Under the pieces are notes generated by a model. It was not told where the DNA came from. It worked only from the letters and a program-made list of their open reading frames with translations, and made no database searches. A stretch of 64,000 bases of DNA, taken from assembly GCF_002198115.1 (NCBI RefSeq), contig NZ_NGNR01000001.1, positions 62,001-126,000 on the forward strand, read 5' to 3'. This DNA comes from Robiginitalea sediminis (GTDB lineage: Bacteria > Bacteroidota > Bacteroidia > Flavobacteriales > Flavobacteriaceae). Of this stretch, positions 1 through 64,000 are shown piece after piece. Numbering within the stretch: position 1 is the stretch's first letter; each line of letters opens with the position of its first letter. Made by a program: the position numbers and the translations under genes.

Positions 1-1
1 C

Positions 2-1237
2 TCTATGGAGTACGTTTTGGACGATACAGATGCAGAACTCCTGCTCTGTACGGAGGCCTTTGCCGGAAAACTGGCTCCTCTGCAAGGCCGAAACGGGTTG
101 GATGTCCTACGTCTCGAAAATTTAGGGGAGGCCTCCGGCCCCCTTCCGGAAATCGGACCGGACCGAAGGGCAATGATCCTGTATACGAGCGGCACCACCG
201 GACCGCCTAAAGGGGTGGTTACCACCCACGCCAATATCACCACGCAGATAACCACGCTGGTATCTTCCTGGGAATGGGAGCAGGAAGACGAAGTCCTGAA
301 TGTCCTGCCCCTCCACCATGTACACGGTATCGTGAACATGCTCTGCTGTGCCTTGTGGAGCGGTGCCTGTTGCCGGTTCCTGCCCAGGTTTGAGCCCGAT
401 GCGGTCTTTGAAATTTTCACCGAGGGCGAAGTGAATGTCTTTATGGCTGTCCCCACCATCTACTATAAACTCATTGCCCATTACGACTCCCTTCCGACAT
501 CACGGCAAAAACAGATTTCGGAACAGCTGCGGGGCTTCCGCCTGATGGTTTCAGGATCGGCTGCCCTGCCGGTGAGTGTCCTGGAACAGTGGAGGGACAT
601 CAGCAGCCATACCCTTCTGGAACGGTATGGGATGACAGAAATGGGGATGGCCATCAGCAACCCGTACCGGGGCGAAAGGCGACCCGGCCATATCGGGCAG
701 GCCCTGCCCGGGGTCCGGATCCGCCTGGCGGACGAAAACGACCTCCCGGTCCCTCCTGGGGAGCAGGGCGAAATCCAGGTAAAAGGAGACAACGTCTTCT
801 CCGAATATTGGGGAAAACCGGAGGCGACGCAAAAGGCATTTACCTCGGACGGATGGTTCCGAACGGGCGACATGGCCCTCCTGGACCAGGGGAGTTACCG
901 GATCCTGGGGCGGAATTCTGTGGATATCATCAAATCCGGCGGGTATAAGATCTCGGCCCTTGAAATCGAGGAAGTCCTCAGGACGCACCCGGCCGTTAAA
1001 GATTGCGGGGTGGTGGGCCTGCCCAACGTGGAGTGGGGGGAAATTATAGGGGCCGCAATTATCCCGGACGGGGCCGCTACTTCCTCCGAAACCCTGGTGG
1101 AATGGCTGGGTGAGCGCCTGCCTTCCTATAAAGTGCCGCGTGTGTACATCACCGTAGAAGACCTTCCCCGAAACGTCCTGGGAAAGGTCACCAAAAATGA
1201 ACTGAAATCCCTGTTTCCTATAACCGGAGCCGCATGA
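2..1237 (+). CDS. Malonyl-CoA synthetase-like acyl-CoA synthetase (5' partial)
   Basis: An ANL-superfamily adenylate-forming enzyme that joins a carboxylic acid to CoA using ATP. The frame is open to the left edge, and the first visible residues align to the interior of the family, so the N-terminal part lies outside the window. Visible motifs are the P-loop YTSGTTGPPKGV near visible residue 60, the hinge-region GWFRTGDMALLD, and the C-terminal NVLGKVTK carrying the catalytic lysine. The stretch LPLHHVHGIVN followed by NVFMAVPTIY is characteristic of the ACSF3/MatB malonyl-CoA synthetase branch. The stop overlaps the start of madL by 4 bases (ATGA). Adjacent malonate carrier genes support malonate as the substrate. 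This is inferred from family and context; a methylmalonyl-CoA or other short-chain acid role remains possible. Confidence 0.85.
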   Translation, partial: SMEYVLDDTDAELLLCTEAFAGKLAPLQGRNGLDVLRLENLGEASGPLPEIGPDRRAMILYTSGTTGPPKGVVTTHANITTQITTLVSSWEWEQEDEVLNVLPLHHVHGIVNMLCCALWSGACCRFLPRFEPDAVFEIFTEGEVNVFMAVPTIYYKLIAHYDSLPTSRQKQISEQLRGFRLMVSGSAALPVSVLEQWRDISSHTLLERYGMTEMGMAISNPYRGERRPGHIGQALPGVRIRLADENDLPVPPGEQGEIQVKGDNVFSEYWGKPEATQKAFTSDGWFRTGDMALLDQGSYRILGRNSVDIIKSGGYKISALEIEEVLRTHPAVKDCGVVGLPNVEWGEIIGAAIIPDGAATSSETLVEWLGERLPSYKVPRVYITVEDLPRNVLGKVTKNELKSLFPITGAA

Positions 1238-1617
1238 AAATTTATGGTGTAGCACTTCTTTGTGCCTGTTTCCTGGCGGGCAAGAGTATCGGGCACCTTT
1301 TGGGGGAACTACTCGGGATTCCCGGAGATATCGGGGGCGTTGGCTTTGCCATGCTGCTGCTGATGGGGATAAGTGCCTATTTGCGCAAGCGCGGGCGTTT
1401 TTCGGCAGAATCCGAGACCGGGATTACCTTCTGGAGTGCCATGTATATCCCCATTATCGTAGCCATGGCCGCAACCCTCAATGTGAAGGCAGCCTTCTCC
1501 GGAGGCTGGACAGCCCTTCTGGCCGGGGCGGCGGCTACCCTGGCCGGGTTCCTGCTGGTGCCCGTCCTGACCCGGCTGGGCGCGAAGGGAGACTCTCACG
1601 ATAATCCGGAGCACTGA
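1234..1617 (+). CDS. madL: Malonate transporter subunit MadL
   Basis: A small integral membrane protein of 127 aa with about four hydrophobic segments. The N-terminus (MKIYGVALLCACFLAGKSIG) and the GGVGFAMLLLM segment match the MadL family, the small subunit of the sodium-dependent malonate carrier MadLM. It starts inside the stop of the preceding CoA synthetase and its stop overlaps the madM start by one base, so the three are translationally coupled. MadL and MadM together import malonate across the inner membrane; the synthetase would then activate it to malonyl-CoA. Confidence 0.88.
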   Translation: MKIYGVALLCACFLAGKSIGHLLGELLGIPGDIGGVGFAMLLLMGISAYLRKRGRFSAESETGITFWSAMYIPIIVAMAATLNVKAAFSGGWTALLAGAAATLAGFLLVPVLTRLGAKGDSHDNPEH

Positions 1618-2366
1618 TGGACTGGTTAGATCCTGTAATCGGCAAAAACGGACTCATCCTGGCCTTCCTAGTGGTGGGCCTTATCCTGCTGTTCTCCTAT
1701 GCCGTATCCCATTTCCTGGGACGGGGACGGATCCCCGGCGCCGCCCTGGCGATCATCATGGGGCTGGCCCTGGCCTTTACCGGATCCGAAAAGGGCATTG
1801 CCGACCATCCCCTGTTTGCAGGCATGGCTGTTCTGGGAGGTTCGATGTTCCGGGATTTCTCTGTAGTGGCTACTGCCATGGGCGCCAACCTGGAAACCAT
1901 TCGTAAAACGGGGCGTGCTGGGTTTCTTTCCCTCCTTATAGGGGTTTGTATCTCCTTTATAGTCGGGGTTCTGGTGGCATGGGCCCTGGGATATACCGAT
2001 GCCGTAAGCCTTACCACCATAGGGGCCGGCGCCTGCACATATATCGTAGGGCCCGTTACCGGGTCGGCCATTGGTGCAACATCGGAGGTCATTGCCATAT
2101 CGGTAGCGGCCGGGGTGGTCAAAACCCTGGTGACCACTATAGGGACCCCACTTATTGCCAGGCGGATAGGACTCACAAGCCCCCATGCCGCCATGGTCTT
2201 TGGTGGCCTGATTGGCACCACCAGCGGCGTGGTGGCAGGCCTTGCTGCAACCGATGCCAAATTGGTCCCCTACGGGGCTATGACCGCTACCTTTTATACC
2301 GGCCTGGGGTGTCTGTTATGCCCCTCTATCTTTTATGTGCTCCTCCGGATTTTCATTCCGGCATAA
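1617..2366 (+). CDS. madM: Malonate transporter subunit MadM
   Basis: The large subunit (249 aa) of the MadLM malonate carrier, with about seven to eight hydrophobic segments. Family hallmarks are LGYTDAVSLTTIGAGA, YIVGPVTGSAIGATSEV, MVFGGLIGTTSGVVAGLAAT and LVPYGAMTATFYTGLGC. The ATG shares its first base with the madL stop. It acts in the inner membrane with MadL. No malonate decarboxylase subunits are visible nearby; the route here appears to be malonyl-CoA formation instead. Confidence 0.9.
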   Translation: MDWLDPVIGKNGLILAFLVVGLILLFSYAVSHFLGRGRIPGAALAIIMGLALAFTGSEKGIADHPLFAGMAVLGGSMFRDFSVVATAMGANLETIRKTGRAGFLSLLIGVCISFIVGVLVAWALGYTDAVSLTTIGAGACTYIVGPVTGSAIGATSEVIAISVAAGVVKTLVTTIGTPLIARRIGLTSPHAAMVFGGLIGTTSGVVAGLAATDAKLVPYGAMTATFYTGLGCLLCPSIFYVLLRIFIPA

Positions 2367-2375
2367 CCCGATTCC

Positions 2376-3470
2376 ATGACCAAACGCAATCTGGGCCACC
2401 TGTCTTTTATGCTTGCCGGCTGCACCCTGGCCTGGCTGCTTTACCTTTCGGTGGCCGGGGAACTCGGGAGGACCGGAGTCCCGATGGTGCTGTTTTTTGT
2501 CCTTACGGGACTGGGGTTTCAGGGCTTCGACAACCTAAGAGGATATACATTTTCGACGCTTATTTTTGCCGGGGTTGCCCTCTCCCTTTATTTTCCTGAG
2601 TACTTCATCGCTATAGGCCGTTTTAAACTCGCCGCCCTGATCATCCCCCTGATTCAGGTCATTATGTTCGGGATGGGCACCGCTATGAGCCCGTCCGATT
2701 TTATGGCGGTATTCCGGGCCCCGAAAGGGGTGCTGATCGGACTGTCCGCCCAGCTTACCCTCATGCCTTTATTAGGCTACTTCCTGGCCAGTTTCAGTGG
2801 GTTGCCGGCAGAGATAGCCGCGGGAATCGTCCTGGTGGGGTGCTCCCCCAGCGGGGTGGCATCGAATGTGATGGCCTACCTGGCAAGGGCTAACCTGGCG
2901 CTGTCCATTACCATAACCTCGGTGGCCACCTTGCTGTCGCCTTTTATCACCCCCCTTGCGATGCGCCTGTTGGCCGGAGAATTCGTGCAGATCGATGTAG
3001 TTCAGATGATGTGGGACATCGTTAAGATGATCCTCCTCCCCATTGGGATGGGCCTTTTGGTTAACAGGCTTTTGGGCAGGCATACCGCACGGATTACACG
3101 CATTATGCCCCTGCTGTCCATGCTGGCAATAGGGCTGATTATCACCATCATTACCGCGGCAGGGAGGGACAGCCTGCTTCAGATGGGAGGGGTTCTGATC
3201 CTGCTGGTCCTGGTGCATAATTTCAGTGGTTATCTTTTAGGGTACGCCTATGCCCGCCTGCTCCGCATGGACCGCAGGGACGCCCGCACCATCGCCCTTG
3301 AGGTTGGGATGCAGAACAGTGGCCTGGCTTCAGGCATTGCGTACTCCCTGGGCAAAATCGCAACCATGGGCCTTGCCCCAGCGGTTTTCGGGCCGCTCAT
3401 GAATATTTCAGGCTCTGCCCTGGCCAGCTATTGGCACAACCGGGACCCTGAAAAAGCAGCATCGGCTTAA
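2376..3470 (+). CDS. BASS-family (bile acid:sodium symporter-like) transporter
   Basis: A polytopic membrane protein of 364 aa with about ten hydrophobic segments. The signature LVGCSPSGVASNVMAYLARA followed by LALSITITSVATLLSPFITP is typical of the BASS/SBF family, whose members carry organic acids such as bile acids, pyruvate or pantothenate with sodium. The first two helices are unusually extended compared with ordinary members. It begins 9 bases after madM on the same strand, so it is probably co-transcribed with the malonate genes. Its substrate cannot be read from sequence; a carboxylate related to malonate is an inference from context. Confidence 0.8.
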   Translation: MTKRNLGHLSFMLAGCTLAWLLYLSVAGELGRTGVPMVLFFVLTGLGFQGFDNLRGYTFSTLIFAGVALSLYFPEYFIAIGRFKLAALIIPLIQVIMFGMGTAMSPSDFMAVFRAPKGVLIGLSAQLTLMPLLGYFLASFSGLPAEIAAGIVLVGCSPSGVASNVMAYLARANLALSITITSVATLLSPFITPLAMRLLAGEFVQIDVVQMMWDIVKMILLPIGMGLLVNRLLGRHTARITRIMPLLSMLAIGLIITIITAAGRDSLLQMGGVLILLVLVHNFSGYLLGYAYARLLRMDRRDARTIALEVGMQNSGLASGIAYSLGKIATMGLAPAVFGPLMNISGSALASYWHNRDPEKAASA

Positions 3471-3480
3471 ACAGGGAGGG

Positions 3481-3488
3481 TATCTTTA
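3481..3488 (+). promoter_or_regulatory. Candidate -7 element (TATCTTTA)
   Basis: TATCTTTA matches the Bacteroidota -7 consensus TAnnTTTG except for the last base. It lies 36 bases before the GTG at 3524 and just after the BASS gene stop. No clear -33 TTG is seen at the expected distance. Confidence 0.35.
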
Positions 3489-3523
3489 GAAACGGGCTTA
3501 AAATTCCCGAAATTTGTCCTGCC

Positions 3524-4027
3524 GTGAAAAAACCGCGATCCTATTTCCTGTTGTTAACCGGCTGGGGGCTTATCCTGGCGGACCTCCTGCTTATCCCCTT
3601 GCTGGTTGTGCAGAATATTGCCATTAACCGCTTGTTTATGGAGGGGCGCATGGACGATGCGACCATTTCGGCATTCAACCGTATTGAAGTGGTTTTTTAT
3701 TCCAACCTGAGGGAATTCCTCGCCTTCTTCCTCCTGGCCTCCCTGGTGCTTTTGGTAAGCGCCATCGCATTGCTCAGGCGGAAGCGCTGGTCCCTGTTAA
3801 GCCTGTCCATCCTGTTGGGGGTTGGTATAGGGGGGATGATCCTGTTGTCCGGGTCCTATTGGTATTATGACTATGAAGTGACCCTTTGGCCGGATCCCGA
3901 ACGCAATGCCCGCTTTGTCCGGAACGCCTTCCTGATTATGGGCAGTCTGAGCCTTTTGTTCGGATGGCTGATCTATAAACTGAATTCCCCGCGTATCCGG
4001 CGGTTGTTCGAACCCGCGCTTCCCTAA
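3524..4027 (+). CDS. Unknown four-helix membrane protein
   Basis: A 167-aa protein with a GTG start, whose first residues are MKKPRSYFLLLTGWGLILAD. There are four hydrophobic segments (about residues 7-30, 62-84, 91-114 and 136-153), with charged loops between them. I do not recognise a family. It lies 13 bases upstream of the DUF202 gene on the same strand, so the two are probably one small transcription unit. Nothing in the sequence points to an enzymatic function. Confidence 0.7.
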   Translation: MKKPRSYFLLLTGWGLILADLLLIPLLVVQNIAINRLFMEGRMDDATISAFNRIEVVFYSNLREFLAFFLLASLVLLVSAIALLRRKRWSLLSLSILLGVGIGGMILLSGSYWYYDYEVTLWPDPERNARFVRNAFLIMGSLSLLFGWLIYKLNSPRIRRLFEPALP

Positions 4028-4040
4028 AACCCAATACGTT

Positions 4041-4310
4041 ATGAAAAAACAAGCCCTGCAACCCTTGCTCAAGCCCAATGACGCCCTCGCTTTGGAGCGG
4101 ACCCGCCTGGCAAACGAACGGACCTTCCTGGCCTATTTCCGCACCTTCATCGTCTTTCTGAGCTCCGGTTTTGCCATCCTTAAACTGAGCGCCTTAAGTG
4201 AAATTATATCGGTGGGTTATTTCCTGATGATCCTCTCCCCGCTCTTACTGGCGGTGGGTATTGGCCGCTTCTTATACGTCCGCCGCCAATTGCGCCGCTA
4301 CTATCCTTAG
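4041..4310 (+). CDS. DUF202 (YidH-like) small membrane protein
   Basis: An 89-aa protein carrying the DUF202 hallmark LERTRLANERTFLAYFRTF followed by two to three hydrophobic segments. Proteins of this family are small inner-membrane proteins of unknown function, found in many bacteria. It is 13 bases downstream of the preceding membrane protein and is followed by an inverted repeat at 4311-4339 that may end the transcript. Confidence 0.82.
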   Translation: MKKQALQPLLKPNDALALERTRLANERTFLAYFRTFIVFLSSGFAILKLSALSEIISVGYFLMILSPLLLAVGIGRFLYVRRQLRRYYP

Positions 4311-4345
4311 CCTGATAATCTTATATATTGATTATCAGGTATTTA
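4311..4345 (+). terminator. Perfect 10-bp inverted repeat, possible terminator
   Basis: CCTGATAATC at 4311-4320 pairs with GATTATCAGG at 4330-4339 around a 9-base A/T loop. It begins one base after the DUF202 stop and is followed by a T-rich but interrupted tract. The stem is AT-rich and the U-tract is imperfect, so it could equally be a protein-binding palindrome in the leader of the next operon. Confidence 0.45.
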
Positions 4346-4445
4346 CTTATTTCAAAGTAACAGCTATTTTCCCGGGCTGTTTTCCCTGGATCGATGGTTA
4401 TTTGCGTACTTTAGAGGTAGCAATGAACCTATATCCAAGCGCCTT

Positions 4446-5519
4446 ATGGCACCCCCATTGAACATGCTCGACGGGGTTCGCCCCAAACCCATTCGCATCA
4501 GTAAAGATGTGGAAGCCCTCGCCCGCGAGGTACGGGACACCAGCCTGTCAATTACAGACCGCCTGGAGTCCTTTGAAGATATCATCAACCTGGAAGTAGG
4601 CGATACGGCCTTAACCCGGCTTCGGAACCTGGAGCGGGAGTACGACCTACGGCAGCTCTATGTGAAATTCGAAGGGGACAACCCCACCGGCACCCAGAAG
4701 GACCGCATTGCCTTTGCCCAGGTATACGATGCCCTCAGAAGGGGATTCACCACAGTAGCCCTGGCAACCTGTGGGAATTACGGGGTGGCCATGGCCTTCG
4801 CCTGCTACCTGGCCGGGCTGCGGTGCCGGATCTATATCCCGGCCTCCTACCATACCGAACGGGTACGGGAAATGGAAGACTACCATGCAGAAATCATCCG
4901 TTTGCCAGGCACTTACGAGGATGTGGTGATGGCTTCGAGCCGGGACGCCAGCGAACTGGAACTCTACGATGCGAACCCGGGCGGCAGCAATACCCCCCTG
5001 CAGCTGAAGGCCTACTCCGAAATCGCCTTCGAAATTTACGACCAGTTGCGCGATGCCCCCAAATACGTGGCCTGCCCGGTCTCCAATGGCACCTTGCTGG
5101 CCGGGGTCTACCGGGGGTTTGTGAACCTGTTTAAGCGGGGAAAAACCTCCCGCATCCCTATTTTCATCGCAGGGTCTTCCAGCCACAAGAACCCCATCGT
5201 AGTTTCTTTCAACAAAGGACTCAAACACTGTGCAGACCTGGACCCGGCCAAAATAAGGGAAACGGAGATCAACGAACCCCTTATTAACTGGCACAGTTTT
5301 GACGGGGACGAAGCCCTGTATGCCCTGAAGCAAACCCATGGGCGGGCAGCTCATGTGAGCGACCAGAAAATGCGGCAGATGAGCGCCTCCATCTTAAAGA
5401 GCGACGGGATGAAGGTGCTGCCGGCTGCCACGGCAGGACTTATCGCCCTACTGGAGATACACCAGGAGGCAGACCTGGAAAACGACCGCTTTGTGGCCAT
5501 TGTGACGGCCAGAAACTAA
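4446..5519 (+). CDS. Fold-type II PLP-dependent enzyme (threonine synthase-like)
   Basis: A 357-aa cytosolic PLP enzyme of the tryptophan synthase beta/threonine synthase fold. GDNPTGTQKDR places the Schiff-base lysine at about residue 85. ATCGNYGVAMA is the phosphate-gripping loop (usually TSGN.G), and SNGTLLAGVYRGF is the glycine-rich loop. GDTALTRL stands where most relatives have GNTPL. The family catalyses beta- or gamma-replacement and elimination on amino acids, but the active-site loops differ from true threonine synthase, so the reaction is open. An in-frame ATG at 4464 is an alternative start. It is the first gene of a five-gene operon, and its stop is almost joined to the next gene. 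Confidence 0.82.
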   Translation: MAPPLNMLDGVRPKPIRISKDVEALAREVRDTSLSITDRLESFEDIINLEVGDTALTRLRNLEREYDLRQLYVKFEGDNPTGTQKDRIAFAQVYDALRRGFTTVALATCGNYGVAMAFACYLAGLRCRIYIPASYHTERVREMEDYHAEIIRLPGTYEDVVMASSRDASELELYDANPGGSNTPLQLKAYSEIAFEIYDQLRDAPKYVACPVSNGTLLAGVYRGFVNLFKRGKTSRIPIFIAGSSSHKNPIVVSFNKGLKHCADLDPAKIRETEINEPLINWHSFDGDEALYALKQTHGRAAHVSDQKMRQMSASILKSDGMKVLPAATAGLIALLEIHQEADLENDRFVAIVTARN

Positions 5520-5553
5520 TGTGCCGCGTATAAGCACGCAAACAACCAGAATT

Positions 5554-6621
5554 ATGAAAAGAGTTATTGACGGCACCGCAATTGTCTATGCCGACGGCGC
5601 CTTTAACACCCCTAACGGAAAAACGGCCCATGGCCTTGTGCGTTTTACAGAACGGTATGAGGTGCTTGGGGTTATAGACCGGAATTACGCCGGCCGTGAT
5701 GCCGGGGAAGTTCTGGATGGCCGCCATTACGACATCCCCATTTTCAGAGACCTCCGGGAGGCGACGGAGGCTCTGGGAGCAGGCCGTTTGGATTATTTCG
5801 TGGTTGGGCTGGCCCCGGATGGCGGACGCCTCCCGGACGAAGCACGCTCCGTAATCCGGCAGGCCATTGGCCTGGGGATGCATGTGGATTCCGGGTTGCA
5901 CGATTTCCTGTATAAAGACCCGGATATAGCCGGCCTGGCCAAAGAAAAGGGATGCCGCCTGAGGGATATCCGGCGGACGCCCGAACGGGAAGAGCTCCAC
6001 TTTTTCACAGGAAAGATCGAGGAGGTGGATTGTCTGAAGGTTGCCGTCCTGGGCACCGACTCGGCAGTGGGGAAACGCACCACAGCCTGGATCCTGGTCC
6101 ATGGATTCCGCAACGCAGGCCTAAAGGCCGAGCTCATCGGGACCGGGCAAACCGCCTGGCTGCAAGGAGCCAAATACAGTATGGTGATGGACAGCTGCAT
6201 CAACGATTTTGTCTCTGGTGAAATAGAACATGCCGTTCACGAGGCCTGGAAGCAAGAAAGCCCGGACCTGCTGGTCATAGAAGGACAGGGCAGCCTGATG
6301 AACCCGGCATACCCCGGAGGGTTTGAAATCCTGGCTGCCGGAAGGCCCGACTACGTAATCCTGCAACACGCCCCCATGCGCAAAGAGTACGATGGCTTCC
6401 CGGGATACCCCCTGCACCCCCTGCCGGAACAAATCCGTGCCATTGAACTGATCTCGGGGAAAAAAGTCATTGCCATTACCGTAAACCACGAGGACATGGA
6501 AGCCGAAGCCATCGGCCCTGCCTGCGAAGCCATAGAAGCGGAAACAGGCATCCCCGCCTTCGACGTACTGGCCCATGGGCCGGAAGGACTTACCCAACTG
6601 ATCCGCAACTACCTGCCGTGA
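5554..6621 (+). CDS. DUF1611 P-loop protein (DgcN-like)
   Basis: A DUF1611 family protein of 355 aa: an N-terminal Rossmann-like domain, then a P-loop domain with GTDSAVGKRTT at about residues 167-177 and DLLVIEGQGSLMNPAYPGG as the Walker B region. I chose the ATG at 5554; a GTG at 5521 in the same frame would add 11 residues. Family members paired with an enolase-superfamily racemase have been described as D-glutamate N-acetyltransferase (DgcN) working with N-acetyl-D-glutamate racemase (DgcA). Such an enolase gene lies at the end of this operon, which supports a related acyl-amino-acid epimerisation. The substrate is inferred. The stop overlaps the next start by 4 bases (GTGA). Confidence 0.8.
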   Translation: MKRVIDGTAIVYADGAFNTPNGKTAHGLVRFTERYEVLGVIDRNYAGRDAGEVLDGRHYDIPIFRDLREATEALGAGRLDYFVVGLAPDGGRLPDEARSVIRQAIGLGMHVDSGLHDFLYKDPDIAGLAKEKGCRLRDIRRTPEREELHFFTGKIEEVDCLKVAVLGTDSAVGKRTTAWILVHGFRNAGLKAELIGTGQTAWLQGAKYSMVMDSCINDFVSGEIEHAVHEAWKQESPDLLVIEGQGSLMNPAYPGGFEILAAGRPDYVILQHAPMRKEYDGFPGYPLHPLPEQIRAIELISGKKVIAITVNHEDMEAEAIGPACEAIEAETGIPAFDVLAHGPEGLTQLIRNYLP

Positions 6622-8129
6622 GTCAACTTAAAGATTTTCAGGTATTGCGGAGCCTCAGGGTAGACCACCTGGAACTCAGCCGCAAGCGGGTGCAGGCCCG
6701 GTATACCGCAGTGCGGGAGGATGGGTCGGAAGCGTCCACGGACCTGATCTATTCCTACGAAGCAGACCTGTTTAACCCCGAGGACCCGGCAGACTTGAAC
6801 CTGGCCAGCATGATGGTGGCGCAGATAGCCCTCAATTACGGACTTTTCTGCCGGGAAATCGTCCTGGAGGGCCTGTACGACAAGGCAGACGAAAGCCTGC
6901 TGCGCTACATGCTCGAAAACACCAGCCGGGAGATCCTCACCGGGAAACTGCTGGCCCCGAACCCCTTCCTGAAACCCGGGTACCAACCCCTTGAAGCAGG
7001 TCGTCAAAAACGGTATACCCAGGCTACCCTTGTCATTACCCCGGAAGCCAAAAAGGAAATCCACAGCCCCTACCCCACGCCAGACTATGGGCGTTACGCC
7101 ATCCTCAGCAGCGGAGGCAAAGACAGCCTGCTCACCTACGGCTTAGTCCGGGAGCTGGGGGAAGCCCACCCGGTATACATCAACGAAGCAGGTCGGCACT
7201 GGTTCACCGCGGTGAATGCCTACCGTTATTTTAAGGCGAACGAACCCCGTACAGCCAAACCCTGGTGCAACAGCGACCGGGTCTTCACCTTTATGCTGAA
7301 ACAACTGCCCTTTATCCGGGAGGATTTTGCCTCGGTACGGGCAGATATCTACCCCATCCGGCTCTGGACGGTGGCCGTTTTCCTGTTCGGCGTCCTCCCC
7401 CTTGCCCTGAATCGCGGGGTGGGCAACATCCTGATCGGGGACGAATACGATACCACCGTGCGCGGAAACACCCAGGGCATCAGCCATTATTCCGGGCTCT
7501 ACGACCAAAGCCGGTTTTTTGACAATGCCTTTACCCGGTATTACCGGCAAAAAGGATGGCACCTGCGGCAGTATTCGATGCTCAGGAGCCTCTCGGAGCT
7601 CCTGATCATGAAGGTTCTCACAAAGCGCTATCCGGACCTGCAGGCCCTGCAGGTATCCTGCCACGCCGCCCACGAAGCGGAAGGAATAATGAAGCCTTGT
7701 GGAAAATGCGAAAAATGCCGGCGGATTATCGGGATGATGGTAGCCCTGGATGCCGATCCTGCCCATTGCGGCTACACCCCTTCACAGATCGAAGAGGGGT
7801 TGCGCCAGCTGGCCTCCCGTTCCATTAAGCAAATAGGCAGTGATGCGGCCCACCTGTATCACCTGCTTCGCGAAAAGGGCGCCCTCCCCGATACCGCCCA
7901 TGTCCGGAAGCTGGCCCGCCACCACCCGGAAATCCTGAAGCTGCGATTCGACTCCGGGCGCAGCCTCCTGGAAGACCTCCCTCCGGAGGTACGGGAACCA
8001 CTTTTCAGGATCCTGAGGCAGTACGCCACAGGCACCGTAATCAGAACCCCAAAAGGTTGGCAGGGCCTGGACCTGGACCAACACCTCAAAACACAACCCA
8101 AATACACACCCTATGCCGTTCAATCCTGA
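6618..8129 (+). CDS. QueC-like PP-loop ATP pyrophosphatase, unknown substrate
   Basis: A 503-aa protein with a GTG start inside the DUF1611 stop. Residues 164-170 (SSGGKDS) form the PP-loop that binds ATP and adenylates a substrate. C348 plus C361, C364 and C367 (CGKCEKC) reproduce the four-cysteine zinc site of QueC, which turns a carboxylate into an amide and nitrile in deazaguanine synthesis. The protein is about twice the length of QueC: about 160 residues precede the PP-loop and about 130 follow the zinc site. No other queuosine genes are near, so a different carboxylate substrate is likely. I read it as an ATP-dependent carboxylate-activating enzyme; function unassigned. Confidence 0.75.
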   Translation: MSQLKDFQVLRSLRVDHLELSRKRVQARYTAVREDGSEASTDLIYSYEADLFNPEDPADLNLASMMVAQIALNYGLFCREIVLEGLYDKADESLLRYMLENTSREILTGKLLAPNPFLKPGYQPLEAGRQKRYTQATLVITPEAKKEIHSPYPTPDYGRYAILSSGGKDSLLTYGLVRELGEAHPVYINEAGRHWFTAVNAYRYFKANEPRTAKPWCNSDRVFTFMLKQLPFIREDFASVRADIYPIRLWTVAVFLFGVLPLALNRGVGNILIGDEYDTTVRGNTQGISHYSGLYDQSRFFDNAFTRYYRQKGWHLRQYSMLRSLSELLIMKVLTKRYPDLQALQVSCHAAHEAEGIMKPCGKCEKCRRIIGMMVALDADPAHCGYTPSQIEEGLRQLASRSIKQIGSDAAHLYHLLREKGALPDTAHVRKLARHHPEILKLRFDSGRSLLEDLPPEVREPLFRILRQYATGTVIRTPKGWQGLDLDQHLKTQPKYTPYAVQS

Positions 8130-8910
8130 AACTTCATTTATGTGGGAAGAGATGAAATGGCCCGAAATCGAGGCTAAACTGAAGATCACCGATACCGCCA
8201 TCCTCCCCACAGGGGCCATCGAACAACACGGGCCCCACCTGCCGGTAGATGTGGATTTCTACGATGCCGTATATATGGCCCGGGCCGTGGCCGAGGCATG
8301 CGGCACCCCCCGGCCTTTTGTCCTGCCTGCCATCCCTTATGGCGTCTCATACCACCACAGCGCCTTTAAAGGAACCCTGAGCGTGACCAACAATGCGCTT
8401 TCGGCCCTTATTTACGACATCGGGATGTCCCTGGCCCATAACGGGATCCGGAAAATCATAATCCTAAACGGGCATGGGGACAACAAACCCACCCTTACCT
8501 ACGCGGCCCAGATGATCAACCGGGATGCCAAGATCTTTGTGTGCGTGGAAACCGGGGAAACAAGCGATATCGACCTCTACGAACACGTGGAGACCCATAA
8601 CGACATCCACGCGGGGGAACTGGAAACCAGCACCACCCTTGCCCTTCGCCCGGAGCTGGTAGACATGGAGAAGGCTGTAGACGAAACCCTTTACCTGGAT
8701 AACGAGTACCTGGAGTTTACTTCCGACCGGGGGGTAAACTGGTATACCCACACCCAGCGCCTTTCCCAGTCCGGCATTATTGGCAACGCCACCAAGGGTA
8801 CTGTGGAAAAAGGCAAGCTCATGTGGGAGATCTCCATCCGCAAAATGGTGGAATTCGTGGAGAGTATCATGCACACCCCCCTGGAGGAATTGCATCAAAA
8901 CCGGTACTGA
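8113..8910 (+). CDS. Creatininase-family amidohydrolase
   Basis: A 265-aa cytosolic metalloenzyme. TGAIEQHGPHLPVDVDFYDA carries the Glu, His and Asp metal ligands, NGHGDN gives the second His and AGELETS the second Glu, so the two-metal centre of creatininase is intact. The family hydrolyses amide or lactam bonds (creatinine, formamides, or the peptide precursor in MftE). It overlaps the PP-loop gene by 17 bases; an internal ATG at 8140 (MWEEMKW) is a possible later start. Its position between an amide-forming PP-loop enzyme and an epimerase suggests an amide or cyclic intermediate, which is inference. Confidence 0.88.
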   Translation: MPFNPETSFMWEEMKWPEIEAKLKITDTAILPTGAIEQHGPHLPVDVDFYDAVYMARAVAEACGTPRPFVLPAIPYGVSYHHSAFKGTLSVTNNALSALIYDIGMSLAHNGIRKIIILNGHGDNKPTLTYAAQMINRDAKIFVCVETGETSDIDLYEHVETHNDIHAGELETSTTLALRPELVDMEKAVDETLYLDNEYLEFTSDRGVNWYTHTQRLSQSGIIGNATKGTVEKGKLMWEISIRKMVEFVESIMHTPLEELHQNRY

Positions 8911-8911
8911 A

Positions 8912-9982
8912 ATGAAAATCCACTCCCTGGAATACGAACTTTTGGAGCTACGCCTGGCCGAACCCTATGCCATTGCCTATGAGACGGTCCATTCCAGCGC
9001 GAATATTATCCTGAAGGTGATAACCAGGGAAGGCCAGGTGGGCTACGGATGCGCCTGCCCGGACTGGCATGTTACCGGGGAGCGCCCCCATGAGGTACTG
9101 CGCCACCTGGAAGGGCCTGTAACCGATCTCCTGACTGGGGAGCCGGCCTTCCGGCGCAGGTACTACCACGAACAGCTCAAAACCCATTCCGGCCTTGGGC
9201 CCTCTGCCCTGGCCATGGTAGATATGGCCCTGCTGGATCTCATGGCCCGAAAGGCGGGCGTCCCCCTGTATCAGCTCTTGGGAGGGTACCGGAACCGGAT
9301 GGCCACCAGCATTACCATCGGCATACTGCCGCTGGACCAGACGCTTGACCATGCGGAACGGTTCCTGAAACAAGGGTTCAGGATCCTGAAGCTGAAAGGA
9401 GGGGCCCACCTGGAAGAAGACATTGAAAAGGTGCACCGGCTTCGGGAGCGATTCGGCCCAGGGTTCGACCTCTGGTTCGATGCCAACCAGGGCTATACGG
9501 CAGAACAGGCCATTCGTTTTATTTCCATGACCCGGGAGGCCCGAATCGAAATCCTGGAGCAGCCTACCCCTACAGCAGACCCCGAAAGCCTCGGGAAAGT
9601 AAGCCGGGAAGTGCCCATCCCCGTAATGGCCGATGAGAGCATCAAATCCCTGGCCGATGCCTTTCACCTGACCAGTGGGGAGATGATCGACATGGTCAAC
9701 ATCAAAATCCAGAAGGTAGGCGGTATACAGGAAGCCGGACATATCAATTCCGTGGCCCGGGCCGGTGGTTTAGAGGTCATGGTCGGGTGCCTGGACGAAT
9801 GTGGCCTGGGCATTTCCGCAGGCCTGCATTTCGCCCTGAGCCGGCCCAACATCCAATACGCAGACCTGGATGGCCACCTGGACCTGGTAGACGACCCATT
9901 CGGCCAGCTGTTCTCGCTGAAGGATGGGGTGCTGATCCCATCCGATTCCCCGGGCCTGGGGCCTATTCCTACGGGAATATAA
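8912..9982 (+). CDS. Enolase-superfamily dipeptide epimerase / N-acyl amino acid racemase-like
   Basis: A 356-aa enzyme of the muconate-lactonising subgroup. KLK at residues 160-162 gives the catalytic K-x-K, D190 (FDANQGY), EQP and MADES supply the metal ligands, and the loop DECGLGISAGLHFAL is at the C-terminal end of the barrel. This arrangement and numbering match L-Ala-D/L-Glu epimerases and DgcA. The frame is open upstream to 8780, but homology starts at MKIHSLEYELLEL, two bases after the creatininase stop, so ATG 8912 is chosen. It likely inverts the alpha carbon of a dipeptide or N-acyl amino acid, with the DUF1611 protein as functional partner. It ends 11 bases before a convergent gene. 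Confidence 0.85.
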   Translation: MKIHSLEYELLELRLAEPYAIAYETVHSSANIILKVITREGQVGYGCACPDWHVTGERPHEVLRHLEGPVTDLLTGEPAFRRRYYHEQLKTHSGLGPSALAMVDMALLDLMARKAGVPLYQLLGGYRNRMATSITIGILPLDQTLDHAERFLKQGFRILKLKGGAHLEEDIEKVHRLRERFGPGFDLWFDANQGYTAEQAIRFISMTREARIEILEQPTPTADPESLGKVSREVPIPVMADESIKSLADAFHLTSGEMIDMVNIKIQKVGGIQEAGHINSVARAGGLEVMVGCLDECGLGISAGLHFALSRPNIQYADLDGHLDLVDDPFGQLFSLKDGVLIPSDSPGLGPIPTGI

Positions 9983-9992
9983 CCTCCCTGGG

Positions 9993-11087
9993 TTATTGCG
10001 CCGCTCCAGGGATATCCATGACACACCGGAACCCCGTATGGCCAAAACCGGAATCCGGGGTGGAACGCATGCGCCGTGAGACGCGGTACCCAGTGCAATA
10101 GGATTCACTACACAAAAAGGACCCGCCCCGAATAACAAATTTTTCCGCCTGGGGCTCGACCGGGTCAAAGGACGTTTGCGGACCCTTGGGGTTCGAAAGA
10201 GAAGCAGGGTCCTGTTCCAGCCGATAGGTATCGGCCCGGTACCTGTCCTGGCACCATTCCCAGACATTGCCGGCCATGTCGTACAGGCCATAGCCATTAG
10301 GTGGAAAGGACCTGACGGGTGCCGTGCCGTAATAGCCGTCGAGGGTATCGTTTCGGAAGGGAAAAATCCCCTGCCAGAAGTTGGCCATAGAGGCTGCTGC
10401 CTGGGCGGGTTCATTTCCCCAGGGGTATATGGGATCCTCCAGCCCCCCCATGGCCGCCCACTCCCACTCGGCTTCTGTGGGGAGTCGCTTGCCCGCCCAT
10501 GCCGCGTAGGCCCGGGCGTCTTCCAGGGAAATGTGCACAACGGGGTGGTCCATCCGCCCCTGAAGCGTACTCCCGGGACCCTCAGGGTGCCTCCAGTCTG
10601 CGCCAAGGGTCCAGGTCCACCACTGACTCAGGTCCCTGAGGTCCACCGGCCGGTCTGTTGGCGTGAAAACCAGCGACCCGGCCTCCAGAAGGGAATCCGG
10701 GGGCTTGGGTGTGCCGGGGGGCAACTGGGATTTGAGAAGCTCCCAGTCCACCGGACGCTCCGCTGTGGTGATATACCCGGTCTGGTCTGCGAACGCCGCA
10801 AACTGCTGGTTGGTCACCTCGGTTCGGTCCATGTAAAAGGCGGAAACACTAACCGGACGCCGGGGCAATTCATCTTCCTGGGCCTGGAGGCTTTTACCCC
10901 CCATAAGAAACCGCCCAGGCGGGATACGCACCATTCCCTCAGGGGTCGCCTCCTCCCGGGCCACGGTATCCTGTACCCCAGGTCCCTCCTTTCGGGTGGG
11001 ATCCTGGCAGGAACGCCCCACTACCAGAAGCAGCAAAAGCAGAAAGATGTATCTTGAGAATGATTTTAGCTGCGGAAGGTTTTCCAT
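9993..11087 (-). CDS. Formylglycine-generating enzyme-like lipoprotein (SUMF1 family)
   Basis: A 364-aa protein of the FGE-sulfatase fold. The N-terminus has a hydrophobic segment ending in VVGRSC, a plausible lipobox, so it is probably a membrane-anchored lipoprotein. The ATG at 11087 is preferred over 11111 because it opens the signal peptide. The C-terminal core VIRGGSFLCSESYC then TPDS...GFRC contains Cys326 and Cys331, the C-x4-C pair that carries out cysteine-to-formylglycine oxidation in human SUMF1. It may therefore be a genuine sulfatase-activating enzyme, unlike GldK in this window, which lacks them. It is convergent with the epimerase and divergent from the PH-like gene. Confidence 0.82.
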   Translation of the reverse strand: MENLPQLKSFSRYIFLLLLLLVVGRSCQDPTRKEGPGVQDTVAREEATPEGMVRIPPGRFLMGGKSLQAQEDELPRRPVSVSAFYMDRTEVTNQQFAAFADQTGYITTAERPVDWELLKSQLPPGTPKPPDSLLEAGSLVFTPTDRPVDLRDLSQWWTWTLGADWRHPEGPGSTLQGRMDHPVVHISLEDARAYAAWAGKRLPTEAEWEWAAMGGLEDPIYPWGNEPAQAAASMANFWQGIFPFRNDTLDGYYGTAPVRSFPPNGYGLYDMAGNVWEWCQDRYRADTYRLEQDPASLSNPKGPQTSFDPVEPQAEKFVIRGGSFLCSESYCTGYRVSRRMRSTPDSGFGHTGFRCVMDIPGAAQ

Positions 11088-11125
11088 AACAGTTACACGT
11101 CTGCAGCACAAATTACAACAAACCC

Positions 11126-11638
11126 ATGAAAACCGAATTTGTCGAAATTCAACGATTCAGGCAGTGGTGGTTATGGCTGATCCTTCTCGGCAGTTTCCTG
11201 CCTTTGGCCGTATCCTTCTTCCGGAAAATAAACCGGGAAGGGGTATCGCCGGAGGACTTCTCCTTTAGCGGGTGGCTGGTGTATATTGGGATAAACGCCG
11301 TGGTTTTCCTGTTTTTCCTGGCCCTGGAATTGCGCACCGAAGTGGACTCCAAGGGTGTGCGGATGCGCCTTCGGTTTGTAGACCGCAAAGTAATCCCCTG
11401 GGAAGACGTGCAATCAGCCGAAATCATCACCTATGGCTTTGTAGGCTATGGCCTGAGGTTACTCACCAAATACGGTACAGTATTCAACATAAGCGGCAAC
11501 AAAGGCCTAGCCATCCGATGCAAAGACGGCAGCCGCTACCTGGTAGGGACCCAGGAGCCGGAAAGGCTCCGGAATACCCTGCAAGCCCTCACGGCCCAAC
11601 ACGCTATTGCCTTTAAAGACACATCTGATCCCCTATGA
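11126..11638 (+). CDS. Unknown membrane protein with a bacterial PH-like domain
   Basis: A 170-aa protein with two hydrophobic segments near residues 12-30 and 47-65, followed by a predicted beta-rich region (RTEVDSKGVRMRLRF ... VIPWEDVQSAEI) typical of bacterial PH-like domains anchored at the membrane. No enzymatic motif is visible. It shares a 38-base divergent leader with the FGE-like gene and overlaps the following phosphoesterase by 4 bases (ATGA), so it is probably co-expressed with it. Confidence 0.65.
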   Translation: MKTEFVEIQRFRQWWLWLILLGSFLPLAVSFFRKINREGVSPEDFSFSGWLVYIGINAVVFLFFLALELRTEVDSKGVRMRLRFVDRKVIPWEDVQSAEIITYGFVGYGLRLLTKYGTVFNISGNKGLAIRCKDGSRYLVGTQEPERLRNTLQALTAQHAIAFKDTSDPL

Positions 11639-12660
11639 AACCTCATCTGCGCATCCCATACCTTTTCCTCATTACAGTCCTGTTTTCCGCAGGCTGCCGG
11701 CAACAGCCCGAAACCGAGCCCCTGTTCCAACACGGGATAACGGCAGGCCCAACCCCGTGGACTTCCGATACCTTCGAGCCCACAGAACCGGATTTCACCT
11801 TTGCCATTATTTCCGACCTGAACGGAGGGGAGCGGCCGGGAGTTTTCAGCCGGGCCGTGGAACAGCTAAACCGCCTAGACCCTACCTTTGTGTTAAGCGT
11901 AGGGGACCTGATTGACGGGGGCACGGAAGACAGCCTCCAACTAAAACGGGAATGGGATTTTTTCGAGGCCCGCGCCTCCAGGCTCCAGATGCCCTTCTTC
12001 CACCTGGGGGGCAACCACGACCTGACCAATGTAAAAATGCGGGAATTCTGGGCGCAGCGTTTCGGCCCCAGGTATTACCACTTTGTATACGACAACGTCC
12101 TGTTCCTGATGCTGGATTCCGAAGATTATAGCGAGGCGCGCATGCATGCCATCTACCAGGCGCGGGATACAGCCCTTCGCATTCTCGATGGTGAACTACC
12201 CGGGTCCTATCCGGAATCTACCTATTACCATATGCCGGAACGGAATCTCGGCGGCATGAGCGATGCGCAACTGGCCTATTTTAAAGAGGTGTTGGAGAAA
12301 TACCCGGATGTGAGGTGGACGTTCCTGTTGATGCACAAACCCCTATGGCTCCGTGAGGACGGGATGGGCCTGAGCAGGGACTATGCCCCTCTGGAAGGCC
12401 TGGAAGCTGCATTACAGGGACGCAGGTATACGGTTATTAATGGCCATTTCCACCGGCTGTCTCACCGGAAGCGCCACGGGATGGAGTATCTGATCCTGGG
12501 GACTACAGGCGGGAGCCAGGTGGCCGGGGATTCTACAGCCTTCGACCACGTAAGCCTGGTGCGGATGGATACGGTACCTGTCATAACCCATTTGCGGATG
12601 GACGGCATCCTTCAATCTGACGGACAACTCCCCCCGGGCAAGGACCCCCACAGGCCCTAG
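11635..12660 (+). CDS. Metallophosphoesterase lipoprotein
   Basis: A 341-aa calcineurin-like phosphoesterase. A signal peptide ends at FSAGC, a lipobox, so the protein is exported and lipid-anchored. The metal-binding motifs appear in order: SDLNGG (with N where SDxH is usual), VGDLIDGG, GGNHD, MHKPLW and GHFH. The SDLN variant replaces one histidine ligand and may alter the metal pair. The substrate is unknown; relatives hydrolyse phosphomonoesters or diesters in the periplasm or at the cell surface. It is translationally coupled to the PH-like gene and converges on the CPXCG gene 5 bases away. Confidence 0.83.
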   Translation: MKPHLRIPYLFLITVLFSAGCRQQPETEPLFQHGITAGPTPWTSDTFEPTEPDFTFAIISDLNGGERPGVFSRAVEQLNRLDPTFVLSVGDLIDGGTEDSLQLKREWDFFEARASRLQMPFFHLGGNHDLTNVKMREFWAQRFGPRYYHFVYDNVLFLMLDSEDYSEARMHAIYQARDTALRILDGELPGSYPESTYYHMPERNLGGMSDAQLAYFKEVLEKYPDVRWTFLLMHKPLWLREDGMGLSRDYAPLEGLEAALQGRRYTVINGHFHRLSHRKRHGMEYLILGTTGGSQVAGDSTAFDHVSLVRMDTVPVITHLRMDGILQSDGQLPPGKDPHRP

Positions 12661-12665
12661 CGGGG

Positions 12666-12848
12666 TTACTGTTCCAGGCTTCCTGCGCTAAAGCCCTCCA
12701 ATTCCCCTCCCTGGCACCTGATAACAAAGTCGATGGGGTTGCAGCATACCTCACAGTCCTCCACGTATTGCTGGGCTGGCACAGAGGTGTCGACCAGCAC
12801 GGAAATGGTTTCCCAGCAATACGGACATTGAAAAAAGTGTTCCAGCAC
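12666..12848 (-). CDS. CPXCG-type cysteine-rich small protein
   Basis: A 60-aa protein with two metal-binding knuckles: FQCPYCWETI at residues 7-16 and DCEVCCNPID at about 31-40. This is the CPXCG family of small zinc-ribbon-like proteins of unknown function, widespread in proteobacteria and Bacteroidota. Here the usual CPxCG reads CPYCW. It is convergent with the phosphoesterase. Its size and intact cysteine pairs make it a credible small gene. Confidence 0.8.
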   Translation of the reverse strand: MLEHFFQCPYCWETISVLVDTSVPAQQYVEDCEVCCNPIDFVIRCQGGELEGFSAGSLEQ

Positions 12849-13024
12849 GGTAAAATGGGTTACTCAGAAAGGCTCTGATGTTCTTTTGGGGTTTCCATTG
12901 CTAGGGGAATAAGCCCCCTTCCTTGCCCCAAGGATCAAAGTACAGGATATCCCCGCAATTCACCAGCAGAAATAGAAAATTTCGGTTCCCCTGTGCGCCC
13001 GCAAACCATGCCTGCCGGCTCTTG

Positions 13025-14386
13025 TCAGAACTCCAGGTTCAGGAGCTGGCCGGTGAGTTGCAGCAACTGGATCTCCGCCAGTTTGGCATCGTACTTGGCC
13101 AGGTTCTTATTGGTCAGGGCATTGAGCAGGTTAATCTGCGCCTGGCGGAATTCGATGGAAGTAATCCGCCCCAGCTGGAATTGCTCGCGAGACCGTTCGA
13201 AGTTATTCTGGTTGGTCTGCACATTCTGTTCCTGGATGTGGAAGATCTCCAGGCGGTTCTCATAAATCGCCAGGGCGTTTTCAATATCGCGGGCCACTTC
13301 CAGTTCTACCTGCTTCTTGAGCAATTCCTGGTTTTCGAAGGCTATCCTGGCGTTTTTCACCCGTACCGTGGTGCCACCCCCGTCGAAAAGGTTCCAGGTC
13401 AGGGTTGCCCCAAGGGCCAAGTTATTGCTGATGGTATTGGTTCCCGGTGCGGTAAAGGCCCCAAATACCCGGGGCGGGCTCTGGGTCCTGTTCCACCCAT
13501 AAGAACCGTTCAAACCAATGGTGGGGAGGTATCCGGAACGGTTAATCTTAATATCGTACTCGTTGATGGTCAGGTTCCGGGCCGTTTGCAGGATGGCCAC
13601 GTTGTACTGCATGGCCGTCTCGATGTAGGCCTCCAACTGGGGCCTGGGGATAAAACGGATGACAGTATCTACCTCGAACCCGGCATTCAGATCCCGGCTC
13701 AGGACTACATTGAGGTCCCGTTTCACGTTGGCCAGTTGCTGGCGGGCGCTCAGCAGGTTTATGCTGTCATTGGTTACATCTACCTGAGCATTGAGGATAT
13801 CCAGCTTGGTATTCTGGCCGAATTCAAAGGCATACTCGGCCCGGGTAATGCGGTCCCTGGAAATACGCAACGCCTCTTCGAAGATCCGCTCGTTTTCACT
13901 CAGGCGGGCGACTTCAAAGTACACGCTGAACAACTGCAGGATGGTGTTCTCGATGGTTTCCCTGGCCTGCAATTCGCTAAGGGCATACCGCTCCTTGAGG
14001 CTCTTATAGTTATAGTAGCGCCCCAACCCGTCAAAAAGGGTGTAGTTCACATTGAGGGAGCCGGTATACTGCTGGGTCTCCGCATCATTGATTTCCACAT
14101 CGGGTACGGGGTTGCCGTTCTCGTCAAATTGCCCCGGGAATTCCGTCCGGCTGTTGTTGCGGCTGTAGTTGGCGCCGGCAATACCCGTCAGGGTGGGCAA
14201 ATACCCGGAATTGAGAAGGCTGGCGTTGTTGTCGGCCACTTCCACCTGGTTGCGCGCCACCTGGATGCCGAAATTGTTTTCCAGGGCCAGGGTAACTGCA
14301 GTTTCCCGTGTTAGCAGGGTATCCTGTGCCCAAACGGCAGACAGCCCGCCAAGGCAGATACACAAAAGAAATAATCGTCTTATCAT
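13025..14386 (-). CDS. TolC-family outer membrane efflux protein
   Basis: A 453-aa outer membrane factor. A signal peptide (MIRRLFLLCICLGG...VWAQ) precedes two repeats rich in heptads, e.g. IQVARNQVEVADNNASL and YEFGQNTKLDILNAQVD, which form the TolC coiled-coil barrel. The C-terminal RITSIEFRQAQINLLNAL element is the second repeat of the family signature. It is the last gene of an RND efflux operon, with 9 bases between it and the pump gene. It provides the exit duct across the outer membrane. Confidence 0.9.
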   Translation of the reverse strand: MIRRLFLLCICLGGLSAVWAQDTLLTRETAVTLALENNFGIQVARNQVEVADNNASLLNSGYLPTLTGIAGANYSRNNSRTEFPGQFDENGNPVPDVEINDAETQQYTGSLNVNYTLFDGLGRYYNYKSLKERYALSELQARETIENTILQLFSVYFEVARLSENERIFEEALRISRDRITRAEYAFEFGQNTKLDILNAQVDVTNDSINLLSARQQLANVKRDLNVVLSRDLNAGFEVDTVIRFIPRPQLEAYIETAMQYNVAILQTARNLTINEYDIKINRSGYLPTIGLNGSYGWNRTQSPPRVFGAFTAPGTNTISNNLALGATLTWNLFDGGGTTVRVKNARIAFENQELLKKQVELEVARDIENALAIYENRLEIFHIQEQNVQTNQNNFERSREQFQLGRITSIEFRQAQINLLNALTNKNLAKYDAKLAEIQLLQLTGQLLNLEF

Positions 14387-14395
14387 TTCAGATTC

Positions 14396-17300
14396 TTAAT
14401 ATTCGGCAACCCTTTCCCTGGATTTACCACTGCGGGCGCCCGGGCCTTCAGGGCCCTGAGATAAATGCGCTCCGAGGTGCTCCTCCTCCCTCTGTTCCTT
14501 AATGGCCCGCTCTACCTCTTCCTTGGTCACGGCATCCCCTGTTTTCAGCCATTTGCCCGTTACTTTAATCCGGTTGTTAAAGGAAAGCAGCAGGGGCAAC
14601 ATCAGCAGGGTCAGGACCGTGGCAAACCCGATGCCATAGGCGATGGAAATAGCCATGGGCTTGAGGAACTGCGCCTGTCGGCTTTTTTCCAACAGCAGCG
14701 GGGCGAGGCCCGCTATAGTGGTGGCAGAGGTCAGGAAGATGGCGCGGAACCGCGAGCGGCCGGCCTCAAAGATAGCGTCATCGAATTTCATCCCGCCGCG
14801 CAGGTTGGTGTTGAACTTACTTATTAGTACCAACCCGTCATTCACCATAATCCCGATAAGGGCAATGATTCCCAGGGTAGAGGGCATGCTGATGGGGAAC
14901 CCATGGATCCAGTGGCCCCAGGCCACAGCTGTAAGGCTGAAAGGCACCAGCAGGATCAGCATAATGGGTTGGCTCAGGCTACGGAAGGTAAAGGCAATAG
15001 TGATGTAAATCAGGAGCAGCACAGTAAGGCCTGCTGTCTTCATGGAACTGGCCGTTTTGGCAGCCTCCCGGTTCTGGCCTTCATAGGATACAGCCACGGT
15101 GGGGTAACGCGAGAGGATATCCGGCAGGACGTCCTGACGGATCCAGGCCAGCATGTCGGTGGCTGTTGTGGTCTCGTCATCCTGGATATCAGCCGAAATC
15201 TGGATTTCCCGACGGCCGTCCAGGTGGTTTATGGCCACATCGCCCCGCTGGATGGAATAATTGGCGATTTCCCTCAGAGGCACCCGCTCCCCGGAAGGGG
15301 TCACAATGCGCATGTCGTCCAGATCCGTGATGGAAGAACGGTTGCTGCGGTCGTACCGGACCCATACCCGGATCTCATCCTGCCCGCGCTGGAAGCGCTG
15401 CACCGGGGCTCCGAAGAACCCGGCCCGTACCTGGTTCATGAGCGAGCGCAGGTCGAGGCCCAGCAAATAGGCGTTTTCCTTGAGGTCCAGGCGGATTTCC
15501 TTGATCCCGGCCGGGTCGTTGTCCTCCACGTCCTTAAGGAGCGCATTGTTTTCCATGGCTGCCTTGAGTTCTTCCTTGGCGCCCTTGAGTTCCTGGATAT
15601 TGTTACCCAGCAGGGAGACCGATACGGGTGAGCCCCCAAAGCGCCCGCCAAACCCGTAGACCAGGCTTTCTACTCCGGTAACAGGGCCCATTAGTTCCCG
15701 GATCCTGTTCGAAACGATAACCGACCCCACCTGGTCGGGGCGTTCTTCGCCCGGCAGAAGGTTGATGGTAAGGGTAGCCTGGGAAGACCCGGGCCCTATG
15801 GACTTGATAATGTTTTCAAACATCTGTTTGCCCGTGCCCTGCAGGTATTGTTCAGTAAGCTCCTGGTTTACGATAATGGCCTTTTCCTCAATAAGATCAA
15901 TGATGGAATCGGTTACCCGTTCATTGGTCCCATTAGGCATGGTCAGTTCCACCGAAACCCGGTCGCTGGCAATATTGGGGAAGAAGGAGGTGCGAACCAC
16001 CCCTCCGCCAATGGAGCCCAGGGTCAGGACAAAAGCGGTGATGAAAAACGCGAAAGTGAGCACCTTGTGCTTCAGGGTAAAATGCAGGGTAGGCGTGTAG
16101 AGTTTATCCCGCATCCACATCATGAAGCGGTCTCCAATTCTGTTGATTTCGCGGAGTTTTGAAAAGGCTTTTCCCAGGAGGGTTTTAGGCCCTTTACGCT
16201 CCCGACTGAGGGCCTTGGAATGCGCCAGGTGGGCCGGGAGTATGATCAGAGCCTCCACCAGCGACACCAATAGGGTCAGGATCACAATGACCGATACCTC
16301 CCCGAAAAATTCCCCAAGGCGACCGTCCAGGAAAAAGAACACCGAAAACGCGAGTATCGTGGTTATGATGGCCGAGACAATAGGCGGGATTACCTCCATG
16401 GTCCCATCGATAGCGGCCTGTATGGGGTTTTTACCCTTTTCGTAGTGCTGGTAGATATTTTCGGCAATCACAATACCGTCATCCACCAGGATCCCGACTA
16501 CAATAATCATCCCGAAGAGAGAAAGTACGTTGATGGTCACATCGAATAGGGGGGCGAAAATAAACATCCCCAAGAAGGAGATGGGCAGGCCAAAGGCCAC
16601 CCAGAATGCGAGCCGGGTATTCAGAAAAAGGGAGAGGAAAATGAGGACGAGTACCATCCCCATGATAGCGTTCTCTGTAAGGAGCTGGGTCCGTTGGTTC
16701 AGGGTCACGGACTGGTCGCTGACCACGTTGAGCTGGACGTTGTTGTACTTCTGGTTAAACTCGGTGATGTATTCTTTTACCTTGTCGGCCGAGGAGAGGA
16801 GGTCTTCCGTGTTGGTACTGTTGATTGAAACGTTCACGGAAAGCTTGCCATCCAGGTAGGAAGCATTGGGCGTTTCGGAGAACCGGTCCCGTATGGTGGC
16901 CACGTCCTTCAGGCGCACGGTCTTCCCGGTGGCATCCCCCCGGATGATGAGGTGGGATAGCTCGTCCCCGTAATAGGAACGGTTGTTGGCCCGGATCAGG
17001 TATTCCTCCGTATCGGTTTTGATGTTCCCCCCGGTGACCAGGATGTTGGCGTTGGCAATGGCATTAGCCACCTCGTTAAAGGTGAGGTCATAGGCCAGCA
17101 GGCTGGTCTCGTTTACGGCAATCTCAATCTCCTCTTCCGGGAAGCCCGAAACCGTTATCTGGGAGATCCCCTCCATGCCCCGGATGTCGTTTTCGATCTG
17201 GCGGGCAATTTGCTTGAGGGTTACCAGGGGGACCTGGTCTCCGCTGATGGCAAAGTTGATGGTGGGGCGGATCGGCCGCTGTTTGGATACCACAAGGGGC

Positions 17301-17671
17301 TCCATGCCCGTAGGGAATGTAGGCACCTGGTCTACGGCGTTCTTGACCTCCAGGAGCATAAAGTCCACATCCCGGCCCTTTTCGATCTCGATATTGATGG
17401 TCCCGCTGTTCTCCCGGGAAACGGAAGTCACACGCTCTACCCCTTCCAGGCCCTTTAGGTTGTCTTCAATTTTCAGGACTACCCCTTCCTCGATTTCCTG
17501 GGGGGAGGCCCCGGGATAGGCAATGTTGATGGAGAGGTTCCGGGACTCCACCAACGGGAAGAAGGAGGAATTCAGGTTTTTGGCCCCGTAAATACCAAAA
17601 ATCACAAAGGCGATGATCATGACATCTACCGCCACATGGTATTTGATGAAATAGGAAATCAGGTTACGCAT
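14396..17671 (-). CDS. RND efflux pump inner membrane transporter (AcrB/HAE-1-like)
   Basis: A 1091-aa RND transporter with 12 expected membrane segments and two large periplasmic loops. GILVDDGIVIAENIYQHYEKG contains the paired aspartates of the proton relay in TM4, and ALIGIMVNDGLVLISKFN is the matching region of the second half. It exports hydrophobic compounds by proton antiport together with the adaptor encoded upstream and the TolC protein encoded downstream. The C-terminal tail after the last helix is long and charged (about 50 residues). The substrate is not predictable. Confidence 0.93.
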   Translation of the reverse strand: MRNLISYFIKYHVAVDVMIIAFVIFGIYGAKNLNSSFFPLVESRNLSINIAYPGASPQEIEEGVVLKIEDNLKGLEGVERVTSVSRENSGTINIEIEKGRDVDFMLLEVKNAVDQVPTFPTGMEPLVVSKQRPIRPTINFAISGDQVPLVTLKQIARQIENDIRGMEGISQITVSGFPEEEIEIAVNETSLLAYDLTFNEVANAIANANILVTGGNIKTDTEEYLIRANNRSYYGDELSHLIIRGDATGKTVRLKDVATIRDRFSETPNASYLDGKLSVNVSINSTNTEDLLSSADKVKEYITEFNQKYNNVQLNVVSDQSVTLNQRTQLLTENAIMGMVLVLIFLSLFLNTRLAFWVAFGLPISFLGMFIFAPLFDVTINVLSLFGMIIVVGILVDDGIVIAENIYQHYEKGKNPIQAAIDGTMEVIPPIVSAIITTILAFSVFFFLDGRLGEFFGEVSVIVILTLLVSLVEALIILPAHLAHSKALSRERKGPKTLLGKAFSKLREINRIGDRFMMWMRDKLYTPTLHFTLKHKVLTFAFFITAFVLTLGSIGGGVVRTSFFPNIASDRVSVELTMPNGTNERVTDSIIDLIEEKAIIVNQELTEQYLQGTGKQMFENIIKSIGPGSSQATLTINLLPGEERPDQVGSVIVSNRIRELMGPVTGVESLVYGFGGRFGGSPVSVSLLGNNIQELKGAKEELKAAMENNALLKDVEDNDPAGIKEIRLDLKENAYLLGLDLRSLMNQVRAGFFGAPVQRFQRGQDEIRVWVRYDRSNRSSITDLDDMRIVTPSGERVPLREIANYSIQRGDVAINHLDGRREIQISADIQDDETTTATDMLAWIRQDVLPDILSRYPTVAVSYEGQNREAAKTASSMKTAGLTVLLLIYITIAFTFRSLSQPIMLILLVPFSLTAVAWGHWIHGFPISMPSTLGIIALIGIMVNDGLVLISKFNTNLRGGMKFDDAIFEAGRSRFRAIFLTSATTIAGLAPLLLEKSRQAQFLKPMAISIAYGIGFATVLTLLMLPLLLSFNNRIKVTGKWLKTGDAVTKEEVERAIKEQREEEHLGAHLSQGPEGPGARSGKSRERVAEY

Positions 17672-17690
17672 CCGGAAAGGGTCACTTAGA

Positions 17691-18821
17691 TTAGTTGGCA
17701 GGGGAATCTCCCTGGAAAATCTTTACCAGCATCCCTGCATAAGCACCCACTACAGGACGGGACACAATGGTGGTTCCGTCCGGAACGGCCTTCAGGACCA
17801 CAGACTTATCGGTAAAGTAAACGGGCTTAACGTCCATCAGGTCCAGCACGCTGTCGCGGACTACAAAAATCTGGTCGTTCTCCAGGAGCAGGCTCCGACT
17901 GATCTCAATGGCATCGGGCTCCTCCTTGGCACTGAGGCTGGCTTCCAGGTACATTCCTTCCTTTAGGGAGCGGTCCCGGACCTCAATAAAGGCCGTAATG
18001 GTCTGGGAGGTCTGGTCTACCCGGGAGTTGATCCGCGCCACGCGGCCTGTGTAGGACTGGGTGCGCTCCAGGTTGGTCAGCTCCACGGCTTCCCCGATCC
18101 GGAGCATGTCGCTGTAGGTTTTGGGGATGGCCACCTCCAGCTCATACACCTCCGTGTCGATGAATTCGCCAAGCTTCTGCCCGGAGCGGATAAGGGTGCC
18201 TTCTGTAACAAGGGTTTCTGTCAATACCCCGGCAAAAGGGGCCCTGATATTGTATTTGGCGAGGCGTTCCTCCAGGTTCTTGACGTTGTAATAACTGGTA
18301 AGGATGCCCCGGCCGGAGATAAAATACCGCTCCTTTTCCGAGGTCATTTCGGGAAGGGCGGGCGTTACCTTATCCATATCAAACCCGCTGAGGTATTGTT
18401 GCCACTTGGGGCTTACCTCCGGGTAGTCCAGGCGCAGGTCCGGCATGATGGAGGTGATGAGGTTGTACAAATTGCTCTTGGCCGACTGCACACTGGCGCG
18501 GTACTCTGCCGCATCTATGCCTATAATGAGTTCGCCGGCCCGGTAGGCCTGGCCCGGCTTAAAGAGTTTGTTGCCGCGTTTAAAGACTCCCTGGACCTCT
18601 GAAAACAGTTCCATCCGCTGCCGGGCCACGAGGTTACCGTTGGCCGGGACCACAATGGGAATGGAAGTGTTTTGAACCGTGTCTACAAAAACGGTTTTAA
18701 CCACCCGGTTTGGCCTTGGGGCCGGGGTGGTTTTACTATCGATAATAACTTTCGCAAAATAAAAAGAGAGGGCAATCAGGACGACACCCAATATCGAAAG
18801 GACGATTTTTCTTGTATCCAT
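17691..18821 (-). CDS. RND efflux periplasmic adaptor (membrane fusion protein)
   Basis: A 376-aa HlyD/AcrA-type adaptor. The N-terminal membrane anchor ILGVVLIALSFYFAKVII is followed by a lipoyl half-motif, a helical hairpin, the second lipoyl half (YNIRAPFAGVLTETLVTEG) and a beta-barrel domain (GEAVELTN). It bridges the RND pump and the TolC-family duct in the periplasm. It is the first gene of the operon, 19 bases before the pump gene. Confidence 0.92.
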   Translation of the reverse strand: MDTRKIVLSILGVVLIALSFYFAKVIIDSKTTPAPRPNRVVKTVFVDTVQNTSIPIVVPANGNLVARQRMELFSEVQGVFKRGNKLFKPGQAYRAGELIIGIDAAEYRASVQSAKSNLYNLITSIMPDLRLDYPEVSPKWQQYLSGFDMDKVTPALPEMTSEKERYFISGRGILTSYYNVKNLEERLAKYNIRAPFAGVLTETLVTEGTLIRSGQKLGEFIDTEVYELEVAIPKTYSDMLRIGEAVELTNLERTQSYTGRVARINSRVDQTSQTITAFIEVRDRSLKEGMYLEASLSAKEEPDAIEISRSLLLENDQIFVVRDSVLDLMDVKPVYFTDKSVVLKAVPDGTTIVSRPVVGAYAGMLVKIFQGDSPAN

Positions 18822-18848
18822 GCAGGCAGATTGGTCCGTTTAAGACTC

Positions 18849-18856
18849 CAAAACTA
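18849..18856 (-). promoter_or_regulatory. -7 element of the RND efflux operon (TAGTTTTG)
   Basis: On the minus strand the sequence reads TAGTTTTG, an exact match to TAnnTTTG, 27 bases before the adaptor ATG. No TTG was found at the normal -33 distance, so the assignment rests on the -7 element and position. Confidence 0.5.
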
Positions 18857-18906
18857 TCCATAAGTTTAACCGGGCTTCGTTAAATAAATCATAAATACCC
18901 TTGAAC

Positions 18907-18931
18907 AAAAAAAGGGCGCCCGAAAGCGCCC
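18907..18931 (-). terminator. Intrinsic terminator of the LRR gene
   Basis: On the minus strand GGGCGC (18931-18926) pairs with GCGCCC (18919-18914) around TTTCGG, followed by seven T residues. It lies 31 bases downstream of the LRR gene stop and before the divergent promoter region of the efflux operon. Confidence 0.85.
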
Positions 18932-18961
18932 CTCCAACAGCTACGTTGAAAACTAACCTAA

Positions 18962-19843
18962 TCACTCATTGTCAACGTCGTCAAATTTCGTGTCCGCCAT
19001 CCGGGTACGGGAAAAGTTCAGGTTGCGGTAATCGATATCGGCCTTCTCCACGTCGTAATCGAAGACCAGAAGTTGCCGGGTATTGATTTTCCCGAGGTTT
19101 TGGTAATTGTCAAAGTCGTTGTGCTGCAATTGCAGGACCTCCAGGCTGGCCAGGTTCTCAAAACTCTCCGGAATAGCCCCACCCAGTTTGTTGTTGGACA
19201 GCACCAGCTCGCGCAGGGCGGTCAGTTTCCCAATGCTCTCCGGGATATCCCCAAAGAGTTGGTTGTCGAACAGGCCTAAAACCTCCAGCTTCTCATTCTG
19301 CCCGATGCCGTCGGGGATCCGCCCGTAAATCATGTTACTGGAAAGGTTCAGAATCTCCAGGTGTCCGAGCTCCCCGATCCGGGCCGGGATGCGGCCTGAA
19401 AGGAAGTTGTTGAACGCTGAAAGTTCCTTGAGGTCCTTCATATCGCCCACCGTCTCCGGGATCTTTCCCTTCAGGCGGTTCATCTCTATTTTCAGCACCT
19501 GGAGTTTCTTCAGGTTAAAAACGGTTTCGGGCAACTGGCCGGTGAGGTTGTTGAATGCGAGGTTCAGTATGCGCAGCTCGCTCAGTACCCCTAGGGTCTC
19601 CGGCAGGGGACCCATCAGGTTATTGTGAAACAATTCCAGGGCCACTACATGGCCATCCTCTACGGTTACCCCATACCAGTCGGCAACCGGGGTATCCGGG
19701 TTCCATTTCCGAACCCAGTGGAGGCCGTTGGTCCCCCTGAAGAGATCCATCAGGGCCTCTTTCTCCTGCTCAGGGATTTGGGCAAACCCGCTTTGCAGAC
19801 CCAGGCCCAAGGCTACTACCGTTAAAAACCAAACGACACGCAT
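18962..19843 (-). CDS. Secreted plant-type leucine-rich repeat protein
   Basis: A 293-aa protein. A signal peptide (MRVVWFLTVVALGLGLQSGFAQ) is followed by a capping domain with TNGLHW and DWYGVTV, then about eight 24-residue repeats of the plant-specific LRR type, e.g. LPETVFNLKKLQVLKIEMNR and IPARIGELGHLEILNLSSN. The C-terminal about 45 residues leave the repeat pattern. No type IX sorting domain is apparent. LRR arcs of this class usually bind proteins or glycans; the partner is unknown. It is a single gene with its own terminator. Confidence 0.85.
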   Translation of the reverse strand: MRVVWFLTVVALGLGLQSGFAQIPEQEKEALMDLFRGTNGLHWVRKWNPDTPVADWYGVTVEDGHVVALELFHNNLMGPLPETLGVLSELRILNLAFNNLTGQLPETVFNLKKLQVLKIEMNRLKGKIPETVGDMKDLKELSAFNNFLSGRIPARIGELGHLEILNLSSNMIYGRIPDGIGQNEKLEVLGLFDNQLFGDIPESIGKLTALRELVLSNNKLGGAIPESFENLASLEVLQLQHNDFDNYQNLGKINTRQLLVFDYDVEKADIDYRNLNFSRTRMADTKFDDVDNE

Positions 19844-19875
19844 TATAACTTTTTCTTATAGTATAACGATGTATT

Positions 19876-19901
19876 TTCCTACAATATTACAAATTCCTAC
19901 A
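19876..19901. repeat. Direct repeat TTCCTACA x2 upstream of the LRR gene
   Basis: TTCCTACA occurs at 19876-19883 and 19894-19901, 18 bases apart start to start, in the AT-rich leader of the minus-strand LRR gene. The spacing is close to two helical turns, as for a dimeric regulator. Function is inferred only. Confidence 0.35.
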
Positions 19902-19981
19902 TACGGGCCCTCTTTTTAAACGCCCTATCTTCAGAAAATGTTGTGAAAATTCGATAACCAGTGGTGAAATGGAAATTCCCC

Positions 19982-21904
19982 TTAGCCGAGGGAGTCCAGC
20001 TCGGCAGAAAGGGCTGCCCAATCTTCCATTAATCCCTCCAGGATTGCTTTACGCTGCTGGTACGTATCGAAGAATTCCGGGTCGGAAACCGTCTTGTCGT
20101 ATTCCATCTGCAGGGCGTAATCCATCTCCCCGATTTCCTTTTCCAGCCCGGCAATTTTGGTTTCCAGGGTCCCAAGGCGGTTTTTCAGGGAGCGTTTCCG
20201 CTTGCGCGCCTCGTAATTCTCCGCACCATCCGATGGCGCCTGTTCGTTTTTCGAAACGGTAGGTACTGCTTCCCCTTTTTCAATACTGCGGAAATCCTCC
20301 GCCTTCCGCTCTTTCAGGTAAAAGTCGATATCCCCCAGGTAGGGTTTGATCCCGCCATCGCGGAACTCGTAAACCTGATTGGTAAGCCCCTGCAGGAAAT
20401 CCCGGTCGTGGGAGACCAGGATGAGGGTCCCTTCAAAATGCTTCAGGGCTTCCTTGAGTACTTTCTTGGAAGGGATGTCCAGGTGGTTGGTCGGTTCGTC
20501 CATGACCAGGACGTTGAAGGGTTGCAGCAGCATGCGCGCCAGGGCCAGTCGGTTGCGTTCCCCACCGGAAAGTACCTTTACCGGCTTCTCCACATCGTCG
20601 CCCCGGAAAAGGAAAGCACCCAGGATATCCCGGACCCTGGGGCGGGTTTGTTCGGTAGCGGCATGGATCATGGCATCCTCCACCGTTTGGGACCCTTCCA
20701 GGAAGTCTGCCTGGTTCTGGGCAAAATACCCGATCTGTACGTTGTGGCCCAGGGTACACCCGCCCTGGTAGTCCAGATCCCCGACCAGGATCCGGGCCAG
20801 GGTGGTCTTGCCCTGTCCGTTTTGCCCCACAAAGGCAATTTTACTGCCCCGCTCCACCAGCAGGTCTATATCCTGCAGGACGGTGTTAGACCCATAGGTC
20901 TTGGAGAGGCCTTCCAGTTCCGCTACCACCTTTCCCGGGCGGACAGAAACCGGAAACCGCAGGTTCATGACCTGGGAATCTTCCATATCCACCTCAATGC
21001 GCTCCATCTTGTCCAGCTTCTTGATCAGGGACTGGGCCATGGAGGCTTTGGAGGACTTGGCACGGAACCGTTCAATGAGGCGTTCGGCCTGCTGAATCTC
21101 GCGTTGCTGGTTCTTAAGGGCACTGAGTTGCTGTTGCCGGATTTCTTCCCGCATCTCCAGAAAAGCCGTGTAGGGCTTGCGATAGTCGTAAAGCCGACCC
21201 AGGGAAATCTCGATGGTCCTGTTGGTGACCTGGTCCAGGAACATCCGGTCGTGGGAAACCAACACCACGGCCCCGGGAAACTGCCTCAGGAATTCCTCGA
21301 GCCAGATGATGGAATCGATATCAAGGTGGTTGGTAGGCTCGTCCAGGAGCAAGAGGTCGTTTTCCTGCAGCAGGAGCTTGGCCAGTTCCACCCGCATGCG
21401 CCACCCTCCGGAGAATTCCGTGGTCTGGCGCTGGAAATCGGTACGTTGAAACCCGAGGCCCATCAGGATTTTCTCGGTTTCCCCCTGATAGCGGTACCCC
21501 CCTATCAGCTCAAAGCGGTGGGTAAGTTCACTCAGGTCCACCATAAGCTGATGGTAGGCCTCGCTGTCGTAATCCGTACGGGTGGCCAAAGAGGCATTTA
21601 CCTGTTCCAGGGCCGCCTCCACCTGCTGGATTTCCCCAAAGGCCGTATAGGCTTCCTGGAGAACCGTCCGGCCCTTTTCAAAGTCCAGGTCCTGTTTCAG
21701 ATACCCCAGTTTCAGGTCCTTTTCCCGGGCAATGGTCCCGCTGGAGGGCTGCATTTCGCCTGAAAGCAGGCGCAACAGGGTCGATTTCCCGGCCCCGTTC
21801 TTGCCGATGAGCCCCACGCGGTCGCCCGGCCCCAGTTGAAAGGACAGGTCCTCAAAGAGGGTTTCCCCTGAAAATTGGACACCGAGTTTATGGACGTTTA
21901 CCAT
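19982..21904 (-). CDS. ABC-F family ATPase (Uup-like)
   Basis: A 640-aa soluble protein with two ATP-binding cassettes and no membrane segment. The first has Walker A GLIGKNGAGKST and signature FSGGWRMR; the second has VGQNGQGKTT and LSGGERNRLALAR. An arginine/lysine-rich linker (about residues 240-320) joins them, and a C-terminal coiled coil starts at about residue 570. ABC-F proteins act on ribosomes to resolve stalled or unusual translation states; the C-terminal coiled coil fits the Uup/EttA-like housekeeping group rather than a drug-resistance protein. It stands between two minus-strand genes. Confidence 0.9.
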   Translation of the reverse strand: MVNVHKLGVQFSGETLFEDLSFQLGPGDRVGLIGKNGAGKSTLLRLLSGEMQPSSGTIAREKDLKLGYLKQDLDFEKGRTVLQEAYTAFGEIQQVEAALEQVNASLATRTDYDSEAYHQLMVDLSELTHRFELIGGYRYQGETEKILMGLGFQRTDFQRQTTEFSGGWRMRVELAKLLLQENDLLLLDEPTNHLDIDSIIWLEEFLRQFPGAVVLVSHDRMFLDQVTNRTIEISLGRLYDYRKPYTAFLEMREEIRQQQLSALKNQQREIQQAERLIERFRAKSSKASMAQSLIKKLDKMERIEVDMEDSQVMNLRFPVSVRPGKVVAELEGLSKTYGSNTVLQDIDLLVERGSKIAFVGQNGQGKTTLARILVGDLDYQGGCTLGHNVQIGYFAQNQADFLEGSQTVEDAMIHAATEQTRPRVRDILGAFLFRGDDVEKPVKVLSGGERNRLALARMLLQPFNVLVMDEPTNHLDIPSKKVLKEALKHFEGTLILVSHDRDFLQGLTNQVYEFRDGGIKPYLGDIDFYLKERKAEDFRSIEKGEAVPTVSKNEQAPSDGAENYEARKRKRSLKNRLGTLETKIAGLEKEIGEMDYALQMEYDKTVSDPEFFDTYQQRKAILEGLMEDWAALSAELDSLG

Positions 21905-21980
21905 CTGGACATATTACAGGGCAGGGGCCTGTGGATTGCGGTTGCAAAAGTCCGAAAAAAAAAGCAGACGGGCACCAGGC

Positions 21981-23036
21981 CTAAGGGCGCCTGGCTTTGC
22001 GGTAGTATCTTTCAATATCCATATCTGCAGGCAAAGGGCGACCTTTTGAGATGAAGGCCCAGAGACAGGAAGCCGCATACGGGGCAATGAGTACCCCGCG
22101 GGAACCCAGGCCGTTGACCAGGTATAGGTTGGGATGCTCCGGGTGCCGGCCCACCAGGGGCCTGCGGTCCGGCACCGTTGGGCGTATTCCGGCTTGCTGG
22201 GCCTCTACCTCATAGGGGCAGCGGATAAAGGTATCTAGCCGTTCCAAAAGGGTTTCGCGGGCCTTGGCCGTAGTGTCCTGGGAATAGTCGTTCCAGGCAT
22301 AGGTGGCACCAACCCGGTACCGATCCCCGCCCAGGGGGATGATGAACGCCCCGGATTTGATCACGGCTGCTTCCCGGAGCTCCGGGGCCCGGATGGTCAG
22401 TAATTCCCCTTTGGTACCCTGCAGGGGCAGGTCCGAGAAAAAGGGGTTCTGCAACATCCCGTACCCTTCGCAAAAAATGACCCCCCGGGCCTGGATTCCC
22501 TTATAGGAGATGCCTGTAGGGTGGAACTCCAGGGCCTCGTATTCGAAGGACTCCGATAAAAGGTGGCCCTCCCGGTGCAGGCTTTTGCTGTAGGCCTCCA
22601 ACAAGGCGGCGGTATCCACTTTCCCTGTATGCTTTACCCTGCCGTAGCCAAATGGGGCATCCAGCGCCGGGTTCTCATTTGGGATGATCCGGGGCTCCAG
22701 AAAATCGGCAAGCCCGGGTTTGTCTGCAGCCTCAAACCAGGCATTTTGCTCTCCCGCCGAGGCAAACCGCCGCATTACCGGGAGTTTGGCATCCACACGG
22801 ATCCCCAGGCGCGCTTCCAGGTTGGTGTACAGGGGAATGGAATGCGCCATGAGCTCCCCGCCCTTCCAGCTGAGGTTTAACCTTTTCAGGACCACCGGGT
22901 TGTAAAGCCCCCCTGCCACCCGGGACGCACGCTGGGAGCGGTTGTCGAATAGCCGGAAACTCTGGCCGGCTTCCCTCAGGGTTTCGGCCATGGCCATCCC
23001 GGCCAGGCCGCCGCCTACAATGAGATAATCCACCAT
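21981..23036 (-). CDS. FAD-dependent oxidoreductase (DadA/ThiO-like)
   Basis: A 351-aa flavoprotein. The frame is open to 23159, but the dinucleotide-binding motif YLIVGGGLAGMAMAETL begins three residues after the ATG at 23036, which is chosen. The C-terminal region RPTVPDRRPLVGRHP followed by LYLVNGLGSRGVL is typical of the glycine oxidase/D-amino acid dehydrogenase family, which oxidise amino acids or their N-alkyl derivatives. The substrate is unknown. The upstream gldN terminator separates it from the gld operon. Confidence 0.82.
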   Translation of the reverse strand: MVDYLIVGGGLAGMAMAETLREAGQSFRLFDNRSQRASRVAGGLYNPVVLKRLNLSWKGGELMAHSIPLYTNLEARLGIRVDAKLPVMRRFASAGEQNAWFEAADKPGLADFLEPRIIPNENPALDAPFGYGRVKHTGKVDTAALLEAYSKSLHREGHLLSESFEYEALEFHPTGISYKGIQARGVIFCEGYGMLQNPFFSDLPLQGTKGELLTIRAPELREAAVIKSGAFIIPLGGDRYRVGATYAWNDYSQDTTAKARETLLERLDTFIRCPYEVEAQQAGIRPTVPDRRPLVGRHPEHPNLYLVNGLGSRGVLIAPYAASCLWAFISKGRPLPADMDIERYYRKARRP

Positions 23037-23069
23037 GGGGCAAAGGTAGGGAAGTTCCTTGGGGCGCAT

Positions 23070-23099
23070 AAAAAAAGATCCCGGCCAAATGGGCCGGGA
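23070..23099 (-). terminator. Intrinsic terminator after gldN
   Basis: On the minus strand TCCCGGCC (23099-23092) pairs with GGCCGGGA (23086-23079) around a 5-base loop and is followed by a short purine step and a T-run at 23076-23071. It lies about 65 bases beyond the gldN stop, closing the gld operon. Confidence 0.82.
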
Positions 23100-23162
23100 C
23101 CTTGATTCGATTGAATTGGAAAATCGTAGTTCTTGCTGGCCCTCCGGCCAGCGGGGCAAGGG

Positions 23163-24065
23163 TTAATACGCCCACATATCCTGTTCGCGGTTGCGGATCT
23201 GTTCTTTGATCCGCTCCGATTCCAGGAGTTGGAACAGGGCGTTGTCTGCGATGTAGTCGCGGATTTCCCTGTCGCCATGAACGTTGTCTTCCTTATAGAT
23301 GACCCCGTTAAACCGCCGCGCGTTGAGCAGCATATCGAAGGATATGGGCTGGGCGGAATTGCGTTGGTTGAACACCTTTGCCTCATGCAGGATCTGGCGG
23401 GCACTGGGGTACCAAACCCAGAACAGTTCCACCAGGGCGTCTTCCGGGGCCATGGTATCGTCGTCGATAAAGTTGACGTCCGGGGCCACCGGGGCAATCC
23501 CCAGCAGTCGGTACTTCAGCTCGCCCTGCCGTTTGTCGAAATACCAGATCCCTTTGACACGGTACTCCTCAATATCGGCGGCAGTAAGCTCCCTGCGGTT
23601 GATGAACTCCGGAGAAATCTGCTCCCCGGCGTTGAGTTGCTCGTACCCCAGGTCCGTGGTATCCACTTTCTGGAGGGTGTATTTCAGGTCTTCGAACTTA
23701 CGCTTCTCGGTAAAGTACGAATCCACATATACATCGCTGAGCTTCCCGTTTTTGATGTTCTTGATCAGCACATGATACAGCGACCGGCGGTCCGGCGCGA
23801 TATCGATGGTGTCTGTGGGGTAGTACAGCGGGAAGTTCACCCGCTCGTCCAGGTCAATGGTTTCCCACACGGTCTTGGACCAAAGGATATCCCTGTCGTC
23901 TACGTAGCCGTAGTCCAGGGGCTTATCGTTGTCCAGTTCCTTCTGGGCTTCGGTCCGTACCCCGATCTGTTCCGGCTTCTTCGCGTTGAGGATGTTGGCC
24001 TGGGCCATTCCGGCTGCCGGAAGCACTGCGAGTACCCCGAGTGTTACTATTCGTTTCCAATTCAT
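23163..24065 (-). CDS. gldN: GldN, type IX secretion / gliding motility protein
   Basis: A 300-aa periplasmic protein with a signal peptide ending at AAGMAQA. DRDILWSKTVWETIDLDERVN and FPLYYP are characteristic of GldN/PorN. GldN forms a ring with the lipoprotein GldK under the outer membrane and couples to GldM. It is the last gene of gldK-gldL-gldM-gldN. No gldO duplicate follows. A GC-only hairpin sits between gldM and gldN. Confidence 0.93.
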   Translation of the reverse strand: MNWKRIVTLGVLAVLPAAGMAQANILNAKKPEQIGVRTEAQKELDNDKPLDYGYVDDRDILWSKTVWETIDLDERVNFPLYYPTDTIDIAPDRRSLYHVLIKNIKNGKLSDVYVDSYFTEKRKFEDLKYTLQKVDTTDLGYEQLNAGEQISPEFINRRELTAADIEEYRVKGIWYFDKRQGELKYRLLGIAPVAPDVNFIDDDTMAPEDALVELFWVWYPSARQILHEAKVFNQRNSAQPISFDMLLNARRFNGVIYKEDNVHGDREIRDYIADNALFQLLESERIKEQIRNREQDMWAY

Positions 24066-24103
24066 GGTTTTACCCTCTTGTATTTATGGTTTAGGTAACC
24101 GGC

Positions 24104-24125
24104 GGGCGGGCCGGCGGGCCCGCCC
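24104..24125 (-). repeat. GC-only 9-bp hairpin between gldM and gldN
   Basis: GGGCGGGCC (24104-24112) pairs perfectly with GGCCCGCCC (24117-24125) around a GGCG loop. On the minus strand there is no T-run after it, so it is not a classical terminator. It lies between the gldM stop and the gldN start and could act as an attenuator or an mRNA-stability element. Confidence 0.6.
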
Positions 24126-24141
24126 TTCGGTTTAGCACATT

Positions 24142-25710
24142 CTAGTTGGTGATCTCCACGAATACGGGAGATACCTTCTTCAACTTGTAACTCTTGTTAT
24201 TGGTAATATAAGCCTGGATATCGAAGATCTGTACGGCATCGCCGCGCTTCACACGAGCCAGGGCAGATTTGGCGCGGGCATCGAGTTTGTTGCCCTGTAC
24301 GTTAACCGTGGGCTGGCCCGGCACCTTAAACTTGAAGCCACTGACTTCCAGGTTCAGGTCGAAATCGAAATCCTCCAGCATGGCGCCGATGGTAGACAGT
24401 TCCAGGTTGCGTTTCGGCATCTGGATACTACCGGTCTCGCCACGTACGGCACCTTCAGGACGCGGGATATCCTTGATACGGAACTCGCTGCGCGTGCTGA
24501 TGTTCTGACCGTCGGGCAGGGTACCACTGGCCGTAATGGTCACGGTACGCCCGGTTCCGGGGTTCATCACGTAGTTGCTGCCGCTGCGCTTGCTCAGGCC
24601 GGCGGCCGAAGCCGTTACCTTGTTGTCCGGGATACCGGGGATGGAGATGGTCATGGGGTTGGCCACTCCGCGGTATACCACGTTCATCTTGTCGGCAGAA
24701 ATTACCGCTGCATTCGGCTTGGAGATGGTAGAGAAGGAGTTCTTAACCGGAACTTCAGTCTCGGCACCGTCCTGCATGTAATACAGCATACCGGCAATTT
24801 CGTGGTCTCCCGGGTTGCCTGCTCCGATGAGCATTTCAACCCCACCTTCCTTCAGGCGGTAATCCGTCCCTTCGGACAGTTTGCGACCGTCCAGGGTGAG
24901 CTCGGCGCGAACCGGCTTGGCAGACTTGTCGGTCTTGCCCAGTACCAGGCTTCCGCTGAATTTCTCCCCGGCGTAGAAGGCCGATTTCTCAGACTCCAGC
25001 AGGGTGGAGAAGTTGGAAAGGGATACCTGGCTGGTCAGCTCGCCTTGCAGCATGGCTTTCAGGGCAGCCTCCTCGGTTGCCTTGATATCAGATTGCAGGG
25101 AAGTGAGCTTGGTCAGGGAGGCGATAAGCGGGAAGCCTTCGTAGTGATAGTTGATCCAATCTACTTTGGCCCCGTCGCGACGCGCCACCTTACCGTTTTC
25201 GTCCCCGGTCTCGAAACGGGTTTCAACCGCTTCTTTTACGTCCGGGAAACCATCACCGAGGATACTGACCACCTGGGTCCGGTACTCATTGATCCGATTC
25301 ATGAATTCCTGACCGGTAGGTCCGAGCTTATCGCCCTGGAAAAATTTCTGATCCAGGTAGTCGGACTTGTCCATGACCTGATAGTCGGTCGGGTCTTCGA
25401 TGTCCTTAACCATTTCAGCCTTGAGGTCCTCGAGCCAGGTGTAGTACTCCTGGGAGAGCTGCTTGATCTGCTGAGCGTCTTTGTAGAGCTCCGCATACTT
25501 GGCAGCATCCTCTCCGGCTTTGGTTTCGAGGCTTGCGAGGAACGCTGCGTTGTTCTCGCTTGCCTTTTCATTGGAGGCTTCCAGCTTGGCATTCATCAAG
25601 CCGAAGGCGGCCAGAACCTCCTTACTCATATTTAAAGCCAACATCGCGATGAAGATCAAGTACATAAGGTTGATCATCTTCTGACGTGGTGTTTGTTTTC
25701 CTGATGCCAT
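24142..25710 (-). CDS. gldM: GldM, type IX secretion / gliding motor protein
   Basis: A 522-aa protein with a short cytoplasmic N-terminus (SGKQTPRQKMINLMYLIFIA), a single membrane helix, and a long periplasmic part that corresponds to the D1-D4 domains of GldM/PorM. It forms the rotary motor with GldL, transferring proton-driven motion across the periplasm to GldK/GldN. Length matches the family (about 510-520 aa). It lies 59 bases downstream of gldL. Confidence 0.95.
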   Translation of the reverse strand: MASGKQTPRQKMINLMYLIFIAMLALNMSKEVLAAFGLMNAKLEASNEKASENNAAFLASLETKAGEDAAKYAELYKDAQQIKQLSQEYYTWLEDLKAEMVKDIEDPTDYQVMDKSDYLDQKFFQGDKLGPTGQEFMNRINEYRTQVVSILGDGFPDVKEAVETRFETGDENGKVARRDGAKVDWINYHYEGFPLIASLTKLTSLQSDIKATEEAALKAMLQGELTSQVSLSNFSTLLESEKSAFYAGEKFSGSLVLGKTDKSAKPVRAELTLDGRKLSEGTDYRLKEGGVEMLIGAGNPGDHEIAGMLYYMQDGAETEVPVKNSFSTISKPNAAVISADKMNVVYRGVANPMTISIPGIPDNKVTASAAGLSKRSGSNYVMNPGTGRTVTITASGTLPDGQNISTRSEFRIKDIPRPEGAVRGETGSIQMPKRNLELSTIGAMLEDFDFDLNLEVSGFKFKVPGQPTVNVQGNKLDARAKSALARVKRGDAVQIFDIQAYITNNKSYKLKKVSPVFVEITN

Positions 25711-25769
25711 TGTGTCTAATCAGTTGTTAATAGTTACTTTGATTTGGGATTTTTGCTAGAACAACACGA

Positions 25770-26420
25770 TTAGTTTCTGTTCATGGCAGACAGCATACCT
25801 CCGTAAACGCCGTTCAGGGAAGAAAGGTTGCTGGCCAGGGATTCCATCTGATCTTTGAGGGCTCCTGCATTCTGTACCACTTCCTCGTTGATGGAAGCCT
25901 GACGGGAGGCATTCTCCAACTGAACCTTGTAAAGGCTGTTCAGGGATTCCATTTGAGAAGCGGCCTGAGAGAGCTCGTCGTTGTATTTCTTGGTAGACTG
26001 GATGGCATCGGCAGTCGGGGCAATGCCTTTGGCAGCACCTTCGAAGTTGCGGATGCTCTCGCCCAGGCTGGTCATCAGCTCGGCGTCGATGTTGGCTTCT
26101 TTCAGCAGCTCATCGAGCTTCTTGGAAAGCAGACCTTCGGCTTCCTTGGCCTCGGCAGCAGCATTCTTACCACCTTTGGATTGTCCTCCGGAAAGTTCCG
26201 GGTACACCAGGGACCAGTCGTATTCGTCGTCTACCGGTTCAAAGGCGCTTATCGCGAAGATCAGGGCTTCGGTAATAAGACCTACCGCGAGAAGCAGACC
26301 ACCGGTAAGGGGGCCAAACTCCCAGTGAAGGATCTTGAACAGGGCCCCGATGATTACCACCGAAGCTCCAAGGCCGTAGGCCATGTTAAAGAGCTTTTTT
26401 GTTGATTTAGATTGTGCCAT
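25770..26420 (-). CDS. gldL: GldL, type IX secretion motor membrane subunit
   Basis: A 216-aa inner membrane protein. Two N-terminal helices (about residues 11-31 and 38-58) carry K29, H32 and E51, which correspond to the charged residues K27, H30 and E49 described for proton flow in Flavobacterium johnsoniae GldL. The rest is a cytoplasmic helical domain. Five GldL copies surround two GldM helices to form the proton-driven motor. The intact charged residues suggest a working motor. It lies 79 bases downstream of gldK. Confidence 0.95.
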   Translation of the reverse strand: MAQSKSTKKLFNMAYGLGASVVIIGALFKILHWEFGPLTGGLLLAVGLITEALIFAISAFEPVDDEYDWSLVYPELSGGQSKGGKNAAAEAKEAEGLLSKKLDELLKEANIDAELMTSLGESIRNFEGAAKGIAPTADAIQSTKKYNDELSQAASQMESLNSLYKVQLENASRQASINEEVVQNAGALKDQMESLASNLSSLNGVYGGMLSAMNRN

Positions 26421-26499
26421 AATTTGAAATTTAAATGAAGATTGAAGTTAACAATAAGTATTTGGTTGCGTTTGTTCGGTTTTGAATACCGGGGGATGT

Positions 26500-27852
26500 T
26501 TACTGGGTTGAATCTTCTTCTCCCATGTAATCCTGTACGGTGCGGAAGCCAATGTAGCTCCGGGCCGAATCCCTGTATTCGTAATCTCGCGTACTCACCT
26601 GAAGGAAGTACGCCACATCCTTCCAGGACCCACCCCGGATCACTTTCCGGGTGTTGTTCTGGGTATCCGCATTCGGGTTCATTGTGGATGCGTACTCGTA
26701 GGAACCGGAATAATAGCTGGAGTTGGTCCACTCCGAAACGTTTCCGGCCATATTGTAAAGGTTGTAATCGTTGGGCTCGTAAGACTTGGCCTCTACGGTG
26801 TAAAGGGCCTGGTCTGCGGCGTAGTCCCCACGCTGCGGCTTGAAGTTGGCCATAAAGCAGCCGGTATCGGAGATCACGTACGGGCCACCCCAGGGGTAGG
26901 TCCCCCCTTCGATGCCCCCGCGGGCTGCATATTCCCACTCGGCCTCGGTAGGCAGGCGGAACTGGTTCACAAACTGTTTACCGCGCTCGCGCTGGTCATC
27001 GTTCTTGTATTTGGTACGCCAGTTGCAGAACGCCTTGGCCTGGGTCCAGGACACCCCAACTACCGGGTAGTCGCTATAGGCATCGTGCCAGAAATAATCG
27101 TTGTGCATGGGCTCATTATAGGAGTACTCAAAGTCGCGGATCCAGACGGTGGTGTCCGGGTAGATGGACGTCTCCTCCTTGCGGATGAAATCCTTCCGGC
27201 GGCCGGTCTTGGCCCGGGCGGCGGCTTCGATATCCATCCAGGTATACTTATAAACGAGCTTGGTTACATCTATGGTGCGCTGCCCGTTGTATGCCTCTTC
27301 CTCAGGGATGTACATGGAGTCCATCACCTCGGCATAGTACTCGTCCGGGTAATCGGAGGTATCCCATACCAGGTCCTCATCCTTGTTGAGGGCGCGGTTT
27401 TCGAAATAATCCTCCCCGAAACCGTAATTGTCCATCATGTACTTGTCGTACACAGACAAGTTGGCGGTATCGGCATCCTTAAAGGCATATTGCCCGATCC
27501 CGTCGTCTTCCGGGCCCAGGCCGAGCTCGTCGGCCAGGATGGCCAGCTTGCTGCGCACAACCGAATCCTTTACCCATTCCACGAACTGACGGTATTCGCT
27601 ATTGGTAATCTCGGTGTCGTCCATATAAAAAGACCGGACGGTAACAGTCTTGGTAGGGGCATTGAGCAGGTTGCCCATATCTTCTTCGCTTTTACCCATT
27701 ATAAAGGAACCCCTTGGGATGAGTTCCATGCCATACGGTTTTTCTGGGTACCATTTTTTCCCGCGAACGCCTACCAGTTCCCCTTTTGATTTGGAACCAC
27801 AGCTACTCAGCAAAAAAACACACGCTAAAGATGAAAACAATAGCTTCTTCAT
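26500..27852 (-). CDS. gldK: GldK, type IX secretion lipoprotein (FGE fold)
   Basis: A 450-aa lipoprotein: the signal peptide ends at LLSSCGSK, with the lipidated cysteine. The body has the sulfatase-modifying-factor fold (FRLPTEAEWEYAARGG, MAGNVSEWTNS, IRGGSW), but the region after RGGSW lacks the catalytic cysteine pair, so it is structural rather than enzymatic, as known for GldK/PorK. It forms the outer ring of the type IX system with GldN. It is the first gene of the operon, with an AT-rich leader upstream. Confidence 0.94.
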   Translation of the reverse strand: MKKLLFSSLACVFLLSSCGSKSKGELVGVRGKKWYPEKPYGMELIPRGSFIMGKSEEDMGNLLNAPTKTVTVRSFYMDDTEITNSEYRQFVEWVKDSVVRSKLAILADELGLGPEDDGIGQYAFKDADTANLSVYDKYMMDNYGFGEDYFENRALNKDEDLVWDTSDYPDEYYAEVMDSMYIPEEEAYNGQRTIDVTKLVYKYTWMDIEAAARAKTGRRKDFIRKEETSIYPDTTVWIRDFEYSYNEPMHNDYFWHDAYSDYPVVGVSWTQAKAFCNWRTKYKNDDQRERGKQFVNQFRLPTEAEWEYAARGGIEGGTYPWGGPYVISDTGCFMANFKPQRGDYAADQALYTVEAKSYEPNDYNLYNMAGNVSEWTNSSYYSGSYEYASTMNPNADTQNNTRKVIRGGSWKDVAYFLQVSTRDYEYRDSARSYIGFRTVQDYMGEEDSTQ

Positions 27853-27968
27853 ACGTTAGGTCAATTTCGGTTAAGATTGTACGGTACTATCTTTTAATTA
27901 TTCACTAAAACTTAAAAACGAATAATTTATTGTACGATAGCGCCTAATCTCGCTAATTCAATGTCGGT
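27853..27968 (-). promoter_or_regulatory. AT-rich gldK leader with repeated ATTGTACG
   Basis: This 116-base spacer between gldK and the arginase-like gene is much richer in A/T than the flanking genes. ATTGTACG occurs twice, at 27876-27883 and 27929-27936. No exact TAnnTTTG was found on the minus strand, so the promoter position is not fixed; a regulated gldK promoter is inferred from position and composition. Confidence 0.4.
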
Positions 27969-29126
27969 TTAGTTGAAGCCTTTCTTGTAGGCCTTGAACC
28001 ACCGTTCCGGGATGTTCTGATCGCAGGCGTCCAGGTAGTCCCTCTCGGTGCAAGGTAATAACGCCGTTGCATTGGATTTAGTATGCCCTGTGAGCAGGTT
28101 TGGTACCTCCACCCACCAACGGGAGGTCAGGGCGCTTTTGTAGAAGTGCAGTTCTTCGGAATCGCAGGGTACGATGTAGTGGGTAAAATCCGGGTTGGAT
28201 TCCGAAGGATTTTCGCTAACGCGGAAGTTGTGCCCTTCCAGGAAATACCAGATCATCTGGGCTACCAGCTGGAAGGACTGGGGGTTGTTTTCAATTTCGA
28301 AGATCCCGAGGGCAGCTATCCGGTCGCCCATACCCGCATACCGGGTAATGGCGCAGATTTCCCGCCCGGTAAACCCATTGGGCGAGAAGTGTTCGCTCAT
28401 CCCCATTTCGCAGGCACGCACGGCACGGGCATCGATGCTCACCAGATGGGCGTTGCGCAGTACGGGCTCGGCAAGGGCCACGTCGGCCGTGATTTCCCCC
28501 AAGCGGTAGGCGTCGAAAAAGAGCCGTTCCATCAGGTCCACTTCTTCCTGGGCATTGAAGTAACTCTGGTACCCGATATTGGAAAAATTAAACAGGTTGT
28601 TCGGCTTGTCTGTAATGATCCGGCTCATGTAGGAATTGGAGGAGATCAGTTCCTCATCGGCGCCGAAGTCGAAGCGGCTGTCTACCGAAACCAGGTTGAC
28701 CATGTCTTTTATACCGTCGAAGGCGCGGTACATCGGGTAGGTAATATCCTGGGTGGCCCCCAGGACAATCGGGATGATTCCCTCCTCCAGGAGTCCGGCC
28801 ATAATTTCGCGCACCACGAAGTAGGTGTCATCCACGGTTTCCCCCTCATCGATATCCCCCAGGTCTATAATCGTATCGTTCCAGTTCCCCAGCATGAGGC
28901 GGTAGAGCTGCAGGCGGAGCTCCTCCAGGTCCAGGCGGTTGTGCTTCTTGATAAAGGCATTGCGGGACTCGAATACCCCCACTATGGCAAAGGTAGCCCC
29001 GGCCAGTACCGGGAGGCCATCCTGTTCGGTATGCTTATAGATAAGCTGGCCCAATGCCTGGGGAGGCATCAGTTCGCAATGGGCCAGGACTTTTTGGGAG
29101 ACGGGTTGGAGAAAATCGAATGCCAT
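27969..29126 (-). CDS. Arginase/formimidoylglutamase-fold protein with degraded metal site
   Basis: A 385-aa protein of the ureohydrolase fold. The three metal-binding motifs are recognisable but altered: GATQDIT where GGxH is expected, VDSRFDFG where DAHxD is expected, and SIDARAV where SxDxD is expected. Two histidines and one aspartate among the six manganese ligands are thus missing, so ordinary arginase or agmatinase chemistry is unlikely. Databases tend to call such proteins formimidoylglutamase. It sits between topA and gldK on the same strand; a link to the type IX system is suggested by position only. Confidence 0.75.
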   Translation of the reverse strand: MAFDFLQPVSQKVLAHCELMPPQALGQLIYKHTEQDGLPVLAGATFAIVGVFESRNAFIKKHNRLDLEELRLQLYRLMLGNWNDTIIDLGDIDEGETVDDTYFVVREIMAGLLEEGIIPIVLGATQDITYPMYRAFDGIKDMVNLVSVDSRFDFGADEELISSNSYMSRIITDKPNNLFNFSNIGYQSYFNAQEEVDLMERLFFDAYRLGEITADVALAEPVLRNAHLVSIDARAVRACEMGMSEHFSPNGFTGREICAITRYAGMGDRIAALGIFEIENNPQSFQLVAQMIWYFLEGHNFRVSENPSESNPDFTHYIVPCDSEELHFYKSALTSRWWVEVPNLLTGHTKSNATALLPCTERDYLDACDQNIPERWFKAYKKGFN

Positions 29127-29151
29127 GGGCCCTATACCTTATTCTATTATA

Positions 29152-31614
29152 CTAGCTTTTTTTCTTGGGTTTGCGTTTGGAGAGCAACTCCTGGGCCTGT
29201 TCCAGGGTCATACTTTCCGGGTCTGTATCCTTGGGGAGGTTTACCCGGGTCCGGCCTTTGATCAGTACCAGGTTGCCCCAGCGACCCTTTTCGATCCGCA
29301 CCTCGGCCTCGGGCCACTGCCGGACCTGTTTCTCCCGGTCCTTCTGCAGCTTGTCTTCAATCAATTCGGCGATATCCGAATCGGAAAGGTGGTCGAAGTC
29401 GTATTTCTTACCCACGTTAATAAACATGTCGTCCCATTTGATAAAAGGCCCGAACCTCCCTTTTCCCTTGGTCACGGGTTTGCCCTGGTACTCCGCAATG
29501 GGGGCGTCTGCCTTTTCCTTGGCCCGGATGAGCTCAGCAGCGCGCTCAAGGTCCACATCGAAAACACCCTCGTCCTTATCCAGGGAAACAAATTTCTTCC
29601 CGTAGCGCACATAGGGTCCGTAGCGGCCCACATTGGCTTCTACTTCCATCCCCTCGTAGGTGCCCAGTTTCCGGGGCAGCTTGAACAGGTCCATGGCCTC
29701 CTCGTAAGTAATGGTCCCTATGGACTGTTCCGGGAGCAGACTGGCAAAAAGCGGCTTCTCCTCCTCCTCGGCCGTCCCGATCTGCACCATAGGGCCAAAG
29801 CGGCCCAGCCGTACCGAAACCTGCCGGCCGGTCTTGGGGTCTGTCCCCAGGATGCGTTCGCCCTTGGCCCGGTCTGCATTTTCCTCCACGTCCTCCACGG
29901 TTGGGTGGAAGTCTTTATAAAAGGTACGGAGTACCTGCTGCCAGTCTTCGTCACCCGCAGCGATATCGTCGAAATCCTTTTCCACCTTGGCGGTGAAATT
30001 GTAGTCCAGGATATTGGCAAAATGGCTTACCAAAAAGTCGTTCACAATCATGCCGATGTCCGTGGGAACCAGTTTGCCCTTGTCCGAGCCCACCAGTTCC
30101 GTGAGGTCTTTGCCCTGAATCTGGCCGGCTTCCAGCACCAGCTGGCGGTAGGCCCGCTCCTGCCCTTCCACACTTCCCTTTTCCACATACCCACGGTTCT
30201 GGATGGTAGAGATGGTGGGGGCATAGGTAGAGGGCCGGCCAATGCCTAGTTCCTCGAGTTTCTTGACCAGAGAGGCTTCCGTATACCGGTAAGGCGGCCG
30301 CGTAAAGCGTTGGGTGGCGGTGATATAGTTACACTCCAGGCGGTCTCCCTTGCTCATGGCCGGCAACATGCCGTCCTGCTCTTCCAGATCCTCCTCATCC
30401 TTGCCTTCGAGGTAGACCTTTAAAAACCCGTCGAATGTGATGACCTCCCCGCTGGCATTGAAAAGGGCATCCTCCCGGTTGTTTCGTATCCGGACATTGG
30501 TGCGCTCCAGGCGGGCATCGGCCATCTGGGAGGCCAGGGTCCGCATCCGGATGAGTTCGTATAGGCGGGATTGGTCCCGATCCAGGTTGGGGTTCTGCAG
30601 GCGCATGTCCGTGGGGCGGATGGCTTCGTGCGCCTCCTGGGCCCCCTTTGTTTTGGAGCTGAACTGGCGCACCTTGCTATAGTCTTCCCCATAGGCCTCC
30701 ACAATGGCATCTTTGGCGGCTTGTATGGCTTCCCCCGAAAGGTTCACACTATCGGTACGCATATAGGTTATAAGCCCGGCCTCGTATAAGCGCTGGGCCA
30801 CCTGCATGGTGCGTGCCACAGAAAAATAGAGTTTCCGGGATGCCTCCTGTTGGAGGGTAGAGGTGGTAAAGGGCGGAGCGGGAGATTTTTTGGCAGGCTT
30901 GCTCTCGAGGCTGTCCACACTGAAGGCGGCATCGGACACGGATTGCAGAAAGGCTATGGCGGCCGATTCATCTGCAAAGGTCTCGTTCATCCGGGCGCGG
31001 AAAACACTCCCGCCTTCGGTGCGGAATTCCGCCACTACCCGGAAACTGCTCTCCGGGTTGAAGGCTTCGATTTCCCGTTCGCGCTCCACAATAAGCCGGA
31101 CCGCTACGGACTGTACCCGGCCGGCGGAAAGGCCTGGCTTGATTTTTTTCCAGAGTACCGGCGAGAGTTCATACCCCACCAGGCGGTCCAGGATCCGGCG
31201 CGCCTGCTGGGCATTGACCAGGTCGTAGTTAATGGTGCGCGGGTTTTCGATGGCCTTCTGGATGGCCGACTTGGTAATGGAGTTAAAAACAATCCGGCGG
31301 GTCTTGTCCCGGTCGAGTTTCAGGGTCTCGGCCAGGTGCCAGGAAATGGCTTCCCCTTCCCGGTCCTCATCGCTCGCCAGCCAGATGGTTTCGGCTTTGG
31401 AGGCGAGCTCCTTGAGTTTCTTGACCAGGGCTTTCTTTTCCTTGTCTACGACGTATTTAGGAGTGAAGTCCTTTTCTACGTCAACCCCGAGTTCCCGGGA
31501 GGGCAGGTCTGCAATGTGGCCGAAACTCGAGGTCACCTTGAAATCCTTTCCCAGGAATTTCTCAATGGTTTTAGCCTTTGCGGGCGACTCTACGATGACC
31601 AGGTTCTTTGCCAT
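29152..31614 (-). CDS. topA: DNA topoisomerase I
   Basis: An 820-aa type IA topoisomerase that relaxes negative supercoils. The Toprim domain starts at KNLVIVESPAKAKTIEKFLG, the strand-cleaving tyrosine is in LITYMRTDSVNLS, and the C-terminal third carries repeated topo-C modules (e.g. RYGPYVRYG, GRFGPFIKWD, GRWGNLVLIKG) instead of cysteine zinc fingers, which is usual for Bacteroidota. The C-terminus is lysine-rich (SKRKPKKKS). It is 25 bases upstream of the arginase-like gene. Confidence 0.95.
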   Translation of the reverse strand: MAKNLVIVESPAKAKTIEKFLGKDFKVTSSFGHIADLPSRELGVDVEKDFTPKYVVDKEKKALVKKLKELASKAETIWLASDEDREGEAISWHLAETLKLDRDKTRRIVFNSITKSAIQKAIENPRTINYDLVNAQQARRILDRLVGYELSPVLWKKIKPGLSAGRVQSVAVRLIVEREREIEAFNPESSFRVVAEFRTEGGSVFRARMNETFADESAAIAFLQSVSDAAFSVDSLESKPAKKSPAPPFTTSTLQQEASRKLYFSVARTMQVAQRLYEAGLITYMRTDSVNLSGEAIQAAKDAIVEAYGEDYSKVRQFSSKTKGAQEAHEAIRPTDMRLQNPNLDRDQSRLYELIRMRTLASQMADARLERTNVRIRNNREDALFNASGEVITFDGFLKVYLEGKDEEDLEEQDGMLPAMSKGDRLECNYITATQRFTRPPYRYTEASLVKKLEELGIGRPSTYAPTISTIQNRGYVEKGSVEGQERAYRQLVLEAGQIQGKDLTELVGSDKGKLVPTDIGMIVNDFLVSHFANILDYNFTAKVEKDFDDIAAGDEDWQQVLRTFYKDFHPTVEDVEENADRAKGERILGTDPKTGRQVSVRLGRFGPMVQIGTAEEEEKPLFASLLPEQSIGTITYEEAMDLFKLPRKLGTYEGMEVEANVGRYGPYVRYGKKFVSLDKDEGVFDVDLERAAELIRAKEKADAPIAEYQGKPVTKGKGRFGPFIKWDDMFINVGKKYDFDHLSDSDIAELIEDKLQKDREKQVRQWPEAEVRIEKGRWGNLVLIKGRTRVNLPKDTDPESMTLEQAQELLSKRKPKKKS

Positions 31615-31634
31615 TCAATGCGCGTTTTGGTTCA

Positions 31635-31642
31635 CAAAAGTA
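31635..31642 (-). promoter_or_regulatory. -7 element of topA (TACTTTTG)
   Basis: The minus strand reads TACTTTTG, an exact TAnnTTTG match 20 bases before the topA ATG. The upstream tract on this strand is rich in A but shows no TTG at the standard spacing. Confidence 0.55.
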
Positions 31643-31739
31643 TGGCAATTTTTTTATAGGTACCCCCAGGGCCCTTCCGGATTGTCCCGGAAAAAGGCCG
31701 CAACGAGACATCCGCCCGCCTCCCTTAAGGCGGGAAGAT

Positions 31740-32981
31740 TCAGTCTTTCAGCGAAAGGGTGCTGACCCATTCCAGCCCCGCCTCACTATAGGAATACTGT
31801 AAAAGTTCCCCGTCCCCCACCATCAGCAGGCGCTCCTGCAGCGGGATAACATCGTAGGCGTCAACTTCCTGGAACTGCCCCAGCAGTTGCAGGTCCATGA
31901 TGTCGGTTTTATCGTAGACCTTCAGGCCGGAAGACCCGTCGCAGACAAAAAGCTGGGTTCCCTTCAGGCCCAGGCCGTAGGGTTCATCCAGGGGGTATTG
32001 CACCGCGAGTTCCGGGCGGGTGATATCCGATATGTCCACGATGAACAGGCCGCTTTCCAGGGCGCCACACCCGTTACCTCCCCGGAGGGTCACATAGGCA
32101 TATTGCCCGTCTACCACCACCGGGTCGCAGGCTGTGCCATGCTGGAATTCCGATACAAAGGTGGGGGTGGCAGGGGCGGTGATATCGTAGATGTACATCC
32201 CGCGCATGCTGCCCAGAAATAAATGGTCGCCGTAGTTAAAAATGGTTTCAATATCGAAACCGGCAAAGACGTCCTCCAGGGCCACCGGGGCTTCCAGGTC
32301 CGAGATGTCAAAGACGTTGATGGTATGGCTGTCTACGGCATAGAGGTAGTCTGCCACAATCTTGAACCGGGCCAGGGACCCGCCTTGCCCGGTATCGGCA
32401 CTGGCGGCATCGGCAAACATCAGGACCTCCTCGTTCATCCGCTGACGCACCTCCTCTACCCTGCGCCGTTCCGAGGTCACCTCCCACCCAACCTGGATTT
32501 CAGTTTGGGGGTCCCAGTCTCCATATTCGATAAGGTCTGCCTCCAGGGGCCAGGCAAAATAGGATTGCAGGACACCCTCCAGGCGGGCAACGGGCCGGAT
32601 ATTCCCCATATCCGAAATATCCAGAACCACCAGGTCGGAGAGGCTGTCGGCAAAGAGGTAATCCCCCTTCACCGAGATATCCACGTTGCCGGGGATGCGT
32701 ATAAAACCGGTTTTTCTGGGGGATGCAGGATTGCTGTTGTCAATAACATGCACGCCTTTGTAGGGTTCGTTCACAAAAACATAATCCGCATAGGCATAGA
32801 TCTTCCCGGACTGCGCAATGGGCTGGGGGGCTACAATATCGAGGCTGTTGCTGAAGTCCTCGAGGGTCATGGTCAGGGGTCGGGCTACCAGGTAGTCCGC
32901 AAACTCGGGGTTGTCATCCTTTTCACAGGAGGACAGGCCGGCGGCAAGGGCAACTGCCAGCAGGATTCGAAGCGATTTCAT
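31740..32981 (-). CDS. LVIVD-repeat surface lipoprotein
   Basis: A 413-aa lipoprotein with a signal peptide ending at AAGLSSCEKDD. It is made of repeated beta-propeller blades with the LVIVD motif: HVIDNSNPASP, VVLDISDMGNIRP, NVFDISDLEAP, YIYDITAPATP and FIVDISDITRP. Such proteins are predicted propellers on the cell surface with a binding rather than catalytic role. Function unknown. It is divergent from miaB, with both -7 elements in the 139-base spacer. Confidence 0.83.
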   Translation of the reverse strand: MKSLRILLAVALAAGLSSCEKDDNPEFADYLVARPLTMTLEDFSNSLDIVAPQPIAQSGKIYAYADYVFVNEPYKGVHVIDNSNPASPRKTGFIRIPGNVDISVKGDYLFADSLSDLVVLDISDMGNIRPVARLEGVLQSYFAWPLEADLIEYGDWDPQTEIQVGWEVTSERRRVEEVRQRMNEEVLMFADAASADTGQGGSLARFKIVADYLYAVDSHTINVFDISDLEAPVALEDVFAGFDIETIFNYGDHLFLGSMRGMYIYDITAPATPTFVSEFQHGTACDPVVVDGQYAYVTLRGGNGCGALESGLFIVDISDITRPELAVQYPLDEPYGLGLKGTQLFVCDGSSGLKVYDKTDIMDLQLLGQFQEVDAYDVIPLQERLLMVGDGELLQYSYSEAGLEWVSTLSLKD

Positions 32982-33007
32982 AACCGTTTGTTTTTGGGGC
33001 TGTATCC

Positions 33008-33015
33008 CAAAGATA
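33008..33015 (-). promoter_or_regulatory. -7 element of the LVIVD gene (TATCTTTG)
   Basis: The minus strand reads TATCTTTG, an exact consensus match, 26 bases before the ATG at 32981. It faces the equivalent element of miaB in the same divergent spacer. Confidence 0.6.
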
Positions 33016-33065
33016 CAACGCAGGCAGCCCCGTTGCGTTTTTGCAAAAATTTAATTTCTGCCAAA

Positions 33066-33096
33066 TTGTCACTTCTATGCCGAAGTCGTATCTTTG
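33066..33096 (+). promoter_or_regulatory. Promoter of the miaB operon (TTG-N20-TATCTTTG)
   Basis: TTG at 33066-33068 and TATCTTTG at 33089-33096 are separated by 20 bases, agreeing with the Bacteroidota -33/-7 pattern. Transcription would begin close to 33103, giving a leader of about 18 bases before ATG 33121. It likely drives miaB and the closely packed genes after it. Confidence 0.65.
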
Positions 33097-33120
33097 CCTC
33101 CCTGCCGGAAAAAGGGAAAC

Positions 33121-34563
33121 ATGGAAAAGATCATAGACGAAGCCATACAGGGCAGCGCCCTGGAAACACACGGGCGGCAGACCAATGCCCGGAAACTGTA
33201 CATAGAGAGCTACGGCTGCCAGATGAATTTTTCGGACAGCGAAATCGTGGCGTCCATCCTGGCCGGGGAGGGGTTTAACACCACCCCCAAAATGGAAGAG
33301 GCAGACCTCATCCTGGTCAATACCTGCTCCATCCGTGACAAGGCGGAGCAAACCGTCCGCAAGCGCCTGGAGCAGTTCAACACCCTGAAAAGGGAGAGAC
33401 CCTCTATTAAGGTAGGGGTCCTGGGCTGCATGGCCGAACGCCTGAAAGCCCAACTCCTGGAAGAGGAAAAGATCGTCGATATGGTGGTAGGGCCCGATGC
33501 CTACAAGGACCTGCCCAATTTGGTGAGGGAAGTAGACGGGGGCGCGCAGGCGGTTAACGTTATCCTCTCCAAGGAGGAGACCTACGGGGACGTTTCCCCG
33601 GTGCGGCTGGCCTCCAACGGCGTAACGGCCTTTGTCTCCATTACCCGCGGGTGCGACAATATGTGCACCTTCTGCGTGGTCCCGTTTACCCGGGGCCGGG
33701 AACGCAGTCGCGACCCCCAGTCCATCCTGGAGGAAGTGGGCACGCTCTGGGAGCAGGGCTTCCGGGAAGTGACCCTTCTGGGCCAGAACGTAGACAGCTA
33801 CCTCTGGTATGGGGGAGGGCTCAAAAAGGATTTTGAAAAGGCGAGTGCCATCCAGAAAGCCAGCGCGGTGACCTTTGCCGGGTTGCTGGACCAGGTGGCC
33901 ACGGCCTACCCGGGGATGCGGATCCGCTTTTCCACCTCCAACCCCCAGGACATGACCCTGGAGGTAATCGAGACCATGGCCCGCCACCGGAATATCTGCA
34001 AGTACATCCACCTGCCGGTTCAGAGCGGGAGCGACCGCATCCTGCAGGCCATGAACCGCCTGCACACCCGGAAGGAGTATATGGAACTGATAGACAACAT
34101 CCGCCGGATTATCCCGGAATGCGGGATCAGCCAGGACATGATTGCCGGCTTCCCCACCGAGACGGAGGAGGACCACCAGCAAACCCTGTCCCTGATGGAG
34201 TACGTCAAATACGACTTCGGCTTTATGTTTGCCTATTCGGAGCGGCCCGGAACCCTGGCGGCCCGGAAGATGGAGGACGATGTGCCGGAGGCCGATAAAA
34301 AACGCCGGCTCCGTGAAATCATCGAGCTCCAGCAGCAGCACAGCCTCTGGCGCAACCAGCAACACCTGGGCCAGGTGGAGGAAGTCCTCATAGAAGGGCC
34401 TTCCAAACGGTCCGACGCCCACTGGATGGGGCGCAATACCCAGAATACAGTGGTGGTCTTCCCCAAGGAAAACTACCGCAAAGGGGAATTGGTCAATGTC
34501 CGGATCGAAGACTGTACCTCGGCTACCCTGCTGGGGACAGCCGTCGGGTATTCAAATTCGTGA
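33121..34563 (+). CDS. miaB: tRNA (N6-isopentenyladenosine-37-C2)-methylthiotransferase MiaB
   Basis: A 480-aa radical-SAM enzyme that methylthiolates i6A37 in tRNAs. The N-terminal domain has the auxiliary cluster cysteines in [17 protein letters not shown] and GCMAERLK; the radical-SAM cluster is [10 protein letters not shown]; a TRAM domain ends the protein. The ATG at 33121 is chosen because the conserved part starts soon after and the promoter lies directly upstream; a TTG at 33094 in frame would overlap the promoter. The stop overlaps the next start by 4 bases. Confidence 0.95.
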
Positions 34564-35834
34564 ACAACACCATGGAAAACATACAGGTCATTAAACAACG
34601 GTTTGAGATTATCGGGAACGATACCAAGCTCAACCGCGCCCTGGAGAAAGCCATACAGGTGGCACCGACGGATATTTCCGTCTTGGTTACGGGGGAGAGC
34701 GGCGTTGGGAAGGAAGCCATCCCAAAGATCATCCACTCCCTTTCCCACCGCAAGCACGCCAAGTACATAGCAGTAAACTGCGGGGCCATCCCTGAGGGGA
34801 CCATAGACAGTGAACTTTTCGGGCATGAAAAGGGGGCCTTTACCGGGGCTACCCAAACGCGCAGCGGGTATTTCGAAGTGGCAGACGGGGGCACCATCTT
34901 CCTGGACGAGGTGGGGGAGCTGCCCCTGACCACCCAGGTCCGCCTGCTGCGGGTGTTGGAAAACGGGGAGTTCCTCAAAGTGGGTTCCTCACGCGTCCAG
35001 AAGACCAATGTCCGTATTGTAGCAGCTACCAATATCAATATGATAGAGGCCATCCAGAAGGGTAAGTTCCGGGAGGACCTCTACTACCGCCTCAGCACCG
35101 TGGAAATACACATCCCGGCCCTGCGCGAACGCCAGGGAGACATCCACCTGCTCTTCCGCAAATTCGCCTCGGATTTCGGGCAGAAGTATAAAATGCCTAC
35201 CATCCGCCTGGAGGACGATGCCGTGCAATTGTTGGAACACCACCGCTGGCCGGGCAATATCCGGCAGCTGCGCAACATAGCCGAGCAACTCTCCGTCCTG
35301 GAACAGGACCGGTCTGTTTCGGCAGCCACCCTGAGGTCTTATCTCCCGGATGCCGGGAGCAACCTGCCTGCCGTGGTGGCCACCCGCCGCTCAGAAGGCG
35401 ATTTCAGCAATGAGCGGGAAATCCTCTACAAGGTCCTCTTCGACATGAAGTCGGACCTGAACGACCTGAAGAAACTGACCCTGGAGTTGCTCAAGCACGA
35501 CGATGCCGAAAAAGTACAGGAGGAGCACGGCTCCCTGATCCGTAAAATCTACGGGGAGGCCGAGGATGCCGTGGAGGAGAGCAGCGCGGTAGCCGTCCTG
35601 CCGGCAGCACCGGACCCGGAGATAGAGGCCCCCGTGCCCCAGGCTCCGGCCGAGGACCGGTACCACTTTGCCGAAGAGATAGAAGAGGAAGAAACCCTAT
35701 CTTTACAGGAAAAGGAAATCGAACTGATTGCCAAAGCCCTGGAGCGCAACAAAGGGCGTCGGAAGGCTGCGGCCTCCGAACTGGGGATTTCCGAACGCAC
35801 CCTGTACCGCAAGATCAAACAATACGACCTGTAA
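34560..35834 (+). CDS. Sigma-54-dependent transcriptional activator without receiver domain
   Basis: A 424-aa AAA+ enhancer-binding protein. GESGVGKE is the Walker [10 protein letters not shown] the loop that contacts sigma-54, and FLDEVGEL the Walker B. The C-terminus [20 protein letters not shown] is a Fis-type helix-turn-helix. Only about 20 residues precede the AAA+ domain, so there is no receiver, PAS or GAF input domain. Between AAA+ and HTH lies a low-complexity acidic/proline linker (about residues 330-385). The GTG start overlaps the miaB stop (GTGA); an ATG at 34572 is possible. Its targets are unknown; see the -24/-12 element before groES. Confidence 0.92.
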
Positions 35835-35835
35835 G

Positions 35836-36351
35836 ATGGCTGCCAGACCCTTTTTGTTCCTTGCTTTCATGGCCATGGCCCTGGTAGGGTGCGGCGCCTA
35901 CAACTTTACCGGAGGGGATGTGGGTACAGCCCAAACCTTCCAGGTGAACTACTTCCAGAACAACGCCACCCAAAGCCCGGGTTCGGTATTCCACCCGGGG
36001 CTGGACCGCGATTTCACCCTGTCCCTGCAGGACCTCATCCTGAACCAGACCAACCTGGACCTGGTGGGCTCCAGCGGCGATCTGGTTTACGAGGGCGAGA
36101 TCGTGGAATACCGGGTACAGCCTATGTCTGCAACCGCGGAACAGCGGGCAGCACAGAACCGGCTTACCATGAGTGTAAACGTGCGGTTCTTTAACCGGAC
36201 CAAGGAGGACTCGGACTGGGAACAGCGGTTCTCCTTTTTCTTCGATTACCCTGCTGCCTCCCAGCTCTCGTCTGTACAGGACGAAGCCCACAGGGAAATT
36301 TTCGAACGGATCAACCAGGAAATATTCAACAAATCGCTGGCAGACTGGTAA
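35836..36351 (+). CDS. lptE: LptE-family LPS assembly lipoprotein
   Basis: A 171-aa lipoprotein whose signal peptide ends at AMALVGCGAYNFTGG. The frame is open from 35728, but the ATG at 35836, two bases after the activator stop, begins the signal peptide and is chosen. Tyr-rich start, conserved small beta-alpha domain and genome position fit the Bacteroidota LptE family, which plugs the LptD channel that puts lipopolysaccharide into the outer leaflet. It is followed after one base by the next gene. Confidence 0.82.
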   Translation: MAARPFLFLAFMAMALVGCGAYNFTGGDVGTAQTFQVNYFQNNATQSPGSVFHPGLDRDFTLSLQDLILNQTNLDLVGSSGDLVYEGEIVEYRVQPMSATAEQRAAQNRLTMSVNVRFFNRTKEDSDWEQRFSFFFDYPAASQLSSVQDEAHREIFERINQEIFNKSLADW

Positions 36352-36352
36352 G

Positions 36353-37252
36353 ATGAAGGTCTCGGATTTCACAAACCTGCTCAGGGCGCCCGAAACGCTC
36401 CGTACCCCGGCCCAGGCCAGGGCCCTGGAAGAGGTGGTGGAGGCCTACCCCTGGTTCCAGGCCGCCCGCGCCCTGCACCTCAAGGCCCTGCACAACGAGG
36501 AGAGTTATAAATACAATCAGGCCCTGAAGGAGACCGCGGCCTGTACGGCAGACCGGGAAATCCTGTTCGATTTTATCACTTCGGAAGCCTTCCTGCAGAA
36601 CCCTATTGCCGACAGCATTTCCGGCCGGGTATCCCTGGAAGACCAGGAAATCATTGCAGAACCCGTGGAGCCGAACATGGCGCGGGATACCGGGATGATC
36701 GAAAAACAGGAGGACAGCCCCCTGCCACGCAACCTGGAGGAGGCCGACCAGATCCTGGACCCCAAACTGTTCCGCTCAGTAGACCCCGAGGTAGACAAAG
36801 CCCTGGAAGCCTCCCGGGAAAGCCTTCAAATGGGCAAGCCCCTGCGATTTACCAAGGACGAACGCCACTCCTTTTCCGAATGGCTGCAACTGGCCAGTTT
36901 CAAGAAGCCCGCCCCGCCCCCTGCGGAGGCACCGGTGCAGACGGAACCGGAAGCCGATCCCAGAAAGGAAAAATTCGAATTGATTGACCGGTTCATAGCC
37001 GAGAACCCCAAAATTGTCCCCAACCCGGAACAGGCCGAAAAAGTGGATATCGGAGCCTCGGTGCAACTCAATAAAAACGAGCTTATGACCGAGACCCTGG
37101 CGCGGGTTTACCTGGAACAGGGGAAGTATAAAAAAGCCATTCAGGCCTACCGCATTCTCAGTTTGAAATATCCGGAAAAAAGTGGTTTCTTTGCAGACCA
37201 AATTAAAGCCGTCGGGAAACTTCGCGACGCTAAACCGAAGAAAGACAAATGA
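36353..37252 (+). CDS. Unknown helical protein with a C-terminal TPR-like unit
   Basis: A 299-aa soluble protein without signal peptide. Residues 1-90 are helical (VEAYPWFQAARALHLKAL), the middle about 90-205 is acidic and proline-rich and probably disordered, and the C-terminus has one clear TPR-like hairpin (ETLARVYLEQGKYKKAIQAY). I do not recognise a functional family. The gene lies directly between lptE and secG and overlaps secG by 4 bases, so it is co-translated with them; a scaffolding role in envelope biogenesis is a guess. Confidence 0.75.
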   Translation: MKVSDFTNLLRAPETLRTPAQARALEEVVEAYPWFQAARALHLKALHNEESYKYNQALKETAACTADREILFDFITSEAFLQNPIADSISGRVSLEDQEIIAEPVEPNMARDTGMIEKQEDSPLPRNLEEADQILDPKLFRSVDPEVDKALEASRESLQMGKPLRFTKDERHSFSEWLQLASFKKPAPPPAEAPVQTEPEADPRKEKFELIDRFIAENPKIVPNPEQAEKVDIGASVQLNKNELMTETLARVYLEQGKYKKAIQAYRILSLKYPEKSGFFADQIKAVGKLRDAKPKKDK

Positions 37253-37614
37253 GCACATTTACAATCTTTGTGATCCTGATCATCGCAGTCTGCTTGCTGC
37301 TGATGCTGGTAGTGATGGTGCAGAACCCCAAAGGCGGAGGGTTGTCCTCTTCTTTTGGAGGCGGCGGCAACCAGGTTGTAGGAGGGGTGAAGAAGACCGG
37401 GGATTTCCTGGACAAGAGCACCTGGACCCTGGCCACCATCCTCATCGTCCTGATCCTGGTCTCAAACGTGACCCTGAAAAGTAATTTTCAGGCTTCCGAA
37501 TCCAAACTATTGCAGGAAGACGGTATCGAAGCTGTCCCGGAAGGCGACCTCAACGCCATCCCGGAAGAGGCCCCGGCCGGAACGCCGGCTACGCCGATTG
37601 ACACCCTGCAGTAA
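37249..37614 (+). CDS. secG: Preprotein translocase subunit SecG
   Basis: A 121-aa protein with two membrane helices (about residues 3-22 and 60-78) joined by the glycine/serine loop NPKGGGLSSSFGGGG that is typical of SecG. The acidic, proline-rich C-terminal tail is longer than in proteobacteria. It stabilises the SecYEG channel and assists SecA-driven export. It is the last gene of the miaB-to-secG chain and is followed by a strong terminator. Confidence 0.92.
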   Translation: MSTFTIFVILIIAVCLLLMLVVMVQNPKGGGLSSSFGGGGNQVVGGVKKTGDFLDKSTWTLATILIVLILVSNVTLKSNFQASESKLLQEDGIEAVPEGDLNAIPEEAPAGTPATPIDTLQ

Positions 37615-37636
37615 CATCAAGACATTTCGCGTGACC

Positions 37637-37675
37637 AAAATGCCAGCTTTTATGACAAGCTGGCATTTTCATTTT
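37637..37675 (+). terminator. Intrinsic terminator after secG
   Basis: AAAATGCCAGCTT (37637-37649) pairs with AAGCTGGCATTTT (37657-37669) around a 7-base loop, then a further T-rich stretch. It lies 22 bases after the secG stop and could work in both directions. Confidence 0.85.
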
Positions 37676-37698
37676 ACAATCTGTCAGTTTTTATCGGC

Positions 37699-37713
37699 TG
37701 GCACAATTTTGGC
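37699..37713 (+). promoter_or_regulatory. Sigma-54-type -24/-12 promoter before groES
   Basis: TGGCACAATTTTGGC has the invariant GG (37700-37701) and GC (37712-37713) with exactly ten bases between, and the full TGGCAC of the -24 box. Only one base of the TTGC -12 box differs. Transcription would start near 37725, about 30 bases before the groES ATG. No CIRCE-type inverted repeat is present in this spacer. Confidence 0.65.
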
Positions 37714-37755
37714 CCAGGCAATGGGCGTAATCTTTAAATTAAAAAATCGATCAAT

Positions 37756-38034
37756 ATGGCTAAAGTGAACATTAAACCATTGGCGGATCGGGTCCTGGTA
37801 GAACCCATGGCAGCCGAAACCAAGACAGCCTCTGGCATTATTATCCCGGACACGGCCAAGGAAAAACCGCAGAAAGGGAAAGTGGTTGCGGTTGGCCCCG
37901 GTACCAAAGATGAGAAAATGACCGTATCTGTTGGAGACACCGTGTTGTACGGGAAGTACTCCGGTACCGAGCTGAAGTTCGATGGCACGGATTACCTGAT
38001 GATGCGGGAAAGCGATATTCTGGCGATCATCTGA
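37756..38034 (+). CDS. groES: Co-chaperonin GroES
   Basis: A 92-aa co-chaperonin that caps the GroEL chamber. [12 protein letters not shown], the mobile-loop region [13 protein letters not shown] and the C-terminal [13 protein letters not shown] are standard. It is followed 57 bases later by groEL in the same transcript. Confidence 0.97.
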
Positions 38035-38037
38035 TAG

Positions 38038-39723
<1,686 letters not shown>

Positions 39724-39744
39724 ACCACAGCCTTGCAAAACCAG

Positions 39745-39776
39745 AAAATCCGGCAGTTTCCCTGCCGGATTTTTTT
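39745..39776 (+). terminator. Intrinsic terminator after groEL
   Basis: ATCCGGCAG (39748-39756) pairs with CTGCCGGAT (39762-39770) around TTTCC and is followed by six T residues, 24 bases after the groEL stop. Confidence 0.92.
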
Positions 39777-39825
39777 ATAGGTTTGGGACGTGTTTTGTAC
39801 CTTGGCCCAATTAAAACTGACTCCC

Positions 39826-40314
39826 ATGCAGGACCACCTCACCCGTGCATTAGCCATCCTTTCCGAAGCGGGTACAACACCTTCCCGGAAGCTGGAGGCC
39901 GTTTGTGAATACCTCCGCACCACCATTGCCCATTACGACTGGGTGGGCTTTTATTTCCGCAATGGCCAGCGGGAGGAACTCAAACTGGGACCCTATGCAG
40001 GCGACCCTACGGACCACACCCTGATCCCCTTCGGGAAGGGCATTTGCGGGCAGGTAGCCCTCAGCAACCAGAACTTTGTGGTGCCGGACGTTTCGGCCCA
40101 GGACAATTACATCGCCTGCAGCCTGCATGTGAAATCCGAGATTGTGGTCCCCGTTTTTCTGGATGGGAAGAACATCGGGCAGATCGACATCGACTCCCAT
40201 ACCCCGGACCCGTTTTCCGAGGAAGATGAACGGTTGCTGGAAGGGATCTGCGCCGGGGTCTCCCGCTTGCTGGAGGCCGAAGGGATTTCCGACCCATCCG
40301 CCCAACTCGGGTAG
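39826..40314 (+). CDS. GAF-domain free methionine-(R)-sulfoxide reductase-like protein
   Basis: A 162-aa single GAF domain. The ATG at 39826 is preferred to an in-frame start at 39790 because the family begins here. FGKGICGQVA and NYIACSLHVKSEIVVPV place cysteines at the positions used by free methionine-R-sulfoxide reductase (YebR type), and the surrounding residues match that group. It likely reduces free Met-R-sulfoxide using thioredoxin. It forms a single-gene unit between the groEL terminator and the purH promoter. Confidence 0.8.
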   Translation: MQDHLTRALAILSEAGTTPSRKLEAVCEYLRTTIAHYDWVGFYFRNGQREELKLGPYAGDPTDHTLIPFGKGICGQVALSNQNFVVPDVSAQDNYIACSLHVKSEIVVPVFLDGKNIGQIDIDSHTPDPFSEEDERLLEGICAGVSRLLEAEGISDPSAQLG

Positions 40315-40392
40315 GACTGGCAACCGGCCAGGCTTTTAAAAACTTTCCCTCTATTGTTGATAACCCGGCGGGGTTCATCGGGCGAAATGCGC

Positions 40393-40400
40393 TACTTTTG
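40393..40400 (+). promoter_or_regulatory. -7 element of purH (TACTTTTG)
   Basis: Exact TAnnTTTG match, 33 bases before the purH ATG. The leader contains no obvious riboswitch fold or long hairpin. Confidence 0.55.
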
Positions 40401-40432
40401 CTTGCCTAAACCTTTTATCACAAGCCTTTAGC

Positions 40433-41965
40433 ATGAGTACTTCCAGGAAGGCGGCATCCGCCCTTATTTCGGTATTTCACAAAGACGGACTGGAGCCTGT
40501 GGTCCGCAAACTTCACGAGCTCGGGGTAACCCTCTATTCCACCGGGGGTACCGAAGCCTTTATACGGGGGCTGGGCCTCCCGGTAACGGCGGTCGAGGAC
40601 CTTACCGGATACCCCTCCATCCTGGGCGGGCGGGTTAAAACCCTCCACCCGAAAGTATTCGGCGGCATCCTGGGGCGACGGGAACTGCAGGAAGACCTGG
40701 AGCAGCTGGGGCAGTATGAAATCCCGCAGCTCGATATTGTGGTGGTGGACCTCTACCCATTCGAGAAAACGGTTGCCGAGGGCGCCTCACAACAAGCCAT
40801 CATTGAGAAGATCGACATCGGCGGGATTTCCCTGATCCGCGCTGCCGCCAAAAACTACAAGGACGTGCTTTGCGTGGCCTCCATGGAAGACTACAAACCC
40901 CTGCTGGATCTGCTGGGGGAAAAAGGCGGGAGCACCGATATGGAAGACCGACAGGCCTTTGCCACCCGGGCCTTCCAGGTATCCTCCCACTACGATGCCG
41001 CCATTTTCAACTATTTCAACCGCAGCGGCGCCAGTAGCGCTTTGAAAATCAGCGAGCCCGTTGGGCGGGTGCTCCGGTACGGAGAAAACCCGCACCAGGA
41101 AGGAGTATTCTACGGGGATTTTGACGCCCTCTTCGAACAATTGCACGGCAAAGAACTCTCCTACAACAACCTGCTGGACATAGACGCAGCCGTGAACCTG
41201 ATGGAGGAATTCCGGGGGGAAGATCCCACCTTTGCCATCCTGAAGCACAACAACGCCTGTGGTCTGGCCACGCGTCCCACCCTGGCCCAGGCCTACGCAG
41301 ACGCCCTGGCCGGAGACCCGGTTTCCGCCTTCGGGGGCATCCTGATCTGCAACCGGGAAATGGATGCTGCCACGGCAGCCCAGGTTCACGAACTTTTCTG
41401 CGAGGTGGTCATCGCCCCGTCCTATACCGCTGAGGCCCTGGAAACCCTCAAGGGGAAGAAGAACCGTATTCTGCTGATCCAGAAGCCTACCCCCCTGCCC
41501 GAAACCCAGGTGCGCACCTGCCTGAACGGCATCCTATTCCAGGACAAAGACCTGAAAACCGATGCAGCGGAAGACCTGAAATGCGCCACCAAAAAAGCCC
41601 CCACGGACCAGGAGGTCAGGGACCTGCTTTTTGCTTCCAAGATCTGCAAACACACCAAGTCCAATACCATTGTCCTGGCCAAGAACCAACAGCTCTGCGC
41701 CAGCGGCACCGGGCAAACCTCCCGGGTGGACGCCCTGAACCAGGCCATCCATAAGGCCGGCTCCTTTGGTTTTGACCTCAATGGGGCTGTTATGGCCAGC
41801 GACGCCTTCTTCCCGTTCCCGGACTGTGTGGAGATTGCCGGCAATGCCGGAATCCGCAGTGTAATCCAGCCCGGAGGGTCCATAAAAGACCAGCTGAGCA
41901 TCGATTATTGCGATGAAAACGGAATTGCCATGGTAATGACGGGAACCCGTCATTTTAAGCATTAA
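40433..41965 (+). CDS. purH: Bifunctional AICAR transformylase / IMP cyclohydrolase
   Basis: A 510-aa enzyme for the last two steps of purine synthesis. The N-terminal MGS-like domain (about residues 1-150, with GRVKTLHPKVFGGIL) is IMP cyclohydrolase; the rest is the transformylase, with the catalytic KHNNACGLA. Length is normal for Bacteroidota. It is followed closely by the mreB promoter. Confidence 0.96.
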   Translation: MSTSRKAASALISVFHKDGLEPVVRKLHELGVTLYSTGGTEAFIRGLGLPVTAVEDLTGYPSILGGRVKTLHPKVFGGILGRRELQEDLEQLGQYEIPQLDIVVVDLYPFEKTVAEGASQQAIIEKIDIGGISLIRAAAKNYKDVLCVASMEDYKPLLDLLGEKGGSTDMEDRQAFATRAFQVSSHYDAAIFNYFNRSGASSALKISEPVGRVLRYGENPHQEGVFYGDFDALFEQLHGKELSYNNLLDIDAAVNLMEEFRGEDPTFAILKHNNACGLATRPTLAQAYADALAGDPVSAFGGILICNREMDAATAAQVHELFCEVVIAPSYTAEALETLKGKKNRILLIQKPTPLPETQVRTCLNGILFQDKDLKTDAAEDLKCATKKAPTDQEVRDLLFASKICKHTKSNTIVLAKNQQLCASGTGQTSRVDALNQAIHKAGSFGFDLNGAVMASDAFFPFPDCVEIAGNAGIRSVIQPGGSIKDQLSIDYCDENGIAMVMTGTRHFKH

Positions 41966-41971
41966 TTTTAC

Positions 41972-41994
41972 TACTTTTACCGGTAAAATTTACC
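41972..41994 (+). promoter_or_regulatory. mreB promoter element with overlapping palindromes
   Basis: TACTTTTA (41972-41979) is a one-mismatch -7 element. A perfect 14-bp palindrome TTTTACCGGTAAAA (41975-41988) overlaps it, and GGTAAAATTTACC (41982-41994) forms a second, overlapping palindrome. The arrangement resembles an operator placed over a promoter; the regulator is unknown. The purH stop is only 6 bases upstream. Confidence 0.5.
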
Positions 41995-42021
41995 CGTTCG
42001 TCGGGAAGCAACCTTTAGCCC

Positions 42022-43050
42022 ATGGGTTTTTTTGATTTCTTGACCGAGGAAATTGCCATCGACCTCGGAACGGCCAATACCCTTATTATCCACGACGATA
42101 AAGTAGTGGTGGACAGCCCCTCTATTGTAGCGCGCGACCGTATTTCCGGAAAAATCATCGCCGTAGGCCGCGAGGCCAATATGATGCAGGGGAAAACCCA
42201 TGAAAACATCAAGACCATCCGACCGCTGAAGGACGGGGTTATTGCAGATTTCGACGCTTCCGAGAAGATGATCAACATGTTCATTAAGGGCATCCCGGCC
42301 CTGAAAAAGAAGTGGTTCCCGCCGGCCTTGCGCATGGTTATCTGCATCCCTTCGGGCATTACCGAAGTAGAGATGCGGGCGGTAAAGGAGTCGGCCGAAC
42401 GCGTCAATGGCAAGGAGGTATACCTCATCCACGAGCCCATGGCGGCTGCCATCGGGATCGGCCTGGACATAATGCAGCCCAAGGGTAACATGATTGTGGA
42501 TATCGGAGGGGGTACCACCGAAATCGCGGTTATCGCCCTGGGCGGGATTGTTTGCGACAAATCCGTAAAGATTGCGGGGGATGTGTTTACTAATGATATC
42601 ATCTACTACATGCGCACCCAACACAACCTCTATGTTGGGGAAAGTACCGCAGAGAATATCAAAATCCAGATAGGTTCGGCTACCGAAGACCTGCAGTCTC
42701 CCCCGGACGAAATGTCCGTGCAGGGGCGCGACCTGCTCACCGGGAAGCCCAAGCAGGTTTCTATCTCCTACCGGGAAATTGCCAAAGCCCTGGATAAATC
42801 CATCCTCCGGGTAGAGGATGCCGTAATGGAGACCCTTTCCCAAACCCCGCCGGAGCTGGCAGCGGACATCTACAATACCGGGATTTACCTGGCAGGGGGC
42901 GGATCCATGCTCCGGGGCCTGGACCGGAGGTTGTCCCAGAAGACAGACCTTCCGGTTTACATCGCGGAAGACCCCCTCAGGGCTGTTGTGCGCGGAACGG
43001 GAATCGCCCTGAAAAACCTGGAGCGCTACAAAAGCATTCTGATCAAATAG
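42022..43050 (+). CDS. mreB: Rod shape-determining protein MreB
   Basis: A 342-aa actin-like protein that organises lateral cell-wall growth. IDLGTANTLI is the phosphate-1 loop, VDIGGGTTEIAVI the phosphate-2 loop and AGGGSMLRGLDRRL the adenosine loop. It opens the elongasome operon mreB-mreC-mreD-mrdA-rodA. Confidence 0.97.
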   Translation: MGFFDFLTEEIAIDLGTANTLIIHDDKVVVDSPSIVARDRISGKIIAVGREANMMQGKTHENIKTIRPLKDGVIADFDASEKMINMFIKGIPALKKKWFPPALRMVICIPSGITEVEMRAVKESAERVNGKEVYLIHEPMAAAIGIGLDIMQPKGNMIVDIGGGTTEIAVIALGGIVCDKSVKIAGDVFTNDIIYYMRTQHNLYVGESTAENIKIQIGSATEDLQSPPDEMSVQGRDLLTGKPKQVSISYREIAKALDKSILRVEDAVMETLSQTPPELAADIYNTGIYLAGGGSMLRGLDRRLSQKTDLPVYIAEDPLRAVVRGTGIALKNLERYKSILIK

Positions 43051-43093
43051 GCGGGGCGGCGCTGCCGCCTGACGCCCAGCCCCAAAGCGCTGT

Positions 43094-43912
43094 ATGCAAA
43101 GGATCATCAATTTCATATTACGGAATAAGACCTCCTTGCTCTACCTCTTTTTGCTGCTTATCGGGCTCGTCCTTACCATTCAGAACAATACCTACCACCG
43201 GACGCGGTACTTCAACTCCGCCAACTGGCTCAGCGGCTCGGTCTATTCGGCCTCGGCCTCGGTTACGGATTATTTCGGGCTCTACTCCGAAAACCAGAAA
43301 CTCGCCGAGGAAAACCGCCGGCTCCGCCAGCTGCTGATCAACACCCCGGCGGTCGATAGCACGGCCCTGGATACGGCCGGGCTCACCTACGAGGTGTTTG
43401 CCGCCCAGGTCATTAAAAACAGCTATTCCCAGGCGAATAACTATATCACCATCAACAAGGGGGCTCGGGACAGCATCCAACAGGACATGGGGGTCATTAC
43501 CCCCCTGGGCATCCTTGGGATCGTGGAGCGGTCCAGCGCGAACTTTGCCTCGGTGCAAAGCATCCTCAACACCCGCTCCAACATCAACGCGAAAATTGCC
43601 GGGACGGATTATTTCGGCTCCCTGACCTGGAACCGCAAGGACTTCCGCTTTGCCCAGCTGGAGGACATCCCCAGGCTGGTTCCCTTAAGGGCCGGGGATA
43701 CCATTGTGACGGGGGCCATGTCCAGTATTTTCCCGGAAGGCATTCCCATTGGCACCATCCATTCCTTCGACCTGAACGAAAGCAACAGCTTCTACCATAT
43801 CGAGGTACGGCTGTTCAACGATATGACCAACCTGAGGCAGGTATACGTAATCCGCAACCGATTCCGCCCGGAACTCCTGCAACTCGAATCCGAAATCTCC
43901 GATGAACAATAG
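43094..43912 (+). CDS. mreC: Rod shape-determining protein MreC
   Basis: A 272-aa protein with a short cytoplasmic tail, one membrane helix (LLYLFLLLIGLVLTIQ), a coiled coil (YSENQKLAEENRRLRQLL) and periplasmic beta domains (GVITPLGILGIVE). It links MreB to the periplasmic wall synthases. It overlaps mreD by 11 bases. Confidence 0.93.
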   Translation: MQRIINFILRNKTSLLYLFLLLIGLVLTIQNNTYHRTRYFNSANWLSGSVYSASASVTDYFGLYSENQKLAEENRRLRQLLINTPAVDSTALDTAGLTYEVFAAQVIKNSYSQANNYITINKGARDSIQQDMGVITPLGILGIVERSSANFASVQSILNTRSNINAKIAGTDYFGSLTWNRKDFRFAQLEDIPRLVPLRAGDTIVTGAMSSIFPEGIPIGTIHSFDLNESNSFYHIEVRLFNDMTNLRQVYVIRNRFRPELLQLESEISDEQ

Positions 43913-44408
43913 CATCCTGGTCGGAATCCTTCGTTTTGCAGGCCTCGTGCTCCTACAGGTCCTGATTTTCAGCCGGATGAATTTCCTGGGGCAGATCAAC
44001 CCCATGGTCTATATCCTATTCCTTTACTGGTACCCGGTACGTGAGAACCGGACTGCGCTCCTGGGCATTGCCTTTTTACTTGGCTTTGCCGTTGACCTCT
44101 TTACCGATTCCCTGGCCATGCATACTGTAGCCAGCCTCACGGCAGCCTATTTCCGGCCTGCCATCATGCGGTTTGTCTTTGGGGTAAACCTGGAATTCCA
44201 GAATTTCCGCCTCTCCGCCTCCACCCGGGTACAAAAAGTCACTTTTCTTGCGTTATTGATAGGGATACACCACCTGGTTTTCTATACCCTGGAAATTTTT
44301 AGTTTGACGAATTTGCTCTTAATTTTGAAACGGGTGGTACTCAATGGCCTGGGGACCTTTGTTTTTGCCCTGTTGCTTTCCTCCCTGTTTGCCCGGCAAC
44401 GGGAATAA
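43902..44408 (+). CDS. mreD: Rod shape-determining protein MreD
   Basis: A 168-aa inner membrane protein with about five hydrophobic segments. INPMVYILFLYWYP and LLGFAVDLFTDSLAMHT fit the Bacteroidota MreD group, which is poorly conserved, so position after mreC is part of the assignment. Its ATG lies inside the end of mreC. Confidence 0.88.
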   Translation: MNNSILVGILRFAGLVLLQVLIFSRMNFLGQINPMVYILFLYWYPVRENRTALLGIAFLLGFAVDLFTDSLAMHTVASLTAAYFRPAIMRFVFGVNLEFQNFRLSASTRVQKVTFLALLIGIHHLVFYTLEIFSLTNLLLILKRVVLNGLGTFVFALLLSSLFARQRE

Positions 44409-44450
44409 GCCAGGCCCGGCCCCAAAGACCGAAATGCCCGCGGAAAAGCT

Positions 44451-46319
44451 ATGAAGAAACTGGTGCTTTCCTCCATCATTATCCTGATAGGGATTTCCTT
44501 TATCGGAAGGCTTTCCTATTTGCAGCTATTCCGGTTTTCACCCGACCAGATCCTGGACGACCCTGCCATTAAACGCGTTTACGACTACCCGGAGCGGGGG
44601 TACATCTACGACCGCAACGGTGAGCTGCTGGTGGCCAACCAGCCCGCCTACGACGTGATGGTCATCCCCAGGGAGGTGGAACCCCTGGATACCACGGAGT
44701 TCTGCCAACTCCTGAATATTACCCGGGAGCGCTTCGTTGCCCAGTTGCAGAAAGCCCGCACTTACTCCCCACGCCTGCCCTCGGTCCTGGTTCCCCAGCT
44801 CTCCAAAGAGGACTATGCACGGTTACAGGAGAAAATGCGGAAATACCAGGGGTTTTATATCGAGAAACGCTCCCTGAGGGACTACAACACCCCGGCTGCC
44901 GCCAACGTGCTGGGCTATATCAGCGAAGTGAGCGAATGGGACCTGAAAAGCAATCCCTATTATGAACTGGGCGAACTTACAGGCAGAACCGGCATTGAAA
45001 AGCAATACGAGGAAATCCTGCGCGGTCGCAAAGGGGTCAAACTCATCCAGAAAGACCGGTTTAACCGCGACATTGGCCCTTACAAGGGCGGAAGCCTGGA
45101 CACCCTGCCAGAGCCCGGCACCGAAATCCATATTACCCTGGACAAGGAGTTACAGGAATACGGGGAGCGACTGATGAACGGAAAACGCGGGGGCATTGTA
45201 GCCATTGAGCCCTCCTCCGGGGAAATCCTGGCCATGATCTCCGGGCCAACCTATAATCCCGAACTCCTGGTTGGGCGGGAACGTTCGGCCAATTACAGCA
45301 CCCTCCACTACGACTCCATTTCCAAGCCCACCTGGGACCGTTCCATCCTGGCCGAACCCAGCCCGGGCTCGCCTTTTAAGACTCTCCAGGCCCTGGCCGC
45401 CCTGCAGGAAGGGGTTATTACCCCGGAGACCACTTTCCGCTGCTACAACGGGTTTTATGTGGGGAACAAGAAGCGCGGGTGTCATTGCGGGGGCGGTCTG
45501 CGAACAATGAACAGCGGGATCTTTCGCTCCTGCAACGCCTATTTTGCCGGTACCTTCCGCAAATTTTTCGAGAAATTCGAAACCACCGATGCCGGCATGG
45601 ACGTCTGGGAAAAGCATATGCGCAGCTTCGGCCTGGGCGATTACCTGGGGTACGACCTGCCCACCGGGCGGCCTGGCCGGATCCCCGGCAAGGAATATTA
45701 TGACCGAGTGTATGGGGACGGCCGCTGGTCCTCCACTTACATCATTTCCAATTCCATCGGGCAGGGCGAGGTGGCGGCAACACCCATTCAGCTGGCCAAT
45801 ATGACAGCAGCCATTGCGAACCGCGGGTACTACTACACCCCCCACCTGATCCGGCAGATCGGGGATAACCTGGTAGACGACCCTACTTACACCGAACGCA
45901 AATATACCACCATTGCCCCCCAGCATTTCGAACCGGTTATCCGGGGCATGGCAGATGTGTATGAAAAAGGGACGGCCAAATGGATCCAGATCCCGGGCAT
46001 CGACATTGCAGGGAAAACGGGAACCGTGGAGAACTTTACCCGTATAGACGGGGTGCGCACCCAGCTCACAGACCACTCCCTTTTCGTGGCCTTTGCCCCG
46101 GTGGACAACCCCAAAATTGCCCTGGCGGTATATATCGAACACGGGTATTACGGGGCCCGTTATGCCGGGCATATCGCCTCCCTGCTCATCGAAAAGTACC
46201 TGAAAGGGGAGATCACCCGGAAGGACCTTGAGAAGCGGATGCTGGAGAAAACCCTGGAGCACGAATACGCCAAACCCTACAGCGGGGAGGAATTCAAGAT
46301 CAACGAGTATGTCTGGTAG
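44451..46319 (+). CDS. mrdA: Penicillin-binding protein 2 (elongation transpeptidase)
   Basis: A 622-aa class B PBP. An N-terminal membrane anchor is followed by the pedestal domain (PERGYIYDRNGELLVANQPA) and the transpeptidase with SPFK at residues 307-310, SCN in IFRSCNAYF and AGKTGTVENF. It crosslinks peptidoglycan in the rod complex, partnered by RodA. Its last 11 bases overlap the rodA start. Confidence 0.95.
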   Translation: MKKLVLSSIIILIGISFIGRLSYLQLFRFSPDQILDDPAIKRVYDYPERGYIYDRNGELLVANQPAYDVMVIPREVEPLDTTEFCQLLNITRERFVAQLQKARTYSPRLPSVLVPQLSKEDYARLQEKMRKYQGFYIEKRSLRDYNTPAAANVLGYISEVSEWDLKSNPYYELGELTGRTGIEKQYEEILRGRKGVKLIQKDRFNRDIGPYKGGSLDTLPEPGTEIHITLDKELQEYGERLMNGKRGGIVAIEPSSGEILAMISGPTYNPELLVGRERSANYSTLHYDSISKPTWDRSILAEPSPGSPFKTLQALAALQEGVITPETTFRCYNGFYVGNKKRGCHCGGGLRTMNSGIFRSCNAYFAGTFRKFFEKFETTDAGMDVWEKHMRSFGLGDYLGYDLPTGRPGRIPGKEYYDRVYGDGRWSSTYIISNSIGQGEVAATPIQLANMTAAIANRGYYYTPHLIRQIGDNLVDDPTYTERKYTTIAPQHFEPVIRGMADVYEKGTAKWIQIPGIDIAGKTGTVENFTRIDGVRTQLTDHSLFVAFAPVDNPKIALAVYIEHGYYGARYAGHIASLLIEKYLKGEITRKDLEKRMLEKTLEHEYAKPYSGEEFKINEYVW

Positions 46320-47589
46320 CGTGCTCAGAAGGGTAGACTGGCTCTCGGTCCTGATCTACCTCCTCTTGGTCCTTATGGGCCTCTTAAGCATCTACTCCAG
46401 CACCTACGACCCGTCCTCTCCTTCTATCCTGGACCCCGGGCAGCGCTATGGGAAGCAACTGGTCTTTATCCTGATCAGCGTAGGGGTCATTGTCCTGATC
46501 ATGGCCCTGGAAGCCCAGTTTTACGAACGGTTTTCCAGTTTGTTCTACGTGGTTACTCTGGCCCTGCTCCTGGGGCTGTTCCTTTTCGGGAAGACCATTG
46601 CCGGGGCCACCTCCTGGTACGACCTGGGGTTTTTCAACTTCCAGCCCTCCGAACTGGCCAAAACGACCACTGCCCTGGCACTGGCCAAATACCTGAGCGA
46701 TATCCAGACCGACATCAAGAAGGTGCGCCACCAGGCCTACGCCCTGCTGATCGTGATCATCCCGGCACTGCTGATTATCCCCCAGCCGGACCCGGGGAGT
46801 GCCCTGGTATTCTTTGCCCTGGTCTTTGTGCTGTTCCGGGAAGGCCTGCCCTTGTGGTACCTCATAGTAGGGCTCATGGCGGTCCTGGTTTTTATCGCGA
46901 CCCTGGTCTTCGGGACCATCTGGGTAGGCATTGGCCTGGCCCTTATCCTGGGCCTTATCTATATTCTGAAGAAGCCCTCCTTCAAAATCCCGCTCCTGCC
47001 CGTTCTGTTGGTCTACGGCGCTGCGGTGGTCTTTTCCCTTTCCGTGAATTTTGTGTTCGAAAACGTCTTCGAACAGCGCCACCGCGACCGCTTCAGCCTC
47101 TGGCTCCGCCTGGAAAAAGACCCGGAGAAGCTGGAGGAGATCCGCAAGACCATCGGGTACAACACCTACCAGTCCGAAAAGGCCATCGAATCCGGCGGAC
47201 TCAAGGGAAAGGGGTTCCTGGAAGGCACCCGCACCAAGGGGGACTTCGTCCCTGAACAGGATACGGATTACATCTTTACCACCATCGGGGAGGAATGGGG
47301 GTTTTTGGGGACTGCCTCGGTAGTGCTGCTCTTTACGGTACTGCTGCTGCGCCTGGTCCACCTGGCGGAACGCCAGAAAAACCCTTTCAGCCGGATGTAC
47401 GGCTACGGGGTCATTTCCATCCTGCTGGTCCACTACTTTATCAATATCGGGATGGTTATCGGGCTGTTGCCCACCATTGGAATCCCCCTGCCCTTTTTCA
47501 GTTACGGGGGCTCCGGCCTGCTGGGCTTTACCACCCTGCTGTTTATCTTCCTGAGGCTGGATGCCAACCGGCTTAACGAGTGGAATTAA
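46309..47589 (+). CDS. rodA: Rod shape-determining SEDS glycosyltransferase RodA
   Basis: A 426-aa SEDS-family peptidoglycan polymerase with about ten membrane helices. FFNFQPSELAKTTTALALAKY, IPQPDPGSALVFFALVFVLF and the C-terminal GIPLPFFSYGGSGLL are hallmarks. The ATG at 46309 is chosen over upstream frame because the conserved DWLSVLIY helix follows; a GTG at 46321 is possible. The stop overlaps the convergent nuclease gene by 4 bases. Confidence 0.95.
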   Translation: MSGSVLRRVDWLSVLIYLLLVLMGLLSIYSSTYDPSSPSILDPGQRYGKQLVFILISVGVIVLIMALEAQFYERFSSLFYVVTLALLLGLFLFGKTIAGATSWYDLGFFNFQPSELAKTTTALALAKYLSDIQTDIKKVRHQAYALLIVIIPALLIIPQPDPGSALVFFALVFVLFREGLPLWYLIVGLMAVLVFIATLVFGTIWVGIGLALILGLIYILKKPSFKIPLLPVLLVYGAAVVFSLSVNFVFENVFEQRHRDRFSLWLRLEKDPEKLEEIRKTIGYNTYQSEKAIESGGLKGKGFLEGTRTKGDFVPEQDTDYIFTTIGEEWGFLGTASVVLLFTVLLLRLVHLAERQKNPFSRMYGYGVISILLVHYFINIGMVIGLLPTIGIPLPFFSYGGSGLLGFTTLLFIFLRLDANRLNEWN

Positions 47590-48386
47590 AGCCCCCAGTC
47601 CGAGGGTCGTACCCGGGATTCCAGGCGGTCTTCCTCTTGCTGTTCCAAAGCTTGGAAGAAATCGAGCCCGGAAAGGGATTCAATACGGTCTACAGGCACC
47701 GCATAGGTGTGCAGGGAAGCCTGGTGGGGCCTGTTTTCCATTAGAAACCCGATAGCCTTCCGGTTAGTCCCTTCCCCTCGGACTACCACCTTAAAGAAGT
47801 ATTCCGGCACACTTACGCCTTCGTCTCCAATTGTGGGCAACCCATTGCGCAATACGCCTCCGGTGATTACATACAGCCTGCCATAGCGTTTGCACCACCG
47901 GCGCACCTGCTGCTCCAGGTCGTTCCAGGGCCCGGCATTAAACTCCCGGTCCTGCGGGCTTATATTGCTGGTATAAAAGGTCTGGTTATAGGCCAACTCC
48001 GAAAAACGCCGGTCGCCGGCCGGGCAGAGGTGGCCCCGGTCGTACCCGGAGCCGCGATAATTGCGCCAGTCGGCCGAATGGGTGGGTACCTTCGGGTCTT
48101 CCACAAAAAAAGGGCGCTCCCGGTCCTCGTAAGTCAGGTGGGACGGGTCCAGCACATAAGCTACCCAGGCTGCCTGCTCGTGCGGCTCGCTGTACTGCAG
48201 GACATAAAAGTCGTGACGCACCAGGTCACCCTCAGGGCCCTTGGGGTAAAAGGCCTCCGGAAAATCTGCGGTTTCGGGTGCGGTCCCGGACCCATAGGGG
48301 TCCTCCCGGTAGTAATTCTCAAACCACCAGAAAAGGATAATACACGCACCCATCAGCAGGGTGTAGGTCCATTGTTTCTTGCGCAT
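47586..48386 (-). CDS. Membrane-anchored DNA/RNA non-specific endonuclease (NUC1 family)
   Basis: A 266-aa protein. The N-terminal hydrophobic segment WTYTLLMGACIILFWWF is a likely uncleaved anchor, placing the enzyme in the periplasm. The beta-beta-alpha-metal nuclease motif GYDRGHLCPAGDR holds the general-base histidine, and NISPQDREFNAGPWNDLE contains the asparagine that binds magnesium. It would degrade nucleic acids outside the cytoplasm, perhaps for nutrition or during DNA uptake (comEC lies about 6 kb away). Convergent with rodA. Confidence 0.87.
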   Translation of the reverse strand: MRKKQWTYTLLMGACIILFWWFENYYREDPYGSGTAPETADFPEAFYPKGPEGDLVRHDFYVLQYSEPHEQAAWVAYVLDPSHLTYEDRERPFFVEDPKVPTHSADWRNYRGSGYDRGHLCPAGDRRFSELAYNQTFYTSNISPQDREFNAGPWNDLEQQVRRWCKRYGRLYVITGGVLRNGLPTIGDEGVSVPEYFFKVVVRGEGTNRKAIGFLMENRPHQASLHTYAVPVDRIESLSGLDFFQALEQQEEDRLESRVRPSDWGL

Positions 48387-48499
48387 AGGCCAGGATGGGG
48401 CTTGCCCAAATTTACACTAAATTCGCAGGGGACAAGCACCGGAACACCCCTGTAAGGGACCCTGCCCGGTGCCGACTATTTCCTACCTAAACCCACAGC

Positions 48500-48958
48500 A
48501 TGTTACACTGGAAAGACATTATCCACTTTACCGTTCAAGGCAACCCCGAGCCAGACCGGCGCGTTGAGAAAACGGAAGCCGAGTGGCGGGATCAGCTCAC
48601 CCCTGAGCAATTCCGCATCACCCGGAAGCATGGGACAGAGGCGCCCCACTCCGGGGCCCTGTGCAGCGCACACGAACCGGGGCTCTACCGCTGCATCTGT
48701 TGTGATACCCCCTTGTTCGATTCCACTATCAAGTTCGAATCCGGGACCGGGTGGCCGAGCTTTACCCAGCCGGTAAAGGAAAACGCCGTCCGGTACATCC
48801 GGGATACCTCCTTCGGGATGGTACGGGTAGAAACCCGCTGCAATACCTGCGATGCCCACCTGGGCCATATTTTCCCGGACGGGCCGCCCCCCAGCGGGCT
48901 TCGCTATTGCATTAACTCCGAGGCCTTGCGCCTGGACCAATCCGAAACCGATGCGTAG
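48500..48958 (+). CDS. msrB: Peptide-methionine (R)-S-oxide reductase MsrB
   Basis: A 152-aa enzyme. Two CxxC zinc knuckles (CICCDTPLF and CNTCDAHLGHIF), FESGTGWPSF and the catalytic cysteine in RYCINSEALRL are all intact. It repairs methionine-R-sulfoxide in proteins. There is no signal peptide, so it is cytosolic. Its end overlaps the msrA start by 8 bases. Confidence 0.95.
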   Translation: MLHWKDIIHFTVQGNPEPDRRVEKTEAEWRDQLTPEQFRITRKHGTEAPHSGALCSAHEPGLYRCICCDTPLFDSTIKFESGTGWPSFTQPVKENAVRYIRDTSFGMVRVETRCNTCDAHLGHIFPDGPPPSGLRYCINSEALRLDQSETDA

Positions 48959-49505
48959 CGGGGTTGCAACGGCCACCTTCGGGGGTGGCTGCTTCTGGTG
49001 TACGGAAGCGGTTTTCCAGCAAGTTAAAGGGGTGGAGCATGTGGAATCCGGATACAGCGGGGGGAATGTACCGGGCTACCCTACCTACCGCGAGATTTGT
49101 TCCGGACGCACCGGGCATGCCGAAGTCGTGCGGATCACCTATAACCCGGAGGAGGTTTCCTATGCCACCCTGGTCCGCATCTTTATGGGAACCCACGACC
49201 CCACAACGCTGAACCGGCAGGGGGCAGACAGGGGTACGCAATACCGGTCTGTTATCTTTTACCACGACCCCGGGCAGGAAACCACCGCCCGGGAGGTGGT
49301 GGCAGCTATGCAATCCTATTACCAGGACCCTATCGTGACCGAAATAAGCCCCCTGATTAACTATTACCCGGCCGAGCCCGAACACCAGGACTACTACCGC
49401 CGCAATACCGCACAAGGGTACTGCCAGGTGGTGATCAGCCCCAAGCTCCGAAAGTTGCGGGAGACCTTCTCGGAGTACCTGGAAAGCCCTGCAGGCCAGT
49501 CATAA
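48951..49505 (+). CDS. msrA: Peptide-methionine (S)-S-oxide reductase MsrA
   Basis: A 184-aa enzyme with the active-site GGGCFWCTEAVFQ and GYSGGNVPGYPTYREICSG. The ATG at 48951, inside msrB, is chosen because the conserved core starts eight residues later; the frame is open further upstream. It repairs methionine-S-sulfoxide and complements MsrB. The two-gene operon ends in a strong terminator. Confidence 0.95.
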   Translation: MRSGVATATFGGGCFWCTEAVFQQVKGVEHVESGYSGGNVPGYPTYREICSGRTGHAEVVRITYNPEEVSYATLVRIFMGTHDPTTLNRQGADRGTQYRSVIFYHDPGQETTAREVVAAMQSYYQDPIVTEISPLINYYPAEPEHQDYYRRNTAQGYCQVVISPKLRKLRETFSEYLESPAGQS

Positions 49506-49535
49506 AAAAAGCCCCGAATTTCTTCGGGGCTTTTT
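49504..49535. terminator. Bidirectional terminator between msrA and the protease gene
   Basis: AAAAAGCCCCGAA (49506-49518) pairs with TTCGGGGCTTTTT (49523-49535) around TTTC. It has A-runs and T-runs on both sides, so it can end both the plus-strand msrBA transcript and the minus-strand protease transcript. Confidence 0.92.
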
Positions 49536-49550
49536 GCTCTGGGCCAGGGC

Positions 49551-51677
49551 TTAATCCTGTAAACGGCTGGCCAGCTTGTCTTTCTTGAAGTTGTTCAGCT
49601 TGATGTCTTCCAGCACATTGATGGCCTCTTCCACATAGACATCCCCGGCGAGTTCCTTGTGCCAGCGGTCGCGCTTTTCGCGCAGGACCGAATCCTTGGT
49701 AAACAGTTCCTGTTCGTAACCCAGGGAACTGAAAGTCATTCTGGAATCGTACTTCATCTGGGAGCGGAAATACTGGGAACGCTCCTTGTTCTGGGCCTCC
49801 CGTTGCTTGTAGAGGTCGTAGTTCAGGGGCACGCGGGTATCGTCCTGCTGCTCCTTGAGCCATTGGGCATTCTCCTCGATCAGGGCAATCTGCGGATGGG
49901 TTTCCATCCGGGCCTTAGACCGGGCAATGGTGGTTTCGAAATCGATGTATCCATCCCAGACCTGGTATTCGGCCGGGCTGATTTTATCCCATTTCAGGGG
50001 GTTGGACTGGTCGCGTTCGCCCAGGTCGATATAGCTGTAGCGGTCCGGGACCACCACATCGCTCTTCACCCCTTCCAGCTGGGTAGACCCGCCGTTGATG
50101 CGGTAGAATTTCTGGGTGGTGAGCTTAATGGCCCCAAGGTCCCCGTATTCGTTGCTCCGCATGATGTTTTCCAGGGGGATCACGTTTTGGACGGTACCTT
50201 TTCCAAAGGTTTGTTTGCTGCCAATCACAATGGCGCGCTTGTAATCCTGCATGGCCGCAGCCAGGATTTCGGAGGCCGAGGCAGAGAGTTCATTCACCAG
50301 GATCACCAGCGGGCCATCCCATTGGATCCGCTCGTCCCGGTCTTCGTAGATTTCCTTGTCGCGGGCAGAGGAACGCACCTGCACCACAGGGCCGTCCTTG
50401 ATAAAGAGACCTGCCATATCCACCACGGTCTTCAGGGAACCACCCCCGTTGTCGCGGAGGTCCAGGATAAGGCCCTCCATCCCCTCGGATTTGAGGCGCT
50501 CGATTTCCCGGGCCACATCGGTGGCGGCGTTGCGCTCGCTGTAGTCGTCGAAATCCACATAGAATTTCGGGAGGTGGATCAGGCCGTACTTGCGTTCGTT
50601 TTTAATGACGGTGGCAGACTTGGCGAAGGACTCTTCGAGTTCCACCACATCGCGCACCAGGCTTACCTCGTCTATAGTGCCATCTACCTTACGGACAGTC
50701 AGGTCCACTTTGGTCCCCTTTGGGCCTTTGATCAGCTTGATGGCGTCGTCCAGGCGCATGCCCACAATATTCACGGGCGGTTCCCCGTCCTGGCCCACTT
50801 TGAGGATTTCATCGCCCACTTCCAGGCGTTTATCCCTCCAAACCGGGCCCCCGCTGATGATCTCAACGATTTTGGCCCCTTCGGGTTGCTTTTGCAGGCG
50901 GGCGCCAATCCCTTCGAATTTCCCGGACATGCTAACGTCAAAACGCTCCTTGTCCTCCGGGGCGAAGTAGTAGGTATGGGGGTCAAACTCGTCTACGATG
51001 GTATTGAGGTATTGCACAAACCAGTCCTTGCGCTCCAGGTCGTCCACGAAGTCGAAAAATTCATCCAGGGTTTTTTTGGTGGCTTCCCGGGCGGCCAACT
51101 CGGCCTCGGCAGGGCTCAGGGCCTCCTTCTCGTCCGCGCTTTCCGCAGCGCTGAGGTTGAGTTTGGAGTGGTAGGTGCCAATGCTGGCATACTTGAGTTG
51201 TTTGCGCCAACGCTCCTTGAGGTCGTTGCGGTCCTGGGCGTAGGGTTGCTTTTCGTAATCGATCTCGATGCTTTCCTCCACAGAAAAATCGAAGGGCTCC
51301 TCCAGCACCTCCCCATAGAGGTCCCGGGCCTGCTGCATCCGCTCCATCAGGCGGTCGTACACCAGGTTAAAAAACCCGATCTCCGTATTTCGGATCTGGT
51401 CGTCTATGGAAAACTTATACTGTTCGAATTCGGCCAGGTCCGAGGCCAGGAAATAGCGCTTGGTCGGATCGATCACATCGAGGAAATCCTCATAGACACT
51501 GGCGGAAAAATCGTCGTTGATATCCTTGGGCTCATAGTGGCCGCGCTCCAGGACATAGGTAATGAGGTCCAGCAGGAGCTTGTCCTTGTCGTCGGACTCG
51601 AAAGAGCGGTTGGTAAAGCTACAGGATGCTATTGCAATGAGGGGGACGAAAAATACGAGTAGTAAATTCCTTTTCAT
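49551..51677 (-). CDS. Carboxy-terminal processing protease (Prc/Tsp, S41)
   Basis: A 708-aa periplasmic protease. The signal peptide MKRNLLLVFFVPLIAIASC ends in a lipobox-like SC; the ATG at 51677 is chosen although the frame is open to 51791. A PDZ domain (GARLQKQPEGAKIVEIISGG) precedes the S41 core with the serine in NELSASASEILAAAMQDY and the lysine in KQTFGKGTVQ. The long helical N- and C-terminal regions match Prc, about 680-740 aa. It removes nonpolar C-terminal tails from envelope proteins. Confidence 0.93.
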   Translation of the reverse strand: MKRNLLLVFFVPLIAIASCSFTNRSFESDDKDKLLLDLITYVLERGHYEPKDINDDFSASVYEDFLDVIDPTKRYFLASDLAEFEQYKFSIDDQIRNTEIGFFNLVYDRLMERMQQARDLYGEVLEEPFDFSVEESIEIDYEKQPYAQDRNDLKERWRKQLKYASIGTYHSKLNLSAAESADEKEALSPAEAELAAREATKKTLDEFFDFVDDLERKDWFVQYLNTIVDEFDPHTYYFAPEDKERFDVSMSGKFEGIGARLQKQPEGAKIVEIISGGPVWRDKRLEVGDEILKVGQDGEPPVNIVGMRLDDAIKLIKGPKGTKVDLTVRKVDGTIDEVSLVRDVVELEESFAKSATVIKNERKYGLIHLPKFYVDFDDYSERNAATDVAREIERLKSEGMEGLILDLRDNGGGSLKTVVDMAGLFIKDGPVVQVRSSARDKEIYEDRDERIQWDGPLVILVNELSASASEILAAAMQDYKRAIVIGSKQTFGKGTVQNVIPLENIMRSNEYGDLGAIKLTTQKFYRINGGSTQLEGVKSDVVVPDRYSYIDLGERDQSNPLKWDKISPAEYQVWDGYIDFETTIARSKARMETHPQIALIEENAQWLKEQQDDTRVPLNYDLYKQREAQNKERSQYFRSQMKYDSRMTFSSLGYEQELFTKDSVLREKRDRWHKELAGDVYVEEAINVLEDIKLNNFKKDKLASRLQD

Positions 51678-51995
51678 GTACATTTTTTTTGAAAGGACCC
51701 CATGGTATAAGGCCCCGGTAATCCTTCTACATTCGTTACTTAAACTCCCAAGATACAGAAAAAACCATGCCAGCATGGGAGGGCCGCGCATAATTTTTTG
51801 TTAATGCCGGGGCCGGGAGTCCTATTACTGAAAAACGTATTTTTACCCCGGAAAGTATACCCGACGGGAAAAGCCCGTGCATTTCATGCCGGGAATCGGC
51901 CAAAAAGAGCCCAAAACCCTGACTTCAGGGCCCTTTCAGGCCTTTAAGGCGCCTGGGGCAGGCCACTTGGTCGGGGAACCAAATCGCTGTGTTCT
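51678..51995. other. Non-coding divergent spacer (318 bp)
   Basis: No convincing gene was found here. It separates the protease gene (minus) from the small membrane protein (plus). On the minus strand TATCTTGG (51755-51748) is a one-mismatch -7 element for the protease. On the plus strand TATTTTTA (51838-51845) is a weak -7 candidate. CCATGC-CA-GCATGG (51766-51779) is a short palindrome upstream of the protease. Confidence 0.5.
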
Positions 51996-52280
51996 ATGAA
52001 TCGCAATAAGGAAATTGCCATCGGCTTCGTTGTAGGCGTCATCGCAAATGCCATAGGGGTGCTGCTCTATATCCTGCTCTTTTCGGATATGGGCATAGTG
52101 GAAACCTATCAGGCAGCCGTGCAGGAAGACCACGTGGGCAGCCTGCTGGCCCTGGGTGCCATCCTGAACCTTGTGGCCTTTTTCGGTTTCCTTAAACTGA
52201 GGAGGGACTACCGGGCGCGGGGGGTGCTGATGGCAACCGTCCTGACAGCCCTAATCATCCTCTATTACAAGGTCGTCTAA
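51996..52280 (+). CDS. Small three-helix membrane protein upstream of lpxB
   Basis: A 94-aa protein with hydrophobic segments at about residues 7-30, 46-66 and 74-92. I do not recognise a named family, but its place two bases before lpxB on the same strand makes it part of the lpxB transcript. A role in lipid A synthesis or membrane association of LpxB is only a guess. Confidence 0.7.
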   Translation: MNRNKEIAIGFVVGVIANAIGVLLYILLFSDMGIVETYQAAVQEDHVGSLLALGAILNLVAFFGFLKLRRDYRARGVLMATVLTALIILYYKVV

Positions 52281-52282
52281 AG

Positions 52283-53404
52283 GTGAAGTACTACATCATT
52301 GCGGGAGAGGCTTCCGGGGACCTGCACGGGTCCAACCTGATCCGTGGCATCCTGGCGGAAGACCCAGAAGCGGACATCCGCTGCTGGGGGGGCGACCGCA
52401 TGGAACAGGCCGGGGGGACCCTTGTCAAGCACTTTAAGGAGATGTCCTTTATGGGCTTTGTGGAAGTCCTGACCCACCTGCCCGCCATTTTCCGCAATAT
52501 GGCGTTTTGTAAGGCCGATATAGAGGCCTTTGGCCCGGATGCCCTGATTTTTATCGACTTCTCCGGGTTTAACCTGCGCATTGCCAAATGGGCACACGCC
52601 CGGGGTATCCGCACCCATTACTATATCTCCCCCCAGGTCTGGGCCTCCCGGGAAGGACGGGTGGCCAGCATAAAGCGGGATATAGACCATATCTATGTAA
52701 TCCTCCCTTTTGAAAAGGCCTTTTACGAGGAGAAACACCACATGCCCGTGCACTTTGTGGGCCACCCGCTTATCGATGCCATGCAGGGCCTGCCCGAACC
52801 TGACCCGGAGGCATTCCGCAAGCGCCACGGACTTGCCCCGGATAAAAAGATCATCGCCCTTCTGCCCGGGAGCCGCCGCCAGGAGATCAGCAAGGTCCTC
52901 CCGATGATGGTAGCGGCAACCCGGGAGTTCCCCGACTACCAGTTTGCCGTGGCGGGTGCCCCTAACCTGGGGGAGGAGCCCTATGGCGCTTTCCTTGAGG
53001 GTACCGGGATCCCATTGCTCATGGACCAGACCTACCCGCTGCTCCAACACGCAGAGGCCGCCCTGGTGACCAGCGGGACGGCAACCCTGGAGACAGCCCT
53101 GCTGCAGGTGCCGCAGGTGGTGTGCTATAAAGGCAACTGGATTTCCTACCAGATTGCCCGCCGCCTGATCCGGTTGGAGTATATCTCCCTGGTGAACCTC
53201 ATTATGGACCGGGAGGTCGTCCGCGAACTCATACAGGACGCCCTTACCCCCAAGGCCCTGAAGGAGGCCCTGTCCGAAATCCTCAGCCCCAATGGGCGGG
53301 AAAAACAGCTGGGGGACTATCGGGAGCTGAGGCAAAAACTGGGTGGGGCCGGGGCCAGCAGAAAAGCGGCCAAACTGATCGTGGATTTCACCCGGGCCGA
53401 ATAG
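52283..53404 (+). CDS. lpxB: Lipid-A-disaccharide synthase
   Basis: A 373-aa GT19 glycosyltransferase joining UDP-2,3-diacylglucosamine to lipid X. GEASGDLHGSNLIRGI, YYISPQVWAS and LLPGSRRQEIS are hallmarks. The start is GTG (52283), right after the preceding stop; no better ATG exists. It acts at the inner face of the inner membrane in lipid A synthesis. Confidence 0.95.
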   Translation: MKYYIIAGEASGDLHGSNLIRGILAEDPEADIRCWGGDRMEQAGGTLVKHFKEMSFMGFVEVLTHLPAIFRNMAFCKADIEAFGPDALIFIDFSGFNLRIAKWAHARGIRTHYYISPQVWASREGRVASIKRDIDHIYVILPFEKAFYEEKHHMPVHFVGHPLIDAMQGLPEPDPEAFRKRHGLAPDKKIIALLPGSRRQEISKVLPMMVAATREFPDYQFAVAGAPNLGEEPYGAFLEGTGIPLLMDQTYPLLQHAEAALVTSGTATLETALLQVPQVVCYKGNWISYQIARRLIRLEYISLVNLIMDREVVRELIQDALTPKALKEALSEILSPNGREKQLGDYRELRQKLGGAGASRKAAKLIVDFTRAE

Positions 53405-53487
53405 GTTTGAACCTGTTGGCCGGAGCAACTTCCGGCTGGTTTCCGGGATTTCTATAATTTAGTGGAACGGTTAAGCGTTACATCCCT

Positions 53488-54045
53488 ATGAGGCGAATCT
53501 TGGGTATTACGGTCATGGCATTGCTTTTGGGCAGTTGCGGGGCGGTCAAAAAACGGACCACCTATGCAGAACCCAGGACCGTTGAAGTGCCCCCGTCCGG
53601 CCCCGTTTCTGAATCGGAACAGGCAACGCGCCAAAGCGGGCCCAGTGCCCCGGAGGTCTTTACCAAAGCAGCCGCTGTGGTGGAAACAGCCCTCTCCTAT
53701 GCTGGGGTGCGGTACCGGTATGGCGGGACCACCCGTAAGGGTATGGACTGTTCCGGTCTGCTGTTCGTCTCCTTCCAGGAGCACGAGGTACCCCTGCCCA
53801 GGGTCTCCAGCCAAATGGCAGATACGGGCGAAAAGGTGCGTCTGGGCAACATCCGCAAAGGGGACCTGCTCTTTTTCAACACAAAAAAGAGGGGCCGCAA
53901 GATCAACCATGTGGGGCTTGTGGTCGAGGTCCGCGGCGACGATATCCGTTTTATCCATTCCACCACTTCCCGGGGCGTCATTGTCTCATCCCTGCGCGAA
54001 GGTTACTGGAATTATGCCTTTGTAAAGGCAACCCGCGTCTTCTGA
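53488..54045 (+). CDS. NlpC/P60 (C40) peptidase lipoprotein
   Basis: A 185-aa lipoprotein with signal peptide ending at LLLGSCGAV. The C-terminal NlpC/P60 domain has the catalytic cysteine in GMDCSGLLF, the histidine in INHVGLVVE and the third polar residue in RFIHSTTSRGV. It hydrolyses peptidoglycan stem peptides in the periplasm. It precedes comEC by one base and is probably co-transcribed with it. Confidence 0.9.
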   Translation: MRRILGITVMALLLGSCGAVKKRTTYAEPRTVEVPPSGPVSESEQATRQSGPSAPEVFTKAAAVVETALSYAGVRYRYGGTTRKGMDCSGLLFVSFQEHEVPLPRVSSQMADTGEKVRLGNIRKGDLLFFNTKKRGRKINHVGLVVEVRGDDIRFIHSTTSRGVIVSSLREGYWNYAFVKATRVF

Positions 54046-54046
54046 C

Positions 54047-56068
54047 ATGAACCACCCACATATGCCGGCAGCCGCTTTGGCTGTTGGCCTTGCCTCCGGG
54101 ATTGGCACGGGGCAGTTACTGGGGTACCCGGAATCGGGTTCCGGATGGGCAGCCCTTTTACTATTGGCGGCCCTGGCCCTGGCCCTGCGCCGCGGGAGGA
54201 ACCTGCCCTACCCGGCCTTCCTGCTGCTGGCCTGCCTGACTGCCTGGGGCATCGGCTTCCACGCCGGCTGCCTCCACCACCCACCCAACCGGCCAGAGCA
54301 CTTCAGCCGTTCAGCGAACCAAACCCCCACCCCCTTGCTCCTGGAACTGGACGAAAAACGGAGCCCCGGGTATTACCAACCCTGGACAGCCACCCTTCTC
54401 CGAACAGGGGACCGTCCCATAAGGGGTAAAATCCTGTTGGAAATCCCCAGGGAGGTCCTCGCAGAATCCTGGCAGCCCGGGGACCTCCTGCTGGCTGAGG
54501 GCTTGCTAGAGCCCTTCCGACCACCCGCAAACCCCCATGCCTTTCCATACAAGAATTTCATGGAAACCCGGGGTATTTGGGGCCGCATAAGGACCCGCCA
54601 GGGGCGCTTCCGCCATATCCCTATTCCTAAACCAGGGTACCGGCACAGCCTGGCCCGGTTCCGAAGCCGGATGGCGGGTCTGCTGGAGCATCCCCACCTG
54701 TCTTCTGACACCTCCGGCCTGCTTAAAGCCCTCCTGCTGGGGAACCGCTCCGGGCTGGACGCCGATTTGTCCAGGGCCTATCAACAGGCCGGGGTGGCCC
54801 ACCTGCTGGCCGTTTCCGGACTTCACGTGGGCATCCTTTCCGGGATCCTGGCCCTGTTGCTGCGGCCCATCCGGATCCTCCGGCAGGGCCGGGGTACCCA
54901 GGTGGGATTTACGTTATGCTGCCTGTGGGGGTATGCATGGCTCGCGGGATTCAGCCCGTCCATCGTGCGCGCCTCTGTCCTTTTCAGCCTGCTGGCCCTT
55001 GCCCTGCTCCTGGGCCGGGGCAGGGAAAGCCTGCACTTCCTGGCCCTGGCTGCGCTGATCCTGCTCGCGCTCATAGACCCCCAATGGCTTTTCCAACCCG
55101 GCTTCCAGATGAGTTTTGCCGCAGTGTGGGCCATCCTGCATTTCTATCCTGCCCTGATGCAGACATGGCCCTTTCGGCGCGGCCCTGCCAAGGCTATTGG
55201 GGCCTGGACGGCCCTGAGCCTCTCGGCCCAGGTTGGGGTACTGCCCATAAGCCTTTATTATTTCCACCAGTTTCCCACCCTGTTCCTGGTCTCCAACCTA
55301 CTCCTGGTGCCCTTTGTCGGGTTGGTGGTAACAGGGGGGCTGCTGGTCCTGGGGCTGCGGGCGCTGGGAATAGATCCGCCTTTATTCTTCCAGAGCTATG
55401 ACATCCTGGCCGGGACCTTCCAGGCCGGGGTATCCCGCCTGGGCAACCTCCCCGGGGGCCTGGTTCGGGACATCCCCTGGGACGCTGCCGAGCTGGCTCT
55501 GGGGGTATGTGCCATAGGGTGCCTGGGAGTGTGGATCCGGGCCCGGAAGCCTCTTTTTAGGGTGCTCGCAATTACCGCTTGCCTGGCACTGGGCCTTTAT
55601 GGTATTGGAGTGGAGTACAGAAGCCTGGGAAAGGCAGAATGGGTGGTGCCCCACCGTACCAAGGCCAGCGGGTTCTGGTATCGTAAGGGCAAGTCCGTAA
55701 GCCTGTTTACACAAACCCCGGAACTCTGGAGCGCCTCCTTGCGAGACTACCGCTTGGGGGAGCGCACCGACGCTCCTGTGGCCTTCCCCCTAGGGCAGGC
55801 GTACCGGATGGGAGACCTCCGCCTTATCCGTATCGATAGCAGCGGGGGCTACCCTATAGGAACGGATCCGGCAGATATTGTCTTGCTGAGCGGGTCCCCC
55901 CGGATACACCTGGAACGCGTCCTGGACGCATTAAAGCCGCAACAGGTCATTGCCGATGGCAGCAACTACAACAGTTACGCGGAGCGTTGGCGGGAAACAT
56001 GCCGGGATATGGGCATCCCCTTCCACCATACTGCGGCAGACGGGGCGTTTATCCTGGAACCGGAGTAG
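54047..56068 (+). CDS. ComEC/Rec2-family DNA uptake channel, reduced C-terminus
   Basis: A 673-aa polytopic protein. An N-terminal OB-like domain (DUF4131) is followed by the Competence domain, with HLLAVSGLHVGILSGILAL and GFSPSIVRASVLFSL. Full-length ComEC ends in a metallo-beta-lactamase domain; here only about 100 residues remain after the last helix (PADIVLLSGSPRIHLERVL) and no HxHxDH motif is seen. It would carry single-stranded DNA across the inner membrane during transformation. The reduced form is common in Bacteroidota as far as I know. Confidence 0.85.
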   Translation: MNHPHMPAAALAVGLASGIGTGQLLGYPESGSGWAALLLLAALALALRRGRNLPYPAFLLLACLTAWGIGFHAGCLHHPPNRPEHFSRSANQTPTPLLLELDEKRSPGYYQPWTATLLRTGDRPIRGKILLEIPREVLAESWQPGDLLLAEGLLEPFRPPANPHAFPYKNFMETRGIWGRIRTRQGRFRHIPIPKPGYRHSLARFRSRMAGLLEHPHLSSDTSGLLKALLLGNRSGLDADLSRAYQQAGVAHLLAVSGLHVGILSGILALLLRPIRILRQGRGTQVGFTLCCLWGYAWLAGFSPSIVRASVLFSLLALALLLGRGRESLHFLALAALILLALIDPQWLFQPGFQMSFAAVWAILHFYPALMQTWPFRRGPAKAIGAWTALSLSAQVGVLPISLYYFHQFPTLFLVSNLLLVPFVGLVVTGGLLVLGLRALGIDPPLFFQSYDILAGTFQAGVSRLGNLPGGLVRDIPWDAAELALGVCAIGCLGVWIRARKPLFRVLAITACLALGLYGIGVEYRSLGKAEWVVPHRTKASGFWYRKGKSVSLFTQTPELWSASLRDYRLGERTDAPVAFPLGQAYRMGDLRLIRIDSSGGYPIGTDPADIVLLSGSPRIHLERVLDALKPQQVIADGSNYNSYAERWRETCRDMGIPFHHTAADGAFILEPE

Positions 56069-56078
56069 AACCCGGGTC

Positions 56079-57608
56079 CTAATCGTCCATTTTCCTTTCG
56101 GCTTCCTCTACCCCGTGGGTGAGGCGTTTCAGGGGTTTGATCAGGGCGATGACCAGGAGTCCGAAGACCACACAGAAAATGGTGATCCCGGAGAAGATTG
56201 TGAGTTCTCCCAATTCAGATGCCGATTCCCCGATTAATCCGGCCACCTTATTCCCCAGGCCTGTAGCGGCGAAATACACCCCCATCATCAGGGCGCCATA
56301 GCGCACAGGTGCGAGCTTGGTGATAAAGGAAAGGGCCACTGGCGAGGCCGAGAGCTCCCCAACCGTATGGAAGAGGTAGGCCAGGGCCAGCCAATAGAGG
56401 GCAGATTTTCCGAGGGCTTCGTACTGCATGGAGGCAAAGACCATAAAGACAAACCCGAGGCCCATAATAATGACCCCATTGGCCATTTTAAAGAGGGAGG
56501 AGGCTTCCTTGCCCCGGTGTTTCCACCACAGCCAGAAGTTGGCTACGGGAATGGCCAGGATCAGGATGTAAAAAGGGTTGAAGAATTGCAGGGCCGCAGC
56601 CGGGACTTCATACCCGAAGACCATCCGGTCGGTGCGGTTTTCCGCATAGAGGTTCATCAGGCCGCCCGCCTGTTCGAAGGCGCCCCAGAATACGATCACG
56701 ATGATGAAGGAAAGCAGCAGCACCAGGTAGCGGTCCTTTTCCTGTTGGTTGTCCAGGTCGCCGTAAATGGTAATCATCATCCCCACAACAACAGAGAGGA
56801 AGATGAAAAAGAGAATATAGGCCCATTGCTGATCCTGAATAAACAGGAACGCCACCAGGGAGGAAACCACCGCCAGGGCCAGGGTAACGGTAAGCGGGGT
56901 TTTCCGGCTGAACTGCTGGGAAAAGATCTCCCCGATGGAGACATTCCCGGATGCCGCCGTGGCCCTTTCGGGCTTGTTGCCCACTTCCACCAGGTATTTC
57001 TGCCCGCTCATATAGACCACCTGGCCCAGCACCATCCCGATAGCGGCCAGCCCAAAGCCGGCATGCCACCCGTAGATATCGGCCACATAGGCCACCGAAA
57101 GAGCTGCCAGGGCAGCACCCACGTTAATCCCGATATAGAAAATGGAGAACCCCTTGTCGCGTCTTTCGTCCCCCTGCCGGTAGAGGCTGCCTACCAGGGT
57201 GGAGATGTTGGGTTTGAGCATCCCTACCCCGGAAACAATCAGGGCAAGGCCGGTATAAAAGGCCCACATCTGTTCCACCGAAAGGATGCCGTGCCCGGCT
57301 ACCAGCAGGAAGCCCCCAATCATCACAGCCCGCTTCTGCCCAACTATCTTGTCGGCAATAATCCCCCCGGGAATGGAGGCAACATAGACCAGCATGGTGT
57401 ACCAGCCGTACAGAGACAGGGCTTCGGCATTAAGCCACCCCAGCCCCGGGTTGTCCCCAAGGGTCTCGGCCGTAAGGTAAAGCACCAGGATGCCGCGCAT
57501 CCCATAGTAGGAGAAGCGCTCCCACATTTCGGTAAAGAAGAGGATATACAGGCCAACGGGGTGTCCGAAGAGCTTTCGTTTGTGCGCGGGTTTGTTTACA
57601 GCATCCAT
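56079..57608 (-). CDS. POT-family proton-coupled di/tripeptide transporter
   Basis: A 509-aa major facilitator with about 14 hydrophobic segments. FTEMWERFSYYGMRGILVLYL carries the ExxERFxYY proton/peptide motif of POT transporters, and GGIIADKIVGQKRAVMIGG follows helix 2. It imports di- and tripeptides with protons. It lies 15 bases downstream of the dipeptidyl peptidase gene on the same strand, fitting a peptide-scavenging operon. Confidence 0.92.
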   Translation of the reverse strand: MDAVNKPAHKRKLFGHPVGLYILFFTEMWERFSYYGMRGILVLYLTAETLGDNPGLGWLNAEALSLYGWYTMLVYVASIPGGIIADKIVGQKRAVMIGGFLLVAGHGILSVEQMWAFYTGLALIVSGVGMLKPNISTLVGSLYRQGDERRDKGFSIFYIGINVGAALAALSVAYVADIYGWHAGFGLAAIGMVLGQVVYMSGQKYLVEVGNKPERATAASGNVSIGEIFSQQFSRKTPLTVTLALAVVSSLVAFLFIQDQQWAYILFFIFLSVVVGMMITIYGDLDNQQEKDRYLVLLLSFIIVIVFWGAFEQAGGLMNLYAENRTDRMVFGYEVPAAALQFFNPFYILILAIPVANFWLWWKHRGKEASSLFKMANGVIIMGLGFVFMVFASMQYEALGKSALYWLALAYLFHTVGELSASPVALSFITKLAPVRYGALMMGVYFAATGLGNKVAGLIGESASELGELTIFSGITIFCVVFGLLVIALIKPLKRLTHGVEEAERKMDD

Positions 57609-57623
57609 TTGTATGAAGTTTGG

Positions 57624-59783
57624 TTATAGGTTATCCAGAACGAAATTGGTCATCCGGGTATAGAGGTGGAGGCGGGTATTGCCCCCGTATATGCCGTGGT
57701 TCTTATCCGGGTAGATGGCCCACTCGAAGGGCTTGTTGGCTTGTACCAGCGCCTCCACCATCCGCATGGTGTTCTGCACGTGTACGTTGTCGTCTGCAGA
57801 GCCGTGTACCAGCAGGTAGTTCCCCTGCAGGCGGTCTGCGAAGAACAAGGGGGAGTTTTCATCGTATCCGCCCGGGTTCTCCTGGGGGGTATGCATATAG
57901 CGCTCGGTGTAGATGGTGTCGTAGAACCGCCAGCTGGTGACCGGCGCCACCGCGATGGCCATTTCAAAAACGTCGTTGCCTTTCAGGATACAATTGGTAG
58001 ACATAAAGCCTCCGTAACTCCACCCCCAGATGCCCGTACGGGCTTCGTCGATATAGGGAAGGGCGCTGAGCTTCCGGGCGGCTTCAATCTGGTCTTCCAC
58101 CTCGTACTTGCCCAGTTCCAGCTGGGTCACTTTCTTGAAATCCCTGCCCTTGAGGCCTGTTCCCCGGCCGTCCACGCAGGCCACGATGTATCCCTTGGAG
58201 GCCAGCAGATGGTGCCAGTAGTCGTTGCTGCCGTTCCAGCGGTTGGCCACCTGCTGGGAACCCGGGCCGCTGTACTGGAACATCAACAGGGGGTATTGCC
58301 GGTTCGGGTCGAAGTCGACAGGTTTAATCATGTACATGTTCAGCGCATGCCCGTTTACTTCCAGGGTGCTGAATTCCTTGGGCGAGAGGGCATACCCGGC
58401 CAGTTTTTCCAACAGGGCGTTGTTGTTTCGGAGTTCCCGGACCAGGGCACCGTCAGATGCCTTGTGAAGCGTATACCGCGGCGGAGTCTGGGCGCTGCTG
58501 TAGGAGTCGATAAAATAAGAGTAATCCGCACTAAAGGACGCCCCATGGGTGCCTATGTCCTGGGTTAGCTGGCGCTTCCCCTTCCCGTTGGTCCCTACAC
58601 TGTATACATCCCGCACGGTGGAGCCGCGTTCGGAGGATTGGTAGTAGATGCGCTTGCGTTTGGCATCGAAGCCGTAGTAGGCGGTCACTTCCCAGGGACC
58701 GCTGGTAAGCTGGCGCTCCAGGGCGCCGTCTGCCCCGTGGAGGTAAATATGGTTATAGCCGTCCTTTTCGCTGGTCCAGATAAAACGGTCCGAGGGCAGG
58801 AAGGTCAGGTTGTCTGTCACATCCACATAAGCGGCGTCGGTTTCTTCCAGCAGGACAGATGCTTGCAGGCTGGCGGCATCTACCTTGTGCAGCAACAGGC
58901 GGTTCTGGTGGCGGTTCAGGGTCTGGACACTCAGGTGGTCCGGGTGTTGCATCCACTGGATCCTGGGGATGTAATAGGCTTCTCCCAGGTCTACCGTATT
59001 TGTAGTGCCCGAATCGAGGTTGTAGATGTGGAGGGAAACCACGGCATTGGCCTCCCCGGCTTTCGGGTATTTGAACACATGGGGCTGCGGATAGAGCCCA
59101 TCGCCATAGACATCCATGGAGAACACCGGTACCTCCCGTTCATCGAACCGGAGAAAGGCAATCCTGTTACCGGCGGTATTCCAGTCGAAGGCGCGCACAA
59201 AGGCAAATTCCTCTTCGTACACCCAGTCGGTGACCCCATTGATAATGGCATTGGGGGCCCCGTCTGTGGTTACCTGTACCACATTGCCGCTGCTGAGCTC
59301 GCGGATATAGAGGTTATTCTCCAGGACATAGGCCACCCTGCTCCCGTCCGGGGAAAGGGTGGGTTCCTGGATTTTGGCATCGGCTATCCGGATTACCTCC
59401 CCGGTGGCCATATCGTATACATAGTAGATGCCCAGGCGGGACCTGCGGTATACCGCTTCCACATCGGTAGCCAGGATGACCATGGATTCGTCGGCGCTAA
59501 AGGCATAGGACGTGAAATAGGGGATGCCGCGGCCGGTATCGGTCTGCACCAGGGTCCCCACGCGCAGCTGGGTTTGGTAGTCGTATTTGACAATGGCGCT
59601 GCTGCGGGTGGCCCGGTCCACTTCCAGAACCGTATAGTGCTGTCCGTCATTCATGGAGCGGAGCACCTGCAGGCCTTCCGTCTGGAAAGCCCCGCCCCAG
59701 ATCTCTTCGAGGGTAATCGTTTTCTGGGCACTTGCCGTTATAAAACACAACAGGAGCAGCACCAATGGGAAACGCATCTTCAT
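57624..59783 (-). CDS. Dipeptidyl peptidase IV (S9B)
   Basis: A 719-aa exported serine protease: signal peptide MKMRFPLVLLLLCFITASAQ, an eight-blade propeller, then the hydrolase domain with GWSYGGFMS (Ser), HGSADDNVH (Asp) and DKNHGIYGG (His). It removes Xaa-Pro or Xaa-Ala dipeptides from peptides in the periplasm or at the surface. The product dipeptides match the substrates of the POT transporter encoded just downstream. Confidence 0.93.
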   Translation of the reverse strand: MKMRFPLVLLLLCFITASAQKTITLEEIWGGAFQTEGLQVLRSMNDGQHYTVLEVDRATRSSAIVKYDYQTQLRVGTLVQTDTGRGIPYFTSYAFSADESMVILATDVEAVYRRSRLGIYYVYDMATGEVIRIADAKIQEPTLSPDGSRVAYVLENNLYIRELSSGNVVQVTTDGAPNAIINGVTDWVYEEEFAFVRAFDWNTAGNRIAFLRFDEREVPVFSMDVYGDGLYPQPHVFKYPKAGEANAVVSLHIYNLDSGTTNTVDLGEAYYIPRIQWMQHPDHLSVQTLNRHQNRLLLHKVDAASLQASVLLEETDAAYVDVTDNLTFLPSDRFIWTSEKDGYNHIYLHGADGALERQLTSGPWEVTAYYGFDAKRKRIYYQSSERGSTVRDVYSVGTNGKGKRQLTQDIGTHGASFSADYSYFIDSYSSAQTPPRYTLHKASDGALVRELRNNNALLEKLAGYALSPKEFSTLEVNGHALNMYMIKPVDFDPNRQYPLLMFQYSGPGSQQVANRWNGSNDYWHHLLASKGYIVACVDGRGTGLKGRDFKKVTQLELGKYEVEDQIEAARKLSALPYIDEARTGIWGWSYGGFMSTNCILKGNDVFEMAIAVAPVTSWRFYDTIYTERYMHTPQENPGGYDENSPLFFADRLQGNYLLVHGSADDNVHVQNTMRMVEALVQANKPFEWAIYPDKNHGIYGGNTRLHLYTRMTNFVLDNL

Positions 59784-59846
59784 AAAGGGTAAAAAAGGTT
59801 ATAAACCCTCAAGTTTAGCAATATTTTACCAGAATCCGTAACCCTT

Positions 59847-59863
59847 GGGGCATTTTGTGCCCC
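59847..59863. repeat. Small hairpin in the DPP IV / HMG-CoA reductase spacer
   Basis: GGGGCA (59847-59852) pairs with TGCCCC (59858-59863) around TTTTG. It lies in the divergent spacer, upstream of the HMG-CoA reductase promoter. No T-run follows it in either direction. Function unknown. Confidence 0.35.
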
Positions 59864-59909
59864 GGCCCGCGGGATGTTTTCCCGGATATTCCCGAAGGTT
59901 TCGATTCCG

Positions 59910-59917
59910 TATCTTTG
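59910..59917 (+). promoter_or_regulatory. -7 element of the HMG-CoA reductase operon (TATCTTTG)
   Basis: Exact TAnnTTTG match 21 bases before the ATG at 59938, so the leader would be only about 14 bases. A TTG at -33 is not clear. Confidence 0.6.
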
Positions 59918-59937
59918 AGGCCAGAAATACATCCCCG

Positions 59938-61260
59938 ATGGCCCAACCCGTAGAAGGATTCTCCAAGCGCTCCAAGGATGAAAAAATCCGCTGGCTCGCC
60001 GAAAACTACACCGACTATCCCGAAGAAACCCAGCGCCTGCTGAAGCAGTACTGGAATTCCGATGCCCAGCTCCAGCAGCTGCACGACGAGTTCATCGAAA
60101 ACACCATCAGCAACTTCTACCTCCCCCTGGGGGTGGCGCCCAACTTCCTGATCAACGGGAAGCTATACGCTATCCCAATGGCCATTGAAGAGAGTTCCGT
60201 AGTTGCGGCGGCGAGTAAGGCCGCCAAATACTGGGGCTGCCGGGGTGGGTTCCACGCGGAGATCCTCGGGACGGAGAAAATCGGGCAGGTCCACTTTCAG
60301 TACCACGGGCCGAAAAAAGGCCTGCAATCCTTCATCGAGGCCATTACGCCCCAACTCCTGCAAGACGCCGAACCCATAACCCGCAATATGGAAAAACGGG
60401 GCGGGGGTGTTACCGGCATCGAGCTGCGGGACCGCACCGATGGGCTCGATGGGTACTACCAACTGCATTGCCGCTTTGAAACGCGCGATGCCATGGGTGC
60501 CAACTTCATCAATTCCTGCCTGGAGCAGTTTGCCACCACCCTGCTGCGGGAAGCCGGGAACCATCCGGACCTGGGTGGGGAAGCACAGCCGATAGAGGTA
60601 CTTATGAGTATCCTCTCCAACTATACCCCCGGCTGCCTGGTACGTGCCGAGGTACGCTGCCGGGTGGAGGAACTGGAAGCAGAATCCGGCATGGAAGGCG
60701 CGGAAATCGCCTCCCGGCTGGTACGGGCGGTACAGGTAGCCGATTGCGAACCTTATCGTGCCGTGACCCACAACAAAGGGATTATGAACGGTATAGACGC
60801 CGTGGTCATTGCCACGGGGAATGACTTCCGGGCCGTGGAAGCCGGGGTACATGCCTATGCTGCCCGTTCCGGCAGCTACAGGAGCCTGACCGGGGCCGAA
60901 TGTACCGATGGCATGTTCCGGTTCTGGATTGAACTGCCACTGGCCCTGGGCACCGTGGGGGGGCTCACCCAACTCCACCCTTTGGTAAAGCTGGGGCTGA
61001 ACATCCTGGGGAACCCGGGGGCCCCGGAGCTGATGCAGATCGTGGCCGTAGCCGGCCTGGCGCAGAACTTTGCGGCCGTCAGGTCCCTGGTAACCACAGG
61101 CATCCAACGCGGGCATATGAAAATGCACCTGCTCAATATCCTGAATCAATTGGGGGCTACCGAAGCGGAGAAAACCGCCGTGGTAGACTACTTTAGAACC
61201 CATACGGTAAGCCACAGTGAGGTAGTGGCCCGCTTAAATGCCCTGCGGCAGATGCCATGA
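59938..61260 (+). CDS. Class II hydroxymethylglutaryl-CoA reductase
   Basis: A 440-aa enzyme reducing HMG-CoA to mevalonate. EKRGGGVTGIELRD, RDAMGANFINSCLEQ, TGNDFRAVEAGVHAYAAR and the C-terminal histidine in HTVSHSEVVARLN fit the bacterial class II group, often labelled degradative. In Flavobacteriaceae it serves isoprenoid synthesis by the mevalonate route. The ATG at 59938 is chosen because the promoter covers the upstream part of the open frame. It overlaps the GHMP kinase by 4 bases. Confidence 0.94.
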   Translation: MAQPVEGFSKRSKDEKIRWLAENYTDYPEETQRLLKQYWNSDAQLQQLHDEFIENTISNFYLPLGVAPNFLINGKLYAIPMAIEESSVVAAASKAAKYWGCRGGFHAEILGTEKIGQVHFQYHGPKKGLQSFIEAITPQLLQDAEPITRNMEKRGGGVTGIELRDRTDGLDGYYQLHCRFETRDAMGANFINSCLEQFATTLLREAGNHPDLGGEAQPIEVLMSILSNYTPGCLVRAEVRCRVEELEAESGMEGAEIASRLVRAVQVADCEPYRAVTHNKGIMNGIDAVVIATGNDFRAVEAGVHAYAARSGSYRSLTGAECTDGMFRFWIELPLALGTVGGLTQLHPLVKLGLNILGNPGAPELMQIVAVAGLAQNFAAVRSLVTTGIQRGHMKMHLLNILNQLGATEAEKTAVVDYFRTHTVSHSEVVARLNALRQMP

Positions 61261-62180
61261 AAGAGCGGTTCTACAGCCATGGCAAACTCCTGATTTCCGG
61301 CGAATACGCCGTGCTGGACGGGGCCAGGGGCCTGGCCGTACCCACCAGACGGGGGCAGTGGCTGGACGTGACCCCGGGAGAAGGCCCGGGGCTGCACTGG
61401 GTGAGCCGGGATGCAGACGGCAGCCCCTGGCTGGAGGCCTGGTTTGAACCGGAGGGACTCGTCCCAAACCTCACAAAAGGCCCCTTCCCCAAGGATCCGA
61501 AAGCCGGGTTGGTGCGCATCCTCCAGGCCACTATTGCCCTGAACCCCGGGTTTGCCGCCTTGTGCCAGGGTAAGACCGTGGAAACACAATTGGAATTCCC
61601 GAGGCCCTGGGGCCTGGGCTCCTCCTCTACCCTGCTGGCCAACCTAAGCCGGTGGGCCGGGGTAGATCCCTACGCCCTGCTTGAGGCGACCATGGGCGGG
61701 AGCGGATACGACCTGGCCTGCGCTACCGCCGCCGGGCCGGTATATTTTACACGGGTCGCAAGCGAAGCGCCTCTGGTAACCCCAGCACCCTTTAACCCCC
61801 CGTTTAAACAGGAATTGCTGCTGGTGTACCGGAATGTAAAACAGGATAGCCGCGAAGGTATCCGCAGGTACCGGGAAGCCGGCGGCCTTGGGCCAAAGGC
61901 CCTTCAGGAAATTACGGGTTTGGCAGAAACCCTTGCCACAGCCCAGGACCTCGGGAGCTTCCGCAATGCCATGGATGCGCACGAGGCCCTTATTTCCAAT
62001 GTACTGGGGATGCCTCCGGTACAAGAATCCCACTTCCCGGACTTCGACGGGAGTGTAAAAAGCCTGGGCGCCTGGGGTGGCGATTTTATCCTGGCTGCCG
62101 GGGGCACCGAGGCCACGGCCTACTTTTCAGGGAAAGGATTTACGACCCTCTTTCCCTTTTCCGACCTGGTTCTGATATAA
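61257..62180 (+). CDS. GHMP-family kinase (GYDIA group, likely mevalonate-pathway kinase)
   Basis: A 307-aa small-molecule kinase. SHGKLLISGEYAVLDGARG is the N-terminal GHMP motif, PWGLGSSSTLLANL the ATP-binding glycine loop, and GGSGYDLACATAAGPV the variant GYDIA motif. It begins inside the HMG-CoA reductase stop (ATGA), so mevalonate or phosphomevalonate is the most likely substrate; which one cannot be told from sequence alone. A terminator follows immediately. Confidence 0.88.
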   Translation: MKERFYSHGKLLISGEYAVLDGARGLAVPTRRGQWLDVTPGEGPGLHWVSRDADGSPWLEAWFEPEGLVPNLTKGPFPKDPKAGLVRILQATIALNPGFAALCQGKTVETQLEFPRPWGLGSSSTLLANLSRWAGVDPYALLEATMGGSGYDLACATAAGPVYFTRVASEAPLVTPAPFNPPFKQELLLVYRNVKQDSREGIRRYREAGGLGPKALQEITGLAETLATAQDLGSFRNAMDAHEALISNVLGMPPVQESHFPDFDGSVKSLGAWGGDFILAAGGTEATAYFSGKGFTTLFPFSDLVLI

Positions 62181-62209
62181 AAAAAATCCGCAGTTGCCTG
62201 CGGATTTTT
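62181..62209. terminator. Bidirectional terminator between GHMP kinase and PpiD-like gene
   Basis: AAAAATCCGCAG (62182-62193) pairs with CTGCGGATTTTT (62198-62209) around TTGC, directly after the GHMP kinase stop. A and T runs on both sides allow it to end both converging transcripts. Confidence 0.93.
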
Positions 62210-62241
62210 ATTCTTCCAGGGGGTTAAACCCGGATTAATCT

Positions 62242-64000
62242 TTAGTAATACGCTGCACGCTCATCCTCGATGGTCGCCTTGGCCTTCAGGGCTTCGTAAA
62301 CCGCGGTCCCAACACGGGGGGACAGGCTTCGGGTAAGCGTATTGGCGTAAGGGGCATAGTTGTCCATGGCCGGGGCGGCCTGCCGGGCAGTCACCTCCAG
62401 TTTGAAAATACCAGTCTCCCCTTCGATAAGCCCGGAAACGGCGCCCTCCTCAAGGGAAATGGCAGTCCCTACCACCAGGGGCTCGCGGCCGGCTCCTGCA
62501 ATGGTGGGGGTTTTGGCATTAAGGGCGGAGGCACTGGAGATCGCCACGTTGTTGGCCTGGGCAATATCCTCCATAGATTTCCCCTGGTTGGCTGCTATCA
62601 GCTGGGCGGCCTTTCGCTCGCGGCGCAGACGGGGGATAATCTGTACGGAAGCGTCTTCCACGCTCATGAGCCCTTCGCGGTATTTGGCGGTAAGCTGTAC
62701 TACGGCATAGCCGCCTGTCAGGTCGAAACGGCGCACATTTCCTACTTCGGTGTCCGGGCTGAAAGCCCAGTTTACCACACGGCGTTGGGCTCCCAAGCCG
62801 GGGAGGTTTTCGTCCATGGCGTTGAGGCGGTTTACCGGCCTTACCGAATAATTCATTTCCTCAGCCTTGGTACCATAGGTGTCGGTGGCCTCACTCACAG
62901 CCATCTCGAAAGTGGTGGCTTCCGTAAAGGTAGCGTTGATGGTTTCTTCGGAGGGTTCAATAAGGCGGGCCATGGTGGCTACGCGAACAATATCCTCCTT
63001 GTCGTCTACCTTAACGATATGGTATCCGAATTCGGTTTCCACCAGGCCGATGGTACCGATGGGGTTCTGGAAGGCAAAATCGTTGAACTTGGGAGTCATG
63101 ACCCCTTCCTGGAAAAACCCGAGGTCTCCCCCGCTGGGTGCAGAAGGGCCATCGGAATTCTCCCGGGCCAGCTGGGCAAAATCGGCCCCGCTTTTGCGGG
63201 CCTCGGCCAGGAGTTCCTGGGCGCGGGCCTCAGCCTCTTCCTGGGTCCGGGTAATGGCAGGGTTGGCGCGCATGGCCCCCTGGTAGGCCACCAGAATGTG
63301 GCTGGCCTTTACCGATCCGTTTTCCTTCCGGTCCATCATCCGGGAGACCTTGAAGTACTGCCCGTCCCGATACGGACCGTATAGATCGCCTACTTCCAGG
63401 GCCATCAGGCTGTCTGCAACCACGGAAGGGAAATCCTTCCGGGCTTTCATGACGGTGTCGTATTTGATGTCGGAATTCCGGTCCAGGAACGCCACCATAT
63501 CGGTGGTATTGCGGAAGCCGTACACGGTGACCGTGGAGTCCAGTTCATCCCGGTATTCCTCGCGGTCTTCCAGCAGGTTTACCAGGGATTCGCGAAGGGC
63601 CGCTTCATCGGCCTCGGAGGCCTTTTCCTCGAAGTAGACATAGCGGATATCCCGCATCGCCTCCTGTTGGAATTCATCTTCATGCGCCTTCATATAGGCC
63701 TCGATATCGGATTTTCCTATGGTAAAGGAGCTGTCCGGGACGCTGGTGTAGGGCACACGTACGTAGCGGATATCCACCTTGTCGTTGGCCAGGCGGTAAT
63801 CCAGTTCCCCTTCCTTGAGGGTGGCTCCTATCCCAGCTCGGATCAGGTCAAAATAGGTTTGTTCCATTGCCGCACGGATCAGGGCCTGCTCGCTCTGCAG
63901 CCACAGCCGGTACTGCTCGGGCTGGTTTACGCGGAGTTCCGTGATAAAGTTGCGGAAGAGGTCTTCGTCGAAGATCCCGTTGGCATCCTGGAACTGCGGG
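62242..64000 (-). CDS. PpiD-like parvulin peptidylprolyl isomerase (5' partial)
   Basis: The frame stays open to the window edge (last visible residues PQFQDANGIFDEDLFRNFI), so the gene continues outside and about 585 codons are visible. The N-terminal chaperone part has FRNFITELRVNQPEQYRLW, typical of PpiD/SurA-type helper domains. A parvulin domain begins at VKASHILVAYQG and ends at FGYHIVKVDD. A second, weaker rotamase-like region follows. It likely assists folding of exported proteins while anchored at the inner membrane; the anchor itself is off the window. Confidence 0.88.
   Translation of the reverse strand, partial: PQFQDANGIFDEDLFRNFITELRVNQPEQYRLWLQSEQALIRAAMEQTYFDLIRAGIGATLKEGELDYRLANDKVDIRYVRVPYTSVPDSSFTIGKSDIEAYMKAHEDEFQQEAMRDIRYVYFEEKASEADEAALRESLVNLLEDREEYRDELDSTVTVYGFRNTTDMVAFLDRNSDIKYDTVMKARKDFPSVVADSLMALEVGDLYGPYRDGQYFKVSRMMDRKENGSVKASHILVAYQGAMRANPAITRTQEEAEARAQELLAEARKSGADFAQLARENSDGPSAPSGGDLGFFQEGVMTPKFNDFAFQNPIGTIGLVETEFGYHIVKVDDKEDIVRVATMARLIEPSEETINATFTEATTFEMAVSEATDTYGTKAEEMNYSVRPVNRLNAMDENLPGLGAQRRVVNWAFSPDTEVGNVRRFDLTGGYAVVQLTAKYREGLMSVEDASVQIIPRLRRERKAAQLIAANQGKSMEDIAQANNVAISSASALNAKTPTIAGAGREPLVVGTAISLEEGAVSGLIEGETGIFKLEVTARQAAPAMDNYAPYANTLTRSLSPRVGTAVYEALKAKATIEDERAAYY

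Follow-up and report, generated by a model that had tools for sequence, protein, structure and literature searches.

What might be accomplished by five enzymes encoded one after another on the forward strand of Robiginitalea sediminis? The genes, referred to here in their order as P, D, Q, C and E, are five tightly packed open reading frames on the + strand at positions 4446-9982 of the window, by which we mean the whole stretch of 64,000 nucleotides that was analysed. P and D are separated by 34 bp, D and Q overlap by 4 bp, Q and C overlap by 17 bp and C and E are separated by 1 bp, which bears out the picture of same-strand genes with small gaps or overlaps drawn in an earlier note on this DNA. 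Upstream, 135 bp separate P from the end of a DUF202 gene, and the gene downstream of E, of the FGE-sulfatase family, lies on the opposite strand. No Mur ligase was found among the annotated neighbours of the cassette in the window.

The five genes are conserved together as a unit. The earlier reading was to fall if the genes were rarely neighbours elsewhere; instead, the exact order P-D-Q-C-E recurs in 51 of the 65 related loci with enough flanking sequence, and because this order is repeated so often the arrangement is far beyond chance. In 27 of 76 related loci Q and C are joined into a single protein, the distances of the five families are correlated (0.75-0.90 across 54 loci) and Q is present in ten phylum-level groups. 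Variants exist: two of the 65 loci carry P-Q-C without D, and cassettes without E also occur. Relatives of D or E elsewhere in the searched genomes share only 30-45% identity, the exception being one E at 55%. The study of neighbours drew on the best 80 of 191 matches to Q, a set selected for likeness to Q. A second, even sample comprised 296 genomes of the GTDB phylum Bacteroidota (including Melioribacteraceae, placed by NCBI in Ignavibacteriota), and at least three of its loci duplicate DNA already present in the contig scan (L193=L014, L194=L019 and L192=L082, from the few pairs compared). P exceeds the cut-off of NF004996 in 16 of these 296 genomes and D adjoins it in all 16. These 16 sets consist of six P-D-Q-C-E, one P-D-Q-C and nine P-D-E (seven with Q-C in all), with D and E adjacent in the nine P-D-E loci. 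None of the 16 has neither E nor Q-C, and since every P-D set has one or the other, these two may serve a single step by alternative or complementary routes. Outside the Q cassettes, 40 of 52 places with an over-cut-off DUF1611 protein were taken in, with D callable in 38; in the DUF1611 neighbourhoods without P, an E homologue is adjacent in 21 of the 33 called.

When the neighbour proteins of the best 80 of 191 matches were clustered, only the five cassette families appeared in more than 10 of the 80 loci, and a regular sixth member of the cassette was therefore rejected. No transporter or regulator exceeded this frequency in the same loci, where most single neighbours are unannotated. Because the cassette spans ten phylum-level groups with no recurring sixth gene, primary metabolism seems the likelier setting. 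We likewise rejected carriage by plasmids or phages: no match to Q was found among 72,556 plasmid records, and the only one among 50,697 phage records was a weak, partial match to a distant relative. These searches also bear on the notion that the cassette defends against phages or modifies proteins in the manner of Qat/Cap9 systems, which is suggested by the QueC fold common to Q and Cap9 and by one of 49 Q members that touches QatC (E 0.051). None of the five window proteins has a PADLOC match at E 0.01, however, and the other four belong to metabolic enzyme families; together with the scarcity of Q on mobile elements, this makes a defence role extremely improbable, and it is disfavoured.

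P (4446..5519, +, 357 aa) is a fold-type II PLP enzyme (PF00291) in which the KDR motif is kept in at least 99% of 70 sequences. It scores 411.5 bits against NF004996, a model named threonine synthase with a cut-off of 266, whereas against the threonine synthase model TIGR00260 it reaches 87.3 bits, below the cut-off of 167.1. The ThrC of this genome is another gene, located elsewhere (253 bits against TIGR00260). On both grounds, it was ruled out that P is the housekeeping threonine synthase. The databases name the parts of the cassette piecemeal and partly wrongly, with P called threonine synthase and Q left without any family.

D (5554..6621, +, 355 aa) is a DUF1611 protein (PF07755 and PF17396) that combines a Rossmann-like N-terminal domain with a P-loop domain, and its P-loop, with GKRT, is kept in at least 99% of 74 sequences. 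Its homologues align from the ATG methionine in five of six non-self loci and from residue 5 in the sixth, so that an alternative GTG start at 5521 is unnecessary. The D model matches the solved structure of DgcN, 7xrj, with a Foldseek E of 1.6e-23, and lower-ranked structural matches are to the succinyl-CoA synthetase alpha subunit and BioD. Against the DgcN sequence model NF041892, D scores 147.4 bits, with a cut-off of 480. Other DUF1611 genes are found in varied company: that of locus L141 lies beside aspartokinase, lysA, asd and a relative of LdcA, and those of L162 and L152 lie beside beta-lactamase-fold proteins.

E (8912..9982, +, 356 aa) is a dipeptide-epimerase-like member of the enolase superfamily (PF02746 and PF13378). 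It possesses the features of a dipeptide epimerase, namely the KxK motif, three acidic metal ligands, Lys265 and a DxD motif; K160, K162, D190, E216, D241 and K265 are present in 61 of 61 sequences, as is the DxD at 318/320. The catalytic KxK, metal ligands and DxD are shared with the dipeptide epimerases 3jva and 3rit, from which E differs in its NCBIfam scores, all of them below cut-off, and in Glu24 together with Asp51 in most members. Its best NCBIfam match is the L-Ala-D/L-Glu epimerase NF041118 (236.1 bits, cut-off 500), and it reaches 142.2 bits against the DgcA model NF042940 (cut-off 400). Because DgcA-type and YcjG-type proteins share the DxD, this motif cannot tell N-acetyl from dipeptide substrates. 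Glu24 is found in 58 of the 61 sequences, and residue 51 is Asp in the window protein and in most members. Glu24 and Asp51 suggest that the side chain of the substrate is basic. Two observations speak against this: Glu24 is shared by one E from a locus that lacks P (L149), and its equivalent is Arg in 3rit, a cationic-dipeptide enzyme. In the charge comparison, the 13 "K group" proteins were chosen by E residue 24, with nine other E proteins without P left out; the charge swap in E is therefore there by construction, whereas the differences in D do not depend on that choice. The expectation that the substrate would be an acylated amino acid or a dipeptide fits both the DgcN fold of D and the dipeptide-epimerase type of E with its invariant DxD.

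An enzyme of this type might instead serve in catabolism, with the cassette breaking down or recycling dipeptides in which a basic or diamino residue is D-configured, for instance from peptidoglycan stems, into L-amino acids for P. The Ala-Glu dipeptide epimerase match of E, sub-cut-off as it is, agrees with such a role, as do the aspartokinase, lysA, asd and LdcA-like neighbours of the DUF1611 gene in L141, the beta-lactamase-fold proteins of L162 and L152 and the two beta-lactamase-fold families that lie close to the cassette, in 8 and 10 loci respectively of the best 80 of 191. No peptidase-like family, however, occurs in more than 10 of these 80 loci, and the use of ATP by Q is hard to reconcile with catabolism. 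We regard recycling as improbable.

Q (6618..8129, +, 503 aa, GTG start) is a PP-loop ATPase with the QueC fold and is apparently a distant relative of MurL. Its motif reads S-G-G-K-(D, in at least 90%)-S, and C348, C361, C364 and C367 are invariant in 49 members. The window protein has no Pfam match at E 0.01, and searching the PDB by sequence, with Q itself and with its profile, gave chance-level matches only. With E up to 0.1, 45 of the 49 members match the MurL model NF041275, the best of them at 4.9e-9, and the window member scores 18.3 bits (E 6.6e-4) against a cut-off of 700, all these comparisons being with the model. Over the 296 genomes this model reached E 1e-3 in only two, both Q proteins. 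MurL thus appears to be the closest named family of Q, although the likeness is weak. MurL uses ATP, yields AMP and inverts peptidyl-L-Glu in one direction (PMC8788868 and PMC5808125), and the SGGKDS of Q makes a comparable ATP-dependent carboxyl chemistry plausible. That Q is the host's source of D-Glu for peptidoglycan was ruled out, because the genome of this Robiginitalea sediminis host encodes MurI (TIGR00067, 199.8 bits, cut-off 146.65).

By structure, Q lies nearest to Cap9 and QueC, with a borderline best Foldseek E of 1.0e-3, and carbapenam synthetase is a weak match at rank 5 (E 5.9e-3, TM about 0.2). Of the 49 members, 17 match QueC (PF06508) with an E of 0.1 or less, 0.0067 being the lowest, and a viral structure library gave nine matches at E up to 0.001, of which five are QueC-type, one is an adenine alpha hydrolase and three are unnamed. 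Q shares the PP-loop fold, SGGxDS and CxxCxxC with the QueC/Cap9/QatC group, but the matched QueC and Cap9 chains measure about 180-200 aa against 503, and Q is fused to a creatininase in 27 of 76 loci. The products of Cap9 and QueC are an amide or a nitrile, not epimers. The earlier proposal that Q is QueC-like and turns carboxylates into amides therefore holds for the fold, whereas the nearest named family, MurL, is an ATP-dependent epimerase.

These structural neighbours raise the alternative that the product of the cassette is a small D-configured metabolite, amidated or cyclised, with P forming a non-standard amino acid, E inverting it, D modifying it, Q acting as an amide ligase or lactam-forming enzyme in the manner of QueC, Cap9 and carbapenam synthetase, and C trimming the product. 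The logic would be similar to that of D-cycloserine biosynthesis. In favour of such a pathway, a gene for a carbon-nitrogen hydrolase lies within 60 bp downstream of the cassette in L020, L030, L039 and L085, and Cap9 is itself an ATP-dependent ligase that joins an acid to a protein N-terminus (PMC13329287, which in the portion available describes no neighbourhood like that of Q). Three observations argue to the contrary: P-D-E stands without Q-C in 9 of 16 sets, MurL is the named NCBIfam family matched by most Q members, and the breadth of ten phylum-level groups comes with no recurring sixth gene. We consider biosynthesis of this kind rather unlikely.

C (8113..8910, +, 265 aa) is a creatininase-family amidohydrolase (PF02633, 233.9 bits, cut-off 31.3); it also scores 123.8 bits, below the cut-off of 172, against the mycofactocin peptidase MftE (TIGR03964). 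The motifs EQHG and N-x-HG are kept in at least 99% of 76 sequences, and Glu37, His39 and His121 are conserved. Asp123, which presumably aligns with the second-metal Glu of creatininase, is not. With this one exception, the catalytic motifs, said earlier to be intact, are conserved in P, D, Q, C and E, and the family names given to the five genes were broadly right.

We tentatively favour the reading that the cassette inverts an amino acid at its alpha-carbon while the amino group is capped, in a relay of D, E, Q-C and P. D would add an acyl or aminoacyl cap to the amino acid in a CoA- or ATP-dependent reaction, and E, as a metal-dependent epimerase, would reversibly invert the capped residue. 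Q may then activate the carboxylate with ATP, as MurL does, and, together with hydrolase C as its fusion partner or neighbour, could carry out a second, one-way inversion, uncapping, or both; P would make or consume the free amino acid. The substrate probably carries a basic side chain; we infer this charge, each reaction, the order of the steps and their direction, whereas the data themselves establish that the genes are kept together, the families and folds to which they belong, the conservation of their motifs and the presence of E or Q-C in every one of the 16 P-D sets. We lean slightly toward L-to-D synthesis over D-to-L breakdown, because an ATP cost is reasonable when the product forms in one direction only. 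It is possible, if doubtful, that this is an undescribed pathway exchanged among many phyla. In it, a MurL-like enzyme that spends ATP, and that is often joined in one protein with a creatininase-type hydrolase, would act with a dipeptide epimerase to invert a basic amino acid in one direction by way of an N-capped intermediate, and the product would go to a PLP enzyme that forms or consumes a D-configured or non-standard amino acid. An open-access literature search at the level of titles found no described pathway that fits the five-enzyme set, and nothing relevant on DUF1611, on dipeptide epimerase with creatininase or on QueC with creatininase; one listed paper, PMC6090828, mentions dipeptide epimerase, threonine synthase and operon, each of them once or twice. 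That five enzymes keep their order across ten phylum-level groups, with a fusion, indicates a real metabolic pathway. The cassette is a well-defined subject for assays of D-amino acid or N-acyl amino acid metabolism and could show how MurL/QueC-type ATPases work, and the nested sets D-E, P-D-E and P-D-Q-C-E make the roles separable experimentally.

The DgcN-DgcA pathway for D-glutamate consists of an N-acetyltransferase and an N-acetyl-D-Glu racemase. D and E come from the same two protein families and resemble DgcN and DgcA, as the earlier note had pointed out, but both fall far below the model cut-offs, and the assignment to a D-glutamate pathway is unsupported for this reason. The cassette also adds P, Q and C, with Q and C between D and E in the window. 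Further, the DgcA-type proteins of L129 and L130 carry Arg-Gly-Arg at 23/24/26, where the cassette E has Tyr-Glu-Val/Ile. L129, a DUF1611-E pair without P, exceeds the cut-offs of both DgcN and DgcA.

The cassette lies at 4446-9982 of the window on the forward strand and encodes a PLP enzyme (P, 4446-5519), a DUF1611 protein (D, 5554-6621), a PP-loop ATPase (Q, 6618-8129), a creatininase-type protein (C, 8113-8910) and a dipeptide-epimerase-type protein (E, 8912-9982). Reading the window's open frames bore out the five closely packed genes described in the earlier note, and the sole revision concerns the start of D, for which ATG 5554 is the best placement. A DUF202 gene ends 135 bp before P, and the gene downstream of the cassette is on the opposite strand. 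The host genome (3.30 Mb, 15 contigs) contains one DUF1611 match. Across the five proteins, identity to the closest named relative found, Robiginitalea marina (L009), is 66-84%.

The co-occurrence by which the earlier note proposed to check the five families as a single pathway was found when the search was run. In an even sample of 296 GTDB Bacteroidota genomes, Q is present in 7, while DUF1611 exceeds its cut-off in 58 and P in 16, and D adjoins P in all 16 P genomes. All 16 P neighborhoods (the window and 15 others) were read. Six are P-D-Q-C-E, one is P-D-Q-C and nine are P-D-E, with P divergent in two. Seven of these loci thus hold Q-C and the other nine are P-D-E, so P-D forms the core and Q-C is added to it. 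Every one of the 16 carries E, Q-C or both, which suggests that E and Q-C are able to replace each other. DUF1611 genes outside the P sets mostly lack P. We fetched 40 further DUF1611 neighborhoods of 52 places; D was callable in 38, five of which were P-D-E loci already counted, and an E homologue adjoins D in 21 of the remaining 33. In one of the fetched loci (L147:6192-9848) a class II DAHP synthase precedes the DUF1611-epimerase pair, and a gene of the same family stands before the pair in L149. In another (L141:7265-14291) a DUF1611 gene without an epimerase lies among genes for aspartokinase, diaminopimelate decarboxylase, aspartate-semialdehyde dehydrogenase and a muramoyltetrapeptide carboxypeptidase relative.

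GTDB genome contigs were also scanned with an alignment of seven Q members; this yielded 191 relatives, and the analysis retained the 80 best. In 65 of these 80 loci the sequence extends 2.6 kb or more ahead of Q and 2.3 kb or more beyond it, and 51 of the 65 have exactly the order P-D-Q-C-E. The other 14 are P-D-Q-C (5), Q-C-E (3, P-D lying some 8 kb upstream), Q-C (2), P-Q-C (2) and P-D-Q (2); all five genes are present in 7 of the 15 loci with short flanks. Q and C form a single open frame in 27 of the 76 loci having a C match, and in the 54 loci with all five genes full-length the pairwise distances of the families correlate at 0.75-0.90. By record labels, the tree of 79 Q proteins spans ten phylum-level groups. 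The Bacteroidota label requires 5 changes on it vs 14.7 when shuffled, and lone Calditrichota, Thermodesulfobacteriota and SAR324 records are nested within Bacteroidota groups. These features of the tree suggest that the cassette has been transferred, although bins may hold foreign contigs. A PPDK_N protein, beta-lactamase-fold proteins and a TLC/HEAT protein recur as a set, which lies between D and Q, parting P-D from Q, in L020, L030, L039 and L049, and close to the cassette in L015, L017, L021 and L068. Carbon-nitrogen hydrolase genes, assigned by Pfam in L039 (GNAT-fused) and by similarity to L039 in the others, occur within 60 bp downstream of E in L020, L030, L039 and L085.

Twelve genomes without E adjoining Q were searched for E elsewhere. 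In L079 a different contig encodes an E of 55% identity; in the other 11 the best matches are just 30-41% identical, and loss of E therefore looks real in several, within assembly completeness. For D, eight genomes were searched, five without a cassette D and three with one. D relatives elsewhere are at most 38-45% identical in L032, L055, L072 and L083, and none was found in the L037 genome; L050, L057 and L058, which have a cassette D, each carry a second D of 40-42% identity.

The catalytic residues and DxD of E are invariant (61/61). Of 61 cassette proteins, 58 have Glu at residue 24 (two have Gln and one Asp), and 58 have Asp at residue 51. At residue 24, 13 of the 22 E homologues that adjoin DUF1611 but have no P carry Lys/Arg, three carry Gly and two Thr, and Glu, Gln, Val and Tyr occur in a single protein each. 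D differs in parallel, for instance at position 249, with Met/Leu in 79/79 vs Arg in 13/13 comparison proteins picked by residue 24 of their E. We read these differences as a switch of the substrate side chain from acidic to basic in the cassette. Against this charge reading, the E of L149 has Glu24 though it lacks P, and 3rit, though a cationic-dipeptide enzyme, carries Arg at this position.

P has a PALP fold and scores 411.5 bits with NF004996, named threonine synthase. That name looks wrong in this sample, because the family adjoins DUF1611 in all 16 of the 296 genomes exceeding its cut-off. P was rejected as the genome's ThrC, which is located elsewhere at 253 bits (P, at 87.3, is below cut-off). 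In P a Gln aligns to the phosphate-binding Arg of the 2zsj NPYR motif. The predicted D model (pLDDT 89.6) matches solved DUF1611 proteins and DgcN (7xrj), with far weaker matches to succinyl-CoA synthetase alpha and BioD; this is compatible with acyl or ATP chemistry. The best PDB neighbors of the Q model (pLDDT 91.9), both with borderline E-values, are Cap9 (9nto, E 1.0e-3) and QueC (3bl5, E 1.7e-3, target TM 0.67). NCBIfam MurL matches 45 of 49 Q members at E ≤0.1 (best 4.9e-9), and Pfam matches are weak (DUF6395 27/49, QueC 17/49). MurL, taken here as the model for Q, is described in PMC8788868 and PMC5808125 as using one ATP, forming AMP and acting from L to D only. A Xanthomonas phage phiXF1 hypothetical protein (WZX06609.1, L097:2362-3666), without an NCBIfam match, is distantly related to the C-terminal portion of Q (residues 248-419, 22.6% identity; hhalign probability 96.5). 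C belongs to the creatininase family, and its best named NCBIfam match, MftE, is under cut-off.

We propose that D would cap an amino acid, E would invert the capped residue, Q-C might carry out an ATP-using inversion and/or uncapping, and P would produce or consume the amino acid. DgcN and DgcA, an N-acetyltransferase and an N-acetyl-D-Glu racemase, are the known DUF1611-racemase pair of the D-glutamate pathway. We file the cassette as built upon the DUF1611-epimerase pair, not as a D-Glu pathway member. PMC10845958 mentions the DgcN-DgcA route, and PMC13338154 treats dipeptide epimerases. Among open-access papers, a search found none joining these families, and passages of PMC13329287 and of another QueC-family paper mention no such gene cluster. 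Elsewhere in the window, at 5-3470, genes for an AMP-binding ligase, MadL and MadM (malonate transporter subunits) and an SBF-family transporter are consecutive on the same strand, a row that looks like malonate uptake and activation.
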